In this document: positions 1-64,000 of the stretch, in pieces
Position numbering within the stretch: position 1 is the first letter of the stretch
Layout: each line of letters begins with the position of its first letter
The notes under the pieces: model-generated
Told to the model about the DNA's origin: nothing
Seen by the model: only the letters and a program-made list of their open reading frames with translations
Databases searched by the model: none
Made by a program: the position numbers and the translations under genes
DNA from: Nitrospirales bacterium
GTDB taxonomy: Bacteria; Nitrospirota; Nitrospiria; Nitrospirales; UBA8639
Reading direction: 5' to 3'
NCBI GenBank assembly: GCA_029261295.1
Contig: JAJDBP010000033.1
Span: 1 to 64,000, forward strand
Length of the DNA: 64,000 nucleotides

Positions 1-82
1 TCATGGATTCGCCACGCTGCCAGCGATCCCAAATGTCGGCTCGTTGTGCAGGACTAAAATAGATGCGAGTTCGGTGTTTCAT
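1..82 (-). CDS. IS30-family transposase, N-terminal fragment (cut by window edge)
   Basis: An ATG at 82 on the minus strand opens a frame that stays open for 27 codons to the window edge. It begins MKHRTRIYFSPAQRADIWDR and continues WQRGESM. This is the typical start of IS30-family transposases, an N-terminal helix-turn-helix region that recognises the element ends. A GGAG ribosome site lies about 7 bases upstream, and an IS30-like terminal repeat follows at 113-141. The catalytic DDE domain would lie outside the window, so it cannot be judged whether the copy is intact. Confidence 0.75.
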   Translation of the reverse strand, partial: MKHRTRIYFSPAQRADIWDRWQRGESM

Positions 83-141
83 CGTCACACTCCATCTCTA
101 GAAGGTAAGATACAGTGTTGCGTTGATCAATTGAACTCACA
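1..141 (-). mobile_element. End of an IS30-family insertion sequence (partial, runs off left edge)
   Basis: Read on the minus strand, positions 141 down to 113 give a terminal-repeat-like sequence that begins TGTGAGTTCAATTGATCAAC and continues CGCAACACTG. This closely resembles the known IS30 end, which has the TTCAATTGGTCAACGCAACA core. A transposase start codon follows about 30 bases inward. The outer boundary is placed near 141 by analogy with IS30; no target duplication can be seen because the other end lies outside the window. The element is transcribed away from the dcw cluster. Confidence 0.75.
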
Positions 142-410
142 GCCGAACCCAGACACCATTGGGAGTAATTGAGAAGTTGCCTAGAGAGTCGATGTAATGG
201 GCCGGAGAAAGTGGCCGTTGATCTCGAGCGGTAGGATGTATGGTAGCCAAATAGCTAGATTGGTTACATCAATATTTTTTAATTCTTCTGTGTGAAAAAG
301 CGATCTTTCCTGCAAATTGAGTGAAGCGCCAGTCCTGAATTTTTGAGTTGTACTACTAATAGTATTTCCTTCCGTTTTATTCGCTGAAATCCACAATAGT
401 CTGTAGGTGC
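142..410. other. Gene-free stretch between the IS30 end and the dcw promoter
   Basis: I see no convincing gene here. A minus-strand open frame of 79 codons (181-420) has no recognisable motif, runs through the dcw promoter and looks like chance. The usual first dcw gene, mraZ, is not present. This is where the insertion sequence meets the operon, so it may be the remnant of an older upstream region. Confidence 0.6.
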
Positions 411-438
411 TTGACATCATAGGCTGGAGTTGTATACT
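411..438 (+). promoter_or_regulatory. Sigma70-type promoter of the dcw cluster
   Basis: TTGACA at 411-416 and TATACT at 433-438 are separated by 16 bases. The first is a perfect -35 box and the second matches the -10 consensus at five of six positions. The predicted start is near 445, about 55 bases before rsmH. This is the best-looking promoter for the whole division and cell-wall operon. Confidence 0.75.
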
Positions 439-445
439 GCGGAAT

Positions 446-461
446 GTGGGAAAAAGTGGGA
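446..461 (+). promoter_or_regulatory. MraZ-box-like direct repeat
   Basis: GTGGGA occurs at 446-451 and again at 456-461, a 10-base period. MraZ is known to bind TGGGN direct repeats spaced by 5 bases in the mra promoter region. Two clear copies are seen, lying just after the -10 box where binding could affect initiation. No mraZ gene is visible next to them. Confidence 0.55.
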
Positions 462-500
462 GAAAACGCTCACATGTATGTCAAAAATGTAACATAATGA

Positions 501-1412
501 ATGAAAAGTGTGCATGTACCTGTTCTTGCTGAAGAAATTTGCCATTGGCTTGGCCCAAAATCAGGTGGAGTCTATGTCGATTGTACCTTGGGTGTGGGAG
601 GAACGTCATTAAAAATACTCGAAAGTTCAGGAAGTAATGCTCATATTCTTGGTTTGGATAGGGATCCTGAAGCCTTGGCTCTTGCGGAGAAAAACTTAGA
701 GTCCTTTGGATCTCAAGTAAAGTTTTTTAATGGGAATTACTCCCACATTGTGGAATTTGTGCATCAGGCTGGGCTTGAAAAGGTTGATGGCGTGGTCTTT
801 GACCTAGGAGTGTCCTCATTGCAGTTAGATAGTCCGGAGCGGGGGTTTAGTTTCACTGCAGATGGCCCTTTGGATATGCGCATGAATCAAACGGAAGGTC
901 CTACAGCCGCTGATCTAATTAAGGTTCTTCCTGAAAAGGAGTTGGCTGATGTGTTTTTTGAATATGGAGAAGAACGCTTCTCGCGACGTATTGCCCGGGC
1001 GATTGTGGAATCTAGAAAAACGTTTCCCATGGAGACGACTCAAGCGCTTGTGGCTGTGATTAAGGGCGCCGTTCCTTCTGCCTATAGAAAAGGGCGGATT
1101 CATTGTGCCACTCGGACCTTTCAGGCTCTTCGAATTCGGGTCAATCAGGAGTTAGAGCTGTTGCAACCTGCTTTGCAATCTTCGGTTAGCCTTTTGAAGG
1201 AAGGTGGACGCATTTGTGTGGTGGCGTTTCATTCCTTGGAAGACCGTGTGGTGAAGCATACCTTTCGAGCCATGGCTGGAAAAGATAATCCTTCCCTTAG
1301 CATCTTGACCAAAAGGCCGCTGACTGCCGACCAAGAGGAAATTGACCAGAATCCTCGTTCGAGAAGCGCCAAATTACGTGTGGCTCAACGTGTAGCGGTG
1401 GGGGCTCTTTAA
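501..1412 (+). CDS. rsmH: 16S rRNA (cytosine-1402-N4)-methyltransferase RsmH
   Basis: RsmH (MraW) uses SAM to methylate N4 of C1402 in the ribosomal P site. The 303-residue protein has the family's usual length and starts with the typical HVPVL segment. The SAM-binding VDCTLGVGGTS motif lies near residues 27-37, then DLGVSSLQLD near 101-110, and a late AFHSLEDR motif. The ATG at 501 is chosen because it gives the standard N-terminus, although no strong ribosome site precedes it. It is the first gene of the dcw operon here, because mraZ is missing, and it ends two bases before ftsL. Confidence 0.95.
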   Translation: MKSVHVPVLAEEICHWLGPKSGGVYVDCTLGVGGTSLKILESSGSNAHILGLDRDPEALALAEKNLESFGSQVKFFNGNYSHIVEFVHQAGLEKVDGVVFDLGVSSLQLDSPERGFSFTADGPLDMRMNQTEGPTAADLIKVLPEKELADVFFEYGEERFSRRIARAIVESRKTFPMETTQALVAVIKGAVPSAYRKGRIHCATRTFQALRIRVNQELELLQPALQSSVSLLKEGGRICVVAFHSLEDRVVKHTFRAMAGKDNPSLSILTKRPLTADQEEIDQNPRSRSAKLRVAQRVAVGAL

Positions 1413-1414
1413 TC

Positions 1415-1762
1415 ATGAGGAAGAATGTGTTGCTCGGAGTCATGATTGTCTTAGGAGTGTGGTGCCTGTTTTATGTGGGGGTCAAGATTGATATGTGGCG
1501 TCTTGGCTACGACATGGAGGATTTGGAAAACCGGCGCACTCTGCTTAAAAAACAGCAAGAGAAGTTGCAAGGGCGCCTGTCAAAATTAACTGATCCACAG
1601 CAGGTTGCCAAGCGAGCCCAAACGCAATTAGGGCTGATCGTGCCACAAGAAGGACAGGTTGTCATGATTTCTCTTGATACCAATTCTTTTTCTGAATCAG
1701 ATGAGAGCTCTCCTGCCCGTCTGGCACAGAAATTTTCAGATACTTTGATGGGGTTACCATGA
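1415..1762 (+). CDS. ftsL: Cell division protein FtsL
   Basis: This is a small bitopic membrane protein of 115 residues. A membrane segment at about residues 5-24 is followed by a coiled-coil-like stretch rich in Leu, Glu, Lys and Gln at about 33-60. It then has the DPQQVAKRAQTQLGL segment typical of the FtsL/DivIC class. FtsL joins FtsQ and FtsB in the divisome and helps activate FtsW and FtsI. Position between rsmH and ftsI, with a 4-base ATGA overlap into ftsI, supports the call because sequence conservation in this family is low. Confidence 0.85.
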   Translation: MRKNVLLGVMIVLGVWCLFYVGVKIDMWRLGYDMEDLENRRTLLKKQQEKLQGRLSKLTDPQQVAKRAQTQLGLIVPQEGQVVMISLDTNSFSESDESSPARLAQKFSDTLMGLP

Positions 1763-3531
1763 TCACGCCTACGCAAGACATTCATCCCGTTTGCAAGCTG
1801 CGCAGTGGCATTGTGTGTCTTAGTCTTCTATTGGGGTTCTCCCTGATTGGGTGTCGGCTGTTTTATTTGCAAGTATTTCAATCTGCTGCCGGTGCTCATG
1901 AAGTCGAACGCCAGCACCAGAAAACGGTGGTTGTCCAGCCTGATCGAGGAGTGATTGTTGATCGTCAAGGACATCCTTTAGCGCTGAATGTGGATCTGGC
2001 CTCAGTCTTCGTGAACCCGAGTTCTCTTGAAACCCCTCGTAAAACGGCAAGGGCGTTATCTCAGGTATTGGATATGCCGGTCACGGAGGTGCGGAAACTT
2101 TTTCAGAGTGATCAACCGTATGTTTGGATAAAACGGCATATTTCAGAAGCCATGGCGAAACAATTGGAGGCGAAGCCTCATCCTGGCGTCGTGGTGACGC
2201 GCGAACCGCATCGGTTTTATCCCAAGGGCGAGCTGGTGTCGCATGTCTTGGGTTTTGCAGGCGTGGATAGTCAGGGCTTGGAAGGGATTGAATTTCAATA
2301 CGAGCCGTATTTGCGGGGAGAAAAAAATCTGGTGAAGTATCGGCGTGATGCCTTAGGTCGTACCATCGCGCCTATTCACTCTCGGGAATCTCTCGTTTCT
2401 CCAACCGGATACCACGTCACGCTTTCCATTGATGAGGTGATTCAGTTCATTGCAGAAGATGAACTTTCCAAGGCTATTAAGCACAGTCGAGCCAAGTCCG
2501 GCAGTATCTTAATTATGGATCCTATGACCGGCGCCATTTTAGCCTGGGCGCTATATCCGACATTTGATCCCAACCATTTTAGGAAATTTTCCGCCGAAGA
2601 TTGGCGCAATCGTGCGGTGACTGATCCCTATGAGCCAGGATCGACCCTGAAGGTGGTCATTGCCGCTGCTGCGTTGGAAGAGCAGATTATGGAGCCTGAT
2701 ACCTTGCTCTATGGTGGGGAAGGTCAAATGCCTGTGGCAGGGACGATTGTCCATGATCCGTCGAAAGCCAGTTGGATGAGCTTTTCCGAAGCGATTGCCA
2801 AGTCTAGTAATGTTGGGGCGATTAAGGTGGCGGTCGAGTTAGGGCGGTCTCGGGTGTTTAATTATTTGCGAGCTTTTGGATTTGGTGAAAAAACGGGAAT
2901 TGATTTGCCGGGAGAATCATCAGGAATTTTGCATGAGCTTGATACGTGGAGTGGGCGCAGCTTGTCTTCGTTGGCCATGGGACAGGAAATTGCCGTGACT
3001 CCGATACAAATGATTACGGCCATGTCTGTCGTAGCCAATGGTGGATGGTTGATGACTCCGCATGTGGTGTCTTCAGTCTTGGATCGTCGTGGGCAATCAG
3101 TTCTGACTAAGGATTCCCGACCCAAGCGGCGGCCTATTTCAGCTGACACGTCCGAGCGACTGAGTCAAATTCTGGAAATGGCTGTTGAGGTAGGAACTGG
3201 TAAGCGAGCGAAGCTAAGTGGATATCGTGCTGCTGGCAAGACAGGAACTTCTCAGAAAATCGATCCCAAGACGGGTACCTATTCCTCATCGAGTGTCATT
3301 GCTTCCTTTGTAGGGTTTGCCCCAGTTGAACAACCAAGGCTTACGATGTTGGTGGTGATTGATGAACCAGAAGTTGGTAAATGGGGTGGAGTGACTGCCG
3401 CCCCTGTTTTTGAGAAGGTGGCCAGTCGGGTCCTGCCTCATATGGGAATTTTGCCAGGTGGAGCCCAACTCATACGGACGGCGTCTTCTCCTTCCCCCAA
3501 TTCGTCATCTTTACAGGCACTTGCGCAGTAA
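1759..3531 (+). CDS. ftsI: Septal peptidoglycan transpeptidase FtsI (PBP3)
   Basis: This class B penicillin-binding protein cross-links septal peptidoglycan in the periplasm as the partner of FtsW. A single N-terminal membrane anchor (about residues 16-35) leads into the dimerisation domain, marked by DRGVIVDRQG, and then the transpeptidase domain. The active-site triad motifs are S295-T-L-K (nucleophile Ser295), S349-S-N and K494-T-G-T. At 590 residues it has normal length and no PASTA repeats. Its ATG overlaps the ftsL stop by four bases, which suggests translational coupling. Confidence 0.95.
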   Translation: MITPTQDIHPVCKLRSGIVCLSLLLGFSLIGCRLFYLQVFQSAAGAHEVERQHQKTVVVQPDRGVIVDRQGHPLALNVDLASVFVNPSSLETPRKTARALSQVLDMPVTEVRKLFQSDQPYVWIKRHISEAMAKQLEAKPHPGVVVTREPHRFYPKGELVSHVLGFAGVDSQGLEGIEFQYEPYLRGEKNLVKYRRDALGRTIAPIHSRESLVSPTGYHVTLSIDEVIQFIAEDELSKAIKHSRAKSGSILIMDPMTGAILAWALYPTFDPNHFRKFSAEDWRNRAVTDPYEPGSTLKVVIAAAALEEQIMEPDTLLYGGEGQMPVAGTIVHDPSKASWMSFSEAIAKSSNVGAIKVAVELGRSRVFNYLRAFGFGEKTGIDLPGESSGILHELDTWSGRSLSSLAMGQEIAVTPIQMITAMSVVANGGWLMTPHVVSSVLDRRGQSVLTKDSRPKRRPISADTSERLSQILEMAVEVGTGKRAKLSGYRAAGKTGTSQKIDPKTGTYSSSSVIASFVGFAPVEQPRLTMLVVIDEPEVGKWGGVTAAPVFEKVASRVLPHMGILPGGAQLIRTASSPSPNSSSLQALAQ

Positions 3532-3717
3532 AGGTCCATAAAGAAATGTGTCGTACATGGAGACGCTTAGATTTTGGTTAGATTTGGTTGATCTGAATGA
3601 GAGGAGCCGGAGGAATAGTTGGACTATTGTCAGGGGTTCTCAATTGAAGATCTGCCAAAGATGGCCGGAAGATAAGATGTATACAGGTACTGCTTATTTC
3701 TTTGCGGACCCTAAGTT

Positions 3718-5235
3718 GTGACGCTTCAAGAGTTACTTGCTCCGTTCGATGTAGTGAAGCTTTCTGGCGACCTCCAGGCGGAAGTCGTGTCAATTACTGA
3801 AGATTCGCGTTCCGTTGGTCCCGGCTCTGTTTTTGTTGCAATCCAAGGAACTCAGGTAGATGGGCATCAATTTGTGAATCAGGCATTTGCTCAAGGAGCC
3901 ACTGCTGTCGTGGTGGAAGAGGGTGGCTTCCAGGGCGACGGCCACGAGATTTCCCTGACAGGTTCTGCATTCATTCAAGTCAAGAATTCCCGCAAGACTT
4001 TAGGGTTGTTGGCGTCTCAATTGTATGGGAATCCATCCCAGCATCTTAAGTTAGTGGGCGTGACCGGGACGAATGGAAAAACAACCGTGACGCATTTAGC
4101 CGCATCGTTATTGGAAACACAGGGGCATCAGGTGGGGCTACTTGGGACGGTGGGATATGTGTTCGGAAAAGAACGACGAGAGGCTTCACATACGACGCCG
4201 GCTCCGGTTCAGCTTCAAGATATGTTGGGCGAAATGGTTCGGGCTGGAACTGATGTCGGGGTATTGGAAGTTTCTTCCCATGCCTTGGCCTTAGATCGGG
4301 TCGCCGGCTGTGAGTTCGATATCGTGGTGTTTACTAATTTGACCCAGGACCATTTAGATTTCCATCACACGATGGACGACTATTTTCAGGCGAAGCTTCA
4401 TTTGTTTACTGACTATGTGGCCGATGGGCAAAAGCCTGGACCCAAGAGGGCACTGGTCAATTCCGATGATCCATGGGCTCCGTTGGTTCTTGAGCAATGT
4501 GCTGTTCCGGTTTGGACATTTGGTATTCATGCTCAAGCGGATATTCAGGCCGAAGAGGTTCAACTCGGAATGGATGGAACGAAATTTATGGTCAACAGTC
4601 CTCTTGGTCGCATGACGATCACTAGTCAATTGGTTGGTGAGCATAATGTGTCGAATATGTTAGCGGCGATTGGTGTTGGATTAGAAATGGGGATGTCTCT
4701 TGGTTCTCTCGAGCAAGCACTACAGGCAGTTTCGAATGTTCCCGGACGGTTTGAACGAATTCAGGAGGGACAAGATTTTACTGTTGTTGTGGACTATGCC
4801 CATACCGATGATGCTCTCCAGCGATTGCTTGAAGCCGCAGAAAATATCAAGCAAGGACGGATTATTACCCTATTTGGTTGTGGTGGTGATCGAGACCCTG
4901 GGAAGCGATCCAAGATGGGTCAAGTGGCGGTTAGAAAAAGCGATCTGGTGATAGTCACATCCGATAATCCACGAACGGAAGACCCGCAAACCATTCTCGC
5001 TGATATTGAAAAAGGCATTGAAGCCCTGCCTCAGGAGGCTCGGTGTTCGTATCACACGATCGCTGATCGGGCTCAGGCCATTCAGGGTGCTATTGAGGAA
5101 GCGAGAACTGGGGACTTGGTGTTGATCGCTGGCAAGGGGCATGAAGATTACCAAATATTGGGGACACAGAAAGTTCATTTTGATGACCGGGAAGAAGCGC
5201 GCAAGGCTATTCGTCAACGAAAGCGTTCAGGTTAG
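3718..5235 (+). CDS. murE: UDP-MurNAc-tripeptide synthetase MurE (meso-DAP adding)
   Basis: MurE adds the third residue of the stem peptide in the cytoplasm. The ATP-binding T116-G-T-N-G-K-T-T loop is present. The D416-N-P-R motif is the known marker for meso-diaminopimelate rather than lysine, which predicts a Gram-negative-type wall. The 505-residue length is normal. The start is a GTG at 3718, because no in-frame ATG lies upstream with a good ribosome site. A 186-base gap separates it from ftsI, the longest gap in the first part of the cluster; I see no clear promoter in it. Confidence 0.95.
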   Translation: MTLQELLAPFDVVKLSGDLQAEVVSITEDSRSVGPGSVFVAIQGTQVDGHQFVNQAFAQGATAVVVEEGGFQGDGHEISLTGSAFIQVKNSRKTLGLLASQLYGNPSQHLKLVGVTGTNGKTTVTHLAASLLETQGHQVGLLGTVGYVFGKERREASHTTPAPVQLQDMLGEMVRAGTDVGVLEVSSHALALDRVAGCEFDIVVFTNLTQDHLDFHHTMDDYFQAKLHLFTDYVADGQKPGPKRALVNSDDPWAPLVLEQCAVPVWTFGIHAQADIQAEEVQLGMDGTKFMVNSPLGRMTITSQLVGEHNVSNMLAAIGVGLEMGMSLGSLEQALQAVSNVPGRFERIQEGQDFTVVVDYAHTDDALQRLLEAAENIKQGRIITLFGCGGDRDPGKRSKMGQVAVRKSDLVIVTSDNPRTEDPQTILADIEKGIEALPQEARCSYHTIADRAQAIQGAIEEARTGDLVLIAGKGHEDYQILGTQKVHFDDREEARKAIRQRKRSG

Positions 5236-5252
5236 TTTGGACGAAAGGCCCT

Positions 5253-6665
5253 ATGGCGACCTTTGAGGTGAATGAAGTGCTTGAAGCCACGCAGGGAACC
5301 TTGTTTTCGCAGGGAAAACTTCACGGGAGGTTTCGCCGGGTGGAAACGGATTCTCGTGTGGTGAAGCCCGGCGATCTTTTTGTGGCCTTAAAAGGGGAGA
5401 GTTTTGATGGGCATGAGTTTATTCGCAAGGCTTGGAAGAACGGGGCAAAAGGCGTCGTCGTCGAAGAGGCAAGTGTTGCCAATTTGTTAAAAGCCTGGTC
5501 TAAGGCCAATCGCAATGCTCTTGCTGTGGTACATGTGAAAAATACGTTACGAGCCTACCAAGATTTGGCGGGTTTCCATCGAGCGCGATTCTCCATCCCA
5601 TTAGTGGCAATTACTGGGAGTAATGGAAAAACAACCACAAAGGAAATGGTCAGTCGAGTGTTAGCGACGCGTTGGCGAGTTCTTCAAACGCAAGGGAATT
5701 TTAATAATTCGATTGGTGTGCCCAAAACGCTTCTGAGGCTCCATTCCGGACATCAAGCCGCTGTCATTGAAATGGGTGTGGATCAAGTCGGCCAAACAAC
5801 CCGACTCTGTGAAATGGCTAAACCTACCTTAGGGGTGGTGACGAATGTGGGGCCTGACCACTTAGAGTTTTATGGGACCATGGCACGCTCAGCCCTTTCA
5901 AAAGCTGAAATATTTTCTTATCTTCCTAATGATGGAGCGGCCATTTTAAATGCGGATGATCATTATTTTGGCCAGTTTCTTAAAAAAGCCAAATGTCCGA
6001 CTGTGTCCTTTGGGTTAGGAGATCATGCTGCTGTGAGAGGATCCCATTCGGTCTGGGATGGGAGGCGAACAACTTTTCAACTATGGTTGCCGAATCGAAA
6101 AGCCAGCAAGCGAGTCTCAGTGCGGACGATGGGGTTGCATAATATCTCGAATGCCCTAGCTGGTGCAGGCGTTGGCTATGCATTGAATTTTTCTGCTGCA
6201 GATATTGTGGCGGGATTAGAAAAATTTCGTCCGGCACCCATGCGGTCAGAAATCCGTAAACATGGCGGGGTGATCTATCTTTATGACTGTTATAACGCCA
6301 ACCCAGCCTCGGTCAAAGCTGCATTAGATGTCCTGGTTGAATTAGACCCTAGGCGTAGGACGATCGCTGTTCTGGGCGACATGCTTGAACTGGGGCCACA
6401 GGAAAAACGATTTCATGAAGAGATCGGGCGCTATGCCGGGGAAAATCAGGTTGGGCATGTGATTGCTTGTGGAACATTTGGCTCCATGATGGAAAAAGGT
6501 GTGCGAGCTGTTCGGAAAGACGTGGCAGTTACGGTCGTCAAGGATGCTCTAGAAGCAGGCGAATATTTAAAAAGTCTCGTGAAGCGCGGCGACATCGTTT
6601 TGATAAAAGCCTCACGGGGGGCTCAGATGGAACGAGTGCTGCATTCGGTAAAAACAAATAATTAG
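5253..6665 (+). CDS. murF: UDP-MurNAc-tripeptide:D-Ala-D-Ala ligase MurF
   Basis: MurF completes the UDP-MurNAc-pentapeptide by adding D-Ala-D-Ala. The ATP loop T121-G-S-N-G-K-T-T follows the N-terminal uridine-binding domain (DSRVVKPGDLFVALKGE). The central region contains NFNNSIGVP and EMGVDQVGQT, and the C-terminal domain carries YDCYNANPASVKAAL, all typical of MurF. At 470 residues the length is normal. It sits 17 bases after murE and 15 bases before mraY, the usual dcw order. Confidence 0.95.
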   Translation: MATFEVNEVLEATQGTLFSQGKLHGRFRRVETDSRVVKPGDLFVALKGESFDGHEFIRKAWKNGAKGVVVEEASVANLLKAWSKANRNALAVVHVKNTLRAYQDLAGFHRARFSIPLVAITGSNGKTTTKEMVSRVLATRWRVLQTQGNFNNSIGVPKTLLRLHSGHQAAVIEMGVDQVGQTTRLCEMAKPTLGVVTNVGPDHLEFYGTMARSALSKAEIFSYLPNDGAAILNADDHYFGQFLKKAKCPTVSFGLGDHAAVRGSHSVWDGRRTTFQLWLPNRKASKRVSVRTMGLHNISNALAGAGVGYALNFSAADIVAGLEKFRPAPMRSEIRKHGGVIYLYDCYNANPASVKAALDVLVELDPRRRTIAVLGDMLELGPQEKRFHEEIGRYAGENQVGHVIACGTFGSMMEKGVRAVRKDVAVTVVKDALEAGEYLKSLVKRGDIVLIKASRGAQMERVLHSVKTNN

Positions 6666-6680
6666 GTAAACACGAATCTT

Positions 6681-7757
6681 ATGCTCCATCTCTGGTTGTA
6701 CCCGCTTCATACGGATTTTGCAATTTTTAATGTGTTTCGGTATCTCAGCTTTCGCATGATTTATGCGGCGATTACGGCTTTTCTCATTGTGTTTTTTTTA
6801 GCTCCGCCTGTCATTAAAAAATTGCAATCATTGGGGTTAGGGCAAAAGATTCGTTCAGATGGCCCTCAGTCGCATCTTGGGAAATCCGGCACGCCGACGA
6901 TGGGGGGCATGCTGATTTTATTTTCGGTGTTGTTGGCCACCCTGCTATGGGCAGATATATCTAACTATTATGTTTGGTTGGTGATGTTGGCGATTGTCGG
7001 GTTTGGGTTGATCGGATTTGTGGATGACTACATCAAAATATTACGAGGGCAATCGCAGGGGTTGTCTGCCCTGCAAAAGTTTATCGGGCAGTTATGTGTG
7101 GCGATTGGCATTGGATTGTTCTTTTATCTTTCCCCTGCCTATTCCACTCAACTGAGCGTGCCATTTTTTAAGAACTTTAATCCCGATCTTGGTGTGTTCT
7201 ATATCCCATTTGCCATCCTGGTCATTGTGGGCTGTTCTAATGCTGTGAACTTAACTGATGGATTAGACGGTTTAGCAGTTGGCCCCGTGATCATATCAGC
7301 GATGGCCTATACGGTTGTAGCCTGGGCCGTTGGGAACCGAGTGGTTTCCGATTATCTTTTGATCCCGCATATAGAGGGGGCCGGGGAATTAGCCGTGTTG
7401 ACGGCATCGATCATCGGATCTGGTCTTGGATTTCTCTGGTTCAATACCTATCCGGCCTCGGTGTTTATGGGTGATGTGGGGTCCTTGCCTTTGGGTGCTG
7501 CGCTCGGAACGGTGGCGGTAGTCTGCAAGCATGAACTGTTATTGGTCCTAGTTGGTGGTGTCTTTGTAATGGAAGCGGTATCTGTAATTTTTCAGGTGGC
7601 TTCGTATAAATCCCGTGGAAAACGAATCTTTTTGATGGCACCTCTTCACCACCATTTTGAGATGAAAGGGTGGGAAGAGCCTAAGGTGGTGGTTCGCTTG
7701 TGGATCATTGCGATTATTCTGGGGTTATTGAGCATTAGTACGTTGAAGTTACGATAA
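6681..7757 (+). CDS. mraY: Phospho-MurNAc-pentapeptide translocase MraY
   Basis: MraY transfers phospho-MurNAc-pentapeptide to undecaprenyl phosphate to make lipid I in the inner membrane. The 358-residue protein is strongly hydrophobic with about ten membrane segments. The family's conserved cytoplasmic motifs are present: [15 protein letters not shown] with the paired catalytic-site aspartates, [10 protein letters not shown], and the PLHHHFE motif near the C-terminus. It follows murF closely and precedes murD as in most dcw clusters. Confidence 0.96.
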
Positions 7758-7770
7758 GTATGGGATTGAG

Positions 7771-9192
7771 GTGACATTCTCTGGAGTCATGGAAGCAATG
7801 AGCGCCACGCCGGCAGTGCCAATCAGCACGTGGAAGGGGACAAACGTGACGGTGTTTGGAATGGGGCGCAGTGGGCAGGCCGCTGCTGACCTTTTGCTGG
7901 ATCGAGGAGCAACCGTCACTCTTGTAGAAGAACATTCACGGCCTGAACTTGAAGTGATACGAGAGGCTTATGAACAACGAGGAGCTCGAATCTCTATCGG
8001 AGACCATCTTGAGCCTATCTTGAACCAAACGGAGCTCCTTGTGGTGAGTCCTGGGGTGTCAAAGGATCATGATTTTCTCCAGAAGGCCGGCCAGAAAGAT
8101 ATTCCCGTCATTGCAGAAATTGAATTAGCGGCGAGATTTCTGAAGGCCCCTATTATTGCTGTTACAGGCACGAATGGGAAAAGTTCTACGGTTCGTCTTA
8201 TTGGGTCTATCCTTCAAGAAAGTGGAAAGCATGTTTTTGTGGGAGGCAATCTTGGTCTTCCTTTATGTGAGGCCGTGCCTCGCGTCGCTGAGTCAGAAGA
8301 GTCCCCTGCCTATGACTACATCGTGGCGGAGGTCTCCAGTTTTCAACTCGAAACCATTCAGAAATTCAAGCCATGGATTTCAGCGTTGTTGAATGTGACA
8401 CCCGATCATCTTGATCGTCACCCGACCCAAGAAGATTATCAAGCTGCGAAGCAACGTATTTTTGAAAACCAAACTGATCAGGATTGGATGATCGTGAATG
8501 CAGATGACCCAATGGTGGAGACTCTGTCTATTGGAGGAAAGGCGTGTCGGTGTGAGTTTAGTCTTCGGCGCGAGGTTGCGCAGGGCATGTATCTGGACGA
8601 AGGAATGGTTCGCGGACGCTTGGATGGGAAGTCGGACATTCTTTTCGAGCGAAGTGATATCCCCATGCGTGGGCAGCATAATGTAGCCAATGCGTTGGTG
8701 GCGATGACTGTTGGGCTCCTCTGTGGATGTTCAAAAGATGAGATAGTGAATGCGCTTCAAAAAGTTCCGGTGTTTGAACATGCGTTGGAGTACGTTCGAA
8801 CATGGCAAGGTGTGACGTTTATTAATGATTCAAAAGGGACGAATGTGGACGCCACCCTTAAAGCTTTAGAGAGCTTTGATGCGCCTGTGGTCTTAATTCT
8901 TGGAGGAAAAGATAAAGGCGGAGACTTCACCCTCCTTTTAGACGCTATTCAACGCGGGGTGAAAGGCATTGTGGTCATAGGCGAAGCCGCCACTCGGATT
9001 CTTAAGGAGTTAAACGGAAGCGTGCCTATGAGTGGGGCATCTAGTCTCGAGGAAGCAGTAGCACAAGCGACAGTTCTTGCGACGAGTGGAGACGTCGTCT
9101 TGTTTTCACCTGCATGTTCGAGCTTCGATATGTTCCCGAATTACCATCAACGTGGGCTTGGGTTCAAGCGTATGGTGAAGGACCTTCTATAA
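7771..9192 (+). CDS. murD: UDP-MurNAc-L-Ala:D-Glu ligase MurD
   Basis: MurD adds D-glutamate to UDP-MurNAc-L-alanine. An N-terminal Rossmann-like fold (VTVFGMGRSGQAAADLL) is followed by the ATP loop TGTNGKSS and then FINDSKGTNVDAT, a MurD signature. The longest frame starts at GTG 7771; ATG 7789 follows a GGAG only four bases upstream and ATG 7798 is also possible, so the first 9 residues are uncertain. The stop codon directly abuts the ftsW start, suggesting coupling. Confidence 0.94.
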   Translation: MTFSGVMEAMSATPAVPISTWKGTNVTVFGMGRSGQAAADLLLDRGATVTLVEEHSRPELEVIREAYEQRGARISIGDHLEPILNQTELLVVSPGVSKDHDFLQKAGQKDIPVIAEIELAARFLKAPIIAVTGTNGKSSTVRLIGSILQESGKHVFVGGNLGLPLCEAVPRVAESEESPAYDYIVAEVSSFQLETIQKFKPWISALLNVTPDHLDRHPTQEDYQAAKQRIFENQTDQDWMIVNADDPMVETLSIGGKACRCEFSLRREVAQGMYLDEGMVRGRLDGKSDILFERSDIPMRGQHNVANALVAMTVGLLCGCSKDEIVNALQKVPVFEHALEYVRTWQGVTFINDSKGTNVDATLKALESFDAPVVLILGGKDKGGDFTLLLDAIQRGVKGIVVIGEAATRILKELNGSVPMSGASSLEEAVAQATVLATSGDVVLFSPACSSFDMFPNYHQRGLGFKRMVKDLL

Positions 9193-10368
9193 GTGAATAT
9201 GACGTTGCTACGACGAAGGAATGCCCACCGGGATTCACGTGCCTGGGCTGATTTATTTCAGGAGCATATGGCTCTCGGAAGACGTCGAATCGATCCGTTG
9301 ATTTTAGGAATCACGGTTGCCTTGTCCATGGGTGGGTTGATCATGGTCTTTAGTGCAAGTGGCGTGGTTGCAGAAATGAAATATTCAGACTCCACTCATT
9401 ATTTACAACGACAAATTGTGTGGATGGTTCTAGGGTTTTGCATGCTCTTTGTTGGGTCCCAAATTGATTACCAGCAATGGAAACAATGGGTTCCATGGAT
9501 TGTTGGAGCCTGTGTCGGCGGGTTGCTGCTGGTTTTGGCGTTTGGCCCGCAAATTAATGGTGCCAGGCGTTGGCTCACTTTTGGGTTCTTTTCCATTCAA
9601 CCTACTGAAATGGCCAAATTGGCTGTCGTGTTGTATCTCGCTGCGTTCCTGGCTAATCCGAATCGTCGGGTCACAGATTGGCGACGTGGGTTCCTCCCGC
9701 CAGTTGTGGTGGTGAGCGGTCTGTGTTTTTTAATTGTGGTTGAGCCTGATTTGGGAAGTATTGTGGTGATTGGTTTGGTCTTCGTCTGCATGATGTTTTT
9801 AGCAGGCGCCAGACTTCGCCACTTGGCCTGCCTGGGGTTACCGATGATCCTAAGTTTTCTTGCACTTATTGTAGTCAGTCCTGAGCGATGGGAGCGTTTC
9901 ACCACCTTTCTCAATCCCTTTCAAGACCGCGAAGGTGCCGGATATCAATTGGTGCAATCCCTTTTGGCCTTAGAAAACGGAGGCGTATTTGGCGTGGGCC
10001 TTGGGCAAGGCAAGCAGAAACTTTTATATCTCCCTGAGGGCCATACGGATTTTGTATTGGCGTTGGTTGGGGAGGAGCTTGGCCTCATTGGGACGTTAGG
10101 ATTATTAGGCTTATTTGTCATTCTGGTTTTTAAAGGTTTCCGGGTGGCTGCGTTGGCGCCAGATTTGTTTGGGCGTTTCTTGGCTCTAGGAATCACGTTA
10201 CTGCTCACGATGCAGGCGATGATTAACGCGGGGGTGGTGAGTGGGATGTTACCGACCAAGGGGCTGACGTTGCCTTTGGTCAGTTACGGGGGATCTTCGC
10301 TCCTGACTACCATGTTAGCCATTGGGATTCTACTGAGTATCGCGCGTCAAGGGCGAGCTAGCCCCTAA
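9193..10368 (+). CDS. ftsW: Peptidoglycan polymerase FtsW (SEDS family)
   Basis: FtsW is the septal glycosyltransferase that polymerises lipid II together with FtsI. The 391-residue protein has about ten membrane helices and SEDS signatures: GPQINGARRWL, QPTEMAKL, the GEELGLIG motif, and LPLVSYGGSSLL near the C-terminus. It starts at GTG 9193 immediately after the murD stop, or at ATG 9199. It is the only SEDS protein in the window, so a separate RodA is expected elsewhere. Confidence 0.95.
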   Translation: MNMTLLRRRNAHRDSRAWADLFQEHMALGRRRIDPLILGITVALSMGGLIMVFSASGVVAEMKYSDSTHYLQRQIVWMVLGFCMLFVGSQIDYQQWKQWVPWIVGACVGGLLLVLAFGPQINGARRWLTFGFFSIQPTEMAKLAVVLYLAAFLANPNRRVTDWRRGFLPPVVVVSGLCFLIVVEPDLGSIVVIGLVFVCMMFLAGARLRHLACLGLPMILSFLALIVVSPERWERFTTFLNPFQDREGAGYQLVQSLLALENGGVFGVGLGQGKQKLLYLPEGHTDFVLALVGEELGLIGTLGLLGLFVILVFKGFRVAALAPDLFGRFLALGITLLLTMQAMINAGVVSGMLPTKGLTLPLVSYGGSSLLTTMLAIGILLSIARQGRASP

Positions 10369-10380
10369 CGGGGGATTTGA

Positions 10381-11457
10381 ATGCGAGTGGTTATTGCTGC
10401 GGGTGGAACCGGGGGACATATGTATCCGGCTATTGCGTACGCCAAAGCGTTTCAGCGACACGATCCAGAGGGTCAGATTCTGTTTGTTGGAACAGGAAAA
10501 GCCGTGGAACACAATATTCTCTCTCAAGAAGGATTTCCGGTCGAGTCGATTCACGTGGAAGGGTTTGTTGGGAAGAGTCTTTTGGACATGTTTCGTGCAC
10601 TCTGGCTTCTCCCTCAATCTCTGTGGCGAGGGATTCAAATTCTTCGGTCGCCAAAAGCAGATTTGGTTATTGGGACTGGTGGGTATTTTAGCCCCCCAGT
10701 TGTCTGTGCCGCTTGGTTGCTACGGATTCCGCGAGTGATATTGGAGCCGAATGCCATGCCGGGATTGGCTAATCGATTATTGGGGCCATTGGCCGACCGA
10801 ATTTTTTTGGCATTTGAACGGGCCAGATCTTTTTTCCCCTCTTCTAAAGTTCGAGTCATAGGAACGCCAATCCGTGAGGCTTTTATTCTAGATCAGCCTC
10901 CTGCGCTTCCTGAAAAGGTGAGACATCTCTTAGTTTTTGGTGGAAGCCAAGGGGCACAGGCCATTAATTCAGCTTTGCTTGAGGCGATGGAACGATCAGA
11001 AATTCTTCGGACATCGATCACACTGACTCATCAAACAGGAGTCAAGGATTATGAGCGAATTCGGCAAGGGTATGAAAAGGCTGGTGTGCAAGTCGATGTG
11101 CACCCATTTTTATTTGATATGCCCAAGGAGTTAATGAAAGCCGACTTAGTCATTTGTCGAGCAGGAGCCAGTACGCTGGCAGAATTAGCCGCCTATGGAA
11201 AAGTTGGGATATTAATTCCTCTTCCTCATGCCACGCACAACCATCAAGAGTTGAATGCCCGGGCCATGGAACAGTTAGGTGCCGCTCGAATGTTAAAGCA
11301 ATCGGACTTGGATGGGGAGAAATTAGTCCAGGAAATCGAACATTTGATGACCGACATACCTGGTTTACACACGATGGCGAAAAAAAGTTGGGAGGCGAGA
11401 AAAGTCGATGCGACGGAACACATTGTTCGCGAATGTCTCGCGCTCGTTCATCCATAA
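10381..11457 (+). CDS. murG: Lipid II synthase MurG
   Basis: MurG transfers GlcNAc from UDP-GlcNAc to lipid I on the cytoplasmic face of the inner membrane. The GT-B fold is marked by the N-terminal glycine loop AAGGTGGHMYPA, a central GGYFSPPVVCA, the second glycine-rich loop FGGSQGAQAIN, and the nucleotide-sugar segment CRAGASTLAELAAYGK. At 358 residues the length is normal. It lies 12 bases after ftsW. A 321-base gap follows before murC, unusual for this otherwise tight cluster. Confidence 0.95.
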   Translation: MRVVIAAGGTGGHMYPAIAYAKAFQRHDPEGQILFVGTGKAVEHNILSQEGFPVESIHVEGFVGKSLLDMFRALWLLPQSLWRGIQILRSPKADLVIGTGGYFSPPVVCAAWLLRIPRVILEPNAMPGLANRLLGPLADRIFLAFERARSFFPSSKVRVIGTPIREAFILDQPPALPEKVRHLLVFGGSQGAQAINSALLEAMERSEILRTSITLTHQTGVKDYERIRQGYEKAGVQVDVHPFLFDMPKELMKADLVICRAGASTLAELAAYGKVGILIPLPHATHNHQELNARAMEQLGAARMLKQSDLDGEKLVQEIEHLMTDIPGLHTMAKKSWEARKVDATEHIVRECLALVHP

Positions 11458-11778
11458 AATTGGCAAAGGTATTGTAGTTGAGCCATATGGAATTAAGAAG
11501 GTTATAGAAGAGATTACAGGGCAATTGCTCATCTTTAATTAGGAGGAAGAATGTGTGCAGGGCATGGAAGGAGCGTCTTCGGGAGATGACGCATATGGCT
11601 GACGATGATGGTCGTCTTGCCGCCCTTGAATGTGATCCCCTTGGTTTTTCAGTTTCGACATCACATCGAGGAAACCAAGAAACCGTCATGAGCCTACAAC
11701 CTGTCTGCTCTTTCAACCGTAAAGGGGTGATAGGCTTTCCTGCATACCGTTTTCTTACCTCTGGGAGTCTAGAACATT
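11458..11778 (+). other. 321-base gap between murG and murC
   Basis: No known gene is recognisable. A very good ribosome-binding sequence (AGGAGGAAG, 11541-11549) stands directly before an ATG at 11551, whose frame stops after 12 codons. Another plus-strand frame runs from GTG 11553 into murC but has no family features. A minus-strand frame of 188 codons (11150-11716) lies mostly over murG and is judged a shadow. The gap could be an untranslated leader of murC or the remains of a lost gene. Confidence 0.5.
11551..11589 (+). CDS. Possible 12-codon leader ORF before murC
   Basis: An ATG at 11551 is preceded by AGGAGGAAG with very short spacing (about 1-4 bases), and the frame ends at TGA 11587-11589. 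The encoded 12 residues (MCAGHGRSVFGR) match nothing I recognise. It is listed only because the ribosome site is one of the strongest in the window and otherwise serves no gene. It may be a leader peptide, or the site may belong to a decayed gene. Confidence 0.2.
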   Translation: MCAGHGRSVFGR

Positions 11779-13158
11779 ATGTTCCGAAAAATTCAACACA
11801 TTCATCTTGTGGGAATTGGTGGAAGCGGTATGAGTGGTATCGCGGAGGTGCTCCTCACCTTAGGATATAAGGTCACGGGTTCGGATACTGGATATTCAGA
11901 CAGTATCCGGCGCTTAGAAGAAATGGGAGGGACGGTGCATATTGGCCATCAGGAATCGCATGTTGATGGTGCACAGGTCGTGGTGATGTCTTCAGCCATT
12001 TCCACATCGAATCCTGAAATTCGCGCTGCACGAGCGAAGGTGATTCCGGTCATCCCTCGTGCTGAGATGTTGGCTGAATTGATGCGCTTGAAATTTGGTA
12101 TTGCCATTGCGGGAGCTCATGGCAAAACCACGACAACATCAATGGTCGCGTCAATCCTGGCAGAAGCCGGTCTTGATCCGACGTTTGTGGTTGGTGGAAA
12201 AGTGAATGCGATGGGTACCCATGCTCGTTTAGGGCGAAGTGATCTTCTTATTGCTGAAGCTGATGAAAGTGACGGATCATTTTTGCGGTTGTCGCCATCC
12301 ATCGTGGTCGTGACCAATATGGACCGAGAGCATTTAGAACATTACGGAAGTATGGATCGGTTGCAAGAAGCCTTTTTAGAATTTATTAACAAAATTCCGT
12401 TTTATGGCGCGGCCATTCTTTGTGCCGATGATCCTTGGATTCGTGGATTATTGCCTGGGGTCGTCAAGCGCTTTCAAACATTCGGAATGAGTGACTTTTC
12501 TGGTGTCCTCACACCAGATTTGTTTGCCACTGACATTGAACCTAAAGCTCTTGGCGTAGAATTTCGAGCCCATTATCGCGGCCAAAAGATTGGACCATTT
12601 CGTATTCGGATTCCTGGTGTTCACAATGTTTCGAACGCTTTAGCGGCCATTGGTGTCGCTTTGGAATTAGATGTGCCCGTAGATCTCATTCGTTCAGGCC
12701 TAGCGGCCTTTTCCGGGGTGGAGCGGAGGTTTCAGATTCGTGGCGAAAAAAATGGGATTGTTGTCGTTGATGACTATGGACATCATCCCACCGAAGTTAA
12801 GGCAACCCTTGCGGCTGCACGAGCGACGTGGTCTCGGCGACTAGTCGTCGTCTTTCAGCCTCATCGATATTCAAGGACACGAGATCTTGCTGATGATTTT
12901 GCCAAAGCCTTTGAGCAAGCAGACGTTGTGTATGTGCTCGATATTTATGGAGCCGGGGAAGAGCCTATTCCGGGTATAAGCGGACAGACGCTCGTTGACA
13001 AAATTCGTGGAGCAGGTCATCCATCGGTTCATTGGGTCAATGGCGATCCGGGATTTGTGAACACATTGAGAGATGAGTTGAAGGAAGGTGACGTGTTGTT
13101 GACGCTAGGAGCCGGTGATGTGTGGAAAATTGGGCAAGAGGTGTTAGCAAGTCAATAG
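11779..13158 (+). CDS. murC: UDP-MurNAc:L-alanine ligase MurC
   Basis: MurC begins stem-peptide synthesis by joining L-alanine to UDP-MurNAc. The N-terminal Rossmann motif HLVGIGGSGMSGIAE is followed by the ATP loop AGAHGKTTTTSMVA, then EADESDGSFL and the C-terminal VVDDYGHHPTEVKAT and FQPHRYSRT motifs, all MurC hallmarks. At 459 residues it is full length. ATG 11779 gives the usual N-terminus, with a GGGAG site about 12 bases upstream. It precedes murB by 35 bases. Confidence 0.95.
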   Translation: MFRKIQHIHLVGIGGSGMSGIAEVLLTLGYKVTGSDTGYSDSIRRLEEMGGTVHIGHQESHVDGAQVVVMSSAISTSNPEIRAARAKVIPVIPRAEMLAELMRLKFGIAIAGAHGKTTTTSMVASILAEAGLDPTFVVGGKVNAMGTHARLGRSDLLIAEADESDGSFLRLSPSIVVVTNMDREHLEHYGSMDRLQEAFLEFINKIPFYGAAILCADDPWIRGLLPGVVKRFQTFGMSDFSGVLTPDLFATDIEPKALGVEFRAHYRGQKIGPFRIRIPGVHNVSNALAAIGVALELDVPVDLIRSGLAAFSGVERRFQIRGEKNGIVVVDDYGHHPTEVKATLAAARATWSRRLVVVFQPHRYSRTRDLADDFAKAFEQADVVYVLDIYGAGEEPIPGISGQTLVDKIRGAGHPSVHWVNGDPGFVNTLRDELKEGDVLLTLGAGDVWKIGQEVLASQ

Positions 13159-13193
13159 GGGAGTCTGGTGGATGATAGTGGGTCAGGGTATTC

Positions 13194-14117
13194 ATGGTAA
13201 CTGGACAACGACATGTACCAACGCTTTCCGTCATTCGACAAGCGTTACGTCATGTGCAAGGAGATATTCGGTGGGACGAACCCTTAGCTCCTTATACCTC
13301 CCTCCAAGTTGGAGGACCTGCTGACGTCTTAGTCTTTCCTGCTGATGTGGAGGATGTGATTCATGCTGTACAAGGAGCTCGGTTTTATCATCTTCCATTG
13401 ATGGTATTGGGCGGAACGAACGTGGTCATTCGAGATAAAGGTGTTCGGGGGATTGTCATGCATTTAAAGCAATTATCAAAAGTCTATGAAGAAAAAACCA
13501 ATCGGGTGTATGCCCAAGCTGGTGTCAGGCTTCCCCGACTCATGCAATTTTCCCTTGGTTGGAAACTCTCTGGCATGGAGTGGGCGGCAGGTATTCCTGG
13601 AACTGTGGGTGGGGGAGTAGCCATGAATGCTGGTACTCGATTGGGTGAAATGCAGGATGTCTTGGAAGCCGTTGATTTTGTCACCATTCACGGGAGGCGG
13701 AAACGAATAGAGGCTTCGACTCTTTCATTTCTGTACCGAAAGACCATGCTTCCTAAAGGTATTGTTGTCGGAGCTTGGATGCAATTGAGGTCTTCAGCAA
13801 AGGACACTATTCATGCTGCTACGAGCCAATATCTGCAATATCGAAAGGCCACGCAGCCGTTGACATTGCCCAATGCCGGGTCAGTTTTTCAAAACCCCCC
13901 TGGGGATTCAGCTGGGCGATTGGTTGAAGCTGCGGGGTTAAAGGGGGTGCGAATTGGGGATGCTGAGGTTTCCGTAAAGCATGCCAACTTTATTGTGAAC
14001 CGTGGAGCAGCAACGGCAGAACATATTCTTCTTTTAGTGCGAAAGGTACGGGAGAGGGTTGCAAGAAAATTTGGCGTTCGCTTGATTTTGGAATGGAAAG
14101 TGGTTGGTGAACGATGA
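13194..14117 (+). CDS. murB: UDP-N-acetylenolpyruvoylglucosamine reductase MurB
   Basis: This FAD-dependent reductase converts UDP-GlcNAc-enolpyruvate to UDP-MurNAc using NADPH. The FAD-binding segment (TSLQVGGPADVLVFP, then LGGGTN-like LGGTNVVIRD) is followed by WAAGIPGTVGGGVAMNAG, a short FLYRKTMLP motif, and NAGSVFQNP with the conserved serine of the reduction site. The 307-residue length fits the shorter type II MurB class. The stop overlaps by four bases (ATGA) with a 26-codon ORF that leads to ddl. Confidence 0.95.
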   Translation: MVTGQRHVPTLSVIRQALRHVQGDIRWDEPLAPYTSLQVGGPADVLVFPADVEDVIHAVQGARFYHLPLMVLGGTNVVIRDKGVRGIVMHLKQLSKVYEEKTNRVYAQAGVRLPRLMQFSLGWKLSGMEWAAGIPGTVGGGVAMNAGTRLGEMQDVLEAVDFVTIHGRRKRIEASTLSFLYRKTMLPKGIVVGAWMQLRSSAKDTIHAATSQYLQYRKATQPLTLPNAGSVFQNPPGDSAGRLVEAAGLKGVRIGDAEVSVKHANFIVNRGAATAEHILLLVRKVRERVARKFGVRLILEWKVVGER

Positions 14118-14194
14118 ATGCAGAAGAGGGCAATCGAACTCGTGCAGGAGAGTTTCTGAATTTTTCAATGATTTGCTCAGAGGGTGATATTTAA
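14114..14194 (+). CDS. Possible 26-codon ORF linking murB to ddl
   Basis: An ATG at 14114 overlaps the murB stop as ATGA, the same arrangement used by real coupled genes in this window. The frame runs 26 codons (MNAEEGNRTRAGEFLNFSMI plus six more) and stops at 14192-14194, three bases before the ddl GTG. The peptide has no known motif. It might carry terminating ribosomes across to ddl; equally it may be chance. Confidence 0.25.
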   Translation: MNAEEGNRTRAGEFLNFSMICSEGDI

Positions 14195-14197
14195 GAC

Positions 14198-15148
14198 GTG
14201 GTTAAACAAAAATCTTTACGGGTAGGTGTACTCATGGGAGGACAATCGGCCGAGCGAGAAATCTCCTTAAAAACAGGCCGGTCGATTTCTGAATCGTTGT
14301 GTCGACGTCGTTACACGGTTGTTCCCATTGATGTCGATGCCACTCTCCCTCAGCAGCTTCGTGCGAAAAAAGTGTCAGTGGCTTTTCTAGCCCTTCATGG
14401 ATTGGGGGGGGAAGATGGGACGGTTCAGGGACTCTTGGAAATTATGAAAATTCCTTATACGGGATCAGATGTGGGTGCGAGCGCGGTTTGTATGGATAAA
14501 GGACTGACCCGAGTGGTGCTCCAAGCTGCAGGAATTCCAGTTCCTGTTGGAAAGACATACCAGGTTTCCCAGGCTTCTCTTCATCCTCCGACAAATTTTG
14601 GTTGGCCGGTTGTGGTGAAGCCTTGCATGGAAGGTTCCAGTATTGGTGTGTCTATTGTCAAAAATCCTTCAGGGTGGAAGACGGCCATGGACAAAGCTTT
14701 TCGGCATGGAAGGCAAGCCGTTGTGGAGAAATTTATTCCTGGCCGTGAGGTGGCGATTGGGGTTTTGGACGAAATCATATTTCCTGGAGTTGAGGTTATT
14801 GCCCCAGGCGGGTTTTATGATTTCACGGCAAAATATGGGAAGGCGGCGACCCGGTATCTCTGTCCCGCTCCGCTCACCTCTCGATTAGAACGATTGCTGA
14901 AGGAGTACAGTATTGCAGCCTATCAGGCATTAGGGTGTCGTGGGGCAGCTCGCGTGGATTTTCGAATTCATCCCAATGGCCGTCCCTATGTTCTGGAATT
15001 GAATACGATCCCTGGCATGACCGAGCGAAGTCTCTTGCCAATGGCTGCTGCGCAGAAAGGATTGCCCTACGATGATTTGGTGGAAGCGATGTTGAAAGCG
15101 GCGTTACCTAAATCCGGGAATGTGTCTAGGAGAAAAAAGAAGAAATAA
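14198..15148 (+). CDS. ddl: D-alanine--D-alanine ligase
   Basis: Ddl makes the D-Ala-D-Ala dipeptide used by MurF. It is an ATP-grasp enzyme of 316 residues. The N-terminal VGVLMGGQSAEREISL and HGLGGEDGTVQGLLE motifs bind substrate. The central PVVVKPCMEGSSIGV segment is the ATP-grasp Lys-containing region, and the C-terminal RVDFRIHPNGRPYVLELNT supplies metal-binding acidic residues. The start is a GTG at 14198 with an AGAGGGTGA site about 13-21 bases upstream. It lies between murB and ftsQ as in many dcw clusters. Confidence 0.95.
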   Translation: MVKQKSLRVGVLMGGQSAEREISLKTGRSISESLCRRRYTVVPIDVDATLPQQLRAKKVSVAFLALHGLGGEDGTVQGLLEIMKIPYTGSDVGASAVCMDKGLTRVVLQAAGIPVPVGKTYQVSQASLHPPTNFGWPVVVKPCMEGSSIGVSIVKNPSGWKTAMDKAFRHGRQAVVEKFIPGREVAIGVLDEIIFPGVEVIAPGGFYDFTAKYGKAATRYLCPAPLTSRLERLLKEYSIAAYQALGCRGAARVDFRIHPNGRPYVLELNTIPGMTERSLLPMAAAQKGLPYDDLVEAMLKAALPKSGNVSRRKKKK

Positions 15149-15157
15149 GGAAGAAAA

Positions 15158-15982
15158 ATGATGGGTTTTGGTGAAATGCTATCTGGAAAACCACCTCGAA
15201 AAAATCGCCCTCTTAAACGAGGAGATATTACGGGGAAGAAAGACAAGATGCCACAAAAGTCGCCCGTTCGACGTGTCGTGTTGGGCAGTCTACTCACCTG
15301 TTGCATTGTCCTGTTTGTGATTGGCGGACGATCGGCGGTGCAGGCAGTAAATGAATGGACTGAAATTCAACAACTGACTATTTTGGGCTTGGATCGTTTG
15401 TCTCGGGAAGATATAACGGCGCAACTCGGCTTGTCCCCGCATTCGAGTTTGTGGTCCATCAATACAGAAGAGCTCTCAGGTCAATTGGAGAGGCATCCCT
15501 GGATTCGTCGGGTGACCTTTGATCGGGTCCTTCCTCATTCTTTGGTCGTTCAGGTAGAAGAACGTCAACCGGCGGCGGTGTTGCAGGGTCCCAAAAAAAC
15601 CATTTTTTTGGATGTGGAAGGGTATTTGTTGCCGGGGGAGACCACTAACGCCGCACGGGCCTTACCGGTGCTTGAAGGGATGACATCAAAATTTTTTACG
15701 GAACAAACGGAGGAAAGTCACCGGCGTGCCAAATTAGGGATTCATTTAGCTGAATTACTATCTGAGCGATTTTCGGGAAGACCCAAAGTGAATGTCGCTC
15801 ATGCGCATACGACGATTGTGGATCTTCCTCGTATTCGCGTGCAATTTGGGCATGAAGCGGACCGGCAGTGGGAGCGATTTTTGGTTCTGTATCCGACTAT
15901 CAAACAGACGATTGAGCGACAATCGAAAGAAGTAGATTTGAGATTTCCTCAAAAAGTCATTCTTCGCAAGAGGACACTGTAA
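15158..15982 (+). CDS. ftsQ: Cell division protein FtsQ
   Basis: FtsQ is a bitopic divisome protein that recruits FtsL and FtsB. A basic cytoplasmic tail (about residues 1-45, many Lys and Arg) precedes one membrane helix at about 46-65. A POTRA domain follows (IQQLTILGLDRLSREDITAQ, then HPWIRRVTFDRVLPHSLVVQ) and the FtsQ domain with VEERQPAAVL. The 274-residue length and position between ddl and ftsA agree. The stop is three bases before the ftsA start. Confidence 0.92.
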   Translation: MMGFGEMLSGKPPRKNRPLKRGDITGKKDKMPQKSPVRRVVLGSLLTCCIVLFVIGGRSAVQAVNEWTEIQQLTILGLDRLSREDITAQLGLSPHSSLWSINTEELSGQLERHPWIRRVTFDRVLPHSLVVQVEERQPAAVLQGPKKTIFLDVEGYLLPGETTNAARALPVLEGMTSKFFTEQTEESHRRAKLGIHLAELLSERFSGRPKVNVAHAHTTIVDLPRIRVQFGHEADRQWERFLVLYPTIKQTIERQSKEVDLRFPQKVILRKRTL

Positions 15983-15985
15983 GCC

Positions 15986-17239
15986 ATGACAAAAAAAGAA
16001 CACATTGTGGTGGGGCTAGACATTGGGACGACAAAAATTTGTGCGGTCGTTGGCGAAATTTTATCTGACCATTCGGTCAACGTCATTGGGATTGGATCGC
16101 ATCGGTCGACCGGATTACGCAAAGGCATGGTAGTCAATATGGATAGTACGGTCGAATCGATCAAACATGCTGTTGAGGAAGCCGAATTGATGGCGGCGGT
16201 TCAAATTAATTCCGTCTATACGGGGATTGCCGGTGGACATATTGGTAGTGAAAGTGCCCAGGGGGTGGTGGCGTTAAAAAAACGTGAAGTGACCAAAAGT
16301 GATATTCGACGAGCCGTTGATACGGCCAGAGGCTGCGCGGTTCCTCCACCTGATCGTCAAATTTTGCATGTTCTTCCCAGGGAATTCATTGTTGATGATC
16401 AAGAGGGCATTCGAGATCCATTGGGTATTGCGGGATCTCGGCTGGAAGTGGATGTCCATATTGTGACGGGAGCGGTCACCTCTGCTCAGAACTTGGCGCG
16501 TTGTGTGAGTCGTGCCGGATTAGATGTGGTCGATATTGTGTTACAGCCATTAGCCTCGAGTGCGGCTGTGCTCTCTCCTGAGGAACGAGAGTTGGGAGTA
16601 GTGATGGTTGATATTGGAGGAGGAACGACGGATGTGGCTATTTGGGTGGAGGGCTGTATCCGACATTCAGCGGTGATTCCTATGGGTGGGCATCATTTGA
16701 CTTCCGATCTTGCGATTGGTTTGCGAACGGCTCCAGAAGATGCTGAAAAAATTAAATTGCAATATGGCGTAGCAAGTAATCAGTTATTAAATGATGACGA
16801 GAATATTGAAGTTCCTAGTGTGGGTGGGCGTCCCCCACGAGTCATGCCCAGAAATGTCGTGGCGGAAATTCTCTCTCCACGTGTTGAAGAGATGTTTGAG
16901 ATGGTGCGTCGGGAAGTGCGTCGGGCAGGATATGATGGAATGCTCGTAGCCGGTGGTGTGTTAACGGGAGGGACTTCTCTCCTTCCAGGGATGGCCGAAG
17001 TGGCTGAGCAGGTGCTCAATCTGTCCGTTCGATTGGGGCGTCCTCTGGGTGTAGGGGGGTTGCGAGATATCGTGCAAAACCCAATGTACTCCACAGCAGT
17101 AGGATTAATCGTGCATTCCGTGAGTCAGGAAAACGAATTCGAAGTTGTCGGGGCGGGGGGTAGTAAATCTAAAAAACCTTCGAGGTGGATGGGAGGAATG
17201 GTGTTTAAGATGAAGGGTTGGGTCATGAACTTTTTTTAA
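15986..17239 (+). CDS. ftsA: Cell division protein FtsA
   Basis: FtsA is an actin-fold ATPase that tethers FtsZ filaments to the inner membrane. Phosphate loop 1 (VGLDIGTTKICAVVGE) and loop 2 (VMVDIGGGTTDVAIW) are clear, and GGVLTGGTSLLPGM forms the adenosine motif. The C-terminus ends in a basic, hydrophobic segment (MVFKMKGWVMNFF), the expected amphipathic membrane-targeting helix. At 417 residues it has normal length. It directly precedes ftsZ, separated by a 119-base gap that contains a short ORF. Confidence 0.95.
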   Translation: MTKKEHIVVGLDIGTTKICAVVGEILSDHSVNVIGIGSHRSTGLRKGMVVNMDSTVESIKHAVEEAELMAAVQINSVYTGIAGGHIGSESAQGVVALKKREVTKSDIRRAVDTARGCAVPPPDRQILHVLPREFIVDDQEGIRDPLGIAGSRLEVDVHIVTGAVTSAQNLARCVSRAGLDVVDIVLQPLASSAAVLSPEERELGVVMVDIGGGTTDVAIWVEGCIRHSAVIPMGGHHLTSDLAIGLRTAPEDAEKIKLQYGVASNQLLNDDENIEVPSVGGRPPRVMPRNVVAEILSPRVEEMFEMVRREVRRAGYDGMLVAGGVLTGGTSLLPGMAEVAEQVLNLSVRLGRPLGVGGLRDIVQNPMYSTAVGLIVHSVSQENEFEVVGAGGSKSKKPSRWMGGMVFKMKGWVMNFF

Positions 17240-17269
17240 TCCATAGAGGGAAAGGAGAAGTCGACATCG

Positions 17270-17338
17270 ATGTCCCCCAGTCACAACGGAAATGAAATAA
17301 CCAAGAGTTTTACTTGTAACAACAATCTGCCTGAGTAA
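17270..17338 (+). CDS. Possible 22-codon ORF between ftsA and ftsZ
   Basis: ATG 17270 follows a strong AAAGGAGAAG sequence by about 10-12 bases, and the frame runs 22 codons. Its TAA stop overlaps an upstream in-frame ftsZ ATG (17338) as TAATG. The peptide ([20 protein letters not shown] plus PE) has no known motif. It could be a coupling ORF that sets FtsZ output. Without conservation data it remains a weak call. Confidence 0.3.
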
Positions 17339-17358
17339 TGGCAGGAAGGAGGTTCCCC

Positions 17359-18579
17359 ATGTTTTCACTTTCTGATGATGAACTGTCTGCGATCAACATT
17401 AAAGTTGTTGGTGTAGGTGGTGCCGGTTGTAATGCGGTCAATACGATGATTGAATCGGGTCTGAGCCGAGTTGAATTTGCGGTAGCCAATACGGATTTGC
17501 AGGCGTTGGGGCGTTCGATGGCTTCCTACAAAATTCAACTGGGCCCTGAACGCGCTCGAGGGCTGGGCGCTGGTGCACGGCCTGAGGTCGGTAAAGAGTC
17601 AGCCATAGAAAGCGAGACTCAAATTCGTGATGCGCTAGAAGGGGCAGACATGGTGTTTGTCACGGCTGGAATGGGTGGCGGCACCGGCACAGGTGCAGCT
17701 CCAGTCGCGGCCAAAATTGCTCGTGAACTTGGGATCCTGACCGTGGGCGTGGTGACTAAACCTTTTCAATATGAAGGAAATCGTCGCGCCAGCTTTGCAG
17801 AAGAAGGCATTCGGGAATTGAAAAAACATGTGGACTCACTGTTGATCATCCCCAATCAAAAACTTTTAGGGTTGGTCGATAAAAATACCCCGCTGCTAGA
17901 GGCCTTTAAGATTGCCGATGATGTTTTGCGACAAGCGATTCAGGGTATCTCGGATGTGATTACGACTCCAGGTTTAGTGAATGTAGACTTTGCGGATGTT
18001 CGAACGGTGATGGGCTATTCTGGTCGGGCGGTCATGGGAATGGGCAGTGGACATGGTCCGACTCGGGCTGAAGAAGCCGCCAAGTTGGCTATTGCCAGTC
18101 CGTTGTTGGAAGACGGCAGCGTGGAAGGCGCGAGAGGGCTCTTGCTGAACATTACCGGCGGGCCTAGCATGACATTGCATGAAGTGAATGAAGCTTGCAA
18201 TATTGCAAGGGATGCAGCTGACCCCCAGGCTAATATTATTGTGGGCCAGGTGATTAACCCAGAAATGGGTGAAGAATTAACGGTGACCGTAATCGCCACT
18301 GGATTTGAACAAGCCGAATCGGTGTTGCGTTTTCCAAGTGCGCACCAACCCACACTTGTGGTGGAACCCGTGAAGGCTCCGACCTTGGTTTCTGTAGGTG
18401 TCGATAATGGTGGAGACACTGGCACGGATGATATGGATCGTCCTACCTACCTGCGTCGGCAAGCTGCGGCACGAAAGGCCACCGAAAATGGCAACGGGAA
18501 TGGCAATGGCAACGGGAGTTTATTAGTGGATGATGATTGGGATGTTCCGACATTTTTGCGAAAAAAAACTGATAGCTAG
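17359..18579 (+). CDS. ftsZ: Cell division GTPase FtsZ
   Basis: FtsZ is the tubulin-like GTPase that forms the division ring. From ATG 17359, chosen because AAGGAGG lies seven bases upstream, it has 406 residues; an in-frame ATG at 17338 would add seven. The N-terminal [12 protein letters not shown] and the GTP-binding GGGTGTG at 106-112 are intact, as is the [11 protein letters not shown] catalytic loop region. The tail is unusual: two FtsZ-peptide-like motifs, PTYLRRQ (about 362-368) and PTFLRKK (397-403), flank a linker with five NG repeats. A CTAGAA/TTCTAG hairpin lies around the stop codon. Confidence 0.96.
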
Positions 18580-18615
18580 AATCTAGTTTCTAGGGATAGC
18601 GGAAAGGTTGTCTCT

Positions 18616-19362
18616 GTGAGCCCTGTGTTGTCCGATTGCGGATTCACTAGTGATGTGATTTCCATTGATCATTTCTTTGGCACCCGTCAAGGGCCAACTG
18701 GAGTGCAGGGTTCGATTCAATTAGGAGAAGTGACCAGCGGATTACCCTCGTTTCCTCTTATTGCTAGTTTGAAGCAAATCCATAGTACGAAGATTGTGGT
18801 CTTCGATAGCCCGGTTGAGCCCGGGGTGATGCTCGATGGTGAAGGAGATGCCTTACTCACCAATCAACCGGAACTCTTGTTGGTTGTTCGGACGGCTGAT
18901 TGTGTTCCGGTTTTGTTGGTTGACCGTAAAATTGGAGTGATCGGCGCCATTCACGCAGGTTGGCGAGGCGCCGTTGGGGGCATAGTGCCCAAGGCTATTC
19001 AAACCTGCGTGGAACGATTTGGTTCAGACCTGACTCACCTACATGTGGCAATTGGGCCTTCCATTGGTCCTTGTTGTTATGAAGTCGATGCCCCAGTAAT
19101 TAGTCCGCTGAGAACGAACTATCCCGATTGGGTTGGAGTGCTTCAGGAAACTACAACCAACAAAGGCATGTTAGATCTCAAGAAATTGATTTGGCATCAA
19201 GTACTTGCCAGTGGGATATCTGAGGAACGAGTTGAACGAATAGAACAGTGTACCCATTGTCGTGACGACCTATTTTTCTCTTACCGTCGAGAGGGAAAAG
19301 TGAACGGAACGATGATGAGTGGGATTATGTTGTCAGCAGAAATAGTTTCAAATACGTCCTGA
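18616..19362 (+). CDS. pgeF: Purine nucleoside phosphorylase PgeF / YfiH-type multicopper-like protein
   Basis: The 248-residue protein belongs to the YfiH (DUF152, laccase-domain) family, reported to act as a purine nucleoside phosphorylase and as a factor limiting peptidoglycan precursor errors. Seen motifs are SLKQIHSTKIVV with the metal-binding His, RTADCVPVLL, IHAGWRGAVGG and IGPSIGPCCYEV, with the conserved His and Cys metal ligands. Start is GTG 18616. Genes of this family commonly follow ftsZ, which supports the call. Confidence 0.9.
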   Translation: MSPVLSDCGFTSDVISIDHFFGTRQGPTGVQGSIQLGEVTSGLPSFPLIASLKQIHSTKIVVFDSPVEPGVMLDGEGDALLTNQPELLLVVRTADCVPVLLVDRKIGVIGAIHAGWRGAVGGIVPKAIQTCVERFGSDLTHLHVAIGPSIGPCCYEVDAPVISPLRTNYPDWVGVLQETTTNKGMLDLKKLIWHQVLASGISEERVERIEQCTHCRDDLFFSYRREGKVNGTMMSGIMLSAEIVSNTS

Positions 19363-19473
19363 AAAGTTAGCAGGAGGCCGATAGATCCGGGTCTTGTGCT
19401 CTCTATCCTATTGGCGTCATCTGAGCCTGTGACTTAAGGGACGTTCCCATTTACAATATCCTGTGAAAGATAC

Positions 19474-20193
19474 GTGTCCTCGATGGAAGAAACATCGTGT
19501 TCTCGGAATATTGCTGAGAATGTGCAGCACGTTCGAGTAGGTATTCGCCAGGCGATTTCCCGTGCGGGTCGAGACTCGTCCAGTGTTCAATTGGTGGCGG
19601 CATCCAAGACGGTCGCATCAGACGTATTGCTTGAAGCCTATGTGGCCGGTGTGCGAATTTTCGGGGAAAACAGGCTTCAGGAAGCCCAAGAAAAAATGCC
19701 TGTTCTTGGTTCACGTCAGGGGCTGAACTGGCATTTTATTGGACGCATGCAAAGCCGAAAGTTGAAAGATATTGTTGGGAAATTTTCTCTGCTCCATTCC
19801 GTGGAGAGTGTCGAACAAGCTGGTAGCATTGATACCTTGGCAAAAAAAATGGGGATACAACAAGCGATACTTCTTGAGGTGAACCTGTCAGGGGAAAAGA
19901 CAAAGGGCGGTTTTGACTGCACTGATTTACAAGGAGCCCTAGAGCAAATTGCAAAGTTTCCACACGTTGCCATCAAAGGGTTGATGACTCTTCCTCCATA
20001 TAGTGAGAATCCTGAGGGTTCCAGGCCGTATTTTTCGCAGCTGCGCGAAATGCGGGAATCTCTTGCTCGAATCCCCGCGAAGGGAAGGATTGAAGAACTC
20101 TCGATGGGTATGTCGCATGACTATGAGGTGGCTATCGAGGAGGGGGCTACGATGGTACGAGTGGGCACAGCAATATTTGGGAAGAGAAGTTAA
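19474..20193 (+). CDS. PLP homeostasis protein (YggS/PROSC family)
   Basis: This 239-residue protein is a pyridoxal-phosphate-binding barrel related to alanine racemase but lacking its second domain. The PLP lysine is in LVAASKTV, followed by FGENRLQEAQEK, WHFIGRMQSRK and the phosphate-binding SMGMSHDYEVAIEEG. The family balances free PLP and amino acid pools. The start is GTG 19474 or ATG 19483. It sits between pgeF and yggT; the sepF gene often found here in other bacteria is absent. Confidence 0.92.
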   Translation: MSSMEETSCSRNIAENVQHVRVGIRQAISRAGRDSSSVQLVAASKTVASDVLLEAYVAGVRIFGENRLQEAQEKMPVLGSRQGLNWHFIGRMQSRKLKDIVGKFSLLHSVESVEQAGSIDTLAKKMGIQQAILLEVNLSGEKTKGGFDCTDLQGALEQIAKFPHVAIKGLMTLPPYSENPEGSRPYFSQLREMRESLARIPAKGRIEELSMGMSHDYEVAIEEGATMVRVGTAIFGKRS

Positions 20194-20245
20194 TTCATCA
20201 GAAGAGATGACGGCTCTTATTATTAGAAGGGCATAAAGGAGTTCT

Positions 20246-20557
20246 ATGGATCTTGCCGGAAGTTTAATAGGAAATGTGCTAGAAGCCATTGCAGCGGTGT
20301 TACATACTGTTCTTGAAATTTATATGTGGGTCATCATTATTCGGGCCTTAATTTCTTGGGTCAATCCTGATCCATATAACCCCATTGTCCAATTTTTACA
20401 ACGGGTTACGGACCCGGTCCTGTATCAAATTCGGAAGCGATTAGGAATGGGAAATATGGGATTTGATTTTTCCCCGATCATTGCTATCCTATTAATTATG
20501 TTTCTGCAAATAGCCGTGGTAGGATCTTTGAAGGACTTAGCAATTCGTTTGCACTAG
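20246..20557 (+). CDS. YggT-family membrane protein
   Basis: This is a 103-residue integral membrane protein with two hydrophobic segments (about residues 12-38 and 72-97). The typical YggT motifs are IIIRALISWVNPDPYNP and RVTDPVLYQIRK. The family is often found next to division genes and has been linked to osmotic tolerance and, in chloroplast relatives, to protein and haem assembly, but a precise role here is unknown. An AAAGGAG ribosome site lies six bases before the ATG. Confidence 0.9.
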   Translation: MDLAGSLIGNVLEAIAAVLHTVLEIYMWVIIIRALISWVNPDPYNPIVQFLQRVTDPVLYQIRKRLGMGNMGFDFSPIIAILLIMFLQIAVVGSLKDLAIRLH

Positions 20558-20581
20558 GATCTACAGGGAAAGGGTGTTGTT

Positions 20582-21130
20582 ATGAGAATTACTCCATTAG
20601 ATATTCAGCATAAGGTTTTGGACACACAATGGCGGGGATATCATAAAATTCAAGTTGATCAATTTTTGGAAGAAATTGCTGAGTCAGTTGAAGAGCTCAC
20701 CAAAGAAAATTTAGTGCTGAAAGAAAAATTATCAGGCAAAGATGAAGAACTTAGTCAGCTTAAACGCGCCGAATCTACGTTGACCAGTACCTTGATTTCG
20801 ACTCAATCTTTTGTCGATCAACTTAAGAGAGGTGCACAACGTGATGCGGATCTGGTCGTAAAAGAAGCAGAACTGAAAGCTGAAGAAATTCTTTCCCAAA
20901 GTCGCTCGGAATTAGTGGAAATGCGACGGACAATTTCTGGATTACGACAGCAGCGGGCATTAGTGCTGGATCGTCTTCGTTCGACACTGAGCTCCTTCCA
21001 TCGTTTAGTTGAGGTTGAAGAAGAACCAGATGCTGCTCTTGATTCTTCATTTGAAGAACTTGAAGAATCTCCAAAACTCGAAGGCCCACAATTAGATATC
21101 GAACCCGCCTCCCATCGTGAAGCCGGATAA
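20582..21130 (+). CDS. divIVA: DivIVA-domain coiled-coil protein
   Basis: The N-terminus (about residues 1-60) has the DivIVA membrane-binding domain with RITPLDIQHKVL and the GYHKIQVDQFLEEIAE segment. Long coiled-coil regions rich in Glu, Leu and Lys follow to about residue 150, with an acidic tail. DivIVA-type proteins sense negative membrane curvature and organise pole or septum functions. At 182 residues it has typical length. Placement at the end of the dcw cluster fits a division role. Confidence 0.88.
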   Translation: MRITPLDIQHKVLDTQWRGYHKIQVDQFLEEIAESVEELTKENLVLKEKLSGKDEELSQLKRAESTLTSTLISTQSFVDQLKRGAQRDADLVVKEAELKAEEILSQSRSELVEMRRTISGLRQQRALVLDRLRSTLSSFHRLVEVEEEPDAALDSSFEELEESPKLEGPQLDIEPASHREAG

Positions 21131-21153
21131 CCCTTTCTGCCTCTCCTGAAGTT

Positions 21154-22242
21154 GTGGATCAAATCGATCCCTTTACTCAAGTACTCGCTGAAGGCGTTCA
21201 GACCGGAGTCTTCCCCGGTGCGGTGTTATTCGTACGCTGCAAAGGGCAAGTCATTTCTCATCAAGCCATAGGTCTGACCTCATCACTTTCGAATTCCCCG
21301 TTAGTTCAACTCACGACGATCTACGATCTAGCTTCTCTGACCAAACCCCTTGTGACGGTCTCTTCTCTTCTCCTCCTTATTCAGGATGGACTGTTGGATC
21401 TCTCTCACCCCTTAGGAACCCTCTTGGAAGAGACAAAAGATGTTCCTCTCGGACAGGTTTCCTTAAAAGATTTGTTGTCTCATCAAAGTGGACTTCCAGC
21501 TTGGCGGCCGTTCTATCAATCCTTTTCTCCAACCAAGTCAGCTGGGGCTGAATTTCTTCAACAACGACAACGCGGTATTTTAGAAATGATTCTTAAGGAA
21601 CCCGTCACCAGGGCCTCTTCCTCAGTGTGCGTGTATAGCGATTTGGGATATATTCTATTGGGATTCGTCGTCGAACGAATATCTGGGAAGACATTGGACG
21701 TATTTTCCCACGAACGAATATTTTTTCCGTTACAAGCGGACACATTGGTCTTTGGAATTCAAAAAGGTCAGGGTCGTGTGGACGACCTGATTGCCCCGAC
21801 GGAAGAAGATCCTTGGCGAGGTAGTTTACTCCAAGGAGAAGTGCATGATGAAAATGCCGCAGCCCTTGGTGGAGTGGCTGGGCATGCGGGATTATTTGGA
21901 ACGGCTCAAGCCGTCGGGAAAGTCACCAACGCTTGGCTGGATAGTTATCTGGGAAAGCCAAGTATCTTCCAACAGGATTTAGTCAGGCAATTTGTAGAAG
22001 CCCAAACAGGAGCGAGTTGGGCGCTGGGTTGGGATACCCCATCTCAACCCTCCACATCAGGACAATGGTTCTCTCCAGAATCTTTTGGGCATTTAGGATT
22101 TACCGGCACATCGATTTGGATTGATCCGATCAGAGAATTAGAAGTCATCTTACTGTCTAATCGCGTCCATCCCACCCGTGAGAATCAAGCCATCAATACC
22201 TTCCGTCCACGACTTCATGACGTGATTATTCAAAGGCTATAA
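21154..22242 (+). CDS. Serine hydrolase of the class C beta-lactamase family
   Basis: The 362-residue protein carries the beta-lactamase/DD-peptidase fold motifs. S-L-T-K in YDLASLTKPLV supplies the nucleophile, and Y-S-D in CVYSDLGYILLGF takes the place of the usual YxN. Late GHLGFTGTSIW is in the place of the KTG/HTG box. The family includes beta-lactamases, DD-carboxypeptidases and esterases; the real substrate cannot be told. No clear signal peptide is seen, which argues against a periplasmic lactamase. Start is GTG 21154, 24 bases after divIVA, with only a weak ribosome site. Confidence 0.8.
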   Translation: MDQIDPFTQVLAEGVQTGVFPGAVLFVRCKGQVISHQAIGLTSSLSNSPLVQLTTIYDLASLTKPLVTVSSLLLLIQDGLLDLSHPLGTLLEETKDVPLGQVSLKDLLSHQSGLPAWRPFYQSFSPTKSAGAEFLQQRQRGILEMILKEPVTRASSSVCVYSDLGYILLGFVVERISGKTLDVFSHERIFFPLQADTLVFGIQKGQGRVDDLIAPTEEDPWRGSLLQGEVHDENAAALGGVAGHAGLFGTAQAVGKVTNAWLDSYLGKPSIFQQDLVRQFVEAQTGASWALGWDTPSQPSTSGQWFSPESFGHLGFTGTSIWIDPIRELEVILLSNRVHPTRENQAINTFRPRLHDVIIQRL

Positions 22243-22282
22243 GAATTTCTTTGGACACTCCTTGTTTGATGTGTATTGGCTA

Positions 22283-22302
22283 CCTATCAAAAGGCTGATA
22301 GG
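22283..22302 (+). terminator. Hairpin after the serine hydrolase gene
   Basis: CCTATCA at 22283-22289 pairs perfectly with TGATAGG at 22296-22302 around a six-base loop, about 40 bases after the stop. Only TTGATTG follows, so the uridine tract is poor. It may weakly end dcw-cluster transcription. Confidence 0.35.
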
Positions 22303-22911
22303 TTGATTGAGGGTGTGTGTGATATGATGCCTTCTACACCAAGCCGTCTCTAGTACATCTTTTCCCTTCCTACCTCTGGCAGCCGTGTGCCAGGATCGAA
22401 TTCCTTTCCTGGTATTTTTGACACTTAAAACGGTAGTTTTTTTGGCCCTGGGGGAGTACGCGGATTGTGCTCTACGAGTCACGGTCTTGACGCTGAGAGT
22501 TGAGTGCTTGCTTGATGCTATCAGGTATGAATGGGGAGCGAGAGGAAGGTTGGGAAAGCCATGGCTTCTGAATCCCTAGTGGTATTCCCACATGGACTGC
22601 GTCTCGTCGTGTTCGCACTGCGGGAAGAGGATCAGGACTTTTGAGGTAGAGTCTTTGAGTCCCATGTTCGGGAAGAGAAAATGCTGAACTATCGGGTTAT
22701 TTCCGATGGTTTTGAAGTCGGTACATGTTTAGGATCCCAAACAAGTGCGTATCATTTTTCCATACGAGTGTATCCAGATTTTCCCGATCAAATGAAATAA
22801 CCACGGTATTTAATTTGGCGTGGTCCTATGCGAGACTTGTGAGTCTTTGTCAGGGTAGGGAGGGACGCGAATGCGAAAAAATAATGTTTATTGGGACGAA
22901 AGGAGGAATAG
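22303..22911. other. About 600-base stretch without a recognised gene
   Basis: No known gene is seen. A 31-codon frame at 22592-22687 encodes a Cys-rich peptide with a CSSCSHCGKRI segment and a last Cys, reminiscent of a zinc ribbon, but it has no clear ribosome site. Small inverted repeats occur at 22801-22823 (CCACG/CGTGG) and nearby (AGACT/AGTCT), just before the small basic protein gene. The region marks the end of the dense dcw block. Confidence 0.4.
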
Positions 22912-23190
22912 ATGAAATTAACGATGAATTGGGGTGGAAAAAGCTTTAAGCCTAAAGCCTCCGGATCTTCACAGAAAGTACGGTGGGATCTATTGGGAAT
23001 ACCTGATCCTCGAAAGAGGCCTGAACCGAAGTCGATTGAGGAAATCAGAAGGCAAGCCCAGATTATTTCCAGTGGAGGATTTCGGCAAAGTGTGCCGAGC
23101 ACGCCCGCTGTGGAGAAATCCAAACGGGTAACCCTTCCCAAGACCCAAAAGCTTGCCAAAAAGTCGAAACGAGGAAACAAAGATTCCTAA
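22912..23190 (+). CDS. Small basic hypothetical protein
   Basis: The 92-residue protein is rich in Lys, Arg, Ser and Pro and has no signal peptide or membrane segment. It begins MKLTMNWGGKSFKPKASGSS and contains WDLLGIPDPRKRPEPKSIEE. I do not recognise a family. The gene is supported by a very good AAAGGAGG ribosome site about seven bases upstream and by a terminator whose stem starts inside its last codons. The lysine-rich tail (from about residue 68) could bind nucleic acid, which is only a guess. Confidence 0.65.
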   Translation: MKLTMNWGGKSFKPKASGSSQKVRWDLLGIPDPRKRPEPKSIEEIRRQAQIISSGGFRQSVPSTPAVEKSKRVTLPKTQKLAKKSKRGNKDS

Positions 23191-23226
23191 GAGTGTGCCA
23201 ATGGGCCATGGGGAATCTTTTTTTTT
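23179..23226 (+). terminator. Rho-independent terminator overlapping the end of the small basic gene
   Basis: AAAGATTCC at 23179-23187 pairs with GGAATCTTT at 23212-23220. The loop contains a small ATGG-G-CCAT inner hairpin, and eight or nine consecutive T bases follow the stem. The left arm includes the last sense codons. This is the clearest intrinsic terminator in the window. Confidence 0.8.
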
Positions 23227-23813
23227 GCTTTCTGCGTTTAGAGGCGTTGATTTGAATAAATTGATGGGAAATAGAAGCCAATGGTGCTGGCTATTAATCG
23301 AGTCTGACCCTTAAATAAGCTAGGTGAAATGATCTTATCAGAAAAATGGGAGCCATTTAATTTCTGTTGTGTTAGCGCGCATTATTCCACTAGCTGGCAT
23401 GATTAGCATGTCTGAGAAATGCCGGGTTTCGGCCCGGCAGCCGAGGCCCTTTTCTTTTGGGGAAAGGACCCAAAACCATTAACACCCAGTTCAGCCTCAT
23501 CAGATTTAGCAGATGCGGGAAATGGGAGGCCGACCAACTCGCTCTGCTCAAACAAGGCCCGTCAATATTTGAAGAGCGTCCGCCCATTGGGCCGAACAGC
23601 AGGCGTCGGTTCGGAGAAAGGGGAACGAATAAATTTGTAGAGAATTACTTCGGTCAGGTCTAGTAATAAGGCAATCTTCTGGCAGAATAATTCGGGTTTA
23701 CCATCGGGTGATAACGCCATGGCGTATTTCAAGATCTGCCCTTAAACCTGTTGCAGATGACGCTTAGTTTATTCTTTGAATTGAATCAATCGGTTGAAGA
23801 ACCATAAAGGCTC
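23227..23813. other. 587-base gene-poor region with strong GC-rich hairpins
   Basis: No gene is convincing, although three overlapping frames of 65-73 codons exist on both strands, as expected from GC-rich non-coding DNA. Two perfect hairpins stand out: TGCCGGG-tttcgg-CCCGGCA at 23420-23439, and CCGAAC with GTTCGG at 23592-23614. The segment 23420-23640 is visibly different in base use from its AT-richer flanks. It could hold a structured RNA or the remains of a mobile repeat. Confidence 0.4.
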
Positions 23814-24542
23814 TTAAATACAAAGTTTCATGGGCTGTTGCCAAACATCATCAATATAAATAGCTTTATAATTTTCTATTCTGATTTTTGAGAGGTTTTC
23901 TGCCTTTGCCATCTGTTCATGCGAAAATTGACTTTCAAGTTCTTGAATACCTTTAGTGGCAACGGTGTATCCGCCTTCATTGGCAGCTTTCAGCCAGGCA
24001 TATGCTTCTAAAGCATTTTTTTCAGTGGCTGTATCCTTTAGATAAGCGACAGCAACCTTAAGTTGGGCTGGGCCATATCGCAATTTTGCAGCTCGGAGAA
24101 GATATTGGAATGCTTTTTCCTCGTTATGTTCGAATCCTAGGCCGTTTTGGTACATGAAACCCATGATCGAGAGGGTAATGGGTTTAATAGGTTCAAATAA
24201 GGTGCAATTCAAGTCATCAAAATTCTTTAGTACATCTTGGAAATACTTTGCAGCGATATGGTGATTTTTTTTCGTCTCCCATCCAAAAAAATAAATTCTA
24301 CCTAATCTAGCCTTTGCCAAAGTATTTCCATCGTTTGCGGCGGTAGTATACATCTCTATTGCGGCTTGTTTATTTTCATCGACACCAATTCCAAACCAAT
24401 ATCTCTCTGCTTCATTAAAGCATCCATTAGGATCTTGGAAGTTCTCACAGCTAGTTTTTTGAGGATTAATTGCACATGACATGTGCAGAAAAAGAAATCC
24501 ATAAAAACAATATGCATATTTTTTGAAACGTCGGGAACTCAT
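23814..24542 (-). CDS. Sel1-repeat exported protein, possible lipoprotein
   Basis: From ATG 24542 the protein has 242 residues. It starts with a basic segment and a hydrophobic signal (YCFYGFLFLHMSC) whose Cys could be lipidated, although the lipobox is poor. At least four Sel1-like repeats follow, marked by AERYWFGIGVDENKQAAIEM, ARLGRIYFFGW, MGFMYQNGLGFEHNEEKAFQ and AYAWLKAANEGG. Sel1 repeats form alpha-solenoid scaffolds for protein contacts. The frame continues upstream to a TTG at 24605, so the start is uncertain. It is one of few minus-strand genes and is AT-richer than its neighbours. Confidence 0.75.
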   Translation of the reverse strand: MSSRRFKKYAYCFYGFLFLHMSCAINPQKTSCENFQDPNGCFNEAERYWFGIGVDENKQAAIEMYTTAANDGNTLAKARLGRIYFFGWETKKNHHIAAKYFQDVLKNFDDLNCTLFEPIKPITLSIMGFMYQNGLGFEHNEEKAFQYLLRAAKLRYGPAQLKVAVAYLKDTATEKNALEAYAWLKAANEGGYTVATKGIQELESQFSHEQMAKAENLSKIRIENYKAIYIDDVWQQPMKLCI

Positions 24543-24617
24543 TGGGCGAGGATCTCTTTCAGGGAAAAAGATAGACCGGATTTTGAAGGAAATAGGATTA
24601 CTCAAGGAGATAGTTAC

Positions 24618-24637
24618 GATAAGTCATAAGACTTATC
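24618..24637. repeat. Perfect 8-bp inverted repeat
   Basis: GATAAGTC at 24618-24625 and GACTTATC at 24630-24637 flank a four-base ATAA loop. It lies between two minus-strand genes, about 76 bases upstream of the Sel1-repeat gene start. No T-run follows on either strand, so an operator or RNA hairpin is as likely as a terminator. Confidence 0.5.
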
Positions 24638-24687
24638 ATTTACCTTGCCATCAAAAGTCTCGCTGGCCCTGAAGCTGAGAGATGGTC

Positions 24688-25005
24688 TTAGGTATCGGAA
24701 TACTCCACCCAGGTTTCTTTTTCGGCGAGGTATTTTTGGCCTTTGAAGTTGAGGCGGGTGCGCATTTTTAAGAAGCCTAATATGCGTAGCTGATCGACAA
24801 TATCCTTGTTGGTTTCTTGTACGGTTCGGTGCACTTGCGAATCGATGGTTAGCGCTTCATACATGACTGACCCGTTGTATCCGCCTTCCACTCGTTTGAT
24901 TGGAATCAGACGATTAAAATAGCGATCGCTAGGATCGGTTCCTTCCAATTGGTGTTTTTCTACAACCGCATTTTTGACTCGAAACGATAAGGGTAAAGAG
25001 GTCAT
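24688..25005 (-). CDS. Hypothetical protein, 105 residues
   Basis: I do not recognise this protein. It has no signal peptide, membrane helix or cysteine. It mixes basic and acidic residues and includes RVEGGYNGSVMYEALTIDS and LRILGFLKMRTRLNFKGQKY, the latter reading like an amphipathic beta strand and turn. A GGAG about 11 bases before the ATG and coding-like codon use support it. It may be co-transcribed with the Sel1-repeat gene, but the inverted repeat at 24618-24637 separates them. Confidence 0.55.
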   Translation of the reverse strand: MTSLPLSFRVKNAVVEKHQLEGTDPSDRYFNRLIPIKRVEGGYNGSVMYEALTIDSQVHRTVQETNKDIVDQLRILGFLKMRTRLNFKGQKYLAEKETWVEYSDT

Positions 25006-25199
25006 AAATCTTGGCTCCGGCTAATAGAGGCTGATGAATGTTTTGGCGCAAGGGACCCATGATGGATTAAGGCCTTCACGCAAGGATTATAGGCTGCTCT
25101 GAAAGAGGCTGCAAGCCTGGTTGACTTGGGTCAGAAACCGCACGTACCCTTGGCTACGCTTAGGATAAACTACGTTAGTGAGAAAGGCGATTTGGCCAA

Positions 25200-25796
25200 A
25201 TGGATCGCGAGTCAACAGTTACCGACATTCCAATCAATCTTCCTAATAGTTTAACCGTCCTCCGTATTCTACTAGTCCCCGTTTTTGTTGGACTTTTGCT
25301 GTATGGGCACTTTGATTTGGCCCTTATCACTCTGCTCATTGCCGCCTTGACGGACGTTTTAGATGGTATGGTCGCTCGCCTAACTGACCAACGGACTCGC
25401 TTAGGGGAGTATTTGGATCCGTTGGCCGATAAACTGTTACTGATGTCGGCCATTATTACGCTTTCCGTTCTTGGCTTTATCCCTATCTGGGCCGTCATTC
25501 TCGTAGTGAGTCGCGACGCTATTTTATTAGCGGGAACCCTCGTGGCCAATTTGACCGAAACCGAAATCGATATTTCTCCTACCTCTTTGGGCAAAGGCAC
25601 CACGTTTGCCCAAATTTGTTATGTCATAGCCATCATGCTTCATGTGACTGGTCAGGTGCCTGTTTCCCTCGTAGAGCCGTTTTTGTGGGTGGTGGTGGTG
25701 CTGACGATCGCATCAGGAGTGCATTATTTATGGCGAGGTATCCAGTATTTAAATGGTTCCAATAAGAATTCGGACTCAGAGGGAACCTCACCTTGA
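25200..25796 (+). CDS. pgsA: CDP-diacylglycerol--glycerol-3-phosphate 3-phosphatidyltransferase
   Basis: PgsA makes phosphatidylglycerol phosphate in the inner membrane. The CDP-alcohol phosphatidyltransferase signature is visible as DVLDGMVARLTDQRTRLGEY followed by LDPLADKLL, with the conserved DG, AR, G and two late Asp residues. Four or more hydrophobic segments and the NLPNSLTVLRILLVPVF start are typical. At 198 residues the length is right. Its TGA stop overlaps the TTG start of pilB as TTGA, tying phospholipid synthesis to pilus motor expression. Confidence 0.92.
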   Translation: MDRESTVTDIPINLPNSLTVLRILLVPVFVGLLLYGHFDLALITLLIAALTDVLDGMVARLTDQRTRLGEYLDPLADKLLLMSAIITLSVLGFIPIWAVILVVSRDAILLAGTLVANLTETEIDISPTSLGKGTTFAQICYVIAIMLHVTGQVPVSLVEPFLWVVVVLTIASGVHYLWRGIQYLNGSNKNSDSEGTSP

Positions 25797-27595
25797 TTCG
25801 GGAGCGAGTTGGCAACCAATTAGTCGATGCAAAGGTGGTGTCGTCTGAAGATTTAGTCCAGGGGTTAGCGATTCAACAGGAGGAAGGTGGGCGTCTGGGA
25901 AGTATTCTCGTGAGAATGGGCGCCCTGTCCGAGTCGACGCTGTTAGAATTTTTAAGCCAACAGTATGATGTTTCCACGGTAGAACTTTCCACGTGTTCTT
26001 TTGATCCTCATCTTCTTGCCCTTCTTCCTGTCACATTTGTTCAGCAACATTTAGTCATGCCGGTGAAGCAAACGACTTATCGGTTAACCTTGGCCATGGT
26101 TGATCCAACCAATTCCTCGTTGTTGGAAGAGCTGCGGTTTAGGACGGGTCTTCATATTACGCCGATGGTGGCCTCTGAGTCAGATATGCGAACCACAATT
26201 AGTCAGGTGTATGGCCATTCTCAAAAAGGATTTCCCACAAAGAATAATGAGGGATCAGGAATTGGAATGGGCCACCAAAAGACTCATGAAGTTCCCTCCA
26301 CATTTTCGGCATTGATAGAGACCTTTGATCGTGGGAAATCAATTACTAAGAACATGGATGCCATTCCGCTTAAGAATCCTCAGATGAAGTTGGTGGCGGA
26401 AAGCGAGTCTTCTGCTGTTGAAGTCATCAACTCGCTGGTTCAACAAGCTCTTGAAATGGAGGCAAGCGATATTCATGTGGAACCTTTGGAAAGTGTGGTC
26501 AGAATTCGATTTCGTTTAGATGGATTATTGAAGCCAATCCGTAATCTTCCCAAAGATCTTCATCAGGCATTATTGGCCCGCCTCAAGATTCTTTCGGATT
26601 TAGATATTGCTGAGCGTCGGTTGCCACAGGACGGTCGTATGAAAATTGATGGTATTCCGGATGTCGATATTCGAGTCGCCATTTTGCCGTGTTTGTACGG
26701 AGAAAAAGCGGTCTTACGTCTTTTGAACCAGGCAGGGATGACTTTGCATCTCACGAATCTTGGATTGGACCAGTCTGGCCTTGATCAAGTGATTACCGCC
26801 CTAGAAAATCCGTATGGCTTGATTTTAGCCACTGGACCTACTGGGAGTGGAAAGACCACCACCCTGTATAGTGCATTGCAATATCTGAATACCCCGCACA
26901 TGAATATTGTGACGGTAGAGGATCCGGTGGAGTTTCAGATTCAGGGAATCAATCAATTACAAATTCACGAAGATATTGGTTTGAGTTTTTCGAAAGGCCT
27001 ACGGTCGTTTTTGCGCCAAGATCCCGATGTCATGATGGTTGGTGAGATTCGTGATAAGGAAACTGCCCAAATTGCTATTCAAGCCGCACTCACTGGGCAC
27101 CGTGTTTTATCTACCCTCCATACCATGAATGGACCTGGAGCGATTACTCGCCTCATTGATATGGGGATTGAGCCCTTCTTGGTGTCTTCCGCGATCTCGT
27201 TGATCATTGGGCAACGGCTGGTTCGAAAAATCTGTCACCAATGTGCCGAGCCAGATACGATTTCACATATTCACTTACAAGATTGTGGTTTTAGCGAAGA
27301 GATGATTCGCACGATGCACCCGATGAAAGGGCGGGGTTGCGAATTGTGCCATATGACAGGATACAAAGGGCGAATGGCCTTGTTCGAAATCTTGCCGGTT
27401 GTTGAATCGTTGAATGACATCATTCTTTCTCGTGCGTCGACAAGTGAGATACTGTCCTGTGCTATGCAGGAGGGATTTCAAACTCTACGACAAGCAGGGT
27501 TAGTTGCGGTGCAGAATGGGCAAACGACGATAAGTGAAATATTGACAGAAACGAGAGATGATGGAACGTCTGCATTGTTAACCAAAAATAAGTGA
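25793..27595 (+). CDS. pilB: Type IV pilus assembly ATPase PilB (GspE family)
   Basis: This is the hexameric extension ATPase that powers pilin polymerisation from the cytoplasm. The N-terminal GspE-N domain spans about residues 1-150. The ATPase core has Walker A GPTGSGKTTT near residue 350, Walker B VMMVGEIRD, and a histidine box in ALTGHRVLSTLHT. A tetracysteine zinc motif (CHQC and CELC, about 40 residues apart) is the PilB/GspE hallmark. Start is a TTG overlapping the pgsA stop. At 600 residues it is slightly long. GspE of a secretion system is an alternative, but pilT follows. Confidence 0.93.
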   Translation: MIRERVGNQLVDAKVVSSEDLVQGLAIQQEEGGRLGSILVRMGALSESTLLEFLSQQYDVSTVELSTCSFDPHLLALLPVTFVQQHLVMPVKQTTYRLTLAMVDPTNSSLLEELRFRTGLHITPMVASESDMRTTISQVYGHSQKGFPTKNNEGSGIGMGHQKTHEVPSTFSALIETFDRGKSITKNMDAIPLKNPQMKLVAESESSAVEVINSLVQQALEMEASDIHVEPLESVVRIRFRLDGLLKPIRNLPKDLHQALLARLKILSDLDIAERRLPQDGRMKIDGIPDVDIRVAILPCLYGEKAVLRLLNQAGMTLHLTNLGLDQSGLDQVITALENPYGLILATGPTGSGKTTTLYSALQYLNTPHMNIVTVEDPVEFQIQGINQLQIHEDIGLSFSKGLRSFLRQDPDVMMVGEIRDKETAQIAIQAALTGHRVLSTLHTMNGPGAITRLIDMGIEPFLVSSAISLIIGQRLVRKICHQCAEPDTISHIHLQDCGFSEEMIRTMHPMKGRGCELCHMTGYKGRMALFEILPVVESLNDIILSRASTSEILSCAMQEGFQTLRQAGLVAVQNGQTTISEILTETRDDGTSALLTKNK

Positions 27596-28704
27596 TTGTG
27601 ATGGAATTGTTGGACCTTTTACAAGAATTACGTGATCAACGAGGGTCAGATTTACACCTGGTGGCGGACAGCGTGCCGCGTCTTCGGATTGATGGCCAGT
27701 TACAACCTTTGAAGATGTCCCTCATCACCCACAAGGATGTGGCAAGGTTTTCCGAAAGTTTGCTTTCCGAAAAGCACCGAGGGCAGTTGGCGAAGGTCGG
27801 CGAATGGGATGGGGCCTATACGGTTCCAGAAGTCGGTCGCTTCCGGTTCCATTTGTATACTCAACGCGGGTCTCTGGCTATGGCGATTCGGGCGGTGTCT
27901 GATGTCATCCCATCATTTGAGGAGTTAGGGTTGCCTCCGGTGGTGAACGCGTTGATACAAAAATCCCAGGGTCTCGTTTTGGTCACCGGTCCTACTGGTA
28001 GCGGGAAAAGTACTACTCTCGCTTCCATGCTTGATCAGATAAATCAGGAGCAGCGGGCTCATATTGTGTCTCTTGAGGATCCCATTGAAGTATTGCATAC
28101 TCACAAGGAAAGCCTTGTTTCGCAAATTGAAGTGGGTTCCGACGTTCAAGAATTTCAATTAGCGCTCAAAGGAATATTGCGACAAGATCCTGATGTGGTG
28201 TTTTTGGGGGAATTGCGTGACCGTGAGACTATTCAGGCCGGCCTGACAATGGCCGAAACCGGACATTTAACCGTCGCGACGTTACATACCAATTCTGCTA
28301 TTGAGGCTTTAAGTCGCCTGATTTCTGTATTCCCTGCTCATGAACAACCAGAGGTGCGAGTTCAATTGTCTAGGGTCTTGGAAGGGGTTTTGTCCCAGCG
28401 CCTTTTACCACGTTTGGGGCGGTCTGGACGGGTGTTGGCTTTGGAAACTCTGATACTTTCTCCAGCCATCAGGAACCTCATTCGTGAAAATAAATTGCAT
28501 CAGATCTATTCTATGATGCAAACCGGGCAAGCCCAATTTGGCATGAGAACGATGAATCAGGCACTTGCCCATTTGGTCAGTAAAGGGGCCGTTGCTTCAG
28601 GATTGGTAATGAAGTGCACAACATTTCCTGAGGAATTAACGAAGTTATTGGAACGGGGAGCTTCTACTCGAACATCGCAGATATCGGCTGGGCAGTTGCT
28701 GTAG
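27592..28704 (+). CDS. pilT: Type IV pilus retraction ATPase PilT
   Basis: PilT drives pilus disassembly and twitching. The 370-residue protein has the N-terminal PAS-like fold (GSDLHLVADSVPRLRIDGQL), Walker A GPTGSGKST near residue 135, Walker B DPDVVFLGELRD, and AETGHLTVATLHTNSA, the PilT family box. No tetracysteine is present, which separates it from PilB. The start is GTG 27592 overlapping the pilB stop as GTGA, or ATG 27601. A PilU-type paralogue cannot be ruled out. Confidence 0.92.
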   Translation: MIVMELLDLLQELRDQRGSDLHLVADSVPRLRIDGQLQPLKMSLITHKDVARFSESLLSEKHRGQLAKVGEWDGAYTVPEVGRFRFHLYTQRGSLAMAIRAVSDVIPSFEELGLPPVVNALIQKSQGLVLVTGPTGSGKSTTLASMLDQINQEQRAHIVSLEDPIEVLHTHKESLVSQIEVGSDVQEFQLALKGILRQDPDVVFLGELRDRETIQAGLTMAETGHLTVATLHTNSAIEALSRLISVFPAHEQPEVRVQLSRVLEGVLSQRLLPRLGRSGRVLALETLILSPAIRNLIRENKLHQIYSMMQTGQAQFGMRTMNQALAHLVSKGAVASGLVMKCTTFPEELTKLLERGASTRTSQISAGQLL

Positions 28705-28811
28705 GGCGTACAAGAAAAAAGTCCATAGACAATAGGTTTGGGTTTCCTGCAATTGTTCTTTTCCCCTGGTTGCTTTGGTATATCATTAATTAGGGAGTGG
28801 AAACGCCAATA

Positions 28812-30032
28812 ATGCCAGTGTTTCAGTACATGGCGAAAAACTTAGGGGGGTATTCTATCCAGGGGGAAATCGTTGCGACTTCCACCCAGGAAGCGATTCT
28901 ATCGCTTCGTCAGCAAGACATGTTAGTGACCCGTCTTACAGAAAAAATTGAGAAGGTTGTTAAAAGAGCACCATGGAATTTTTCTAAGAGGAAGCCCCAA
29001 GTCACCAATAAAGAACTCGTTCAATTTACCCACCAATTTGCGACCCTCATTCGAGCAGGGGTCCCATTGTTGGAATGCTTGGATATTCTTGGAACTGAGG
29101 TAGACAATCGAGCTTGGCACTCAGTTGTCAGTCAAATCCGCTTGGAGATTGAACAAGGAGCATTATTAACCGAAACTTTAGGATCTTTCCCGACCATTTT
29201 CCCGGAATTTTATCGACGAATGGTGGAAATTGGAGAAGCTACGGGGCGGTTGGATGAAAGTTTGTCTCAGCTGGCCATCTATCTTGATAAACAAGCTCTC
29301 TTGCGAGCCAAAATTTTCTCAGCGCTGGCTTACCCAGCTTTGTTGGTGACCGTGGCTATCATGGTTTTTGTATTTTTACTTATTTGGGTTGTACCGTTGT
29401 TTTCAGGTCTATTCCAAGAATTCGGTGAATCTCTCCCGTGGTTGACCCAGATGGTTCTAGATATATCCAACAGCCTTCGAAGCCATGTGTTAGTCCTGGT
29501 GGGTCTATTTGGATTCTTGATTTTAGGAAGTCGCGCTGCCCTGACCAATCAAAAGAGCCGTCTGTTTTTGGATAAGATGCTGTTGCAGGTACCCTTTATT
29601 GGGGCAATATTTCAAAAATCAGCAATCGTGAGATTTGCCCGGACATTAGGATTTTTAATTCGCCGAGGGGTCCCTCTTTTGTCCGGTTTGTCTGTGGCTG
29701 GGACGATGACAGGGAATTCGGCCATAGATCAAAGTATTCTCACCGTTGCTGCCCAAGTTCAAGATGGGAGGAGTCTTTCCGAGACGCTCCGTGCTAGTGG
29801 CATGTTCCCATCTATGGTGACACAAATGATTAAAGTTGGTGAGTCAACGGGGTCGCTGGACACCATGCTTGAAAAGATTGCTGATTTGTTTGAGCAGGAA
29901 GTGGATCGAGTTGTGGCCACTTTAACATCGGTATTGGAGCCCTGTGTCATCGTCGTGGTGGGGAGTGGGATTGCTCTTGTCGTCGTGGCCATGTATCTTC
30001 CCATTTTTTCTATTGGATCGATCATAGGATAG
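28812..30032 (+). CDS. pilC: Type IV pilus inner-membrane platform protein PilC
   Basis: PilC (GspF family) is the inner-membrane platform that couples the motor ATPases to pilin. ATG 28812 is chosen over the in-frame GTG 28797 because MPVFQYMAKNL is the usual PilC start. The protein of 406 residues contains two GspF domains, each with an FPTIFPEF- or FPSMVTQM-like loop and a VEIGEATGRLDE or IKVGESTGSLDT repeat, plus three membrane helices. No pilin or pilM-Q genes are nearby. Confidence 0.93.
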   Translation: MPVFQYMAKNLGGYSIQGEIVATSTQEAILSLRQQDMLVTRLTEKIEKVVKRAPWNFSKRKPQVTNKELVQFTHQFATLIRAGVPLLECLDILGTEVDNRAWHSVVSQIRLEIEQGALLTETLGSFPTIFPEFYRRMVEIGEATGRLDESLSQLAIYLDKQALLRAKIFSALAYPALLVTVAIMVFVFLLIWVVPLFSGLFQEFGESLPWLTQMVLDISNSLRSHVLVLVGLFGFLILGSRAALTNQKSRLFLDKMLLQVPFIGAIFQKSAIVRFARTLGFLIRRGVPLLSGLSVAGTMTGNSAIDQSILTVAAQVQDGRSLSETLRASGMFPSMVTQMIKVGESTGSLDTMLEKIADLFEQEVDRVVATLTSVLEPCVIVVVGSGIALVVVAMYLPIFSIGSIIG

Positions 30033-30046
30033 CAGGAGCCTTAATT

Positions 30047-30994
30047 ATGAGTGATGGTGAAGTTCTTGAGCAGGAAATAACTGTTCAGGCTCCAGCCAAG
30101 GTGAATCTCTGTATTCGTGTATTGGATCGTTTGCCGAATGGGTACCACGAATTGTGGTCTCTCATGCATTCGGTGGACCTTTTCGACCAGCTTCACATTC
30201 GGTTAACTCCTGCTCATGAGGCTATCCACTTAACTTGTGATCATCCTCTCTTGCCTGTTAACCAAGGGAATCTTGTCTATCGTGCGGCAGAGAGCGTGCT
30301 CCGGCGTGCTGAGTACACTGCTGGAGTTGATATTGTGCTTCAGAAGGCTATTCCTCTTGCAGCGGGCCTAGGGGGAGGTAGTAGTGATGCCGCCGCGATC
30401 ATTTATGGGCTAAATCAACTACTGAAATTAGGGTGGGGACTTTCTGAGATGGGTGAAATTGGCGCTGAGCTGGGCAGTGATATTCCTTTTTTCTTTCAAG
30501 CTCCCTGCGGGGTTGTGAGAGGTTGGGGCCAGGAGGTTTCCCCCTGTGTGGTCAATGGCAAGCGTTGGGCAGTATTAGTTAATCCAGGCTTTCCCATTCA
30601 AACTCAATGGGCTTATGAGCAATTGGCAGCTCATTGGTCTGGGAGTTTTTCCTTAGATTCATGGAATCAGAAGGTTGAAGACAATCGTCAAATATCCTGG
30701 GAAGAAGTGATCAGGGGGATGGAAAATGATTTCGAACGCTCATTGTTTCCTGTCTACCCTATTTTGGAATTTATGAAAGAGAAGCTGTGCGCCCTAGGAG
30801 CCCAAGCGGCACTCTTGTCGGGGAGTGGGGCCACCGTATTTGGAATATTCGATGCACCAGAGACTGCCCAAGTTGCGTCCGCTCAGTTAAGAAAAGATAC
30901 GCAATGGCATGTATTTGATATCCCTATGGGGCATACCGCTTTACCCCACTCCTCTAATCAGGGTGAAGCCTTTTCCACGGCCCTCTCCGCTTGA
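30047..30994 (+). CDS. ispE: 4-diphosphocytidyl-2-C-methyl-D-erythritol kinase
   Basis: IspE phosphorylates CDP-ME in the MEP pathway to isoprenoids, which also supplies undecaprenyl phosphate for the cell wall. It is a GHMP kinase of 315 residues. The N-terminal APAKVNLCIRVLDRLPNGYH has the catalytic lysine region, the ATP loop is PLAAGLGGGSSDAAA, the central GSDIPFF is typical, and LLSGSGATVFGIF is the third motif. It starts 14 bases after pilC and commonly sits beside prs, as here. Confidence 0.95.
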   Translation: MSDGEVLEQEITVQAPAKVNLCIRVLDRLPNGYHELWSLMHSVDLFDQLHIRLTPAHEAIHLTCDHPLLPVNQGNLVYRAAESVLRRAEYTAGVDIVLQKAIPLAAGLGGGSSDAAAIIYGLNQLLKLGWGLSEMGEIGAELGSDIPFFFQAPCGVVRGWGQEVSPCVVNGKRWAVLVNPGFPIQTQWAYEQLAAHWSGSFSLDSWNQKVEDNRQISWEEVIRGMENDFERSLFPVYPILEFMKEKLCALGAQAALLSGSGATVFGIFDAPETAQVASAQLRKDTQWHVFDIPMGHTALPHSSNQGEAFSTALSA

Positions 30995-31009
30995 CCTCTG
31001 GAATATGAG

Positions 31010-31038
31010 TTGACAAGATACAGAATTTCGCATTAACT
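31010..31038 (+). promoter_or_regulatory. Possible promoter before prs
   Basis: A perfect TTGACA at 31010-31015 is followed after 17 bases by TTAACT at 31033-31038, a weak -10 match. It lies about 70 bases before prs in the gap where many bacteria carry a tRNA gene; no tRNA is seen here. Confidence 0.35.
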
Positions 31039-31109
31039 TTCCCCTTCTTTTTTGGCAAGTTCATCCCTCAAAATGACCGAATAACTCACCTGGAAGGTAA
31101 GCGAGTGAT

Positions 31110-32051
31110 ATGTCACGTGATCTCAAGCTGTTAACAGGCAACTCAAACCTCGCATTGGCCAAGGAAATTGCTGAATATATTGGTCAAGATTTAAGTCAGG
31201 CCACTGTCACAACCTTTAGTGATGGGGAGACGAGGGTGCGTATCGATGAAAATGTCCGAGGAGGGGACGTTTTTCTTCTCCAATCTTGTTGCCATCCCGT
31301 GAATACCTCTATTATGGAGTTATTGCTCTTAATTGATGCTGTGAAACGTTCCTCGGCTTCTCGGATTACGGCGGTCATCCCGTATTATGGCTATGGAAGG
31401 CAAGACCGTAAGGATCAACCTCGAGTGCCAATCAGTGCCAAGCTCATCGCGGACCTTTTAACTGTGGCCGGGGCCAATCGAATTTTGACCATGGATTTAC
31501 ATGCGGGGCCTATTCAAGGGTTTTTCGATATCCCGGTCGACCATCTTTATGCGATGCCCGTTTTGTTGGATTATATTAAAAAGCAAAAAATATCTGATAT
31601 GGTTATTGTTTCTCCTGATGCTGGAGGCGTAGAGCGGGCGAGAGCTTTTGCTAAACGACTCAATTCCTCCCTAGCCATTATTGATAAACGGCGAGAATCA
31701 CCCAATCAGGCAGAGGTCATGAATATTATTGGAGATGTGAGAGGTATGCATGCCCTTTTATTCGATGACATGATCGATACGGCGGGAACTATTGTTCAAA
31801 CAGCTCAAACATGTTTAGATAATGGTGCTTTGTCAGTTTGGGCAGGTTGTACCCATCCAGTTTTATCAGGACCTGCGTTAGAACGAATAGAGCAATCGTG
31901 TCTTCGGGAGGTTGTGGTAACCAATACGATCCCGCTTAACGGGAAAGAACAGCAATGTTCAAAGTTAAAAGCCCTTTCCGTTGCACCGCTTTTGGGCGAG
32001 GCCATTCTGAGGATTCATCGAGAGGAATCGGTAACCTCCTTGTTTGTCTAG
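31110..32051 (+). CDS. prs: Ribose-phosphate pyrophosphokinase
   Basis: Prs makes PRPP from ribose 5-phosphate and ATP for nucleotide, histidine and tryptophan synthesis. The 313-residue protein has the class I features: [16 protein letters not shown] at the N-terminus, the catalytic flexible loop [34 protein letters not shown], and the PRPP-binding [11 protein letters not shown]. It is followed 68 bases later by rplY, the usual prs-rplY-pth order. Confidence 0.96.
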
Positions 32052-32119
32052 GAGGGGAACATCCAAAATTGAGGTTAGGAAATATTCACTTTTTTTAGTA
32101 AGAGAAAGAGGACACCACC

Positions 32120-32812
32120 ATGAAATATGAACTTGAAGTAGAAAAACGAGAGAAGGCTGGAAAAGGCGTTGCTCGGCAATTGCGCCGTGAAGGGAAGATC
32201 CCAGGTGTTTTATATGGGGGTGGTAAATCTCAATTTTTTTCATTGGGGCATAATCTAGCCAGGAAGCTGGTGCTTTCACAGGTTGGCCATACTGGGCTGT
32301 TGACGGTTCGAATGCCAGGTGAATCGGAGCGTATCGCCGTTTTACAAGATCACCAACTCGATCCGATTACCGGGGCCATTCTGCATATTGATTTATTTGA
32401 AGTTTCAATGGAAAAACCCATTCGAGTCAAGGTTCCAGTCTCTATCATTGGGGCTGCGCCAATCGGTATCAAAGAAGGGGGTATCTTACATCAACCCCTT
32501 CGGGAGCTTCATATCGAATGTCTGCCTGGACTGATTCCTGATCACATCGAGGTCACTGGTACGAATCTAGGCGTCGGAGAGGGGTTTCATGTTAAGGAGG
32601 TGCAGGCACCTGAAGGCGTTAAGGTCTTGGATGATCCAGAGTTGATGGTTGTTCATGTGACAACTAAGATCTCAGAAGCTAAGTTGGAATCGTTGCTGAC
32701 CCGTGAAGTGACCGAGGGAGCCACAGCTCCGGTTGAGGAGAATGCCAAGGCTGAAGGGACGGCAGCACCAGCAGCGGCCTCGGATAGTAAAGCGAAAGAA
32801 GGTAAAAAATAA
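32120..32812 (+). CDS. rplY: Ribosomal protein bL25, CTC (long) form
   Basis: bL25 binds 5S rRNA in the large subunit. The N-terminal L25 domain has GVARQLRREGKIPGVLYGGG, followed by the C-terminal TL5/CTC domain with HIDLFEVSMEKPIRVKVPV. The last 40 residues form a low-complexity tail rich in Ala, Glu and Lys that ends EGKK. At 230 residues this is the long stress-protein type (CTC). It starts with a good AGAAAGAGG site and ends three bases before pth. Confidence 0.94.
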   Translation: MKYELEVEKREKAGKGVARQLRREGKIPGVLYGGGKSQFFSLGHNLARKLVLSQVGHTGLLTVRMPGESERIAVLQDHQLDPITGAILHIDLFEVSMEKPIRVKVPVSIIGAAPIGIKEGGILHQPLRELHIECLPGLIPDHIEVTGTNLGVGEGFHVKEVQAPEGVKVLDDPELMVVHVTTKISEAKLESLLTREVTEGATAPVEENAKAEGTAAPAAASDSKAKEGKK

Positions 32813-32815
32813 TCC

Positions 32816-33409
32816 TTGCACGTGGTCGTTGGGCTTGGAAATCCAGGGCAAAGATACAAGGGAACGCGACACAATCTTGGATGGATGGTTCTTGAACATG
32901 CGGCTCGTCGCTGGGGGATTGGGTTAATTCAAGAAGGTCGTGCTCTTCAAGGTCGAGGAAGAACGAGTGAATGTTCTGTGCTTTTGGCCTTGCCCCTGAT
33001 TTGGATGAATCAGACCGGAGAAGTGGTTCAGTCTCTTTTAGAAGGCAAAAATCTTTCCCCATCAGATCTCATCCTCGTATATGATGATCTGGACCTTCCT
33101 CTTGGAGCTCTAAAAATTAAAACTCGTGGCGGACCAGGTGGTCATAATGGACTTCGATCCGTGTTGTCCTCGCTCGGGACAGAAAATTTTTGCCGTTTAA
33201 AAGTTGGCATTGGTCGACCCCCTCTCCATGAAAATCCAGCTGATTATGTATTAGCCTCGTTTTCACGTGAAGAAACTGATCAGGTTGATATCCTTTTACC
33301 TAAGGTGGTCAATGCCTTAGAGTGTGTGATTGAGGAGGGAATTCCTCAAGCCATGAACCGATTTCACTCATCGCCTTTACTCCCAGAAGTTGACGAATCC
33401 TGTCCCTAA
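32816..33409 (+). CDS. pth: Peptidyl-tRNA hydrolase
   Basis: Pth rescues stalled peptidyl-tRNA by cutting the ester bond. The 197-residue protein carries the family's VVGLGNPGQRYKGTRHNLGW with the catalytic His, the PLIWMNQTGEVV segment, the DDLDLPLG motif and GGPGGHNGLRS. The start is TTG 32816, or GTG 32822. It is the last gene of the prs-rplY-pth unit; hairpins and a promoter follow before rpsF. Confidence 0.94.
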   Translation: MHVVVGLGNPGQRYKGTRHNLGWMVLEHAARRWGIGLIQEGRALQGRGRTSECSVLLALPLIWMNQTGEVVQSLLEGKNLSPSDLILVYDDLDLPLGALKIKTRGGPGGHNGLRSVLSSLGTENFCRLKVGIGRPPLHENPADYVLASFSREETDQVDILLPKVVNALECVIEEGIPQAMNRFHSSPLLPEVDESCP

Positions 33410-33418
33410 GATAAACGA

Positions 33419-33451
33419 GAATTGTTGCAATTCCCTTATGGTGTCATAGGG
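33419..33451 (+). terminator. Paired hairpins after pth, weak terminator
   Basis: GAATTG-TTG-CAATTC at 33419-33433 is a perfect hairpin. It is followed at once by CCCTTATG and CATAGGG (33433-33451), a seven-pair stem with one bulge, and then TTTCGTCGTT. The T-run is interrupted, so termination would be partial. Confidence 0.45.
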
Positions 33452-33471
33452 TTTCGTCGTTAGGGGTGGGT

Positions 33472-33501
33472 TTGACAGATTCTTGGACCCTATGGTAATT
33501 T
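33472..33501 (+). promoter_or_regulatory. Promoter of the rpsF operon
   Basis: TTGACA at 33472-33477 is followed after 18 bases by TAATTT at 33496-33501, with TGG just before it (extended -10). The start would be near 33508, giving a leader of about 65 bases before rpsF. Confidence 0.5.
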
Positions 33502-33573
33502 CGTTTCCCTTTTGTGGTACAAGGGGACGGGTCTGTCTGTATACGTGTTAATTTTTCATCGAGAAAGGGTGTT

Positions 33574-33921
33574 ATGAAACTCTACGAATCAATATGTATC
33601 CTGCGGCCTGTTCAAGTGGAAACGGAAAATGACCAGGTTGTTGAGAAAATTAAAGAAGTGTTAACCCAATCAGGGGCGAATATCTTAAAATTGGACAATA
33701 GTGGAAAGAAAAAACTAGCCTATGATATTCAGCATGAACGAAAAGGCACCTTTATTACGATCCAATTCGAAGGTCCACCAACTGTGGTTGCGGAATTAGA
33801 ACGCTTTCAACGAATGGAAGACCAAGTCATGAAATTCATGACGGTGATTGTGAACCCTGCGGACTTAGTGGCTGTAGCTGAAACCGAGGGAGAGGATTCC
33901 GAAGATGGTGGGCTTCAATAA
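33574..33921 (+). CDS. rpsF: Ribosomal protein bS6
   Basis: bS6 pairs with bS18 on the small-subunit platform. ATG 33574 with GAAAGGG seven bases upstream gives the standard start MKLYESICILRP; an upstream GTG at 33514 would add 20 unlikely residues. The ferredoxin-like fold is shown by GKKKLAYDIQHERKGTFITI and VMKFMTVIV. An acidic tail (about residues 102-112) follows. At 115 residues it is typical. The end overlaps ssb by 17 bases. Confidence 0.95.
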   Translation: MKLYESICILRPVQVETENDQVVEKIKEVLTQSGANILKLDNSGKKKLAYDIQHERKGTFITIQFEGPPTVVAELERFQRMEDQVMKFMTVIVNPADLVAVAETEGEDSEDGGLQ

Positions 33922-34315
33922 AGTTATCTTGATTGGAAATCTAACGAGAGATCCAGAACTTCGATACACGCCAAGTGGCACGCCTGTAGTCAATTTTCCA
34001 TTAGCGGTCAACCGGCGCTATCGCCAAGCTGATGACCAAAAAGAGGAAGTATGCTATGTTGATATCGTTGTATTTGGAAGACAGGCTGAACATTGCGGGC
34101 AATATCTCAACAAGGGAGATGGTGCCATTGTGGATGGACGCCTCCAGCAACGACGTTGGGAAACGGATGATGGACAAAAGCGAAGCAAACACGAGGTCGT
34201 GGCTCAAACCGTAACTTTTTTGCCCAAAAAGTCATCCTCAGTAAGCTCTGGGTCGGGAGTTGCTGAGGAGTCATCGTATGATTCAGAAGATTATTATCCT
34301 GAGCCCATGCCCTAA
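33905..34315 (+). CDS. ssb: Single-stranded DNA-binding protein
   Basis: SSB protects single-stranded DNA in replication and repair. The 136-residue protein has a complete OB fold: NKVILIGNLTRDPELRYTPS, VVNFPLAVNR, YVDIVVFGRQAEHC and GDGAIVDGRLQQRRWETDDG. The C-terminal tip reads SEDYYPEPMP; the acidic stretch is there but the usual DDDIPF partner-binding tip is not. The gene overlaps rpsF and precedes rpsR, the common rpsF-ssb-rpsR order. Confidence 0.95.
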   Translation: MVGFNKVILIGNLTRDPELRYTPSGTPVVNFPLAVNRRYRQADDQKEEVCYVDIVVFGRQAEHCGQYLNKGDGAIVDGRLQQRRWETDDGQKRSKHEVVAQTVTFLPKKSSSVSSGSGVAEESSYDSEDYYPEPMP

Positions 34316-34338
34316 ATTTTAGCGGAGGAGAAGTTTCT

Positions 34339-34569
34339 GTGGAAAAAGGACGATTATTTCAACGGAAGAGGGTCTGTCGCTTTTGTATTGATAAGACGCC
34401 ATTGGACTATAAAGATGCCAACCTTTTGAGAGGGTTTCTCACGGAACGTGGACGGATTATTCCACGACGGACCTCGGGGAATTGTTTGCGGCATCAACGT
34501 CGCCTGACACAGGCAGTGAAACGGGCTCGTCATATTGCGATTATTTCATTTTCAGAAGAGCTACGTTGA
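34339..34569 (+). CDS. rpsR: Ribosomal protein bS18
   Basis: bS18 binds with bS6 on the 30S platform. The 76-residue protein shows the family core FCIDKTPLDYKDANLLRGFL, followed by ERGRIIPRRTSGNCLRHQRR and LTQAVKRARHIAII. CRFC at the N-terminus is the partial zinc-type motif seen in many bS18 proteins. Start is GTG 34339, preceded by GGAGGAGAAG. Position after ssb is canonical. Confidence 0.95.
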   Translation: MEKGRLFQRKRVCRFCIDKTPLDYKDANLLRGFLTERGRIIPRRTSGNCLRHQRRLTQAVKRARHIAIISFSEELR

Positions 34570-34645
34570 TCCATTCAACGAAATTTGGAACATAAAGCCT
34601 AAACAAAAGGGTCTGTTGTTTCGAATTTATTCCTTTTCGTGACTT

Positions 34646-35230
34646 ATGTCTTATATAATAAATATTGGTGATCTGGATGCCGAAGGGCTTCCCATTGAAT
34701 ATGAGGTGCAGCCATCGGAAATTGATTTATCGACTGACGATGGGGAAATTGCTGGATCTCTCACCTGCCTCGGCCATATTTTTCTCATCGAGAGAAATCT
34801 GGCAAATTTTCAAGGATCCTTAACGGGAAAAGTTATACGTGAGTGTGTTCGATGTTTAACCAGATTTGAAGATAATATCTCCCTGTCCTTAAATGCTCAA
34901 TTTAAAGAATCCAATCATACTTCGGTGGAACCAGTATCTTCAAAGAGATCGAAAAAAGGCGGTCGAAGGAAAAACTCAGAAATTGAAGAGGAGTATGAAA
35001 ATGAGCTTGATATCTATCCAATAGAAGAAGATCAAATTGATTTACTTCCTGTATTAAGAGAGCATCTTATTCTAGCCACTCCTTTGCAAACATTATGTCA
35101 GGAAAGTTGCTCAGGATTGTGTCAGGAGTGTGGAAGCAATTTAAATGAAGGAGTCTGTGGGTGTTGTTCCCCGGTGGAGCCTTCTTCCCTAATTCAAAAT
35201 ATCGAAAATCCCATAGGTATAAAGATCTAG
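34646..35230 (+). CDS. YceD/DUF177-family protein
   Basis: This 194-residue cytoplasmic protein belongs to the YceD (DUF177) family, linked to large-subunit ribosome assembly or 23S rRNA processing and almost always encoded before rpmF. The family CVRCLTRFE motif is present at about residue 70, and the C-terminal part has CQESCSGLCQECGSNLNEG with the late CGCC. The middle contains a Lys- and Arg-rich stretch followed by an acidic one. The exact function is not settled. Confidence 0.88.
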   Translation: MSYIINIGDLDAEGLPIEYEVQPSEIDLSTDDGEIAGSLTCLGHIFLIERNLANFQGSLTGKVIRECVRCLTRFEDNISLSLNAQFKESNHTSVEPVSSKRSKKGGRRKNSEIEEEYENELDIYPIEEDQIDLLPVLREHLILATPLQTLCQESCSGLCQECGSNLNEGVCGCCSPVEPSSLIQNIENPIGIKI

Positions 35231-35306
35231 AAAATTCTTTTAGCCCTACTTCAAAAGTGGTCTAAAGGAAAGAATAATCATCTCTTAACGATTAAATTGG
35301 AACATC

Positions 35307-35489
35307 ATGGCAAATCCGAAACACAAGACTTCAAAAGCCCGTCGTGATAAACGACGGTCTCATCTGAGGCTCACCCCACCAAATCTTTCGATCTGTCCTC
35401 AATGTCAGGAATTAAAGCAGCCTCATGTCACCTGCATGAACTGTGGTACCTACAAAGGCAAAGCAATTATCGCGGTTGAAGAGGGCTAA
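35307..35489 (+). CDS. rpmF: Ribosomal protein bL32
   Basis: The 60-residue protein begins MANPKHKTSKARRDKRRSHL, the standard bL32 start, and carries a zinc ribbon with CPQCQ and CMNCG. This is the zinc-binding (C+) form. It sits between the YceD gene and plsX, an order conserved over many phyla. Confidence 0.96.
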   Translation: MANPKHKTSKARRDKRRSHLRLTPPNLSICPQCQELKQPHVTCMNCGTYKGKAIIAVEEG

Positions 35490-35530
35490 CATCTGACCTT
35501 TTCTGCAGTGACCTTTCATAAGCCAATCCC

Positions 35531-36556
35531 ATGAAAATAGCCGTTGACGCGATGGGAGGAGATCATGGTCTATCTCCTTCCGTTGAAGGCGCCCTTCAAG
35601 CTACGAGAGAATCATCTCTCTCGGTCGTGTTGGTTGGGGACCAGGTGGCCATTCAAGCTCAGTTAGACAAACTCAGCGGGAAAAAACCTAACATTGAAAT
35701 ATTCCATGCGTCTCAAGTAGTTGGGATGCATGAATCTCCAGCTTTAGCGGCACGAAAAAAACGTGATTCTTCAATATGGAGAGCCACGGAGTTAGTAAAA
35801 ACTCAACAGGCGGATGCTTTAGTCAGCGCTGGAAATACCGGAGCCACCATGGTTTCGGCCTTTTTCTTGTTAGGATCCATTGAAGGTGTTGATCGCCCCG
35901 CAATTGCTGCCACATTGCCGACGAGGCAAGGAAAAGCCATATTGTTGGATGTGGGAGCTACCGTTGATTGTACGGCTCGACAACTTCACCAATTTGGGAT
36001 TATGGGCCATGAGTATGGGAAGCATCTTCTGGGGGTAGATCGTCCTCGAGTCGGTCTTTTGAGTATAGGGGAAGAAGATACCAAGGGGAATGAAGCGACC
36101 AAAGAGGCCTTTAAACTTCTCAAAGAAAGTCCAATTAATTTTATTGGCAATGTAGAAGGACGGGATGTCTATAGCGGCAATGCGGACGTCATCGTTTCTG
36201 ATGGATTTATAGGCAATGTGGCCTTAAAAATATCAGAAGGGTTGGCAGATGCGATAAAAAAAATGTTGATGAAAGAAATAGCCCAATCCGCTCTTGGGCG
36301 GTTTTCTTATCTTTTTGTTGCCGGCCCACTTCTTCGTCTTCGCCGGAAAACGGATTATGCAGAATTTGGAGGGGCTCCGCTTTTAGGAGTGGAGGGTATC
36401 AGTATGATTTGTCATGGACGATCTTCATCGAAAGCCATTAAGAATGCCATTTTGCAAGCACATTCCCTGGCAAAAGGCGGATTAATTGAGGCCATTCGAG
36501 ATGATATTGCAGAAGGGGTTATCCCGCCAGCAGTTGAATCCAAGAGTGTTTCCTAA
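35531..36556 (+). CDS. plsX: Phosphate acyltransferase PlsX
   Basis: PlsX converts acyl-ACP to acyl phosphate, the first step of phospholipid synthesis by the PlsX/PlsY route. The 341-residue protein starts MKIAVDAMGGDHGLSPSVEG and contains ALVSAGNTGATM, LPTRQGKAILLDVGA, the SIGEEDTKGNEATKEA motif and IVSDGFIGNVALK. All are diagnostic. It begins the plsX-fabH-fab gene set and stops seven bases before fabH. Confidence 0.96.
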   Translation: MKIAVDAMGGDHGLSPSVEGALQATRESSLSVVLVGDQVAIQAQLDKLSGKKPNIEIFHASQVVGMHESPALAARKKRDSSIWRATELVKTQQADALVSAGNTGATMVSAFFLLGSIEGVDRPAIAATLPTRQGKAILLDVGATVDCTARQLHQFGIMGHEYGKHLLGVDRPRVGLLSIGEEDTKGNEATKEAFKLLKESPINFIGNVEGRDVYSGNADVIVSDGFIGNVALKISEGLADAIKKMLMKEIAQSALGRFSYLFVAGPLLRLRRKTDYAEFGGAPLLGVEGISMICHGRSSSKAIKNAILQAHSLAKGGLIEAIRDDIAEGVIPPAVESKSVS

Positions 36557-36562
36557 TTTCAC

Positions 36563-37537
36563 ATGAATAGTACCATTCTCGGGACCGGGAGTTATGTGCC
36601 CAATCGGGTCTTGACCAATGCCGATTTAGAAAGCATGGTTGAGACATCAGATGCCTGGATCGCGGAGCGAACAGGTATTCGCGAGCGGCGCCTTGTCGAA
36701 TCAGGCCAAGCTTGCTCGGATTTAGCTTTAGAGGCTGCTCAGCGCGCCCTAACTACTGCTAATGTGAATGCGAGTGATCTTGATCTTATACTGCTGGCAA
36801 CTTGTACGGGAGATAATCCACTTCCCTCCACAGCCTGTCTTCTTCAAAACCGTTTAGGTGCGACAAGAGCAGCTGCTTGTGATATTTCCGCCGCCTGCTG
36901 TGGGTTTGTCTATGCGTTATCTATTGCTGATGCGTATGTCAAAACAGGGATGAGGTATGTTCTCGTGATTGGTTCGGAAGTTATGTCGGCCATCACTGAT
37001 TGGACTGATCGAAACACCTGTGTATTATTTGGTGACGGCGCGGGAGCGGTAGTTCTTGGTCCAGGATCTCATGATGCTGGGATTCTTTCCACACATTTAC
37101 ATGCAAATGGACGACTGTCTGACATGATTCAGGTGCCAGGTGGAGGTTCTAAAGCCCCGGGGTCGAAAGAAATTTTGGACAATAAGCAGTGCTTTATAAA
37201 AATGAAAGGCAATGAAACATTTAAGATAGCTGTCAAATCAATGGAGGAGGCAGCTCATGAGGCCGTGACAGCCAATGGTGTGACTATGAGCGAAATTGAT
37301 GTTTTCATCCCTCATCAAGCTAATATGAGAATTTTAAAAGCTGTTAGTCAGCGATTGGGATTACCTCAAGAAAAATTGATGATAAATTTAGATAAATTTG
37401 GTAATACTTCTGCAGCATCTATCCCATTGGCTCTAGATGAAGCCGTTATCAGTCAGAGAATTAAAACAGGCGATTTAGTTTTGTTGGCTGCATTTGGTGC
37501 CGGATTAACTTGGGCTTCTGCTTTGGTGCGTTGGTAA
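36563..37537 (+). CDS. fabH: Beta-ketoacyl-ACP synthase III FabH
   Basis: FabH condenses acetyl-CoA (or a branched primer) with malonyl-ACP to start fatty acid synthesis. The catalytic triad is visible: Cys112 in DISAACCGF, His in FIPHQANMRI, and Asn in KFGNTSAASIPLAL. At 324 residues it has normal length. It begins with STILGTGSYVPNRVLTNADL, typical of the family. A 125-base gap to the next gene holds an inverted repeat. Confidence 0.96.
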   Translation: MNSTILGTGSYVPNRVLTNADLESMVETSDAWIAERTGIRERRLVESGQACSDLALEAAQRALTTANVNASDLDLILLATCTGDNPLPSTACLLQNRLGATRAAACDISAACCGFVYALSIADAYVKTGMRYVLVIGSEVMSAITDWTDRNTCVLFGDGAGAVVLGPGSHDAGILSTHLHANGRLSDMIQVPGGGSKAPGSKEILDNKQCFIKMKGNETFKIAVKSMEEAAHEAVTANGVTMSEIDVFIPHQANMRILKAVSQRLGLPQEKLMINLDKFGNTSAASIPLALDEAVISQRIKTGDLVLLAAFGAGLTWASALVRW

Positions 37538-37624
37538 ACTGGGTATCTGATCATTAGGCTGGTATCAATATCAGTGACTATTCCTTTTGGGAAGAAGTTG
37601 CAGGCTAAAAGTGAAAAGAGATAT

Positions 37625-37642
37625 TTCCTTATCATTAAGGAA
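37625..37642. promoter_or_regulatory. Perfect 7-bp inverted repeat upstream of the enoyl reductase gene
   Basis: TTCCTTA at 37625-37631 and TAAGGAA at 37636-37642 flank TCAT. It ends 20 bases before the start codon and overlaps a weak promoter-like pair (TTGCAG 37598-37603 and TATTTC 37622-37627). The form fits either a dimeric regulator operator or a small RNA hairpin. Confidence 0.4.
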
Positions 37643-37662
37643 TTCAGAGAAAAGGGGAAATT

Positions 37663-38475
37663 ATGTCTGACATGAAATGGGGCTCGGGAGATTGGGCCTT
37701 AATCCTTGGGGCGTCGAGCGGTTTTGGTGAAGCTGCAGCTTTGGAATTAGCAAATTTAGGATTCAATATTATTGGAGTGCATTTGGATCGAAAATCGACC
37801 TTGCCAAATGCGGAACGTATTGCCACGGACATTCGGGAGCTGGGTCGTGAAGCATTATTTTTTAATGCGAATGCAGCTGATGCAGAAAAGCGAACAGATA
37901 TTTTACAAGCAGTGAAGCAACGAGGTGAAGAATTAGGGAAACCGGTCAATGTTCGAGTGCTGATGCATTCTTTAGCTTTTGGAACGCTAAAGCCGTATAT
38001 TACAGAAGCTGTATCTGAAGGCATCAACAAAGCACAAATGGATATGACCGTGGATGTCATGGCCAATTCTCTCGTGTATTGGACTCAAGATTTAGTAAGA
38101 CAAAAATTCATGGGCGCTGGAGGTCGGATCTTTTCAATGACGAGTGCGGGAGGGGCTCGAGTGTGGAAAACCTATGGCGCTGTTTCAGCTGCCAAGTCCG
38201 CCCTCGAATCTCACACACGGCAACTCGCTTTGGAGTTGGCTCCGTTAGGTATTACGGTCAATTCTCTTATGGCAGGCGTTACCGATACTCCAGCTTTGCG
38301 AAAAATTCCAGGGTCTGATGAAATGATTGCCATGGCCCAGCGCAAAAACCCGTCGAATCGATTAACCACCACGCAGGATGTCGCAGATGCCTTAGGTCTT
38401 TTATGTCATCCGAAAGCCCATTGGATCACGGGAAATGTTCTTTGTGTGGATGGGGGAGAATTTATTGTCGATTAG
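37663..38475 (+). CDS. fabL: Enoyl-ACP reductase, FabL-like short-chain dehydrogenase
   Basis: This enzyme is expected to do the last reduction of each fatty acid cycle. It is an SDR of 270 residues with a classical cofactor loop G16-A-S-S-G-F-G. Its Tyr171 and Lys178 are six residues apart (Y-x6-K), the spacing of enoyl reductases rather than the Y-x3-K of ordinary SDRs. FabI lacks this glycine pattern, while the FabL class has both, and the AKSALESHTRQLALELAPLG and GVTDTPALRKIPG segments also resemble FabL. It stands in the fab cluster where an enoyl reductase is needed. No fabI, fabK or fabV is seen here. Confidence 0.78.
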   Translation: MSDMKWGSGDWALILGASSGFGEAAALELANLGFNIIGVHLDRKSTLPNAERIATDIRELGREALFFNANAADAEKRTDILQAVKQRGEELGKPVNVRVLMHSLAFGTLKPYITEAVSEGINKAQMDMTVDVMANSLVYWTQDLVRQKFMGAGGRIFSMTSAGGARVWKTYGAVSAAKSALESHTRQLALELAPLGITVNSLMAGVTDTPALRKIPGSDEMIAMAQRKNPSNRLTTTQDVADALGLLCHPKAHWITGNVLCVDGGEFIVD

Positions 38476-38549
38476 TCATCAAACAGAACTTGTGCTCTTT
38501 GAACTAATAACATTCCTAGCCTTTATCTTTCTGGAAAAGAATTAATCAC

Positions 38550-39485
38550 GTGCAATCAACAATTGGCTTTCTATTCCCCGGACAAGGTTCGCAATCAGTT
38601 GGAATGGGGAAAAATCTGTATGAGACGAATCCTCAAATTAGAGAACTTTATCAAGACGCGGAAAAAGTCTTGGGGTATGATGTGGGAGCTTTATGTCTTG
38701 AGGGCCCAGAAGACCAGCTGAATCAAACCGAATATACCCAACCCGCTTTACTTGTGACGAGCTTGGCAGCTTTGCGCCTAGTCCAGCAAGGGCCATTAAT
38801 CCCAACAGCGGTGGCCGGGCATAGTTTGGGAGAATATACTGCTCTCGTGGCCGCCGGAGCGATTGGGTTTTCTGAAGCTGTCGGCCTGGTGAAAAAGCGG
38901 GGACAATATATGGCAGAGGCTGTGAGCCCGGGAAGTGGATTAGTGGCTGCGATATTGGGCCTTTCCGAATCAGAGGTTTTTGATGTTTGTAAAGAAGCCG
39001 AAGCCTTGGGTATTGTGGCCCCAGCAAATTTGAATTCACCAGGACAGACGGTTATCGCAGGAGAGAAACTAGCCGTCGAGCGTGCCTTAGAGGTCGCAAA
39101 AGCCCGTGGAGCAAAACGTGTGAAAGCTTTACCGGTTAGCGTTCCAGTTCATACACCTTTAATGCAAATTGCAGCAGATCGCTTAAAAAAAGATATTGAT
39201 TCTTTGCAATGGTCTGATTTAAAGGTCCCGTTGATTAACAACGTGGAAGCCAAAGCTTTACAATCAGCCGATGAGGTCCGGGTATCCTTGGTCAAGCAAC
39301 TCCCTTCATCTGTCAGATGGCAGGACACTATTCATACAATGTGGACAATGGGAATTACGGATTTCATTGAGATTGGTCCAGGAAAAGTCTTAACGGGGTT
39401 AGTGAAACGTATCGTTCCAGAGGCCAAGACTTGGAATGTTTCTGATAAAGAATCTTATGAACATGTACTGGCCCATGTGGCATAA
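38550..39485 (+). CDS. fabD: Malonyl-CoA:ACP transacylase FabD
   Basis: FabD loads malonyl groups onto ACP. The 311-residue protein has FLFPGQGSQSVGMGK at the start, the nucleophile Ser92 in GHSLGEYTAL, an active-site Arg region in VKKRGQYM, and His in VPVHTPLMQ. It starts with GTG 38550, with only a weak ribosome site. It precedes fabG by 30 bases. Confidence 0.96.
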   Translation: MQSTIGFLFPGQGSQSVGMGKNLYETNPQIRELYQDAEKVLGYDVGALCLEGPEDQLNQTEYTQPALLVTSLAALRLVQQGPLIPTAVAGHSLGEYTALVAAGAIGFSEAVGLVKKRGQYMAEAVSPGSGLVAAILGLSESEVFDVCKEAEALGIVAPANLNSPGQTVIAGEKLAVERALEVAKARGAKRVKALPVSVPVHTPLMQIAADRLKKDIDSLQWSDLKVPLINNVEAKALQSADEVRVSLVKQLPSSVRWQDTIHTMWTMGITDFIEIGPGKVLTGLVKRIVPEAKTWNVSDKESYEHVLAHVA

Positions 39486-39515
39486 TATTCCTGTGTACCA
39501 CATTCTATCGAAAGG

Positions 39516-40265
39516 ATGGCGATGTCATTGACCGGGAAAATTGCTGTGGTAACCGGAAGTGCCCAAGGTATTGGCCAGGCAATTGCTACGACATTAGCCC
39601 AAGAAGGTGCAGATGTCGTTGTGGCTGATTTAGATGCCGATCGGTGTAAAGAAACAATGGCTCGTGTGGAGGAATTAGGTAGAAAGGCGATGGCCGTTTC
39701 AGTCAATGTGGGAGACTGGACCCAAGTTAAAAGTATGGTTGATCAGGTACAAAAAGAATGGGAACGAATAGATATCCTGGTAAATAATGCAGGCATAACT
39801 CGAGATGGATTGTTACTCCGTATGAAAGAAGAAGATTGGCAGTCGGTGCTTCAAGTGAATTTGACAGGAACTTTTTATTGCGTGAAGGCCGTATTGCCAA
39901 CCATGAGTCGACAGCGAAATGGACGCATTGTGAATATTGCTTCAATTGTTGGGGCTATTGGGAATATTGGACAAGCCAACTATGCTGCTTCGAAGGCGGC
40001 TGTCATCGGTCTTACCAAAACCGTCGCGCGGGAATATGCGAGTCGAAATGTGACGGTCAATGCGGTGGCTCCGGGATTTATTGATACGGCGATGACTCAA
40101 GATCTTTCCCCTGAGACCAAAGAAGCTCTCTTAAGTCAGATTCCCTTAAAGCGATTAGGGCAAGCGTCAGACATTGCGGATGCAGTGAGCTTTTTATGCT
40201 CAGAAAAAGCAGGATATATCACGGGTCATGTCTTGCATGTGAATGGTGGAATGCATATGGGCTAA
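39516..40265 (+). CDS. fabG: 3-oxoacyl-ACP reductase FabG
   Basis: FabG reduces beta-ketoacyl-ACP with NADPH. The 249-residue SDR has the cofactor motif TGSAQGIGQA, the NNAGITRD motif, the catalytic Ser in NIASIVGAIGN, and Y-x3-K in ANYAASKAAVIGLTK. PGFIDTAMT and GHVLHVNGGMHM complete the family pattern. Start is ATG 39516 or ATG 39522; the latter has AAAGGATGG upstream. It differs in Tyr-Lys spacing from the nearby enoyl reductase, which separates their roles. Confidence 0.95.
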   Translation: MAMSLTGKIAVVTGSAQGIGQAIATTLAQEGADVVVADLDADRCKETMARVEELGRKAMAVSVNVGDWTQVKSMVDQVQKEWERIDILVNNAGITRDGLLLRMKEEDWQSVLQVNLTGTFYCVKAVLPTMSRQRNGRIVNIASIVGAIGNIGQANYAASKAAVIGLTKTVAREYASRNVTVNAVAPGFIDTAMTQDLSPETKEALLSQIPLKRLGQASDIADAVSFLCSEKAGYITGHVLHVNGGMHMG

Positions 40266-40322
40266 GTAATAGGCTATGGAGATTGCATACTGATTAAACA
40301 TTGGAAGGAGGAGGTGCCAACA

Positions 40323-40553
40323 ATGGCTGTAGAAGAACGGATTAAAAAAATTATTGCGGAACAATTAGGTGTGGAAGAAGATGATGTAGTGCCAGAGGCC
40401 AAGTTTGTAGAGGACCTAGGGGCCGATTCTTTAGATACAGTGGAATTAGTCATGGCTCTTGAGGAGGAATTTGAAATTGAAATTCCTGATGAAGATGCTG
40501 AAAAAATTCAAACTGTTGCTTCAGCCGTAGACTTTATCAAGGAAAAAGTCTGA
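40323..40553 (+). CDS. acpP: Acyl carrier protein
   Basis: ACP carries growing fatty acyl chains on a phosphopantetheine arm. ATG 40323 gives the standard [17 protein letters not shown] start, with GGAGGAGG about nine bases upstream; a GTG at 40314 lies inside that spacing. The modified serine is in the invariant [16 protein letters not shown] motif. The 76-residue acidic protein has normal length. The order fabD-fabG-acpP-fabF is conserved. Confidence 0.97.
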
Positions 40554-40587
40554 TCTTCTCATCCCATAGATAGAGAGGATGGTTGGA

Positions 40588-41841
40588 ATGAGTGAGTGGG
40601 TACCACGCAGAGTGGTTGTAACCGGAATGGGGCTTGTTACCCCTTTAGATATTGGTGTGTCCAAGTCATGGGAAAAGTTGTGCCAGGGGCAATCAGGTAT
40701 TGCTCCGATTTCTAAGTTTGATGCCTCTCAGTATTCTGTGCGTATCGCTGGAGAAGTGAAGGGTTTCGATCCAGCTAATTTCATTGAAAAAAAAGAAATA
40801 AAAAAAATGGATACTTTTATCCATTTTGCGGTCGCCGCGAGTCAAGAGGCTGTGGATGATGCCAAGTTGGTAGTGGATTCCCATAATTCTGAACGTGTGG
40901 GGGTGTATATTGGTGCAGGCATCGGAGGCCTACCCGCCATTGAGCATTACCATAAAATTTTATTAGAACGTGGGCCAGACCGCGTCTCTCCATTTTTTAT
41001 TCCGATGGTCATCATCAATCTAGCCTCAGGGCAAGTGGCCATTCGATTTGGTGCAAAGGGGCCCAATGCCTGTACGGTCACTGCTTGTGCTACAGGGAAC
41101 CATTGTATCGGCGATGGGTTCCGATTAATTCAACGGGCAGAAGCCGATGTTATGATTGTCGGAGGTGCTGAAGCAACGATCTGTCCAACGGCTATCGCAG
41201 GATTTGGGGCTGCGAAGGCTTTGTCCAGGCGAAACGATGAACCCGAAAAAGCGAGTAGGCCATTTGATAAAGATCGGGATGGATTTGTCATTGGAGAGGG
41301 TGCAGGCGTACTCGTGATCGAAGAACTTGAGCATGCCAAGGCTCGTGGTGCAAAAATTCATGCCGAGATCGTTGGGTATGCTATGAATAGCGATGCGTTC
41401 CATATCACAGCTCCACCGGATGATGGTGCTGGTGCTGTGAAATGTATGGAGAAGGCGCTTCAGGATGGTGGAGTGTCAAAAAAATCCGTTGGATATATCA
41501 ATGCCCATGGAACATCGACCTTTGCTGATCGTGTGGAAACGCAAGTGATTAAAGAGGTATTCGGAGAGCATGCCTATTCAATTCCCATTAGTTCAACCAA
41601 ATCCATGACGGGCCATTTACTCGGAGCGGCTGGGGGAATTGAGGCGGTCTTTTCAATTCTGGCCCTACAAAAAGGTATACTTCCACCAACAATCAACTTA
41701 GATGACCCTGACCCTGAATGTGACCTGGATTATGTGCCCAATCAGTCTCGCGTTTCCTCTGTGGATGTGGCAGTTTCTAATGCCTTTGGATTTGGTGGGG
41801 TGAATGCCTGCTTGGTTTTTCGTCGGTGGCAAGCGGCTTAA
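40588..41841 (+). CDS. fabF: Beta-ketoacyl-ACP synthase II FabF
   Basis: FabF elongates fatty acids by condensing acyl-ACP with malonyl-ACP. ATG 40588 is chosen because GAGAGG lies nine bases upstream; ATG 40579 is also in frame. Catalytic Cys167 lies in [15 protein letters not shown]. His residues are in [15 protein letters not shown] and [15 protein letters not shown], and [13 protein letters not shown] ends the protein. The 417-residue length is normal. Confidence 0.96.
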
Positions 41842-41925
41842 TCCGAGTAGATTTGTGACGATATCAGTTGTGCTGGCTCTCAATACTTTCCTGCCAACCT
41901 CGTCGGTTATCCCCTTCTTGCAATA

Positions 41926-41934
41926 TGATATAAT
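41926..41934 (+). promoter_or_regulatory. Extended -10 promoter before rnc
   Basis: TATAAT at 41929-41934 is a perfect -10 box and is preceded by TGA at 41926-41928, an extended -10. The -35 region (GTTATC) is poor, as is common for this promoter type. The start would be about 65-70 bases before rnc. Confidence 0.5.
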
Positions 41935-42007
41935 GAAAAGATTTCATGCGAAGGGGAACGGGAATTGTTGTGATTGCCTACTATTCAGATGACGATTGTG
42001 ATAACCA

Positions 42008-42745
42008 GTGCTGGAAATCAAAGAAATTCAGGAAATTTTAGGGTACGTTTTTAAGCAAGAAGTCCTATTGTATGAAGCCCTTACGCATCGATCTTTTTCA
42101 CAGTCACAAGAACACTCCAATGCTCAGCATAATGAAAGATTGGAATTTTTGGGAGATGCTGTCTTGGGCCTTGTGATAAGCGAAAGTTTGGTGGCTCTCT
42201 ATCCCACGTTTACTGAGGGGGAACTGTCTAAGGTAAAAGCCAGCCTGATTAGTCGTGTGACACTTGCAATAGCTGCCAGGCGCCTTTCGCTCGGAGAGTG
42301 GCTACGGCTTGGGCGAGGAGAAGAAACATCATTCGGTAGAGAAAAGCATTCTTTGTTGGCCAATGCCCTTGAAGCATTGATCGGTGCCGTTTATCTGGAT
42401 AGTGGCTTGGAGTCTGCCCGCATCTTTATTCACAGGGCGTTAGATCTGGAATTTTCTGATTTATTGAATCGACCGGATTTAACGGGTGGAGGGGATTGGA
42501 AAAGCCGACTGCAAGAATGGGTGCATAAATTTGATGGAACGAGTCCTGTGTATCAACTCGTTCATGAATCAGGGCCAGATCATCAAAAAGTGTTTTGCAT
42601 GACGGTAAAAATTGGTGGACAGGTCATGGGGCGGGGGGAAGGACGTACAAAAAAGGATGCGGAGCAATGTGCTGCCCAAAAAGCATTTGAACAAGTCAGT
42701 GACGGAGGTGATGTCGATATCATAAGGAATTCACACGAAAAGTAA
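42008..42745 (+). CDS. rnc: Ribonuclease III
   Basis: RNase III cuts double-stranded RNA in rRNA and mRNA processing. The 245-residue protein has the catalytic signature NERLEFLGDAVLGLVISE, the second acidic patch in ANALEALIGAVYLDSG, and a C-terminal dsRNA-binding domain with DWKSRLQEWVHK and GEGRTKKDAEQCAAQKAFEQ. Start is GTG 42008. It closes the fab cluster, a placement found in many bacteria. Confidence 0.95.
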   Translation: MLEIKEIQEILGYVFKQEVLLYEALTHRSFSQSQEHSNAQHNERLEFLGDAVLGLVISESLVALYPTFTEGELSKVKASLISRVTLAIAARRLSLGEWLRLGRGEETSFGREKHSLLANALEALIGAVYLDSGLESARIFIHRALDLEFSDLLNRPDLTGGGDWKSRLQEWVHKFDGTSPVYQLVHESGPDHQKVFCMTVKIGGQVMGRGEGRTKKDAEQCAAQKAFEQVSDGGDVDIIRNSHEK

Positions 42746-42755
42746 TGGAGGAGTT

Positions 42756-43367
42756 ATGAGGAATGATTTTTCAAGTACGGTAGTGAATATGTTTCGACGA
42801 GGGATATTGGTGATGAGTGTAATCGCCATGGTGAATGTCTATTTGATGGCAGTGGCTTTTGGAGAAGAGCCTGCGACTGGGTCGCAAGCTCCTCATGTCA
42901 TTTTGAAAACCAAATTTGGTGAAATGGAAATTGTTCTCTTCAAGGACTTAGCCCCGAAGCATGTGGAAAGTTTCTTGAAATTAGCGGAAAAAGGATTTTA
43001 TAACGGAACAATATTCCATCGGATCATCCCAGGGTTTATGATACAGGGTGGAGATCCCTTAACAAAAGATCCTGCCAACCGTAGTAAATTTGGGACGGGG
43101 GGGCCAGGCTATACCGTGCCTGCAGAATTCAGTAAGGTGGCTCATGAGAAAGGTATTCTCTCTGCCGCACGAACTGCTGATCCAAATAGTGCCGGTTCAC
43201 AATTTTTTCTCATGGTTGATAAGGCTCCTCATTTGGATGGACAATATACCGTATTTGGAGAAGTCCTTAAAGGGATTGAAGTTGCTGATACCATTGTGAG
43301 CCAGCCTCGAGATTTGCGCGACAATCCAGTAGAACGGATTGAGATGACGATTGAAGTGATGAAATAG
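42756..43367 (+). CDS. Exported cyclophilin-type peptidyl-prolyl isomerase
   Basis: The protein of 203 residues has an N-terminal hydrophobic segment (about residues 14-35, ending AVAFG) that looks like a signal peptide. A single cyclophilin domain follows: FHRIIPGFMIQGGDP, with the catalytic Arg in FHRI, and AARTADPNSAGSQFFLMV. It would assist protein folding in the periplasm. A GGAGGAG site precedes ATG 42756, 10 bases after rnc. Short prokaryotic cyclophilins are PpiA or PpiB; which one cannot be decided. Confidence 0.9.
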   Translation: MRNDFSSTVVNMFRRGILVMSVIAMVNVYLMAVAFGEEPATGSQAPHVILKTKFGEMEIVLFKDLAPKHVESFLKLAEKGFYNGTIFHRIIPGFMIQGGDPLTKDPANRSKFGTGGPGYTVPAEFSKVAHEKGILSAARTADPNSAGSQFFLMVDKAPHLDGQYTVFGEVLKGIEVADTIVSQPRDLRDNPVERIEMTIEVMK

Positions 43368-43393
43368 AAGATAAAAACAGAAGTCTAGGAATA

Positions 43394-44053
43394 CTAGGAG
43401 GATTTGGATTCAGGCTGGTAATCGAATCCACTCGGGATAACAATCCGTCCGCCGGCTCCCGTTTGACGAGCAAGCTGTTCTGCAACATCGGGATGCCGTT
43501 CTCGGACGTATCCCAAAAGCCCTTGTAAAAATCGATTAGACCGAAGCCCGGAACCGGAAAAGTCTTGAATGAAATTCTGAGCCCGATCCAAAACCTCTGT
43601 GACCATAGTCGGCTCTAAGTTCTGGCGTTCACCAAAGACTTTGAACTCTTTTCGCAATTCTTCTCCAAATGCTGGGCTCCCAGTTTCGGGAATCTGAATT
43701 AAACTAAAACTCCGTCGGAGACTCTGGAGGCCTTCTAATGCCTCAATATCTTGGGCATCACGGCGTTCTTGGAAGTATCTAAAAGCCAAAGCTTCAAATA
43801 CATAGAAGATTTCGGTTGCGCGTTCCCCACCAAAATCTAAGAGCTCTCGATAAAAGGTTCGCCGCTCCAATTCGAATTGCCCACCGACTCGTTTTTGCTG
43901 ATAGTCGTCATTGGCTTCTAGAAAGACACATGATGCGGGGCAGGAAATTGTGGTAATTCGATGTTCGCCACAACATTGACTGCAAATCATTCCATCCAAG
44001 GCGGGACATGACCGTTTACCTTTTCGCTGATGACAGTGCACACATTTACTCAT
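43394..44053 (-). CDS. Protein with an N-terminal Cys-rich, probable zinc-binding domain
   Basis: The first 42 residues contain eight cysteines (positions 4, 7, 16, 24, 27, 28, 38, 42) and two nearby histidines, enough for two zinc sites; it starts MSKCVHCHQRKGKRSCPALD. The remaining 175 residues look all-alpha and cytoplasmic, with a helix-rich middle (ERRTFYRELLDFGGERATE). I do not recognise a named family. Its ATG overlaps the end of the upstream beta-propeller gene by eight bases, so the two are probably made together. Confidence 0.7.
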   Translation of the reverse strand: MSKCVHCHQRKGKRSCPALDGMICSQCCGEHRITTISCPASCVFLEANDDYQQKRVGGQFELERRTFYRELLDFGGERATEIFYVFEALAFRYFQERRDAQDIEALEGLQSLRRSFSLIQIPETGSPAFGEELRKEFKVFGERQNLEPTMVTEVLDRAQNFIQDFSGSGLRSNRFLQGLLGYVRERHPDVAEQLARQTGAGGRIVIPSGFDYQPESKSS

Positions 44054-45032
44054 TTGGCTTTTTGTCCTTAGGGAAATTTAGCCCATAGTCAGAAAACGTT
44101 CGTTTCTTTTTGTCAGGCGTATCATTGGATGGGCGTTCCAGCCCATTGATTTCCGCTCCCTTAGCGTACAGATAGGGAACGAGAATAAGATGATTGATGC
44201 GATCTACCCCTATGCCTGATGGAGAAAGTAAAAATTCAGCAATGGCCTCTTTCTTGAGATTGGCTCGAATTCGCCACACCTTTCCCGCGGTTAAATCAGA
44301 CAAATACATAGTCCCATATTGGTCAAAATCAATGCCATCGAGATTATGGAATCCCCCAGAGAAAAATGAACTAACAAATAATTCGTGCAGGATGCCTTTT
44401 TTATCAATCTCAAACACTTTTCCATCATCCCATCCAACCCCTACTAAATGCCCGTTGCGTGGGTGAACAGCTAACCCGTGAGGATGTGACAATTTGGCAT
44501 CTTGAAAAAACTGGGTAATGGCATGGTTCTGCGCGGGATCAATTCGAAAAATGGTGTTGGTGTCAGCATCGGAGGCATACAAATACCCATGGGAATCAGC
44601 TGTTAGTCCGGTTAGGGATTGGGCATGAAACTGAGAAAAGTTAATTGTGACGAGAGAATGCCCGGTGGTTTTATCAAAGCCACGCACGACATCCAAGTCG
44701 GCCACATAGAGGATAGGGCCAATAATGGACATTTCTTTTGGTGAGTTGAGTGTGACTGATTCTTGTCCTCCCTGGATGAAATGAAGCGCGGTGATTTTCC
44801 CTTCTGCGTCGGCTTTACTGATAAAACCCTTATTCTCTCGGGTCCCAGGATCTCCGTTGGCGTTGGAGATATAATAAACTTCACCGTTGTCTGCGATGAT
44901 ATTTTGTGGAAATTGAAGATTGGCAATTTCATAAGAAATGGCATTGGGCAGCCAAAACGAAACGAGGCTAGCTACTATAACGATCGACACCGTAAAGATA
45001 GTACGAACCAAAGCCATTCGAAAGATTTGCAT
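44046..45032 (-). CDS. Exported NHL/SMP-30-like beta-propeller protein
   Basis: The 328-residue protein has an N-terminal signal or anchor (hydrophobic residues 9-30) followed by repeated beta-propeller blades. Blade cores are visible as PQNIIADNGEVYYISN, LTGLTADSHGYLYASDADTN, PHGLAVHPRNGHLVGVGWDD and LDGIDFDQYGTMYLSDLTAG. This is typical of NHL or SMP-30/gluconolactonase-like folds in the periplasm. No conserved catalytic metal site can be assigned, so it may be a binding protein. It overlaps the following Cys-rich gene. Confidence 0.75.
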   Translation of the reverse strand: MQIFRMALVRTIFTVSIVIVASLVSFWLPNAISYEIANLQFPQNIIADNGEVYYISNANGDPGTRENKGFISKADAEGKITALHFIQGGQESVTLNSPKEMSIIGPILYVADLDVVRGFDKTTGHSLVTINFSQFHAQSLTGLTADSHGYLYASDADTNTIFRIDPAQNHAITQFFQDAKLSHPHGLAVHPRNGHLVGVGWDDGKVFEIDKKGILHELFVSSFFSGGFHNLDGIDFDQYGTMYLSDLTAGKVWRIRANLKKEAIAEFLLSPSGIGVDRINHLILVPYLYAKGAEINGLERPSNDTPDKKKRTFSDYGLNFPKDKKPNE

Positions 45033-45162
45033 TTTACCAGAGATTGAGTGAATGAATGGATTACGCTAGAGATTAGACAACAGCTAAAATGCTTTACTCA
45101 GTGCTCGGCACTGTAAGTGAGGGTTTCTGGGGGTGTCAAGAAATGAGTCAGCCACCATTGCG

Positions 45163-45192
45163 TTGACGAGGTTTTTCAGTGCCTGATATCGT
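45163..45192 (+). promoter_or_regulatory. Possible promoter before folD
   Basis: TTGACG at 45163-45168 is followed after 18 bases by TATCGT at 45187-45192, with TGA directly before it (extended -10). The start would be about 65 bases upstream of folD. Confidence 0.4.
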
Positions 45193-45264
45193 AAAAAGGT
45201 GCAAACTTACAAAATTGGTCTTCCTGCCTAGAATGTTTTAAGAAATCGACGAAAAGGAGAGAAT

Positions 45265-46119
45265 GTGTCTGCACAGATAATTGATGGAAAAGCTCTAGCG
45301 CTGAGTCTTCGAGAAAGCATTGCTCAAGAAGTAAGTCTTCTTCAAAAAAATACCGGGGTGCAACCTGGCTTAGCAGCTGTCTTAGTTGGAGATGATCCGG
45401 CCTCTGCAATATATGTTAGAAATAAGAAAATTGCCTGTGAAAAAGCTGGGCTATATCCCCAAGAGCATCTGTTGCCATCTTCAACGACAGAGGAAGCATT
45501 GTTGGACCTTATTCATCAGTTGAATGTGGATCCCAAAATTCACGGTATTTTGGTTCAGTTGCCCTTGCCACCTCATATTGAAAGTAAGGCGATCTTACAA
45601 GCGGTCTCTCCAGAAAAAGATGCGGATGGGTTTCATCCTGTCAACGTGGGGCGGTTAGTCGAGGGTGATCCAGTCTTTGTCCCCTGCACGCCGAAGGGCG
45701 TCATTCATATGATTGATTCCACAGGACTGGATATTGGGGGGAAACGAGCTGTCGTGATTGGCCGCAGTAATATTGTGGGAAAACCGATCGCGATGCTGTT
45801 GCTTCATCGACATGCTACGGTGACCATCTGCCATTCTCGTACGAAAGATTTACCTTCCGTCGTTCGTGAGGCCGACATTGTCATTGCTGCGATTGGCAAG
45901 CCTTTCTTTGTCACGCCAGATATGATTAAAGAAGGAGCGGTTGTCATTGATGTAGGAATAAATCGATTGGACAATGGCAAACTCGTGGGCGATGTAGACT
46001 TTGATCGGGTGAAAGCCCATGCAGGCTGGATCACCCCTGTTCCCGGGGGTGTCGGGCCAATGACTATTGCCATGTTGCTCCAAAATACTCTGGAGTCAGC
46101 AAAGCGGTTTGCTCAGTAA
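45265..46119 (+). CDS. folD: Methylenetetrahydrofolate dehydrogenase/cyclohydrolase FolD
   Basis: FolD interconverts 5,10-methylene- and 10-formyl-tetrahydrofolate. The 284-residue protein has [20 protein letters not shown] with the catalytic Lys and Tyr, [27 protein letters not shown], the NADP loop [17 protein letters not shown], and [19 protein letters not shown]. Start is GTG 45265 with AAAGGAGAG upstream. panB, which uses methylene-THF, follows at once, a sensible pairing. Confidence 0.96.
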
Positions 46120-46142
46120 TTGGCAATCTCAACTGAATAGCC

Positions 46143-46940
46143 ATGAGTCATCTCACCATCCCTCAACTTCAGCAATTTAAAAGTCAGGGTAAAAAAATAT
46201 CGGTCGTGACTGCCTACGACGCATTATTTACCGAAATCGTGGAGCAAGCAGGCCTAGAAGTTATCTTGGTTGGAGATTCATTGGGTATGGTTGTGCAAGG
46301 GAAACCTAATACTCTCGCCGTAACGATGGAGGAAATGCTCTATCACACTAGAATGGTTGCTCAGACAGCAAAACGGGCTTTGGTGATTGGAGATATGCCA
46401 TTTTTGTCCTACCAGGTTAGTTTGGAGGAAACAGTTCGAAATGCCGGTCGATTCCTTCAAGCCGGAGCGGTGGCTGTTAAACTTGAGGGAGGAATGTCTG
46501 TCGTTGATCGTGTGGAGGTCATGACCGGTTTTGGCATTCCGGTTATGGGCCATGTAGGCATGACGCCGCAATCTGTCAATCAATCCGGAGGGTATCATGT
46601 CCGAGGCAAGGACGAGGTAGAGGCCCAAAAAATCTTGGAGGAAGCCAAAGCTCTAGAAGCTGCTGGAATATTTGCTCTTGTATTGGAATGTCTACCAACT
46701 TCGTTGGCGCACACGATTACGCAGGAGCTTACTATTCCTACCATTGGAATAGGAGCTGGATCGGGGTGCGATGGACAAGTGCTGGTCCTCTACGATCTGT
46801 TGGGACTGTTTGATGAGTTTGTACCAAAATTTGTGAAACCATATGCCCATTTAAAGGCTGAGGCCTTACAAGCCCTCAAGCGATATAAAGAGGAAGTTGA
46901 ATGTGGAAAATTTCCTTCTGATTCTGAAAGCTACCAATAA
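46143..46940 (+). CDS. panB: 3-methyl-2-oxobutanoate hydroxymethyltransferase PanB
   Basis: PanB makes ketopantoate for coenzyme A using methylene-tetrahydrofolate. The 265-residue protein has VVTAYDALFTEIVEQAGLE, the metal-binding VGDSLGMVVQG, VKLEGG, MGHVGMTPQSVNQSGGYHVRG and IGIGAGSGCDGQVLV motifs, all typical. It lies 23 bases after folD, which makes its one-carbon donor. A short hairpin follows. Confidence 0.96.
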   Translation: MSHLTIPQLQQFKSQGKKISVVTAYDALFTEIVEQAGLEVILVGDSLGMVVQGKPNTLAVTMEEMLYHTRMVAQTAKRALVIGDMPFLSYQVSLEETVRNAGRFLQAGAVAVKLEGGMSVVDRVEVMTGFGIPVMGHVGMTPQSVNQSGGYHVRGKDEVEAQKILEEAKALEAAGIFALVLECLPTSLAHTITQELTIPTIGIGAGSGCDGQVLVLYDLLGLFDEFVPKFVKPYAHLKAEALQALKRYKEEVECGKFPSDSESYQ

Positions 46941-46981
46941 TAAAATAGAGAGACGTATGTGTATGGGCCTAGCGTAAACAC

Positions 46982-47002
46982 GTAGAAAGGAATCTACTTT
47001 TT
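46982..47002 (+). terminator. Short hairpin with T-run after panB
   Basis: GTAGA at 46982-46986 pairs with TCTAC at 46993-46997, followed by five T bases. It lies between converging genes. The five-pair stem is short, so confidence is limited. Confidence 0.35.
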
Positions 47003-47021
47003 CTCCTCACAACATTCCTTT

Positions 47022-47879
47022 TCACAGTTCATTCAGGATTTCCTGCCTTTTGTGTGTGTATTCCTTTTCGGTCAATAACCCTTCCTGCCGAAGTTTTTCT
47101 AACCTTTTTAGTCGTTGGGTAATAGAGTCCCTCGAATTGTACCTTGGAGAAAATGGCTGTATCTGTTGGTGGTTGGATGGTTCTTGAGCATGGCCAAATT
47201 TGTTGAGGGGAAAAATAAAGTGAGGGGGTTGAGGTGCCCACATTTCAGTGGCCAAGTTATGGGTGAGCTGTTGAGCGGGATCTAAAGCCTTTAAAGAATG
47301 TAGGGGATCGCCTATTTGAGACAGTGGATGATTTTTTGAGTTCTGAGGGGGATTCTTTGAGGGAACCGTTTGGCGGTAATTTGGGAGGAGGAGGTGAAGT
47401 TCATCTTTTTGTATATATAAACCACCGGACGTGAGTTCCCAAATGCCATTACCTCGCGGTGTTGCCCAATAAAAGGTCACAGTTTCAAGAGGGGTAGCCT
47501 GTTTTAGAGCTCTTGAAAAATGAAACGAAAAAAAACCTCGTTGTTCTTCGGAAAAAGCTTCCTGGGTTGAGGAAGACCTTCCGGCGATTCGATCAAGAAG
47601 TGACGAGGGTTGTACTTCGATATGCTGTAGAACGGAATCCAATTCCTCTGCCGTGGGTGTTGCAGGGTGCGAGTATTCAGGAGATCCTTCACGATACGTC
47701 ACTTCCAGCCCCACCATCTTGTCGGGTAGATTCATCAAAAACCGTGTTGCAGCTGGACCTGTGGTACAGCTGGTGGTTAGCCACCAAAATCCTAGACCAA
47801 GAATCACAAGGGACATTCTAAAAAAAGACTTTAAAAAATTCATAAACTGCCCGTACGTAACACGAAAAAATGATGACAT
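47022..47879 (-). CDS. Lipoprotein with a C-terminal SHOCT-like domain
   Basis: The 285-residue protein has a hydrophobic signal ending in the lipobox LTTSC, so it is probably anchored to a membrane by lipid. A second in-frame ATG at 47843 gives a shorter and more typical signal. The last 30 residues (ITQRLKRLEKLRQEGLLTEK plus EYTHKRQEIL) match the SHOCT pattern, a short oligomerisation helix pair. The middle part has no known motif. It is divergent from the porin-cytochrome gene, sharing a 127-base intergenic region. Confidence 0.72.
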   Translation of the reverse strand: MSSFFRVTYGQFMNFLKSFFRMSLVILGLGFWWLTTSCTTGPAATRFLMNLPDKMVGLEVTYREGSPEYSHPATPTAEELDSVLQHIEVQPSSLLDRIAGRSSSTQEAFSEEQRGFFSFHFSRALKQATPLETVTFYWATPRGNGIWELTSGGLYIQKDELHLLLPNYRQTVPSKNPPQNSKNHPLSQIGDPLHSLKALDPAQQLTHNLATEMWAPQPPHFIFPLNKFGHAQEPSNHQQIQPFSPRYNSRDSITQRLKRLEKLRQEGLLTEKEYTHKRQEILNEL

Positions 47880-48006
47880 AAGACTTTAAGAATGTAACAC
47901 TATTTTTCATTGAGGAATAGAATTGATCTTCTGATTGGACGGTCAGGGCGATCTTTAGGCCATCGGACATTCAGGCCTTACATACTTTTCAACAGGGTAT
48001 AAATAG

Positions 48007-49383
48007 ATGACAAATGTTGAAAGATTCTTTCATCCAAGTCTCAAAACAGTTTTGGCCTTAGGATTTGTCCTCTTTGTCACATCGTTTCCTCTGAGGGTTC
48101 CTGAGGCTGAGGCCCTTCCGGCATTTGCCAGAAAATATCAGGTGAATTGCAATGTGTGTCATACTCGGCCACCTCGACTCAATCCCTTTGGAGAGCAATT
48201 TTTAGAAAATGGCTATCAAATGCCCGGAACGGAAGATGGGGGTATTGTTGCCAAGCTCAAATATGGCGATGTCACGTTAGATGACGTCTCGAATTATTTT
48301 GCCGTCTTATTTGGCGTGGATGGAGTTACCAATGTGAACCTCAAGCGAGAAGTGCCAGGCTCTGAAGATCTTACAGAACTTGGTACTCCTGCGATTGTTC
48401 GTCTATTTACCACTGGAACAGTGACAGAAAACGTTGGTTTCTTTGTGGATATGACGTCTATTTTTAGTCGATCGAGTGATGTGGAAATAGGGAGAGCCTT
48501 TATTACCCTCAATAATCTTGGAGGCATGGACTGGGCGCATCTTCGCGTGGGGCGCTTGGATCCTTCTGCCTATTTTTCCATGGCCAGGGGGCGTCCCCAT
48601 TGGGTACCAGTAGGTCCGAAGTTTGCCCCTCCATTCGGGTCATTTGCCACGCCGACCGTGACGCAATGGTCGTTATTTCAGAGTGCCTATGCGTCAAAAT
48701 TCTATGGATTGTTTGATCGGAGTGGCGCGTTTATCATGCCATTCGATTCCACGCTCTATAATTCTCCTGAAGAGGTCGGGATTGATGTCCATGGTCGGCC
48801 TTTTGGAGATTGGTTCCTTTATCAGGTTGGGGTATTAAACGGCGGAAATGAACGGGCAGGGGATTCGAATAATTCCAAAGATTGGTATGTGATGACCCGT
48901 TTTGATTACACCCAATCCGCGTATCTCTCGGTGAATCTTTCAGGATTTGGCTATTTTGGGAACCACAATGCCAAGGTTTTAGGTGGAGCGGATGTGAGCC
49001 GGAGTCGGTATGGGGTTGGCGCGAGGGTGCGCTATAAGTGGTTGGATGTCTATGGGGCTTATACTATTGATCGTGTAACGGATTTACCTACTGGCATGGA
49101 AGCAATATTTGACTCGACCGCTACGGGTGTCACGGTTGAAGCGCATGCCTTGGTTGCTGATCGAGTGTTAATTGGGACACGGTTTGACCACATGGATGCG
49201 GGTGGTTTATTAGCCACTCGCAAAAGTGCCACATTTGTTGGCCTACAGGCCAAATATTATCTTCGCTCGAATATGTGGTTTACGATTCGTGACGATTTCA
49301 ATGTGCGAGATTCGGAAGGTGGAAGGAGTGCGGCTCGCAATTTGCGAAATAGGTTTAATGTGTCGATAGACCTAGTGTTTTAA
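48007..49383 (+). CDS. Monohaem cytochrome-porin fusion (Cyc2-like architecture)
   Basis: The 458-residue protein has a signal peptide cleaved after about residue 36 (PEAEA). Next comes one c-type haem site, C48-N-V-C-H52, in the frame LPAFARKYQVNCNVCHTRPP and then LNPFGEQFLENGY. The rest consists of alternating beta strands with many aromatic and Gly residues, and it ends in SIDLVF, the terminal-Phe signal of outer-membrane barrels. The PxFAR-CxxCH-NPFG pattern followed by a porin is that of the Cyc2-type fused cytochrome-porins that move electrons across the outer membrane. The substrate is unknown. Two exported redox proteins follow. Confidence 0.75.
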   Translation: MTNVERFFHPSLKTVLALGFVLFVTSFPLRVPEAEALPAFARKYQVNCNVCHTRPPRLNPFGEQFLENGYQMPGTEDGGIVAKLKYGDVTLDDVSNYFAVLFGVDGVTNVNLKREVPGSEDLTELGTPAIVRLFTTGTVTENVGFFVDMTSIFSRSSDVEIGRAFITLNNLGGMDWAHLRVGRLDPSAYFSMARGRPHWVPVGPKFAPPFGSFATPTVTQWSLFQSAYASKFYGLFDRSGAFIMPFDSTLYNSPEEVGIDVHGRPFGDWFLYQVGVLNGGNERAGDSNNSKDWYVMTRFDYTQSAYLSVNLSGFGYFGNHNAKVLGGADVSRSRYGVGARVRYKWLDVYGAYTIDRVTDLPTGMEAIFDSTATGVTVEAHALVADRVLIGTRFDHMDAGGLLATRKSATFVGLQAKYYLRSNMWFTIRDDFNVRDSEGGRSAARNLRNRFNVSIDLVF

Positions 49384-49398
49384 AGGAGAATCCTGTTC

Positions 49399-50160
49399 AT
49401 GAAGGCATTTTGGAAAAACCTTACAATGGCTTTTGGATTGGTCCTTGTTTTGACTTCTATCGTGGGAGCTTCTGAAGTCACGGAACATGATATTCAGCAA
49501 GGAAAGAGCATTTATGAACGATCATGTTTGATATGTCATGGGGAATCCGGAAAAGGTGATGGGCCTGCTGCATTTTACAACGCGGCATTTTCCGCTCCAC
49601 GGGCTAGGGATTTCACGGTTGGCAACTTCAAATTTCGTTCAACTGTTTCTGGTAGTCTTCCGTTGGATGAAGATATTTTTCGAACAATTACGAATGGGAT
49701 TCCTGGCACAATGCCCTCGTTTAGTGGATTATCATCAGAGCAACGCTGGCAGGTAGTGGCCTATATCAAAACCTTCTATGGTGGATTTCAGGAAGAAATC
49801 CCCGAGGTCATCAAACTAGCAGGTCTTCCTATCCTTTCTGCCGCCGAAAGCGTGCGACGTGGCAAGATTCTGTTTCAAGATATGGATTGTCATAGTTGTC
49901 ATGGGAGACAGGGGCGTGGCGACGGTAAGGTGGCCTTGGCGGGAGAATTACATGATAGTCGAGACTTGCCAATTTCGCCCAATGATTTGACCAATCCTAC
50001 TGGATGGAAAAATGGCGCAACGGCTAGCGATGTGGTCCGAACACTTTTTACAGGACTAGATGGGACTCCGATGCCTTCCTACGAAAGCCAATTGATAGGG
50101 CATGAAGACGACGCCTGGCATCTAGCCAATTACCTGCTTTCTTTATCCGGCCAAAACTAA
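49399..50160 (+). CDS. Periplasmic dihaem c-type cytochrome
   Basis: The 253-residue protein has a signal peptide (cleavage near residue 24) and two cytochrome c domains. Haem sites are C43-L-I-C-H47 and C164-H-S-C-H168. Probable distal methionines are in GTMPSF (Met105) and GTPMPSY (Met225). GESGKGDGPAAF and GRQGRGDGK after the haem motifs are typical of class I cytochromes of electron-transfer chains. It lies 15 bases after the porin-cytochrome gene, with AAAGGAG upstream, and could take electrons from it. Confidence 0.88.
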   Translation: MKAFWKNLTMAFGLVLVLTSIVGASEVTEHDIQQGKSIYERSCLICHGESGKGDGPAAFYNAAFSAPRARDFTVGNFKFRSTVSGSLPLDEDIFRTITNGIPGTMPSFSGLSSEQRWQVVAYIKTFYGGFQEEIPEVIKLAGLPILSAAESVRRGKILFQDMDCHSCHGRQGRGDGKVALAGELHDSRDLPISPNDLTNPTGWKNGATASDVVRTLFTGLDGTPMPSYESQLIGHEDDAWHLANYLLSLSGQN

Positions 50161-50201
50161 TAAACCTCTCTGGGCTCGTTTTTTTTGGTTTTTAATGAAA
50201 T

Positions 50202-50942
50202 ATGGCTTTGATTCAAAATATTTGGGTTCCTGGTCGACAAATCTTCTCACTTTTTTTTAGGAGTGCCATTCTCTCTCTCAGTCTCTGGAGTGGTCATGGA
50301 TTGGCTGCCGTCGAGAATATTTATGCTGGCACACTTGAAGGGGAAGTCCATTTTACAGGCCAAAAACCTCGTCCAACGGTCATGAAAGTCGTGAAAGACC
50401 AGGATCACTGTGGGACTAAGGTCAGTATTCAGACCGTACGGCTTCATGGTGCTTATGGAGCGTTAAGCGATGCAGTTGTGACTGTGGAAGGTATGAGTAC
50501 AAACCCCAAGCCTGAAAAGGCTCAACGTCCGGTCCTCAATATGCGGTGTGCTTTTTCTCCTCGTATAAGTGTGGCACGGAAAGGGCAAGAAGTAGAAGTT
50601 CGAAATCAAGACCCGATCCTCCACAATACCCATATTAAATATGGGAGACGGACCTTTTTGAACGTGGCTCAGGTTCCGAGTGGAAAGCCGATTATTAAAC
50701 GACTAAAAAAATCAGGTCTCCACGCCATTCAGTGTGATAAGCATGTGTTTATGCAGGCCTATCTCCATGTGTTTTCCCATCCTTTTTATACTTTGACGAA
50801 CCAAACTGGAACGTTTCAGATCCCTGATATTCCTCCAGGGACTCATACGATCAGGGTGTGGCATGAAACTTTGGGAATTCTTAAAAAGGTTGTGAAGATC
50901 CCCCAAAAGGGTACCACTCGTATTCAGTTTACCTATCCCTAA
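50202..50942 (+). CDS. Exported cupredoxin-like protein
   Basis: The 246-residue protein has a long signal (to about Ala36) and a cupredoxin-like fold. Candidate copper ligands are His141 or His144 in NQDPILHNTH, Cys178 and His181 in QCDKH, and Met184 in VFMQAY; this His-Cys-His-Met set is that of type 1 copper sites. The C-terminal segment (FQIPDIPPGTHTIRVWHETL) resembles a carboxypeptidase-regulatory-like domain. It follows the two cytochrome genes by 41 bases and may be their redox partner. Two further Cys residues (70 and 116) could form a disulphide. Confidence 0.75.
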   Translation: MALIQNIWVPGRQIFSLFFRSAILSLSLWSGHGLAAVENIYAGTLEGEVHFTGQKPRPTVMKVVKDQDHCGTKVSIQTVRLHGAYGALSDAVVTVEGMSTNPKPEKAQRPVLNMRCAFSPRISVARKGQEVEVRNQDPILHNTHIKYGRRTFLNVAQVPSGKPIIKRLKKSGLHAIQCDKHVFMQAYLHVFSHPFYTLTNQTGTFQIPDIPPGTHTIRVWHETLGILKKVVKIPQKGTTRIQFTYP

Positions 50943-50998
50943 TTCCTGCTTCTGTTTTTCTTTCTTTTCATCCAAGATAAATTGCCTCAATTCTCACT

Positions 50999-51025
50999 CA
51001 GCGAAAACGCTGAAAAATCTTTCAG
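50999..51025 (+). promoter_or_regulatory. Two overlapping alternative hairpins in the kinase leader
   Basis: CAGCG-AAAA-CGCTG (50999-51012) and CTGAAA-AATC-TTTCAG (51010-51025) share the bases CTG at 51010-51012, so only one can form fully at a time. They lie about 140 bases before the hybrid kinase gene. No T-run follows, so the role is unknown. Confidence 0.3.
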
Positions 51026-51162
51026 AATCACTCGCTAATAGCCGAAAACTCTAATGAATGAGTAGGTCGAATTGCGCCTGGTCCAAGATGCGTATTTGGG
51101 CACAAAGTTCGGTATGGAAACTAAAGGTTGTGGCAATTTCAGCTAACGAGAAGAAGAACTAG

Positions 51163-54100
51163 ATGAAGAACCCTTTGGTTTGGCTATCACGCAAATGGCG
51201 GGGCAGCGTCGTGTTTCGCATTTCTTCCAGTTTGATCTTTTCGATGGGACTGTTGCTATTAATTGGGGCGGTACTTATTGGTTATGGACAACGTGAGTTG
51301 CTTCAAGAGGCATTTCGGGAGCGAGGCGTGGCGGTGGCCAGAACCTTTTCGACGATCGGGTCTGCAGCTATTTTGGATAATTTGTATCGCTTTCAAGAAG
51401 CCATGTCGCGCTATGCGAAAGACACGGATCTTCAAATATTAGAAATCATTGATGAAGATAATATGGTTATTTCTTCTTTGCAGCCGACCGTCATTGGCAC
51501 CACGATATGGGATGACCCTCATTTAACAGAAGCTAGGCGTATGAGGTCGGAGGTGCAAGCCTTTGTCGACACTCCGGCCAATGGGATTATGTTCGTCGTC
51601 ATTGAGCCTCTATTGGACCAGGGAGAAATTGTGGCGTGGGTTCGGGTGGGGTTTTCGATGAATCGACTGTATCAAAAAGAATTGGAGCTGTGGGTGGGGC
51701 TCATGGTTATGGCTTGTATCTTTATCGGACTTGCCATCTTTGGTGTGAGAAAAGGGCTCTTTCAGATAGTGCCATTTTTACAGGGGATGATTGAAAAACT
51801 TCAGGGAGTGGCAAGGGTTACAGAGAAAGTCATTCCACGCAGCGAGTGGTTTTCTAGTAAGCCAATCCTAAAGGGTTTGATCGAGGAAAATATGGAGGGT
51901 GAGGTTGAGCAATTGGCCGGTGTGGCTAACCGAACGGCTAGCTTATTGGAGGATCGAACCAAAGCTCTCCAGCGGTTAATGGAGGCTCAAGAAACTAAAA
52001 ACCAGGAATTGACCCGTTTGGCTTCATTTCCTGAAATGAATCCTAATCCTGTTATCGAACTGGATATTAAAGGGCAGGTAACTTATGTCAATCCAGCAGG
52101 AAGCCTTGTGTTTCCTGAGCTATCTCATCTGGGTCTTGGGCACCCTGGCTTAGAGAAGGTGGTTAATGCGTTAGAAGCTGTCCTATCTGGCGAGGAAAAG
52201 ATGATTGTTCAAGAGGTTTCACTGTCTGATCGAGTGTTTGAGGCTCGGATTACTCTCGTGGAAGACAGTCACGTATTGCGAATCTATCTTCATGAAATTA
52301 CGCAGCGAAAAATGGCGGAGGAGCAAGTTCGAACAACGGCTCGTGAGTTAGAGATTTATAATCGAGAATTGGCGCAGTCACGTGATGCTGCATTAGAAGC
52401 GGCCACTGCGAAAACTGAATTTTTGGCCATGATGAGTCATGAAATCCGAACGCCAATGAATGGAGTGATTGGGATGACTGGTCTGCTCCTGGAGTCGAGT
52501 TTGGATCCCGAGCAACGAAAAATGACAGAAACGGTTCGTGTTTCTGGGGAAGCTCTGCTCACGATCATTAATGATATTTTAGATTTTTCAAAAATTGAAT
52601 CTGGGAAACTTGAATTGGAAGAGATCCCATTCGATCCCCAAGTCTGCATTGAGGAGGTCTTAGAGTTGCTTGCAGAGAGAGCTAATAGTAAAAACTTAGA
52701 ACTGACAAACTGGATTTTCCAGAACGTGCCGACTACCGTGCTGGGCGACCCAGGGCGATTTCGCCAGGTCCTCATGAATCTTGTGGCCAATGCAATAAAG
52801 TTTACCGAAGTAGGAGAAGTGTCTGTTCAGGTCGCATTAGTCAGTGAAAATGATCATGAAGTGGAATTGGATGTGAAGATTATTGATACAGGAATTGGTC
52901 TGACTCCTGAGCAACAAAGCAAACTTTTCCAATCATTCACTCAGGCGGATGGGTCAACAACTCGGAAGTATGGAGGGACAGGATTGGGCTTAGCTATCTC
53001 AAAGCAACTGGTGGAGGCCATGAATGGCACCATTAGTCTTTTCAGTGAACTTGGCCAGGGCAGCTGCTTCTCTTTGCAGTTTCGGTTTCGTCGGGCAGAA
53101 AGTTTGGCAGAGATTCAGGAACTTCCTCATGTGTTACAGGGACTCAGAATTTGTTGTGTGGATGATAACGAAACGAATCGGATGATCCTGTCTCATTATG
53201 CCCATGCCTGGGAGATGGAACCGGTATTAGCCGAAGGGGCGCAACAGGCGCTAGACATTTTACATGAACAGTTTCAGCAGGGAGCGCCTTGTGATCTGGC
53301 AATTTTGGATATGAACATGCCACAGATGAATGGGATGGATTTGGCAAAAGTTATTAAAGCTGACCCTGATTTGCAGAATCTGAAACTCGTGTTGCTCACC
53401 TCTAGTGGGCTTCGAGGTGATTCGGCTCGATCGAGAAATGTTGGATTTGAGGCATATCTGAGCAAGCCGGTTAGGAAAGGGGATTTGCGAGCAAGCTTGG
53501 AAATGGTGATGACCCATTCAACAACAAATGAAAAACGCGACTCCACAGATAGGAGAGAGGCCGAAGGGTCCATTGGTCAATCAGTTCAGGGTGTACCTAG
53601 GCATATTTTAGTGGTGGACGACCATGTGGTGAACCAACAGTTAGCTCAGATGATGCTAGAACGATTGGGACATCGAGTTGATGTAGTGGGGAATGGGTTC
53701 GAGGCTGTAGACGCCGTGAAGCGGATTCCCTATCAGCTGGTTTTAATGGACTGCCAGATGCCAGAAATGGATGGGTATGATGCTACCAGGACTATTCGGG
53801 AGTGGGAACTGCAAGTAGGGACAAGTAGTCAGGTGAATATGGGATCGAAAATGGGAGAAACTCCCACGCCAGTTGGAACTTTTGACTCCTCACACGACAC
53901 TCTACCCAATCCTCACATTCCTATAGTGGCGATGACCGCTAATGCCATGAAAGGGGATCGAGAGAAATGCCTTTCAGCCGGGATGGATGATTATCTGAGT
54001 AAGCCCATCAAGCATGAAGAACTTGCTGTGATGGTTGCCAAGTGGTTGCCGGCTAAAAAACACGGTGAGGACAGTATTACTGACTCAGTAGATGTATCGA

Positions 54101-54537
54101 ATTCCAAAAAATCCGAGAAACTCATAAAGAAAGAAAAAGATGACGCGTTCTCATTGAATGGCCAGACGGGCGTCTCTGAGCCCATTCTACCCTTGCATCT
54201 GATTGACGAATGGGAGCTTGCTGGGGGCAAGGAGTTTGTGGTGAAGATAGTGACTCAATTTGTCAATGATGCCATGGTGTGTGTTGAGAACATTCAAATC
54301 GCGGTAGATACTCAGCAAGCAAGTGATATGCAGGAAGCAGCTCATGGCTTGAAAGGAATGGCAGCAAATATGGGTTTGCCAGAGTTAGCTGAGTTGGCGC
54401 ATCAAATGGAAATTTTAGCTCGTGAGCAAAATCTCATTAAGAGCCCTTCCCTATTTGAATTGATGCAAAAAGAATTTGTTCGTGTGCAAACTGCTTTGCA
54501 ACAGTTGTTAGATTCAAGCCAGCCTCTTTCCCAATAA
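51163..54537 (+). CDS. Tripartite hybrid sensor histidine kinase (BarA-like)
   Basis: The 1124-residue protein has two membrane helices (about 20-43 and 174-194) around a periplasmic sensor region. A PAS-like segment (about 290-385) and a HisKA domain follow, with phospho-acceptor His426 in [15 protein letters not shown]. The HATPase domain has N-box [11 protein letters not shown] and G-boxes DTGIG and GGTGLGL. Two receiver domains have Asp716 in [12 protein letters not shown] and Asp863 in [15 protein letters not shown], and an HPt domain has His1061 in AAHGLKGMA. This is the full BarA-type phosphorelay in one chain. No response regulator gene is beside it, so its output partner lies elsewhere. 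It follows the redox cluster and might sense redox state. Confidence 0.9.
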
Positions 54538-55257
54538 TTTCACTTATACTTGAATTTCCACCAACCCACTAAGCAATCTTCCCACAGTTTTGGCTGATGT
54601 ATTTCGTAGGCAGCTCTATAAGCTGTCCTAACAGTTACTAAAATTTTTGAATAAAGATTCAGGGAAGTTGATGCTTGAAATGGCATGGTCTTTTTAAGGG
54701 AAGGTGACTCTATCGACTGTTCCCAGAAGTTGGTATCCATCTTTCAGAAACCGTTCTCCAGTTCGATGGAGTCTGGGGGCGCGGGTATACCAGACGGTGC
54801 AATTTGCCTCATATTTTCTGGCGAAGGGGGGTATAGCCTCGGCGTTGGGAATGATAAATAGCTGACTGACCAATACGAATCAGAAAGAGACAAAAATTTG
54901 TGTAGCTATCTCTGAATTTAGCCGCGTGAAATACATGGGATTCAGAGAGAATGTGTAGAGCAGATTGTCAGGCGAAAGACTAGAATAAATATGGATCAGG
55001 TTGGAAACTATGTCAATAAAAAACAAGGCTTTTCTCGCACTCTGCGTTGAGGAAGGAACAGGTAAGAATTGAGGCAGAAAGGTGGCCTTACTGAGTTCAA
55101 GTGCTCAATTTTTTATCGACAAAATTGGCGGATGATTTAGTCGTGAGAAATTATGAGAAAGCCGATGTTGTCATAGGGTCGTTTGGCTTGCCACAGAAGG
55201 GTATTCCTAGTATGCTCGGAGCTAAATCCCCTAATGGTATGGAGGAAAAACGGATTC
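54538..55257. other. 720-base stretch without a recognised gene
   Basis: I see no convincing gene. A minus-strand frame of 66 codons (54540-54740) has no motif and a weak ribosome site. Two short plus-strand frames starting at 54991 and 55010 have about 20 codons each and are not rich in Phe or Tyr, so they are not good attenuator leaders for pheA. The upstream extension of the pheA frame to 55183 is also judged non-coding. The region separates the sensor kinase from the aromatic operon and may hold the pheA promoter, but none is clear. Confidence 0.5.
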
Positions 55258-56340
55258 ATGGAAATTCCTGAGGATATTCAAGGGTGCCGGGAAGGCATTG
55301 ATCGGCTTGATGATGAAATTCTCAAGTTGCTGAATGAACGCTCCCAATATGTCTTACAAGTCGGGCATTTGAAAAAGAAACAAGACCCATCTGCGCATCT
55401 CCATACCCAAGGTCGAGAAGTCGCTATTGTCGAGCGACTTATGGCCAATAACCCTGGTCCATTTCCTAGCTCAGCCTTACGCCCGGTCTATCGGGAAATC
55501 ATGTCCGCTTCCTTATCCTTGGAAGGCATGCAAACCATTGCGTATTTGGGACCTCCTGCCACATTTACTCATTTGGCCGCCATGCGCAAATTTGGAGAAT
55601 CAGCTGACTACATCCCTGTGAATAGTATTAAGGATGTGTTTGATGATGTCGAACGCGGGCGTATGCGGTTTGGTGTAGTCCCGATTGAAAATTCAACCGA
55701 AGGGGTGGTCAACCATACCTTGGATCTGTTTGTGGATTCGCCATTGCTGATTTATGGTGAAGTGATGTTGGAAATTTCCCATCATTTTTTATCAAAGGCA
55801 CAGAAGCTTGAAGATATTAAAACGGTCTATTCTCATCCGCATGCCATAGCACAATGTCGGAATTGGTTGGAAGTTCATTTGCCTTCTGTCGCCATTGCGG
55901 AAGAACCCAGCACAGCACGCGCGGCAGAACGGTGTGTGGATGATCCGACGGCTGGGGCCATTGCCTCAGAACTAGCAGCGCAGTTATACGGGTTAACCAT
56001 CCTGCGGTCTCGTATTGAGGATAACATCAATAATTTTACGAGATTTTTAATTTTGTCTCTCCGGGGCGCAGAACAGACTGGACGAGATAAGACGTCCTTT
56101 CTTGTTTCGGCAAAAGATCGGGTGGGGGCGCTGTATGATCTCATCCGTCCCTTCTCTTCCTATGGCATCAATATGACCAAGATTGAATCGCGCCCTACTC
56201 GTCGAAAAGTCTGGGAATATCTGTTTTTTATGGACTTGGAAGGGCACCAAAACGATGATCGTGTGAAGAAAGCTCTGGATGAAGTGAAGTCCCGGTGCTT
56301 GTTTTTAAAAGTTTTAGGTTCTTATCCCATTCACAAATAA
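55258..56340 (+). CDS. pheA: Chorismate mutase / prephenate dehydratase PheA
   Basis: This fusion makes phenylpyruvate from chorismate through prephenate. ATG 55258, 12 bases after GGAGG, gives 360 residues. An AroQ-type mutase helix bundle (about 1-85; CREGIDRLDDEILKLLNERS) comes first. The dehydratase domain has AYLGPPATFTH, GVVPIENSTEGVVNHTLDLF and NNFTRFLIL with the catalytic Thr-Arg-Phe. The C-terminal ACT domain (about 275-360) carries GALYDLIRPFSSYGINMTKI and ESRPTRRKVWEY, the Phe feedback site. It heads the pheA-aminotransferase-aroF-tyrA-aroA set. Confidence 0.95.
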   Translation: MEIPEDIQGCREGIDRLDDEILKLLNERSQYVLQVGHLKKKQDPSAHLHTQGREVAIVERLMANNPGPFPSSALRPVYREIMSASLSLEGMQTIAYLGPPATFTHLAAMRKFGESADYIPVNSIKDVFDDVERGRMRFGVVPIENSTEGVVNHTLDLFVDSPLLIYGEVMLEISHHFLSKAQKLEDIKTVYSHPHAIAQCRNWLEVHLPSVAIAEEPSTARAAERCVDDPTAGAIASELAAQLYGLTILRSRIEDNINNFTRFLILSLRGAEQTGRDKTSFLVSAKDRVGALYDLIRPFSSYGINMTKIESRPTRRKVWEYLFFMDLEGHQNDDRVKKALDEVKSRCLFLKVLGSYPIHK

Positions 56341-56381
56341 CCCTCTTTCAAAGAACATGTCCTATATATTGGTTGACTGAT

Positions 56382-57476
56382 ATGGCGTTGCACGTTCATC
56401 CAACCATCGCTTCACTAAAACCCTATTCTCCAGGGAAGCCGCTTTCTGAACTTGAACGCGAGTTGGGGATTGGTCAAGCCATTAAATTGGCTTCTAATGA
56501 AAACCCATGGGGCCCCTCTCCAAAAGCTCTTCAGGTGCTTGAGGAGACATCAGCTTCGCTTCATCGGTACCCTGATGGGGGAGCACATGAACTGCGGCAG
56601 GCTATAGCGAAGAAATGGCAGATGCCCCAAGATCAGGTTCTTGTTGGTAATGGGTCTGATGAAATTATAAGCCTGTTGATTAAAACATTTTTAGCTCCTG
56701 GGGAAGAAGCGGTCATGGCTGACCTGACATTTGTCATGTATCGTTTATCGGTTTTGGGTGGTCATGGTGTGCCGATTGAAGTGCCTCTGAAAAATTGGGC
56801 TCATGATTTGTCGGCAATGGCAGAGGCTGTCACCGATCAAACTCGTCTTTTTTTCATTTGTAATCCCAACAACCCTACTGGGACCATGTTGTCAGCTAGG
56901 GAGATTGAATCAGTCTTGGACAAAATTCCTAACCATGTGATTGTGGTGTTCGATGAGGCCTATTACGAATATGTTCGTAATCCTGAATATCCAGATAGTT
57001 TGCAATATGTTCGAGAAGGGCGACCGGTTGTGGTGTTGCGGACCTTTTCGAAAATTTACGGTCTTGCTGGATTGCGTGTGGGCTATGGAATTACGACTTC
57101 GGAGATTGCGGGCTACGTCAATCGAGTTCGTCCCCCATTTAATGTTAATAGCTTGGCGCAGGAGGCTGCCAAAGCCGCGTTGTTAGATGAAGAACACGTC
57201 ACGAAAAGTTTTGCTATGAATGAAGCTGAAATGACGTTTCTGGAAGAAGGGTTAACCAAATTGGGGTTTGTGACAATTCCAACGCAAGCCAACTTTATTT
57301 ATTTTGATGTGGGTATGGATGGCGCAGCCATATTCGATGCTCTTCTGAGTGAAGGGGTGATCGTACGGCATATCCGTGGGTCTATGATTCGTGTCACGAT
57401 TGGACAACCCACAGAAAATCGACGATTTTTGGAAGCCCTAGAACATGTGCTCCCAACCCTGACAAAATCCGTCTAA
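56382..57476 (+). CDS. hisC: Histidinol-phosphate / aromatic aminotransferase (HisC family)
   Basis: This is a PLP enzyme of aminotransferase fold type I. ATG 56382 gives 364 residues and the typical start; the frame is open upstream over the end of pheA but that part does not look real. Motifs are IKLASNENPWGPSPKAL, NGSDEIISLLIKTFLAPGEE, FICNPNNPTGT, FDEAYYEY, and the PLP lysine in TFSKIYGLAGLRVGY. HisC enzymes often also transaminate phenylpyruvate and hydroxyphenylpyruvate, and the position between pheA and tyrA argues for that use here. Confidence 0.88.
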   Translation: MALHVHPTIASLKPYSPGKPLSELERELGIGQAIKLASNENPWGPSPKALQVLEETSASLHRYPDGGAHELRQAIAKKWQMPQDQVLVGNGSDEIISLLIKTFLAPGEEAVMADLTFVMYRLSVLGGHGVPIEVPLKNWAHDLSAMAEAVTDQTRLFFICNPNNPTGTMLSAREIESVLDKIPNHVIVVFDEAYYEYVRNPEYPDSLQYVREGRPVVVLRTFSKIYGLAGLRVGYGITTSEIAGYVNRVRPPFNVNSLAQEAAKAALLDEEHVTKSFAMNEAEMTFLEEGLTKLGFVTIPTQANFIYFDVGMDGAAIFDALLSEGVIVRHIRGSMIRVTIGQPTENRRFLEALEHVLPTLTKSV

Positions 57477-57488
57477 GTTGAAGTTGCC

Positions 57489-58502
57489 ATGATTATCGTC
57501 TTAAAACCTGAAGCGACTGAGCAAGATATTGAACATTTGGTTGATCGTCTTCGTTCATTAGGTTTGAAATCCCAAATCACAAAAGGGGAAGAGCGAACCG
57601 TAGTTGGTGTCATTGGAGATGAGCGGGTTTTGCAAGGCCAGCCTTTGACTGTATTTCCAGGTGTTGAAAGCGTCACACCGATTTTGGCTCCCTGGAAATT
57701 AGTCAGTCGAGAGTTTCAACCACATGATTCTGTGATTGATGTGGCTGGGGTAAAAATTGGTGGCCCGAAGATTACGGTGATGGCTGGTCCCTGCGCGGTG
57801 GAAAAATTAGAGATTACCGTGGGTATTGCAAAGGAGGTAGCTAAATCTGGCGCCACCATTCTGAGAGGAGGCGCCTATAAGCCGCGCTCTTCGCCTTACT
57901 CCTTCCAGGGTTTGGGACAGGAAGGCTTGAGTTTCCTGGCTGAGGCGCGAAAACAAACGAAACTTCCAGTGGTCAGTGAAATTCTAGATGCCAGGGATTT
58001 AGGGTTTTTCTTGGAGCATGCAGATATTATTCAGATTGGTGCTCGCAATATGCAAAATTTTGAATTGCTCAAAGAAGTTGGGGCTTATGATAAACCCGTG
58101 TTACTAAAGCGGGGTTTGTCGGCAACTATTAAAGAATTTTTATTGTCTGCGGAATATATCATGTCTCGGGGTAATCGCAATGTCATGTTGTGTGAACGTG
58201 GCATTCGAACCTTTGAGACGCAATATCGGAATACGCTGGATCTGTCGGCCGTACCAACCTTAAAGGAAATGTCGCATTTACCAGTCATAGTAGACCCTAG
58301 CCATGCGACAGGAAATTGGAAGTTGGTCGCTCCCATGGCCAAGGCGGCTATTGCTGCTGGCGCTGATGGTTTGTTAATTGAAGTGCATTCAAATCCAGAA
58401 TGTGCTTTGTGCGATGGAGAAGAATCATTGAAGCCTGCCAGGTTTCACACCTTAATGGCTGACCTGACCAAGGTTGCCCAGGCCGTTGGGCGAGAACTCT
58501 AA
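57489..58502 (+). CDS. aroF: DAHP synthase, type I-beta with N-terminal regulatory domain
   Basis: DAHP synthase condenses PEP and erythrose 4-phosphate, the first step to aromatic compounds. The 337-residue protein has an N-terminal ferredoxin-like domain (about 1-68; MIIVLKPEATEQDIEHLVDR) like that of Thermotoga DAHP synthase, the known site of Tyr or Phe feedback. The catalytic barrel has MAGPCAVE, LRGGAYKPRSSPYSFQGLG, the IQIGARNMQNFELL motif, LLKRG, and PVIVDPSHATG. Putting it beside pheA and tyrA brings control points together. Confidence 0.94.
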   Translation: MIIVLKPEATEQDIEHLVDRLRSLGLKSQITKGEERTVVGVIGDERVLQGQPLTVFPGVESVTPILAPWKLVSREFQPHDSVIDVAGVKIGGPKITVMAGPCAVEKLEITVGIAKEVAKSGATILRGGAYKPRSSPYSFQGLGQEGLSFLAEARKQTKLPVVSEILDARDLGFFLEHADIIQIGARNMQNFELLKEVGAYDKPVLLKRGLSATIKEFLLSAEYIMSRGNRNVMLCERGIRTFETQYRNTLDLSAVPTLKEMSHLPVIVDPSHATGNWKLVAPMAKAAIAAGADGLLIEVHSNPECALCDGEESLKPARFHTLMADLTKVAQAVGREL

Positions 58503-58544
58503 TGGATCTCCCCACTTCACTCTAACTTTCTTGTCTCATTCCTC

Positions 58545-59432
58545 ATGGCGAGTTCTTCATCAGAATATCTGTTTCAGCAAGTCACGATCATCGGTGTCGG
58601 TCTTTTAGGTGGATCACTTGGCCTCCTTCTTAAGGAGCAAGGGTTAGCCAAATCCGTTCTAGGGATTGGTCGTCGACGGCCAAACCTTGAATTGGCGGTA
58701 GAACTTGGGGCTATTGATCGTTTCTTTTCGGAAGCGAAAGAGGCTGCCCGAGACTCTGATTTGATTGTCTTGGCCACGCCGGTTGATACCTATGTTTCTC
58801 ATGTTCAAGATTGGGGATCCTTTATTCCAACCGGGGCTATTGTCAGTGATGTAGGTAGTGTGAAAGGGAAATTAGTGTTTGATTTGGAGGAGGCCCTTCC
58901 TCCAACGGTGAATTTTGTTGGGGCCCATCCAATTGCTGGGAAAGAAAAATCAGGTGTGGCTCATGCCACATCGAAGCTATTTAATGGAGCCCGTTGTATC
59001 GTGACGCCAACCAACCATACCAACGAAAAGGCTCTGGCCAAAGTGCGAGATCTGTGGGAAAGGGCCGGCTCAGATGTCGTGTTGATGGACCCCATGGTTC
59101 ATGATTGGGTCTTGGGGGCTGTGAGCCATCTTCCGCATATTGTAGCTTTTTCACTCATGCAGGCATTACAAGAGTTACAGGACGTGACGTCTGAGGGGTT
59201 AAACTTGTTAGATTTTTCCGGAGGTGGCTTGCGGGATACCACCCGCATTGCAGCAAGTTCACCTGAGATGTGGCGGGATATTTGTTTGGCCAATCGTGAA
59301 AATTTATTGAAGATGGTTGATCAATACATCTCTCAGCTTCAAGGATTTAGGCAGCTTTTGAATGATCAAGATGGTGCTGGTTTAGCGAAAAGTATTGAAC
59401 AAGCCAAAATGTTGCGGGAAAGATTGCCATGA
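58545..59432 (+). CDS. tyrA: Prephenate dehydrogenase TyrA
   Basis: TyrA oxidatively decarboxylates prephenate to hydroxyphenylpyruvate for tyrosine. The 295-residue protein has the NAD-binding IIGVGLLGGSLGLLLKEQG, then DVGSVKGKLV, the HPIAGKEKSGVAHA motif with the catalytic His, and AVSHLPHIVAFSL. No ACT domain follows, so this is the short monofunctional form. An arogenate preference cannot be excluded. Its stop overlaps the aroA start (ATGA). Confidence 0.94.
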   Translation: MASSSSEYLFQQVTIIGVGLLGGSLGLLLKEQGLAKSVLGIGRRRPNLELAVELGAIDRFFSEAKEAARDSDLIVLATPVDTYVSHVQDWGSFIPTGAIVSDVGSVKGKLVFDLEEALPPTVNFVGAHPIAGKEKSGVAHATSKLFNGARCIVTPTNHTNEKALAKVRDLWERAGSDVVLMDPMVHDWVLGAVSHLPHIVAFSLMQALQELQDVTSEGLNLLDFSGGGLRDTTRIAASSPEMWRDICLANRENLLKMVDQYISQLQGFRQLLNDQDGAGLAKSIEQAKMLRERLP

Positions 59433-60727
59433 GTCAGCTATCAATTGCGCCGGCTACACGGCCACTGATTGGGACGGTGACAGTTCCTGGCGATAAATCC
59501 ATCACTCACCGAGCATTAATCCTTGGGGCATTGGCAGAAGGCTGCACTCGAATCACCGGATATTCCCAGGGAGAAGATTGCTTGAATACCTTAAGAGTCA
59601 TTCGGGATTTAGGGAGCGACGTTCAGGAATTTTCCGATGGTTTAGATGTAACGGGTAAAGGCCTTTGGGGGTTCACTGAACCATCAAAAGAGTTAGATTG
59701 TGGAAACTCTGGGACAGGGCTTCGACTATTGGCTGGTGTCCTTGCGGGACAAAAATTCTTCTCAATCCTCACTGGTGATGGGTCGTTACGAGGTCGGCCA
59801 ATGGGTCGAGTGGTTAAACCCTTGCGAGAAATGGGAGCGACTATTTCAGGTAGGCGGAATGGGGATTTAGCACCATTAGCTTTTCAAGGTGGCGCGCTTC
59901 AGGCCATAAAGTATGAATCTCCAGTTGCTAGTGCTCAGATTAAATCCTGCGTGCTACTTGCGGGACTCTTTGCCAAAGGGACTACCACTATTACCGAGCC
60001 GATGAAATCTCGAGATCATTCCGAGCGTATGCTGAAGTATTTGGGGGTTCCCCTGCAGGTTGAAGGTTGTAGTGTTCAGGTGGAAGGGCAAAAGTCTTTT
60101 GAGGGGAAACCTATCGTTGTTCCAGGTGATATTTCGGCTGCGGCATTTTTTCTGGTTGCCGCTTCAATCGTTCCTGACTCCGAAGTTTTGCTCAATGGAA
60201 TTGGGTTGAATCCAGAACGGACTGGAATCCTTGACGTACTTTCAGCCATGGGAGCTGACATTACCATTTTCAACGCACGGGATGAATCAGGTGAGCCGAT
60301 GGGTGATTTACGTGTTCGGGCTTCTCGCCTTAGGGGAACCACCATAGGGCCGGACCTGATTCCTAAGACCATAGATGAATTACCTATTCTCTGCGTGGCG
60401 GCTGCATTGGCAGAGGGAGAAACTAGAATTACCGGAGCGCAGGAATTACGAGTCAAGGAAACAGATCGCATTCATGCAATGGCAGTAGAATTGGCCAAAA
60501 TTGGAGTGTTGTTAGAAGAACAACCAGATGGTTTGGTCATTCAGGGGGGCTCCACCGTGTTTGGAGCCCAATGTCAAAGTTATGGGGATCACCGTGTGGT
60601 CATGTCATTGGCTATTGCGGGTTTAGTGGCAAAGGAGCCAGTTGTGATTGAGGATGTAGATTGCGTAGAAACATCATTCCCAGGATTTCATGGTAAGCTA
60701 TTGGATTTATTGACAAATTCCAGGTGA
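59429..60727 (+). CDS. aroA: EPSP synthase AroA
   Basis: AroA transfers enolpyruvate from PEP to shikimate 3-phosphate. The 432-residue protein has VPGDKSITHRALILGALAEG with the catalytic Lys, the LDCGNSGTGLRLLAGVLAGQ motif and GDGSLRGRPMGRVVKPLREM. It also has SAQIKSCVLLAGLFAKG, and KETDRI and GDHRVVMSLAIAGL late. The GNSGTG loop carries an Ala-free GTGLRL sequence. It shares four bases with tyrA, and its 3-prime end contains a strong promoter for cmk. Confidence 0.95.
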   Translation: MSQLSIAPATRPLIGTVTVPGDKSITHRALILGALAEGCTRITGYSQGEDCLNTLRVIRDLGSDVQEFSDGLDVTGKGLWGFTEPSKELDCGNSGTGLRLLAGVLAGQKFFSILTGDGSLRGRPMGRVVKPLREMGATISGRRNGDLAPLAFQGGALQAIKYESPVASAQIKSCVLLAGLFAKGTTTITEPMKSRDHSERMLKYLGVPLQVEGCSVQVEGQKSFEGKPIVVPGDISAAAFFLVAASIVPDSEVLLNGIGLNPERTGILDVLSAMGADITIFNARDESGEPMGDLRVRASRLRGTTIGPDLIPKTIDELPILCVAAALAEGETRITGAQELRVKETDRIHAMAVELAKIGVLLEEQPDGLVIQGGSTVFGAQCQSYGDHRVVMSLAIAGLVAKEPVVIEDVDCVETSFPGFHGKLLDLLTNSR

Positions 60728-60737
60728 CGTTTATAAT
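60710..60737 (+). promoter_or_regulatory. Consensus sigma70-type promoter for cmk-plsC-rpsA
   Basis: TTGACA at 60710-60715 and TATAAT at 60732-60737, 16 bases apart, both match the consensus perfectly. The -35 box lies inside the last codons of aroA. The start would be near 60744, giving a leader of about 27 bases before cmk. Confidence 0.8.
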
Positions 60738-60770
60738 AGGTCTGAAAATTTTTGTCATGAGGAGAAGAGA

Positions 60771-61451
60771 ATCGTTCAACCCCGTCGATTAGTTATTGCC
60801 ATTGACGGTCCAGCCGGGGTTGGAAAAAGTACAGTTTCCAAATGCTTGGCTGATCGTCTCTATTATGGCTATCTTGATACCGGAGCTCTCTATCGGGCCC
60901 TTGCTTGGAAAGTGCACCAAAGGCATATTGAGCCACACGACATTGATCTCATTGAAGCACTCCTATCGCAAACAAGTCTGAAATTAGTCGCTGACTCAAA
61001 TGGCTTTGCCATTAAAATTGATGGTCAGCTCATGGATCAAAAAGAACTTCGTTCCCCCCACGTTAGCCAATTGGCTTCATCGATAGCTGTCTTGCCGGTG
61101 GTGCGAGAATGGTTGCTTCCAATTCAACAAGAAGTTGGAAAAACTGGCGGAGTGGTAGCAGAAGGAAGGGATATGGGTACTCGAGTCTTCCCACAGGCGG
61201 ATATTAAATTTTTTTTGGAAGCAGACGTGAATGTTCGTGCTCGCCGTCGCCAGCAAGAAATGTCTGATAAGGGCAAGCCTGTTGAGTATGAAACAGTACG
61301 TGATGAAATGATCATGAGAGATACGCGAGACCAAAGTCGATCCATTGATCCTTTGCGCCCTTCTCCCGAAGCGATTAGGATCGAAACCTCTCAACAGTCA
61401 GTTGAAGAGGTCATTGTTCAGATGATGGGTAGGATTGCGGCCCGTTTGTGA
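60771..61451 (+). CDS. cmk: Cytidylate kinase with an apparent ATC start codon
   Basis: Cmk phosphorylates CMP and dCMP. From ATC 60771 the protein has 226 residues, normal for the family, with P-loop G13-P-A-G-V-G-K-S-T, YYGYLDTGALYRALAW, EGRDMGTRVFPQADIKFFL and RDTRDQSRSIDPLRP. No ATG, GTG or TTG is in frame upstream of the P-loop; the first is TTG 60846, inside the P-loop domain. ATC 60771 stands six bases after GAGGAG, an ideal distance. ATG 60757 is out of frame and stops after 11 codons. Either a rare ATC start or a one-base error near the start is implied. Confidence 0.88.
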   Translation: MVQPRRLVIAIDGPAGVGKSTVSKCLADRLYYGYLDTGALYRALAWKVHQRHIEPHDIDLIEALLSQTSLKLVADSNGFAIKIDGQLMDQKELRSPHVSQLASSIAVLPVVREWLLPIQQEVGKTGGVVAEGRDMGTRVFPQADIKFFLEADVNVRARRRQQEMSDKGKPVEYETVRDEMIMRDTRDQSRSIDPLRPSPEAIRIETSQQSVEEVIVQMMGRIAARL

Positions 61452-62077
61452 TTGGAGGAATGTATTGGGGGCTCTGGCTCCTCTTTCGATTTCTTGGCAG
61501 GTTATGTTTTCGTTTCCACATTGACGGCGAACAATTTTTCCCCAAAACTGGTGGGGTCATCGTTGCAGCAAATCATGCGAGTTTTTTAGATATTCCCTTA
61601 TTAGGGTGTGCCATTCCCCGTCGAGTGGTGTTTTTAGGGAGAGCAAACCTATTTCCTAATAAGTTAATAAGTTGGATTATTCAAAGGCTTGGATGGATTC
61701 CCCTTAAGACTCATCGATTGGATCGAAGGGCGTTTGGTCTAGCTCTTGAATACTTAAGGGAGGGAACACCCGTAGTTATTTTCCCCGAGGGCACTCGTAC
61801 TGAAGATGGCCAGCTGCAACTGGGAAAGCCAGGAATAGGATATTTGGTTGCAGAATCACAATGCCAGGTGATTCCTGCGTATATTTCTGGTACCTTTAAG
61901 GTTCTCCCTATTAGGGCTAAATGTCCGAGGCTGTTTCCCATATCAGTTTCTTTTGGAAAATCAATAGGTTTTCACAAAAGTGACATAGAGGATAAGAAAC
62001 AAGAATATGAACAAATCGGGCGATCAGTTATGGAACATATTGCTCAAGTTGGAGGCATGTCTTCTCCATACAAATGA
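61448..62077 (+). CDS. plsC: 1-acyl-sn-glycerol-3-phosphate acyltransferase PlsC
   Basis: PlsC makes phosphatidic acid at the inner membrane. The 209-residue protein has the acyltransferase box NHASFLDIP (H-x4-D), a second block with GWIPLKTHRLDRRA, the FPEGTRTEDGQLQLGKPG box, and VIPAYISGT. A short N-terminal hydrophobic helix is present. Start is GTG 61448, overlapping the cmk stop as GTGA. The cmk-plsC-rpsA order is common in several phyla. Confidence 0.93.
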   Translation: MIGGMYWGLWLLFRFLGRLCFRFHIDGEQFFPKTGGVIVAANHASFLDIPLLGCAIPRRVVFLGRANLFPNKLISWIIQRLGWIPLKTHRLDRRAFGLALEYLREGTPVVIFPEGTRTEDGQLQLGKPGIGYLVAESQCQVIPAYISGTFKVLPIRAKCPRLFPISVSFGKSIGFHKSDIEDKKQEYEQIGRSVMEHIAQVGGMSSPYK

Positions 62078-62098
62078 TCTGTCATGAATTAAGTCGAG

Positions 62099-62104
62099 TA
62101 TAAT
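62099..62104 (+). promoter_or_regulatory. Possible -10 box before rpsA
   Basis: TATAAT at 62099-62104 is a perfect -10 hexamer 64 bases before rpsA, but no good -35 box lies at the right distance and there is no TG extension. Confidence 0.35.
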
Positions 62105-62168
62105 AATTGGAATGTTCTCATCAATCACCATTTAACCCGTGTCTGTATCTCTGGAGGAATGAAGTCGA

Positions 62169-63890
62169 ATGAATACGCTTTCCACACAACCTGAAAAAAT
62201 GGATCGAGAAACACTTGCTGCATTGTATGACGAAACATTTAAAAATATTGAAGAAGGGACGATAACCGAAGGGCGGGTTATTGATATCCAGCGAGATCGA
62301 GTTGTTGTGGATATTGGATATAAGTCGGAAGGGATGATCCCAGTCGATCAATTCTCTCAAGAAGAATTGGAAACCCTAAAGGTTAATGATCCTGTGCAGG
62401 TGTATATTGAGCAATGTGAGGATTCCGATGGAAATTTGATGCTTTCCAAAGAGAAGGCAGACAAAATGAAAGTCTGGGAGGACCTGGAGGTTGCTCATAA
62501 TGAAGAGACGCAGGTTCAAGGCAAAGTCATTTCTCGCATTAAAGGTGGCATGATTGTCGATATTGGCGTCAAAGCTTTCTTGCCTGGGTCGCAAATCGAC
62601 TTAACTCCGGTCCGAGACTTAGATGGGTTGGTCGGGAAAACCTTCAACTTTAAAATTATTAAAATTAATCACCGTCGCGGCAATGTCGTGGTATCACGAC
62701 GAGCGCTCCTAGAAGAAACTCGTGATAAACGTCGGCAATCGACGTTGTCTACCTTATCAGAGGGGCAGCTTATCGAAGGAACGGTGAAGAACATCACGGA
62801 CTACGGAGCATTTTTAGATTTGGGTGGAATTGACGGGCTCTTGCATATAACTGATATCTCCTGGGGTCGAGTCGGGCATCCATCTGATATGTTTTCGATT
62901 GGTGATCGGGTCGAAGTTTTGGTGTTAAAGTATGATCGAGAAACGGGGCGAATTTCGTTAGGGGTTAAACAGAAATCCGCCGATCCGTGGACGAAAGTTG
63001 AAGAGAAATACCCTGAACGAAGTCGGGTTCAAGGAAAAGTGGTTAGCTTAACGGATTATGGAGCTTTTGTTGAGCTTGAACCGGGTGTTGAAGGCTTGGT
63101 GCATGTGTCAGAAATGTCATGGACGCATGAAGTACGGCATCCCTCGAAAGTTGTTTCTGTTGGAGACGAAATTGAAGCGCAAGTGCTACATGTAGACCAG
63201 CATAGCCGAAAAATTTCACTGGGAATGAAGCAAACAGCCCCAAATCCATGGGACATCATTGAAGATAAATATCCCGAGGGTACTCAGATTGAAGGGAAAG
63301 TGAAAAGCGTGACCGACTTTGGGGCCTTTGTTGGATTAGATGAAGGTGTCGATGGGTTAATTCATATTTCCGACATGTCGTGGATTAAGCATATTAAGCA
63401 TCCTTCGGAGTTATTTAAGAAGGGGCAATCCGTGAATGCCGTAATTCTCAAAATTGATAAAGATAAAGAACGATTGTCTCTGGGTTTTAAACAATTGATC
63501 TCCGACCCATGGGTCAGTGATATTCCTCAACGCTATCATGTAGGAGCGAATGCAACCGGCCAAGTATCAAAGGTTGCTGATTTTGGCGTATTTGTGGAGT
63601 TGGAGGGTGGAGTTGAAGGGCTTATCCACGTCAGTGAAATTGGGCCTGATATGCAAGAGGGATTGGAAGAGAAATTTGTGGTTGGGCAAGAAGTCGTGGC
63701 GAAGATTGTCAAAGTTGATTGCGAAGATCGAAAAATTGCGCTGAGTCTGTGGGAGCATTTAAAAGATGCCGAACAGACTGAGGTTGAAGAATTTAATAGT
63801 AATCAAGGAGCCATTGACCAGAGTCTAGGCAGGGCCGTTCAAACTGCAGAAGAACAAACAGGCAGTGACGATTCCGAGTCTAATGTATAG
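62169..63890 (+). CDS. rpsA: Ribosomal protein bS1
   Basis: bS1 binds mRNA on the 30S subunit and unwinds leaders for initiation. The 573-residue protein has six S1 (OB-fold) domains. Their starts read EGRVIDIQRDRVVVDIGYKS, GKVISRIKGGMIVDIG, GTVKNITDYGAFLDLGG, GKVVSLTDYGAFVELEPG, GKVKSVTDFGAFVGLDEG and GQVSKVADFGVFVELEGG. The first two domains are the divergent ribosome-binding pair. The last 40 residues are acidic and disordered-looking. Ribosome site TGGAGGAATG precedes the ATG. Confidence 0.96.
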   Translation: MNTLSTQPEKMDRETLAALYDETFKNIEEGTITEGRVIDIQRDRVVVDIGYKSEGMIPVDQFSQEELETLKVNDPVQVYIEQCEDSDGNLMLSKEKADKMKVWEDLEVAHNEETQVQGKVISRIKGGMIVDIGVKAFLPGSQIDLTPVRDLDGLVGKTFNFKIIKINHRRGNVVVSRRALLEETRDKRRQSTLSTLSEGQLIEGTVKNITDYGAFLDLGGIDGLLHITDISWGRVGHPSDMFSIGDRVEVLVLKYDRETGRISLGVKQKSADPWTKVEEKYPERSRVQGKVVSLTDYGAFVELEPGVEGLVHVSEMSWTHEVRHPSKVVSVGDEIEAQVLHVDQHSRKISLGMKQTAPNPWDIIEDKYPEGTQIEGKVKSVTDFGAFVGLDEGVDGLIHISDMSWIKHIKHPSELFKKGQSVNAVILKIDKDKERLSLGFKQLISDPWVSDIPQRYHVGANATGQVSKVADFGVFVELEGGVEGLIHVSEIGPDMQEGLEEKFVVGQEVVAKIVKVDCEDRKIALSLWEHLKDAEQTEVEEFNSNQGAIDQSLGRAVQTAEEQTGSDDSESNV

Positions 63891-63929
63891 GATGGCTAAA
63901 TCTGTGTTTCAGGGAAGGTATTCCCTCCG

Positions 63930-64000
63930 ATGAATGATGGGTATCCTCGATGGAAACGTGTGTTTTGGATGCTCATGGCGGGATTAGCCATGTTCATGAT
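63930..64000 (+). CDS. Start of an exported or membrane protein, perhaps SppA signal peptide peptidase (cut by window edge)
   Basis: ATG 63930 opens a frame with 23 codons before the edge. It begins MNDGYPRWKRVFWMLMAGLA and continues MFM, a basic stretch followed by a hydrophobic helix typical of a signal anchor. An sppA gene commonly follows rpsA in several phyla, so SppA is a reasonable guess from context only; the visible residues cannot prove it. Confidence 0.5.
   Translation, partial: MNDGYPRWKRVFWMLMAGLAMFM

Follow-up and report, generated by a model that had tools for sequence, protein, structure and literature searches.

Cytochrome-porins of the Cyc2 family, which include A. ferrooxidans Cyc2, Mariprofundus Cyc2-PV1 and Leptospirillum Cyt572, are recognized by a published motif around the haem site, AxPxFAR[QK][TY]...CxxCH...PxL (PMC8406198). 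In the rus operon of Acidithiobacillus, the genes follow the order cyc2-cyc1-cup-coxBACD-rus (PMC10654088). Homologues of Cyc2 have also been reported from Nitrospirota, in Ca. Manganitrophus, Nitrospirales, 'sulfide-mineral' Nitrospirae and tunnel MAGs (PMC9040806, PMC7329443, PMC11442690); they share the phylum and the broad protein type with the protein described below.

Here, we describe a Cyc2-like gene and its neighbours in a 64,000-nucleotide stretch of a Nitrospirales genome (the window; Table 1). Like the named members of the Cyc2 family, its product combines a signal peptide, a single CxxCH within the AxPxFAR[QK][TY] and PxL elements and a fused barrel-like region of about 380 residues, and its gene adjoins one for a periplasmic cytochrome. 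The locus is also reminiscent of the rus operon, with which it shares the first three kinds of gene in equal order (monohaem porin, diheme cytochrome, copper protein). Unlike in the rus operon, the diheme cytochrome is not of the c4 type but of a type found in alt_NxrC_2 and PDB entry 6h5l, the copper protein resembles amicyanin and carries an additional C-terminal domain, and the following genes include a hybrid kinase in place of coxBACD. The porin departs from the Cyc2 family by the replacement of a Phe before PxL throughout its clade as well as by this other type of diheme partner, and it belongs to a Nitrospirales clade of its own, set apart from the plasmid-borne Cyc2 proteins that we compared. 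With Cyc2 homologues in Nitrospirota already known, what looks new is the clade signature and the partner set: a search of the open-access literature, within the text accessible there, returned no description of the signature or of the diheme-cupredoxin-kinase combination.

Table 1. Features of the cytochrome-porin locus in the window. Coordinates are window positions; the basis of each assignment is given in the last column.
Feature	Coordinates	Strand	Basis
Cyc2-like monohaem cytochrome-porin, 458 aa	48007..49383	+	motif, profile, fold, tree
Putative signal peptide, residues 1-35	48007..48111	+	hydrophobic stretch up to ...AEA, by sequence inspection
Haem c domain, ALPAFARKY-QVN-CNVCH-TRP-PRL-NPFGEQFLENGYQMPGT	48112..48231	+	clade alignment
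Predicted outer-membrane beta-barrel, residues ~76-458, terminal Phe	48232..49380	+	low-confidence model
Periplasmic diheme c-type cytochrome, relative of the alt_NxrC_2-like diheme domain	49399..50160	+	alignment, profile
Cupredoxin-like protein	50202..50942	+	H141, C178, H181, M184; amicyanin-type C-x2-H-x2-M loop
Hybrid sensor histidine kinase (sCache-like, HisKA, HATPase, receivers, Hpt)	51163..54537	+	domain search
Remnant of the N-terminal part of a second, decayed Cyc2-like gene	54709..54924	-	CTVWY replaces CxxCH; in-frame stop

The cytochrome-porin and its relation to Cyc2

The initial annotation of this DNA had proposed a fusion of a one-haem cytochrome with an outer-membrane barrel. 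Its reading frame holds exactly (48007-49383 on the forward strand, 458 aa), as do the lone CxxCH at residues 48-52, the PxFAR-CxxCH-LNPFG pattern, with PAFAR just 5' and LNPFG just 3' of the haem site, and the C-terminal Phe; its count of 12 residues between CNVCH and NPFG has to be corrected to six (TRPPRL). Because the protein shares 79% identity with relatives from two other genomes and the family is conserved over its full length across the order Nitrospirales, the frame is, on this conservation, a real gene. Searches of Pfam and of PDB sequences returned zero family matches, and NCBIfam only a partial match to ExtI, the porin of a selenite/tellurite operon (E 0.0043, far below the family cut-off). 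With its 458 residues and an N-terminal signal peptide recognized by eye, the protein falls within the Cyc2 family criterion of at least 365 residues.

The Cyc2 motif occurs in its exact form in the window protein and in 23 of the 26 members of its clade. ALPAFARKY (residues 36-44) supplies A-x-P-x-F-A-R-[QK]-[TY], and PRL follows CNVCH at residues 56-58, a spacing equal to that of three of five plasmid Cyc2s; a distinct H-to-PxL spacing, considered as a trait of the clade, was dropped since plasmid Cyc2s include the same one. The residue directly before PxL is P, V, Q, W, E or A in all 26 clade members and P or A in a same-class group from other genomes, as against Phe in 4/5 plasmid Cyc2s and 12/13 other Nitrospirota homologues (16/18 in all). 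At this position, the earlier impression that the residues flanking the haem differ from those of iron-oxidizer versions proved well founded. Apart from H52, the 26-member clade has no invariant Met or His, and thus no conserved distal haem ligand. Many Asp and Glu of the barrel region are invariant (D185, E282, D286, D292, D347, D355 and D369) and could possibly line a path for metal cations.

A tblastn search of plasmids with the full-length cytochrome-porin gave no matches, and a bait built from a Cyc2 consensus retrieved eight plasmid Cyc2s, five of which (from Acidithiobacillus, Methylocystis, Caballeronia, Ideonella and Polymorphobacter) were taken as references. Profile-profile comparison with these five (hhalign; probability 97.4, E 1.4e-11) gave a match that spans the haem domain and the beginning of the barrel region and takes in little of the barrel itself. 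At the level of profiles, this confirms that the protein is homologous to Cyc2 of Pseudomonadota, chiefly in its haem domain. A tree of 51 sequences, made with a quick method and with the plasmid-borne Cyc2s as references, places the window protein within a clade of 26 Nitrospirales members (SH-aLRT 95), and the branch between this clade and the plasmid Cyc2s measures 2.28 changes per site. Since the absence of Phe before PxL had served to group the 26 in advance, the tree result is that this label corresponds to one clade. By this tree, the window protein is in a single well-supported Nitrospirales clade apart from the plasmid references, in agreement with the suggestion of a separate branch in the initial annotation.

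An AlphaFold model of the cytochrome-porin, built from an alignment of nine sequences, reached a mean pLDDT of 44 and a pTM of 0.45. The pLDDT rises to 60-80 for strands of the C-terminal half, and about 14 strands are visible in total in this low-confidence model, which shows little structure for residues 131-236 of the mature chain. The count is therefore provisional, as set against the 16 strands of the Cyc2 family barrel and the 14-18 named in the initial annotation. Foldseek with the same model gave OmpC, OmpU and OmpF-type porins as top matches (best E 2.9e-4), which supports a barrel and, at such model quality, stops short of proof. The Cyc2-type architecture is thus supported by the motif, by profile homology and by the best fold matches of a crude model, with the profile evidence lying mostly in the haem domain. 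A strand count from hydrophobic alternation was too noisy and was discarded.

Partner genes

The porin gene is followed after 15 bp by the diheme gene and, 41 bp further on, by the cupredoxin-like gene, with the kinase gene after it. This arrangement recurs in relatives: a diheme c-type cytochrome gene comes next in 25/25 clade members with downstream sequence and in 7/7 same-class proteins from other genomes, and an amicyanin-like cupredoxin gene is next but one or nearby in most clade members. Within the downstream sequence examined, a full-length diheme of the clade type was found for 0/13 other Nitrospirota homologues. The module is flanked by housekeeping genes: upstream are genes recognized from their sequences as folD- and panB-type, and downstream are those for prephenate dehydratase and further steps of aromatic amino-acid metabolism. 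Two side observations concern the cupredoxin-like genes. At L073:574-2022, one of the 13 other Nitrospirota homologues, a Cyc2-like protein that has Phe before PxL, is followed directly, 55 bp downstream, by a cupredoxin-like gene and by no diheme in the stretch examined, hence by a different partner set. A further cupredoxin-like gene lies behind the first at L008:13385-15593 and is split into two overlapping frames, by a frameshift or a sequencing error.

The profile of the diheme cytochrome matches chain B of 6h5l in the PDB (E 6e-58), which we take to be the diheme protein that partners an HAO-like enzyme of Kuenenia. This partner is listed as kustc0457 in Kuenenia (PMC6423088). Met105 is invariant and Met225 nearly so, and from the alignment both are likely distal haem ligands. 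The sole other strong homologue in the genome is a 634-aa protein that joins a diheme domain to an EB_dh domain (E 2e-51), and its diheme domain shares 38% identity over 234 residues with the operon diheme. The gene for this protein is clustered with those for two c-type cytochromes and two bd-like oxidases (L086:3243-15195, G000:C9); two proteins with FGE-sulfatase domains are encoded in between. The 634-aa protein in this setting matches the description of alt_NxrC_2, which in Nitrospira moscoviensis is highly transcribed during nitrite oxidation and has been proposed to anchor NXR (PMC6606698). Both 6h5l chain B and the diheme domain of the alt_NxrC_2-like protein are homologous to the operon diheme, which is free-standing, without the EB_dh part of the alt_NxrC_2-like protein, and is paired with a porin instead. 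Diheme proteins encoded next to plasmid Cyc2s are c4-like by inspection and match the operon diheme profile weakly (E 1e-5 to 1e-7 in a search of seven sequences), so that the pairing of porin and diheme appears to have been made separately.

In the cupredoxin-like protein, the four residues of Table 1 are invariant in eight homologues and have cupredoxin spacing, which makes a complete predicted type-1 copper ligand set. Its profile matches are to amicyanin and CuA domains and are weak (E 0.0009-0.03), and its AlphaFold model has a pLDDT of 45, with pseudoazurin and amicyanin among the top fold matches, none of them significant. The low confidence of this model and of that of the porin is probably due to inputs of 7-9 sequences. 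The hybrid kinase is the probable regulator of the module; in relatives, a kinase gene is frequently retained near the porin gene.

Proposed electron route and alternatives

The contig belongs to an assembly of 4.06 Mb, and the nearest relatives of the cytochrome-porin among named records are Nitrospirales and Nitrospirota MAGs. The genome encodes NxrA, a full-length match to the nitrite oxidoreductase subunit A structure 7b04 (E 0), and has six genes for bd-like oxidases, and a search of it for COX1 (haem-copper oxidase) found no match; its gene make-up is that of a canonical nitrite oxidizer, in line with PMC6606698.

We propose that the cytochrome-porin is a Cyc2-type inward electron conduit into the respiratory chain of this nitrite oxidizer, with Fe(II) as the likeliest donor, a reading to which we give about even chances. 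A small reduced solute, most likely Fe2+, would enter the barrel from outside and reduce the single haem c at its periplasmic mouth; the electron would pass to the co-encoded periplasmic diheme cytochrome and from there, through the cupredoxin or other soluble carriers, to bd-like oxidase complexes that would also serve nitrite oxidation, and the kinase would set when the module is made. We favour this route because the protein combines the Cyc2 motif and profile homology with fold matches of a crude model to porins and a constant diheme neighbour, because the cupredoxin ligand set is invariant and the gene order resembles cyc2-cyc1-cup, and because the diheme resembles the alt_NxrC_2 domain in a genome with NxrA and bd-like oxidases, in which COX1 was not found. 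Counted against it are the low-confidence barrel model, a Cyc2 profile match mostly confined to the haem domain, the absence of Phe before PxL in the clade, and the accessory nature of the genes, which several near-complete genomes within the genus lack. To our knowledge, no Nitrospira is known to grow on iron, which also weighs against it. So does the state of the family as a whole: iron oxidation has been demonstrated for a cluster 1 Cyc2, for A. ferrooxidans Cyc2 and for Cyt572 but for no further member, and much of clusters 2 and 3 is termed unverified by the authors (PMC8406198).

More broadly, we put forward as a tentative possibility that some canonical nitrite-oxidizing Nitrospirales have a second, metal-based lithotrophic entry, built from a Cyc2-related porin and a diheme that is like that of the respiratory complex of nitrite oxidation and not of the c4 type, with electrons from nitrite and electrons from Fe(II) or Mn converging on the same bd-like oxidases. 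The locus points to extracellular metals as a possible additional electron source for some nitrifiers. If so, nitrification and metal oxidation would be joined within one cell by a shared electron chain. This would matter in the deep sea, in tunnels and in sediments, where Nitrospirales live within reach of reduced metals. The porin/diheme/cupredoxin gene set and the one-residue signature could also serve to separate the clade from iron-oxidizer Cyc2 in surveys, where Cyc2 homologues are counted as iron oxidases.

The same inward conduit could take another donor, as suggested in the initial annotation, for instance Mn(II)/Mn(III), Cu(I) or a reduced organic shuttle, with the altered residues next to the haem tuning its potential to that donor. 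The loss of Phe before PxL, common to the whole clade and the same-class group and found alongside a different diheme type, would fit such a shift. Three of the genomes with relatives are Nitrospirales MAGs named OFTM, which we take to be from Oslofjord tunnel biofilms, where both iron and manganese oxidation have been described. A Cyc2 has also been proposed to act in the Mn(II) oxidation of Ca. Manganitrophus (PMC9040806). We consider another donor unlikely, as the sequence has no feature that identifies a donor and Fe(II) is, in the literature consulted, the sole one shown for tested Cyc2 proteins (PMC8406198), which is why we prefer it.

Flow in the opposite direction is a still less probable reading, in which the haem would reduce extracellular Fe(III), Cu(II) or another oxidized solute for nutrition, detoxification or anoxic survival. 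Sequence is neutral as to the direction of electrons, and the weak, partial ExtI match of the barrel would suit this role. The diheme, however, resembles the entry point of an O2-respiring nitrite chain, and the partners are a diheme c of the His/Met type and a cupredoxin, which are usually high-potential carriers; a search for an MtrB/PioB homologue found none. We rate slightly lower again a haem-plugged porin that transports or senses a solute outside respiration, with the kinase sensing the same solute: a large sensor kinase adjoins the module here and a kinase is often nearby in relatives, and a haem lacking an invariant distal Met or His may bind a ligand besides carrying electrons, but the constant diheme and the frequent copper-protein neighbours are electron carriers. 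That the protein forms no barrel and is a soluble or surface cytochrome with a beta-rich domain, as the poor structure model might allow, is very improbable given Foldseek matches that are mainly outer-membrane barrels, the homology to Cyc2 and a C-terminal Phe or Tyr in most clade members.

Paralogues and a decayed second copy

The Cyc2-like family has multiplied within the genus, since several paralogous copies occur in single genomes (G005, G006, G011 and G015, at loci L003, L004, L007, L008, L036 and L037), four of them in G006. In G005, loci L004 and L007 look like the two ends of a single locus, with two convergent modules arranged round one kinase gene. In the window genome, the second module appears to be lost apart from a remnant of its porin gene on the reverse strand (AIPPFARKYEANCTVWYTRAPRLHRTGERFLKDGYQLLGT, with a stop upstream). 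At the DNA level, the remnant is 74% identical to the N-terminal part of the L007 copy, which is intact; both have the same orientation towards the prephenate dehydratase gene, and the 3' end of the kinase gene also matches L007.

Follow-up and report, generated by a model that had tools for sequence, protein, structure and literature searches.

The A. ferrooxidans rus operon (cyc2-cyc1-cup-coxBACD-rus) combines Cyc2 with a dihaem cytochrome and a copper protein (PMC10654088). Cyc2 proteins have been defined by the motif AxPxFAR[QK][TY], a CXXCH haem site, a PxL motif, a length above 365 aa and a 16-strand porin; iron oxidase activity is biochemically known for members of the family, and the function of its divergent (Cluster 3) homologues has been called most uncertain (PMC8406198). 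The presence of Cyc2 in Nitrospirales, and of cyc2-like genes in the nitrite-oxidizing family UBA8639, has already been reported (PMC9040806, PMC11995701). The stretch of 64,000 nucleotides analysed here (the window), from a Nitrospirales bacterium of UBA8639, resembles the rus operon in that a Cyc2-type porin, a dihaem cytochrome and a copper protein are encoded together, with cyc2 first and the genes for the dihaem cytochrome and the copper protein following. Whereas the rus operon feeds a haem-copper oxidase, its cox (aa3) genes are missing from the window cassette, where a kinase gene comes next instead, and no cox genes occur elsewhere in the window. In further contrast to the rus operon, the dihaem protein, by its best match, belongs with Kustc0458, the copper protein is amicyanin-like with C-x2-H-x2-M spacing and an extra C-terminal domain, and the host is a nitrite oxidizer. 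The cassette is best read as a Cyc2-based set with its own carriers, which would work like the rus operon but through different proteins. No description of a Cyc2-Kustc0458-type-amicyanin cassette was found in the open-access literature searched; the preliminary remark that the set is not a described system holds for this exact combination of carriers but not for the architecture, which is that of the rus operon (PMC10654088), nor for cyc2-like genes in nitrite-oxidizing Nitrospirales (PMC9040806, PMC11995701).

The genes for the porin (P), the dihaem cytochrome (D) and the copper protein (C) are plus-strand open reading frames at positions 48007-49383, 49399-50160 and 50202-50942, with intergenic gaps of 15 and 41 bases. 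The preliminary description was accurate in coordinates, strand and gaps, in its haem counts (one CXXCH in the first protein, two in the second) and in proposing a type 1 copper site in the third. By eye the N-termini of the proteins resemble signal peptides, and an N-terminal helix is predicted ahead of the mature domains of the porin and the copper protein. The cassette genes are under purifying selection (dN 0.15 for the porin, against a dS of ~2.2 that is near saturation). The host is a nitrite oxidizer, as its genome encodes a Nitrospira-type NxrA of 1145 aa that matches Kuenenia NxrA end to end (1567 bits). Its close relatives in our named collection of genomes are the marine Nitrospirales MAGs OFTM76, OFTM334 and SZUA-215, and the cassette is also present there in Candidatus Nitrospira defluvii (FP929003, at ~784-787 kb), a cultured organism; viral contigs yielded no relative.

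The porin (458 aa) consists of a signal peptide, a haem domain at residues ~36-78 and a barrel of ~16 strands. Its signature, at 48112-48162 on the plus strand, reads ALPAFARKY..CNVCHTRPPRL (ALPAFARKYQVNCNVCHTRPPRL), with AxPxFAR[QK][TY] upstream of CXXCH and PxL downstream, as in the published definition (PMC8406198). The strict pattern is found in 31 of 36 porin homologues, and the other five are near-misses. No Pfam model matches the porin, but its AF2 model is a barrel (mean pLDDT 77, with the haem domain itself modelled at low confidence) whose Foldseek matches are general porins (E 2.8e-12), so that the length and the predicted strands also agree with those of Cyc2. By the published motif, the protein is a Cyc2-type fused monohaem cytochrome-porin, for which Fe(II) oxidation, a mark of Cyc2 together with a potential near 200 mV, may be expected. 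The same motifs, single haem and porin barrel are shared with Mariprofundus Cyc2 and Leptospirillum Cyt572, whereas the window porin belongs to a distinct branch, mostly of Nitrospirota. Apart from the His of CXXCH, no Met or His that could serve as the distal haem ligand is invariant among the 36 homologues.

The second gene encodes a predicted periplasmic dihaem cytochrome c of 253 aa, with His/Met ligands on both haems and a Pfam Cytochrome_CBB3 match of 80.8 bits. Both CXXCH sites and one Met per haem are invariant in 32 dihaem sequences; in a further homologue (L051) the Met of the second haem is replaced by His. Among solved structures the nearest is chain B of 6h5l (E 1.7e-47 in a sequence search, 1.5e-62 in a profile search), which we take to be Kustc0458, the dihaem partner of the HAO-like protein Kustc0457 of Kuenenia. 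The window protein is a clear full-length relative of Kustc0458, but its partners are a porin and a copper protein, whereas that of Kustc0458 is the octahaem HAO-like Kustc0457. For kinship with the dihaem cytochromes c4, the type of Cyc1, a profile search of PDB sequences returned no entry named c4 at E <= 0.001, a result that leaves room for remote kinship.

The third gene encodes a predicted type 1 copper protein of 246 aa, in which an N-terminal beta region precedes an amicyanin/plastocyanin-like cupredoxin domain (residues ~105-192) and a C-terminal carboxypeptidase-regulatory/transthyretin-like domain. The putative copper ligands H141, C178, H181 and M184 (50622-50753, plus strand) are invariant in 30 of 30 sequences and line up with the amicyanin ligands (HN and C-x2-H-x2-M). 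In the AF2 model (mean pLDDT 88.8) the cupredoxin domain lies in the centre and superimposes on plastocyanin (Z 11.7, rmsd 1.8 A over 84 residues) and amicyanin (Z ~10.9), so that fold and ligands together predict a His-Cys-His-Met site on a Greek-key barrel. Amicyanin and plastocyanin differ from the window protein in that the latter has extra beta domains on both sides of this fold, and no methylamine dehydrogenase context was seen around its gene. In rusticyanin the type 1 copper spacing is C-x4-H-x4-M, whereas all 30 copper protein sequences have C-x2-H-x2-M, and a profile search of PDB sequences returned amicyanins but no rusticyanin at E <= 1, which is still compatible with remote kinship. 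C70 and C116 are also invariant in the homologues and could form a disulphide. The host genome encodes a large family of copper proteins of this sort. An apparent dihaem-copper fusion of 481 aa (L079) was rejected as Rosetta-stone evidence, since its dihaem C-terminus is out of frame and looks like a frameshift.

The three genes occur together well beyond the window. A survey of 245 sampled Nitrospirota genomes with a porin cut-off of E <= 1e-50 gave 22 porin matches in 20 genomes, a patchy distribution; a dihaem gene directly adjoins the porin gene in 21 of these matches, and the remaining one ends at a contig edge. Within Nitrospirales the copper gene is part of the cassette and adjoins every intact porin match, but it adjoins none of the seven matches outside Nitrospirales. 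In the named collection a dihaem gene comes after the porin gene in 31 loci of Nitrospirota, one of KSB1, two of Gammaproteobacteria and one of Gemmatimonadota, whereas in five gammaproteobacterial loci, including that of Ca. Tenderia, the porin gene lacks an adjoining dihaem gene; such counts are not independent trials, because common descent explains part of them. The pairwise distances of P, D and C are correlated (Mantel r 0.67-0.82), and in MAG OFTM76 several cassettes each retain P, D and C lineages of their own. Relatives also have the rearranged orders C-HK-P-D, P-D-HK-C and C-P-D-HK (HK, histidine kinase gene), and the linkage therefore survives shuffling. Chance gene order for P-D-C is rejected by the co-occurrence counts and the correlated distances. 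Far from being rarely found together elsewhere, which would have spoken against the preliminary description, the genes co-occur in Nitrospirota, Gammaproteobacteria and Gemmatimonadota and evolve as a unit. Another family of the same class is represented by a Cyc2-dihaem pair that lacks a copper gene and lies near a heavy-metal P-type ATPase (L133, 3582-9654), and a distant Cyc2-dihaem-copper triad is followed by a chemotaxis receptor in place of the kinase (L125, 5636-10656).

The preliminary three-gene set was correct but incomplete, as its neighbourhood also includes a kinase gene and a divergent lipoprotein gene. The gene at 51163-54537 (plus strand) encodes a hybrid histidine kinase with a sCache-like sensor, HisKA, HATPase, receiver and Hpt domains, and the orthologues beside the cassette in relatives are 60-66% identical to it. 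Of 28 informative Nitrospirota loci, 27 have a histidine kinase gene adjoining the cassette (a hand count from the table, in which L088 and L089 are near duplicates), and the hybrid kinase is a conserved fourth member of the cassette in Nitrospirales. On the other side, the minus-strand gene at 47022-47879 encodes a probable lipoprotein with a SHOCT-like C-terminus; its family lies beside almost all of the distant Cyc2-like porins (~30% identical) in Nitrospirota relatives, L031 being the exception, and is a candidate Cyc2 accessory or assembly factor. A weak promoter-like site is predicted between this gene and the porin gene (47894-47923, plus strand), within a non-coding block conserved in five orthologous loci.

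Beyond the kinase lies the decayed 5' end of a second cyc2 (54703-54924, minus strand), which is 62% identical to the porin of L070, with 71% DNA identity over 195 nt; its CXXCH has become CTVWY and it contains one internal stop. Its closest relatives are the porins of second cassettes in L070 and L072, and it sits where relatives carry an inverted second cassette, between the kinase gene and pheA (the window order is kinase, relic, pheA); by this likeness and placement it is identified as the remnant of a second, inverted cassette. The contigs of the first and second cassettes in OFTM76 and OFTM334 share an exact end overlap of 111 bases inside the kinase gene. This overlap fits P-D-C-kinase facing C'-D'-P'-pheA, an arrangement that is likely but not proven, because the occurrence of the same 111 bases in both MAGs points to a break in the assembly graph.

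No terminal oxidase gene is located beside the cassette within the window, but related genes elsewhere are linked to respiration. In Ca. Kutchimonas (L101, Gemmatimonadota), a CcoN-like gene and a CcoO-dihaem fusion come 99 bases behind P-D-C, with a heavy-metal (copper-type) P-type ATPase farther downstream. A gammaproteobacterium (L110) has P-D-C-D-c and, 0.8 kb further on, genes of CcoN-like and FixO-like proteins. These are the only two loci with cbb3-type genes after P-D-C. Porin-less D-C pairs in other Nitrospirota cluster with genes for NosZ (TIGR04244, 814-818 bits) and with bd-like and CcoN-like genes. In two clusters of other Nitrospirota (L123, 2689-5352, and L130, 9532-12189) a Kustc0458-type dihaem gene stands directly beside nosZ, and amicyanin-like copper genes occur in the same cluster. 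In the host genome itself, the neighbour of a bd-like oxidase gene (L119, 8243-10144; C9) encodes a fusion of a D-type dihaem domain with an EB_dh (NxrC-like) domain, and open reading frames of ~600-650 aa, similar in length to this fusion, match the dihaem profile in most sampled Nitrospirales genomes. Because D-C recurs beside NosZ, bd-like and cbb3-like genes, it is read as a general periplasmic carrier pair for which the Cyc2 porin is one input, and it is chiefly this linkage to terminal oxidase and reductase loci that argues for electrons being passed into respiration.

The path proposed in the preliminary description, from the surface through the barrel to periplasmic carriers, is the reading best supported by the identities of the proteins, the conservation of their ligands, their evolution as a unit and their linkage to terminal reductases elsewhere; from these we infer the direction of flow, Fe(II) as donor, the order of dihaem protein before copper protein, entry into the host's bd-like oxidase and the role of the kinase. 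We consider it probable that the cassette is an extracellular electron-uptake module, most likely with Fe(II) as donor. A dissolved reductant, most likely Fe(II), would enter the Cyc2-type barrel and reduce the porin's single haem at the periplasmic mouth of the barrel; the electron would then cross the periplasm on the dihaem cytochrome and be passed or shared by the amicyanin-like copper protein into the cytochrome c or terminal oxidase pool. The hybrid kinase next to the cassette probably regulates the module or reads its state. In this nitrite oxidizer the module would give access to a second electron donor in addition to nitrite. Counting against uptake are the distance at which the porin's branch appears to stand from the biochemically tested Cyc2 proteins, the lack of an oxidase gene beside the cassette or of an invariant distal haem ligand, and the patchy distribution.

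The constant neighbour of the cassette in Nitrospirales is a kinase and not an enzyme, which fits sensing as well. The triad may be a surface sensor of redox state or metal that reports external redox conditions or Fe(II) to the hybrid kinase (in one lineage to a chemotaxis receptor) and does not serve respiration. Besides the near-constant presence of the kinase, this alternative draws on a D-C-kinase unit without a porin in G030, on a distant P-D-C followed by an MCP in G175, on the single kinase that two inverted cassettes probably share in OFTM76 and OFTM334, and on the iron sensing by Cyc2 that has been raised for Sideroxydans (PMC12016527). It is nevertheless unlikely, since outside Nitrospirales the triad runs into cbb3-type oxidase genes and not kinases, and D-C serves NosZ, bd-like and cbb3-like loci. 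Protective oxidation of Fe(II) or other metal at the surface, without energy conservation, would suit an accessory gene set of patchy distribution with a decayed second copy, but a periplasmic chain made up of two dedicated carriers, with oxidase links elsewhere, exceeds the needs of detoxification and makes this alternative quite improbable. Export of electrons, in which the chain would run outward to an external acceptor, is very improbable, as a type 1 copper carrier is usually of high potential and poor for export, and the triads are linked to oxidases. Neither ligands nor gene order fix the direction, and conduits of porin and cytochrome such as Mtr can work in either direction (PMC10734462), but the tested Cyc2 proteins oxidize Fe(II) (PMC8406198).

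Cyc2 genes serve as markers of iron oxidation. For the branch to which the window porin belongs, the conserved cassette names two candidate carriers that are tied to an oxidase in two other phyla, so that the full chain can be reconstituted and tested. Because the cassette is conserved and like the rus chain, these nitrite oxidizers are probably also able to take up electrons from the exterior. More tentatively, some nitrite-oxidizing Nitrospirales may possess a second, extracellular lithotrophy, in which a patchy and sometimes doubled cassette with a shared sensor kinase would feed electrons from Fe(II) or solid surfaces into the nitrite-oxidizing respiratory chain. If this is true, some nitrite oxidizers, including the cultured N. 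defluvii, would use external electrons, and nitrogen and iron cycling would be linked in one cell.

What the first reader, a model, noticed from the sequence alone, without database searches (positions are those of the whole stretch)
60771..61451. cmk seems to start with ATC
The P-loop and everything upstream of TTG 60846 has no ATG, GTG or TTG in frame. ATC 60771 follows GAGGAG at ideal spacing and gives a standard-length protein behind a perfect promoter. Such rare starts are known mainly for infC and pcnB (AUU) and a few others, often with regulation by IF3. Gene callers would drop the catalytic P-loop.
Basis: partly seen in the sequence, partly recalled or inferred. Interest (0 to 1): 0.65.

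Follow-up and report, generated by a model that had tools for sequence, protein, structure and literature searches.

The report
Kinase gene lacking a standard start
An essential nucleotide-making kinase gene lacks any usual start codon in nearly half of the examined species of one bacterial genus, yet keeps a ribosome-binding site just upstream, so its protein probably starts at an unconventional codon that gene finders miss.

Summary
Observation confirmed: cmk (60714-61451, aroA-cmk-plsC-rpsA) has no in-frame ATG/GTG/TTG before TTG 60846, which lies behind the P-loop; a 12/12 sigma70-type promoter and GAGGAG precede ATC 60771. It is no sequencing slip. Of 17 genomes of the genus, 8 have no in-frame NTG before the P-loop, against 0 of 66 Nitrospirales loci outside it. 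One (L005) has no NTG in any frame upstream, which argues against a general frameshift. AGGAG is kept in 16 of 17.

ATC itself is not kept: ATC 3, ACC 4, GCC 8, GAC 1, AAC 1, and it changes like untranslated DNA. The next codon, GTT 60774 (9 nt behind GAGGAG), is GTT in 16 of 17; the exception, L004, also lost AGGAG and gained an in-frame GTG. My best reading is an SD-driven GUU start, acquired after the genus lost the older NTG start that overlapped the aroA stop; AUC 60771 is the main rival. The region is frozen at synonymous sites and may fold into a hairpin, but without covariation. No protein or RNA data were available; the start codon is inferred, not shown.

The parts
60710..60737 (+). 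sigma70-type promoter TTGACA-16-TATAAT, across the aroA end / old cmk N-terminus
   Evidence: 12/12; 12/12 in 17 of 17 genus rows
60725..60727 (+). aroA stop codon TGA; GTG 60724 overlaps it (GTGA), the place of the older cmk start, here in the wrong frame (stops at TAG 60790)
60757..60792 (+). out-of-frame ATG...TAG short frame overlapping the SD
   Evidence: the same ATG in 3 of 17 rows only
60759..60764 (+). Shine-Dalgarno-like GAGGAG
   Evidence: AGGAG in 16 of 17 genus rows
60771..60773 (+).
60774..60776 (+). GTT, proposed start codon; spacing 9
   Evidence: GTT in 16 of 17; 0 of 14 comparable fourfold codons invariant
60769..60779 (+). 5' arm of a possible hairpin
   Evidence: 96.5% of cells paired, no covariation; the best single-sequence fold of own does not contain it
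60802..60811 (+). 3' arm of the possible hairpin, frozen at synonymous sites
60774..61451 (+). cmk, (d)CMP kinase, as proposed (225 codons + stop); P-loop IDGPAGVGKST at 60801-60833
60846..61451 (+). what a standard gene caller would call (TTG start, P-loop missing)

Best explanation
Cmk in this genus is translated from a Shine-Dalgarno-driven, non-NTG start just behind GAGGAG; the codon used is most likely GUU 60774 (read by the ordinary fMet tRNA as a weak start), giving MQPRRLVIAIDGPAGVGKST. In many relatives cmk starts at an NTG that overlaps the aroA stop; in the ancestor of this genus an indel put that start out of frame, and an SD-like stretch already lying in the coding sequence (AAGGAG in the related genus g7) took over. 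A weak start may suit a kinase needed in small amounts on an mRNA whose strong promoter also serves rpsA. Shown: absence of NTG, the conserved SD, the conserved GTT, a non-coding pattern of change up to 60773. Inferred: use of GUU, its weakness, the history and the reason for it.
For: No in-frame NTG in 8 of 17 genus rows against 0 of 66 outside. AGGAG in 16 of 17 and GTT in 16 of 17; the single exception to both is L004, which alone has an in-frame GTG upstream of the SD. Codons -14..-10 change at positions 1,2,3 as 6,5,6 (non-coding); codon -10 as 4,3,0; codons 4..43 as 25,11,131. In the 10 rows without ATG/GTG at codon -3 and without L004, codons -9..-4 change as 0,1,5. No indel from SD to P-loop in 17 rows, but 20 or 21 bases between TATAAT and SD. 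L005 has no NTG in any frame between the aroA stop and the P-loop. GTT is invariant in the 16 rows where 0 of 14 comparable fourfold codons are. One initiator-type tRNA only, anticodon CAU. Precedents: sigR GTC start, IF3-repressed (PMC5472188, passages); AUU/AUA starts with extended SDs giving about 10% of AUG in poor medium (PMC13009471, section 10).
Against: The whole stretch from the SD to IDGP is frozen at the nucleotide level, so GTT's constancy may have another cause (CAA is 15 of 17, CGT at codon -6 14 of 17). GUU is not an NCBI table 11 start (recalled). SD spacing 9 to GTT is no better than 6 to ATC. Seven rows carry ATG/GTG/TTG at codon -3 and may start there. Over all 17 rows codons -9..-4 are less coding-like than the gene body (3,5,6 against 25,11,131; p 0.006). 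A conserved hairpin over the start, if real, would hinder initiation. No RNA or protein data.
Confidence: 0.48

Rival explanations
1. Start at AUC 60771 in this species, as infC of Streptomyces is reported to do; genus members with ACC/GCC/GAC/AAC there use something else.
For: AUC differs from AUG at one base and is a table 11 start (recalled); spacing 6 behind GAGGAG; ATC also in L002 and L003; ATC is given as the infC start of Streptomyces in PMC5472188 (passage).
Against: 14 of 17 genus rows do not have ATC there; 7 changes at positions 1 and 2, 0 at 3; L005 in the same subclade has GCC with SD and GTT intact.
Confidence: 0.2
2. Start inside the first strand, at codon -3 or -2 (own GTT 60792 or ATT 60795), reached without the SD or by re-initiation after the short frame that ends at TAG 60790.
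For: Codon -3 is ATG 4, GTG 2, TTG 1, CTG 2 of 17; in ATG/GTG lineages the upstream RRL decays: 5 changes at positions 1/2 and 0 at 3, against 3 and 7 elsewhere (Fisher 0.026; counts typed by hand).
Against: The SD would be 27-30 bases away, yet is kept; own has GTT there; RRL is kept in the rows without ATG/GTG; L005 has no short upstream frame with an NTG.
Confidence: 0.14
3. Initiation fixed by SD position and RNA structure, almost regardless of codon (start-codon-free entry).
For: SD and flanks conserved while codon -10 is ATC/ACC/GCC/GAC/AAC; both arms of a possible hairpin frozen while part of the loop varies; the alignment folds better than 100 of 100 column shuffles for -60..30 and for -75..60.
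Against: No covariation; for -45..24, 5 of 100 shuffles do as well, and only 9 of 17 single folds show the stem, own not among them; GTT itself is constant.
Confidence: 0.1
4. Programmed -1 frameshift from an upstream frame (own GTG 60724 or ATG 60757) into cmk.
For: An upstream frame 2 overlaps the cmk frame in own and most rows; AGGAG could act as an internal SD.
Against: L005 has no NTG in any frame; L006 only a GTG in the third frame; L017's frame 2 is stopped at -59; 1-base indels upstream of the SD; no slippery heptamer seen by eye.
Confidence: 0.05
5. Assembly error or a decaying gene.
For: Most of the genus rows are fragmented assemblies.
Against: 8 assemblies agree; the gene body is under strong protein constraint (25,11,131); single copy in own.
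Confidence: 0.03

Closest known systems
sigR of Streptomyces, GTC start repressed by IF3 (PMC5472188, passages read)
   Same: GUN codon that is not GUG, directly behind a strong SD; annotation picked another codon
   Different: Different gene and role; experimentally proven there, inferred here; GUU instead of GUC
infC (ATT in E. coli, ATC in Streptomyces; PMC5472188, passage) and pcnB (AUU; title in the reference list of PMC13009471)
   Same: Rare start limiting expression
   Different: In this genus the AUC position is not kept. infC of this genus has an in-frame ATG
cvfC1 AUU and ccpN AUA of S. aureus (PMC13009471, section 10)
   Same: Conserved non-canonical start carried by a conserved strong SD
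   Different: Their start codons differ from AUG at the third base only; GUU differs at two
Frame-shifted lambda cI rescued by a non-natural start (PMC6397469, abstract and section 6)
   Same: A gene that lost its frame is translated from an odd codon at RBS distance
   Different: A laboratory mutant over a short time; here a genus-wide natural case
aroA-cmk coupled start (NTG overlapping the aroA stop) of other Nitrospirales
   Same: Same gene pair, same promoter position
   Different: Here that start is out of frame or gone

Membership tests
(d)CMP kinase, TIGR00017 / PF02224 | score above curated cut-off, full domain | tested here: met
   216.5 vs 135.55 bits, positions 3-214 of 217; 218.3 vs 26
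(d)CMP kinase, TIGR00017 / PF02224 | P-loop present | tested here: met
   IDGP(A/S)GVGKST in 17 of 17 genus rows
Near-cognate AUU/AUC start (infC/pcnB type) | the AUU/AUC codon is conserved at the start | tested here: not met
   ATC in 3 of 17
Near-cognate AUU/AUC start (infC/pcnB type) | IF3-dependent repression | not testable with these tools
   needs expression data
sigR-type GUN (not GUG) start | conserved GUY codon behind an SD | tested here: met
   GTT 16 of 17, AGGAG 16 of 17
sigR-type GUN (not GUG) start | no NTG alternative in frame | tested here: inconclusive
   none in 8 of 17; NTG at codon -3 in 7, at -4 in L011, upstream in L004
sigR-type GUN (not GUG) start | initiation at that codon shown by protein | not testable with these tools
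   no proteome
Programmed -1 frameshift | an initiated upstream frame overlapping the downstream frame in all members | tested here: not met
   L005 none in any frame; L006 and L017 none in frame 2 reaching the overlap
NTGA-coupled aroA-cmk start | NTG in the cmk frame overlapping the aroA stop | tested here: not met
   own GTG 60724 is in frame 2 and stops at 60790
Alternative initiator tRNA | tRNA with GGG/CCC anticodon stem and non-CAU anticodon | tested here: not met
   all 44 tRNA places of the genome examined; only one tRNA-Met(CAU) has the stem

The most novel reading that the evidence does not exclude
Start-codon-free initiation: in this genus the ribosome is placed on cmk by the SD plus a conserved hairpin and begins at whatever codon lies at the right distance (ATC, ACC, GCC, GAC or AAC), which would be natural bacterial initiation that does not read a start codon.
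Probability: 0.1. Interest if true: 0.88.

Novelty: new variant of a known kind. Interest (0 to 1): 0.56.

Why it matters
If right, a household enzyme (essential in many bacteria, recalled) has been kept in a genus without a standard start codon, by a GUU start or something odder. It would add a natural test case for how far SD pairing can replace start-codon recognition, show how a gene survives loss of its start, and explain why gene finders would lose the catalytic P-loop of Cmk in these genomes.

Tried and rejected
One-base indel or misassembly: rejected, 17 rows without an indel from SD to P-loop. Alternative initiator tRNA: none. AUU-type infC in the genus: in-frame ATG in 16 of 16 readable rows (a first pattern found nothing). 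Known Rfam element: nothing significant in 60650-60950 (best E 0.82). A dispersed RNA element: model R1 finds in the own genome only the cmk site and one chance-level match (E 0.78); in the family (48 genomes) it finds all 17 genus rows and weak matches in other genera, mostly at the cmk place. A short hairpin bringing SD and codon -3 together: 3 cells change on both sides, but 6 of 17 rows break that pair. Papers on a cmk start, on Nitrospira starts and on genes without a start codon: searches gave listings without a matching case; the absence claim rests on these and on 29, 36, 42 and 62. The E. coli measurement of all 64 codons (Hecht 2017) is not held; I know it only from citations. The SD scan of 53 long frames of the window was too rough to set an optimum spacing.

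Rows dropped: L013 (contig starts inside cmk), L042 and L050 (too little upstream DNA) were left out of the start tables; G013 and G017 gave no cmk match; L031-L033 repeat G012, G011 and G038; L034-L040 are outside Nitrospirales and were printed only. Start regions were compared for 83 loci (17 + 66); one search found cmk in 191 of 196 Nitrospirales genomes, so most were not read.

Full report
What is there. The window lies in a 4.06-Mb genome whose nearest named relatives are Nitrospirales MAGs (L031 and L032 match genomes G012 and G011 in contig length). The genes run aroF-like, tyrA-like (names from reading the translations, not tested), aroA, cmk, plsC-like, rpsA (aroA, cmk and rpsA over the curated cut-offs of TIGR01356, TIGR00017 and TIGR00717; the plsC-like protein reaches 72.6 bits of TIGR00530 against a cut-off of 102.95). 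The cmk frame is open from 60714 to 61451 and holds no ATG, GTG or TTG before TTG 60846. The P-loop IDGPAGVGKST (60801-60833) lies before that TTG.

Codon numbering below: codon 0 is the I of IDGP (60801 in the window); codon -10 is ATC 60771, codon -9 is GTT 60774, codon -3 is GTT 60792.

Relatives. Of 20 genus genomes 18 have cmk; 17 include the N-terminus. In 8 of these 17 (own, L002, L003, L005, L006, L007, L008, L014) there is no in-frame NTG between the preceding stop and IDGP; the other nine have it at codon -3 (ATG 4, GTG 2, TTG 1), at -4 (TTG, L011) or upstream of the SD (GTG, L004). Outside the genus 66 of 66 loci have at least one NTG by the same lenient rule. In many of those the first NTG overlaps the aroA stop codon (for example L060 ATGA, L020 GTGA, L019 TTGA), so I take that as the older arrangement; others, such as g2 and g10, have GTG or TTG 13 codons before IDGP, and g12 GTG four codons before it. 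In the genus of the window that older start is out of frame or gone (own GTG 60724: frame 2, stop at 60790).

Why not a frameshift. L005 has no NTG in any frame between the aroA stop and the P-loop; L006 has only a GTG in the third frame; L017's frame 2 is stopped at -59. The distance from TATAAT to the SD is 20 or 21 bases among the five rows of the own subclade, so upstream frames are not kept. From the SD to the P-loop there is no indel in 17 rows.

Where coding begins. On trees from codons 4 onward, codons -14..-10 change at positions 1,2,3 as 6,5,6; codons 4..43 as 25,11,131 (Fisher for the contrast 0.0004). Codon -10 alone changes 4,3,0. Codons -9..-4 change 3,5,6 in all rows, which is less coding-like than the gene body (p 0.006); five of the eight changes at positions 1 and 2 sit in lineages that carry ATG or GTG at codon -3 (L010/L015, L016, L017/L018), and in the ten rows without those, without L012 and without L004 the figures are 0,1,5. 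This points to translation from about codon -9 in the rows that lack a later NTG. The numbers are small and the rows related.

Which codon. At -10 the genus has ATC 3, ACC 4, GCC 8, GAC 1, AAC 1: no start-codon conservation. At -9 it has GTT 16, GCT 1. The GCT row, L004, is also the only one with a broken SD (GAGGCG) and the only one with an in-frame GTG upstream of it. None of 14 fourfold codons in codons 4..59 that keep their amino acid in at least 16 rows is invariant. Begun at GTT, nine residues precede the I of IDGP; E. coli Cmk as I recall it (MTAIAPVITIDG) has nine as well, and the solved chain 1cke aligns residue 7 to query residue 8, which agrees. So GUU 60774 is my first choice and AUC 60771 my second; together about 0.7.

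A frozen stretch. Synonymous diversity is near zero at codons -11, -9..-6, -4 and 0..3 (codon -5, CGA/CGG, and codons -2 and -1 vary) but 0.39 on average in the rest; genera g2 and g9 do not show this at IDGP. The frozen parts can pair (60769-60779 with 60802-60811; 96.5% of cells, slid controls 16-47%), but no pair changes on both sides, shuffle controls range from 0 to 5 of 100 depending on the stretch, and the own sequence alone folds otherwise. I treat the hairpin as possible, not shown.

Machinery. Of 44 tRNA places in the genome, only one tRNA-Met(CAU) has the initiator stem (one search lists 52 entries because neighbouring loci overlap and some tRNAs appear twice). infC has an in-frame ATG (RMTR...) in 16 of 16 readable genus rows.

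Promoter logic. The 12/12 promoter is present in 17 of 17 genus rows. In several other genera it lies downstream of cmk's own start, so that its transcript would carry no cmk NTG at all (L019, L025, L028, L072, L087, L088, transcription start assumed 7 bases behind TATAAT). A promoter for plsC-rpsA that expresses cmk weakly or not at all would fit both that and a weak GUU start; this is inference.

Literature. Read: PMC5472188 (passages), PMC13009471 (passages and section 10), PMC11497404 (passages: GUG 58.4%, UUG 29.8%, CUG 0.86% of AUG, cited there), PMC6397469 (abstract and section 6), PMC9845219 and PMC3711429 (passages). What I saw of them does not report this case. No match for a conserved GUU start was found in the searches named in Tried and rejected; that is a limited library.

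Noticed in passing
L019, L025, L028, L072, L087, L088 (aroA-cmk junctions): A consensus TTGACA/TATAAT promoter lies inside the cmk reading frame, downstream of its NTG start, so the promoter's transcript would lack any cmk start codon; a possible order-wide way of uncoupling rpsA from cmk.
   Followed up: partly
L056 (genus g3), about 45 bases before IDGP: GGGGGGGAGGAG followed by TTGCG ATC CTG: another strong SD with a non-NTG codon at the same place (codon -9), the only in-frame NTG being TTG at -4; this genome's cmk is split over two distant sites, so the assembly is doubtful.
   Followed up: no
L010, L012, L015, L016, L017, L018: ATG or GTG at codon -3 inside the first strand, with decay of the RRL stretch before it in five of the six: possible new starts replacing the odd one, although the SD is kept.
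   Followed up: partly
window 60724-60792, frame 2: Remnant of the older cmk N-terminus: GTG overlapping the aroA stop, open to TAG 60790.
   Followed up: yes
window 61448-61462: The plsC-like gene may start at GTG overlapping the cmk stop (GTGA), or at ATG 61460.
   Followed up: no
window, 53 long frames: Most long frames show no strong SD at a plausible start in a rough scan, which makes the GAGGAG before cmk stand out.
   Followed up: partly
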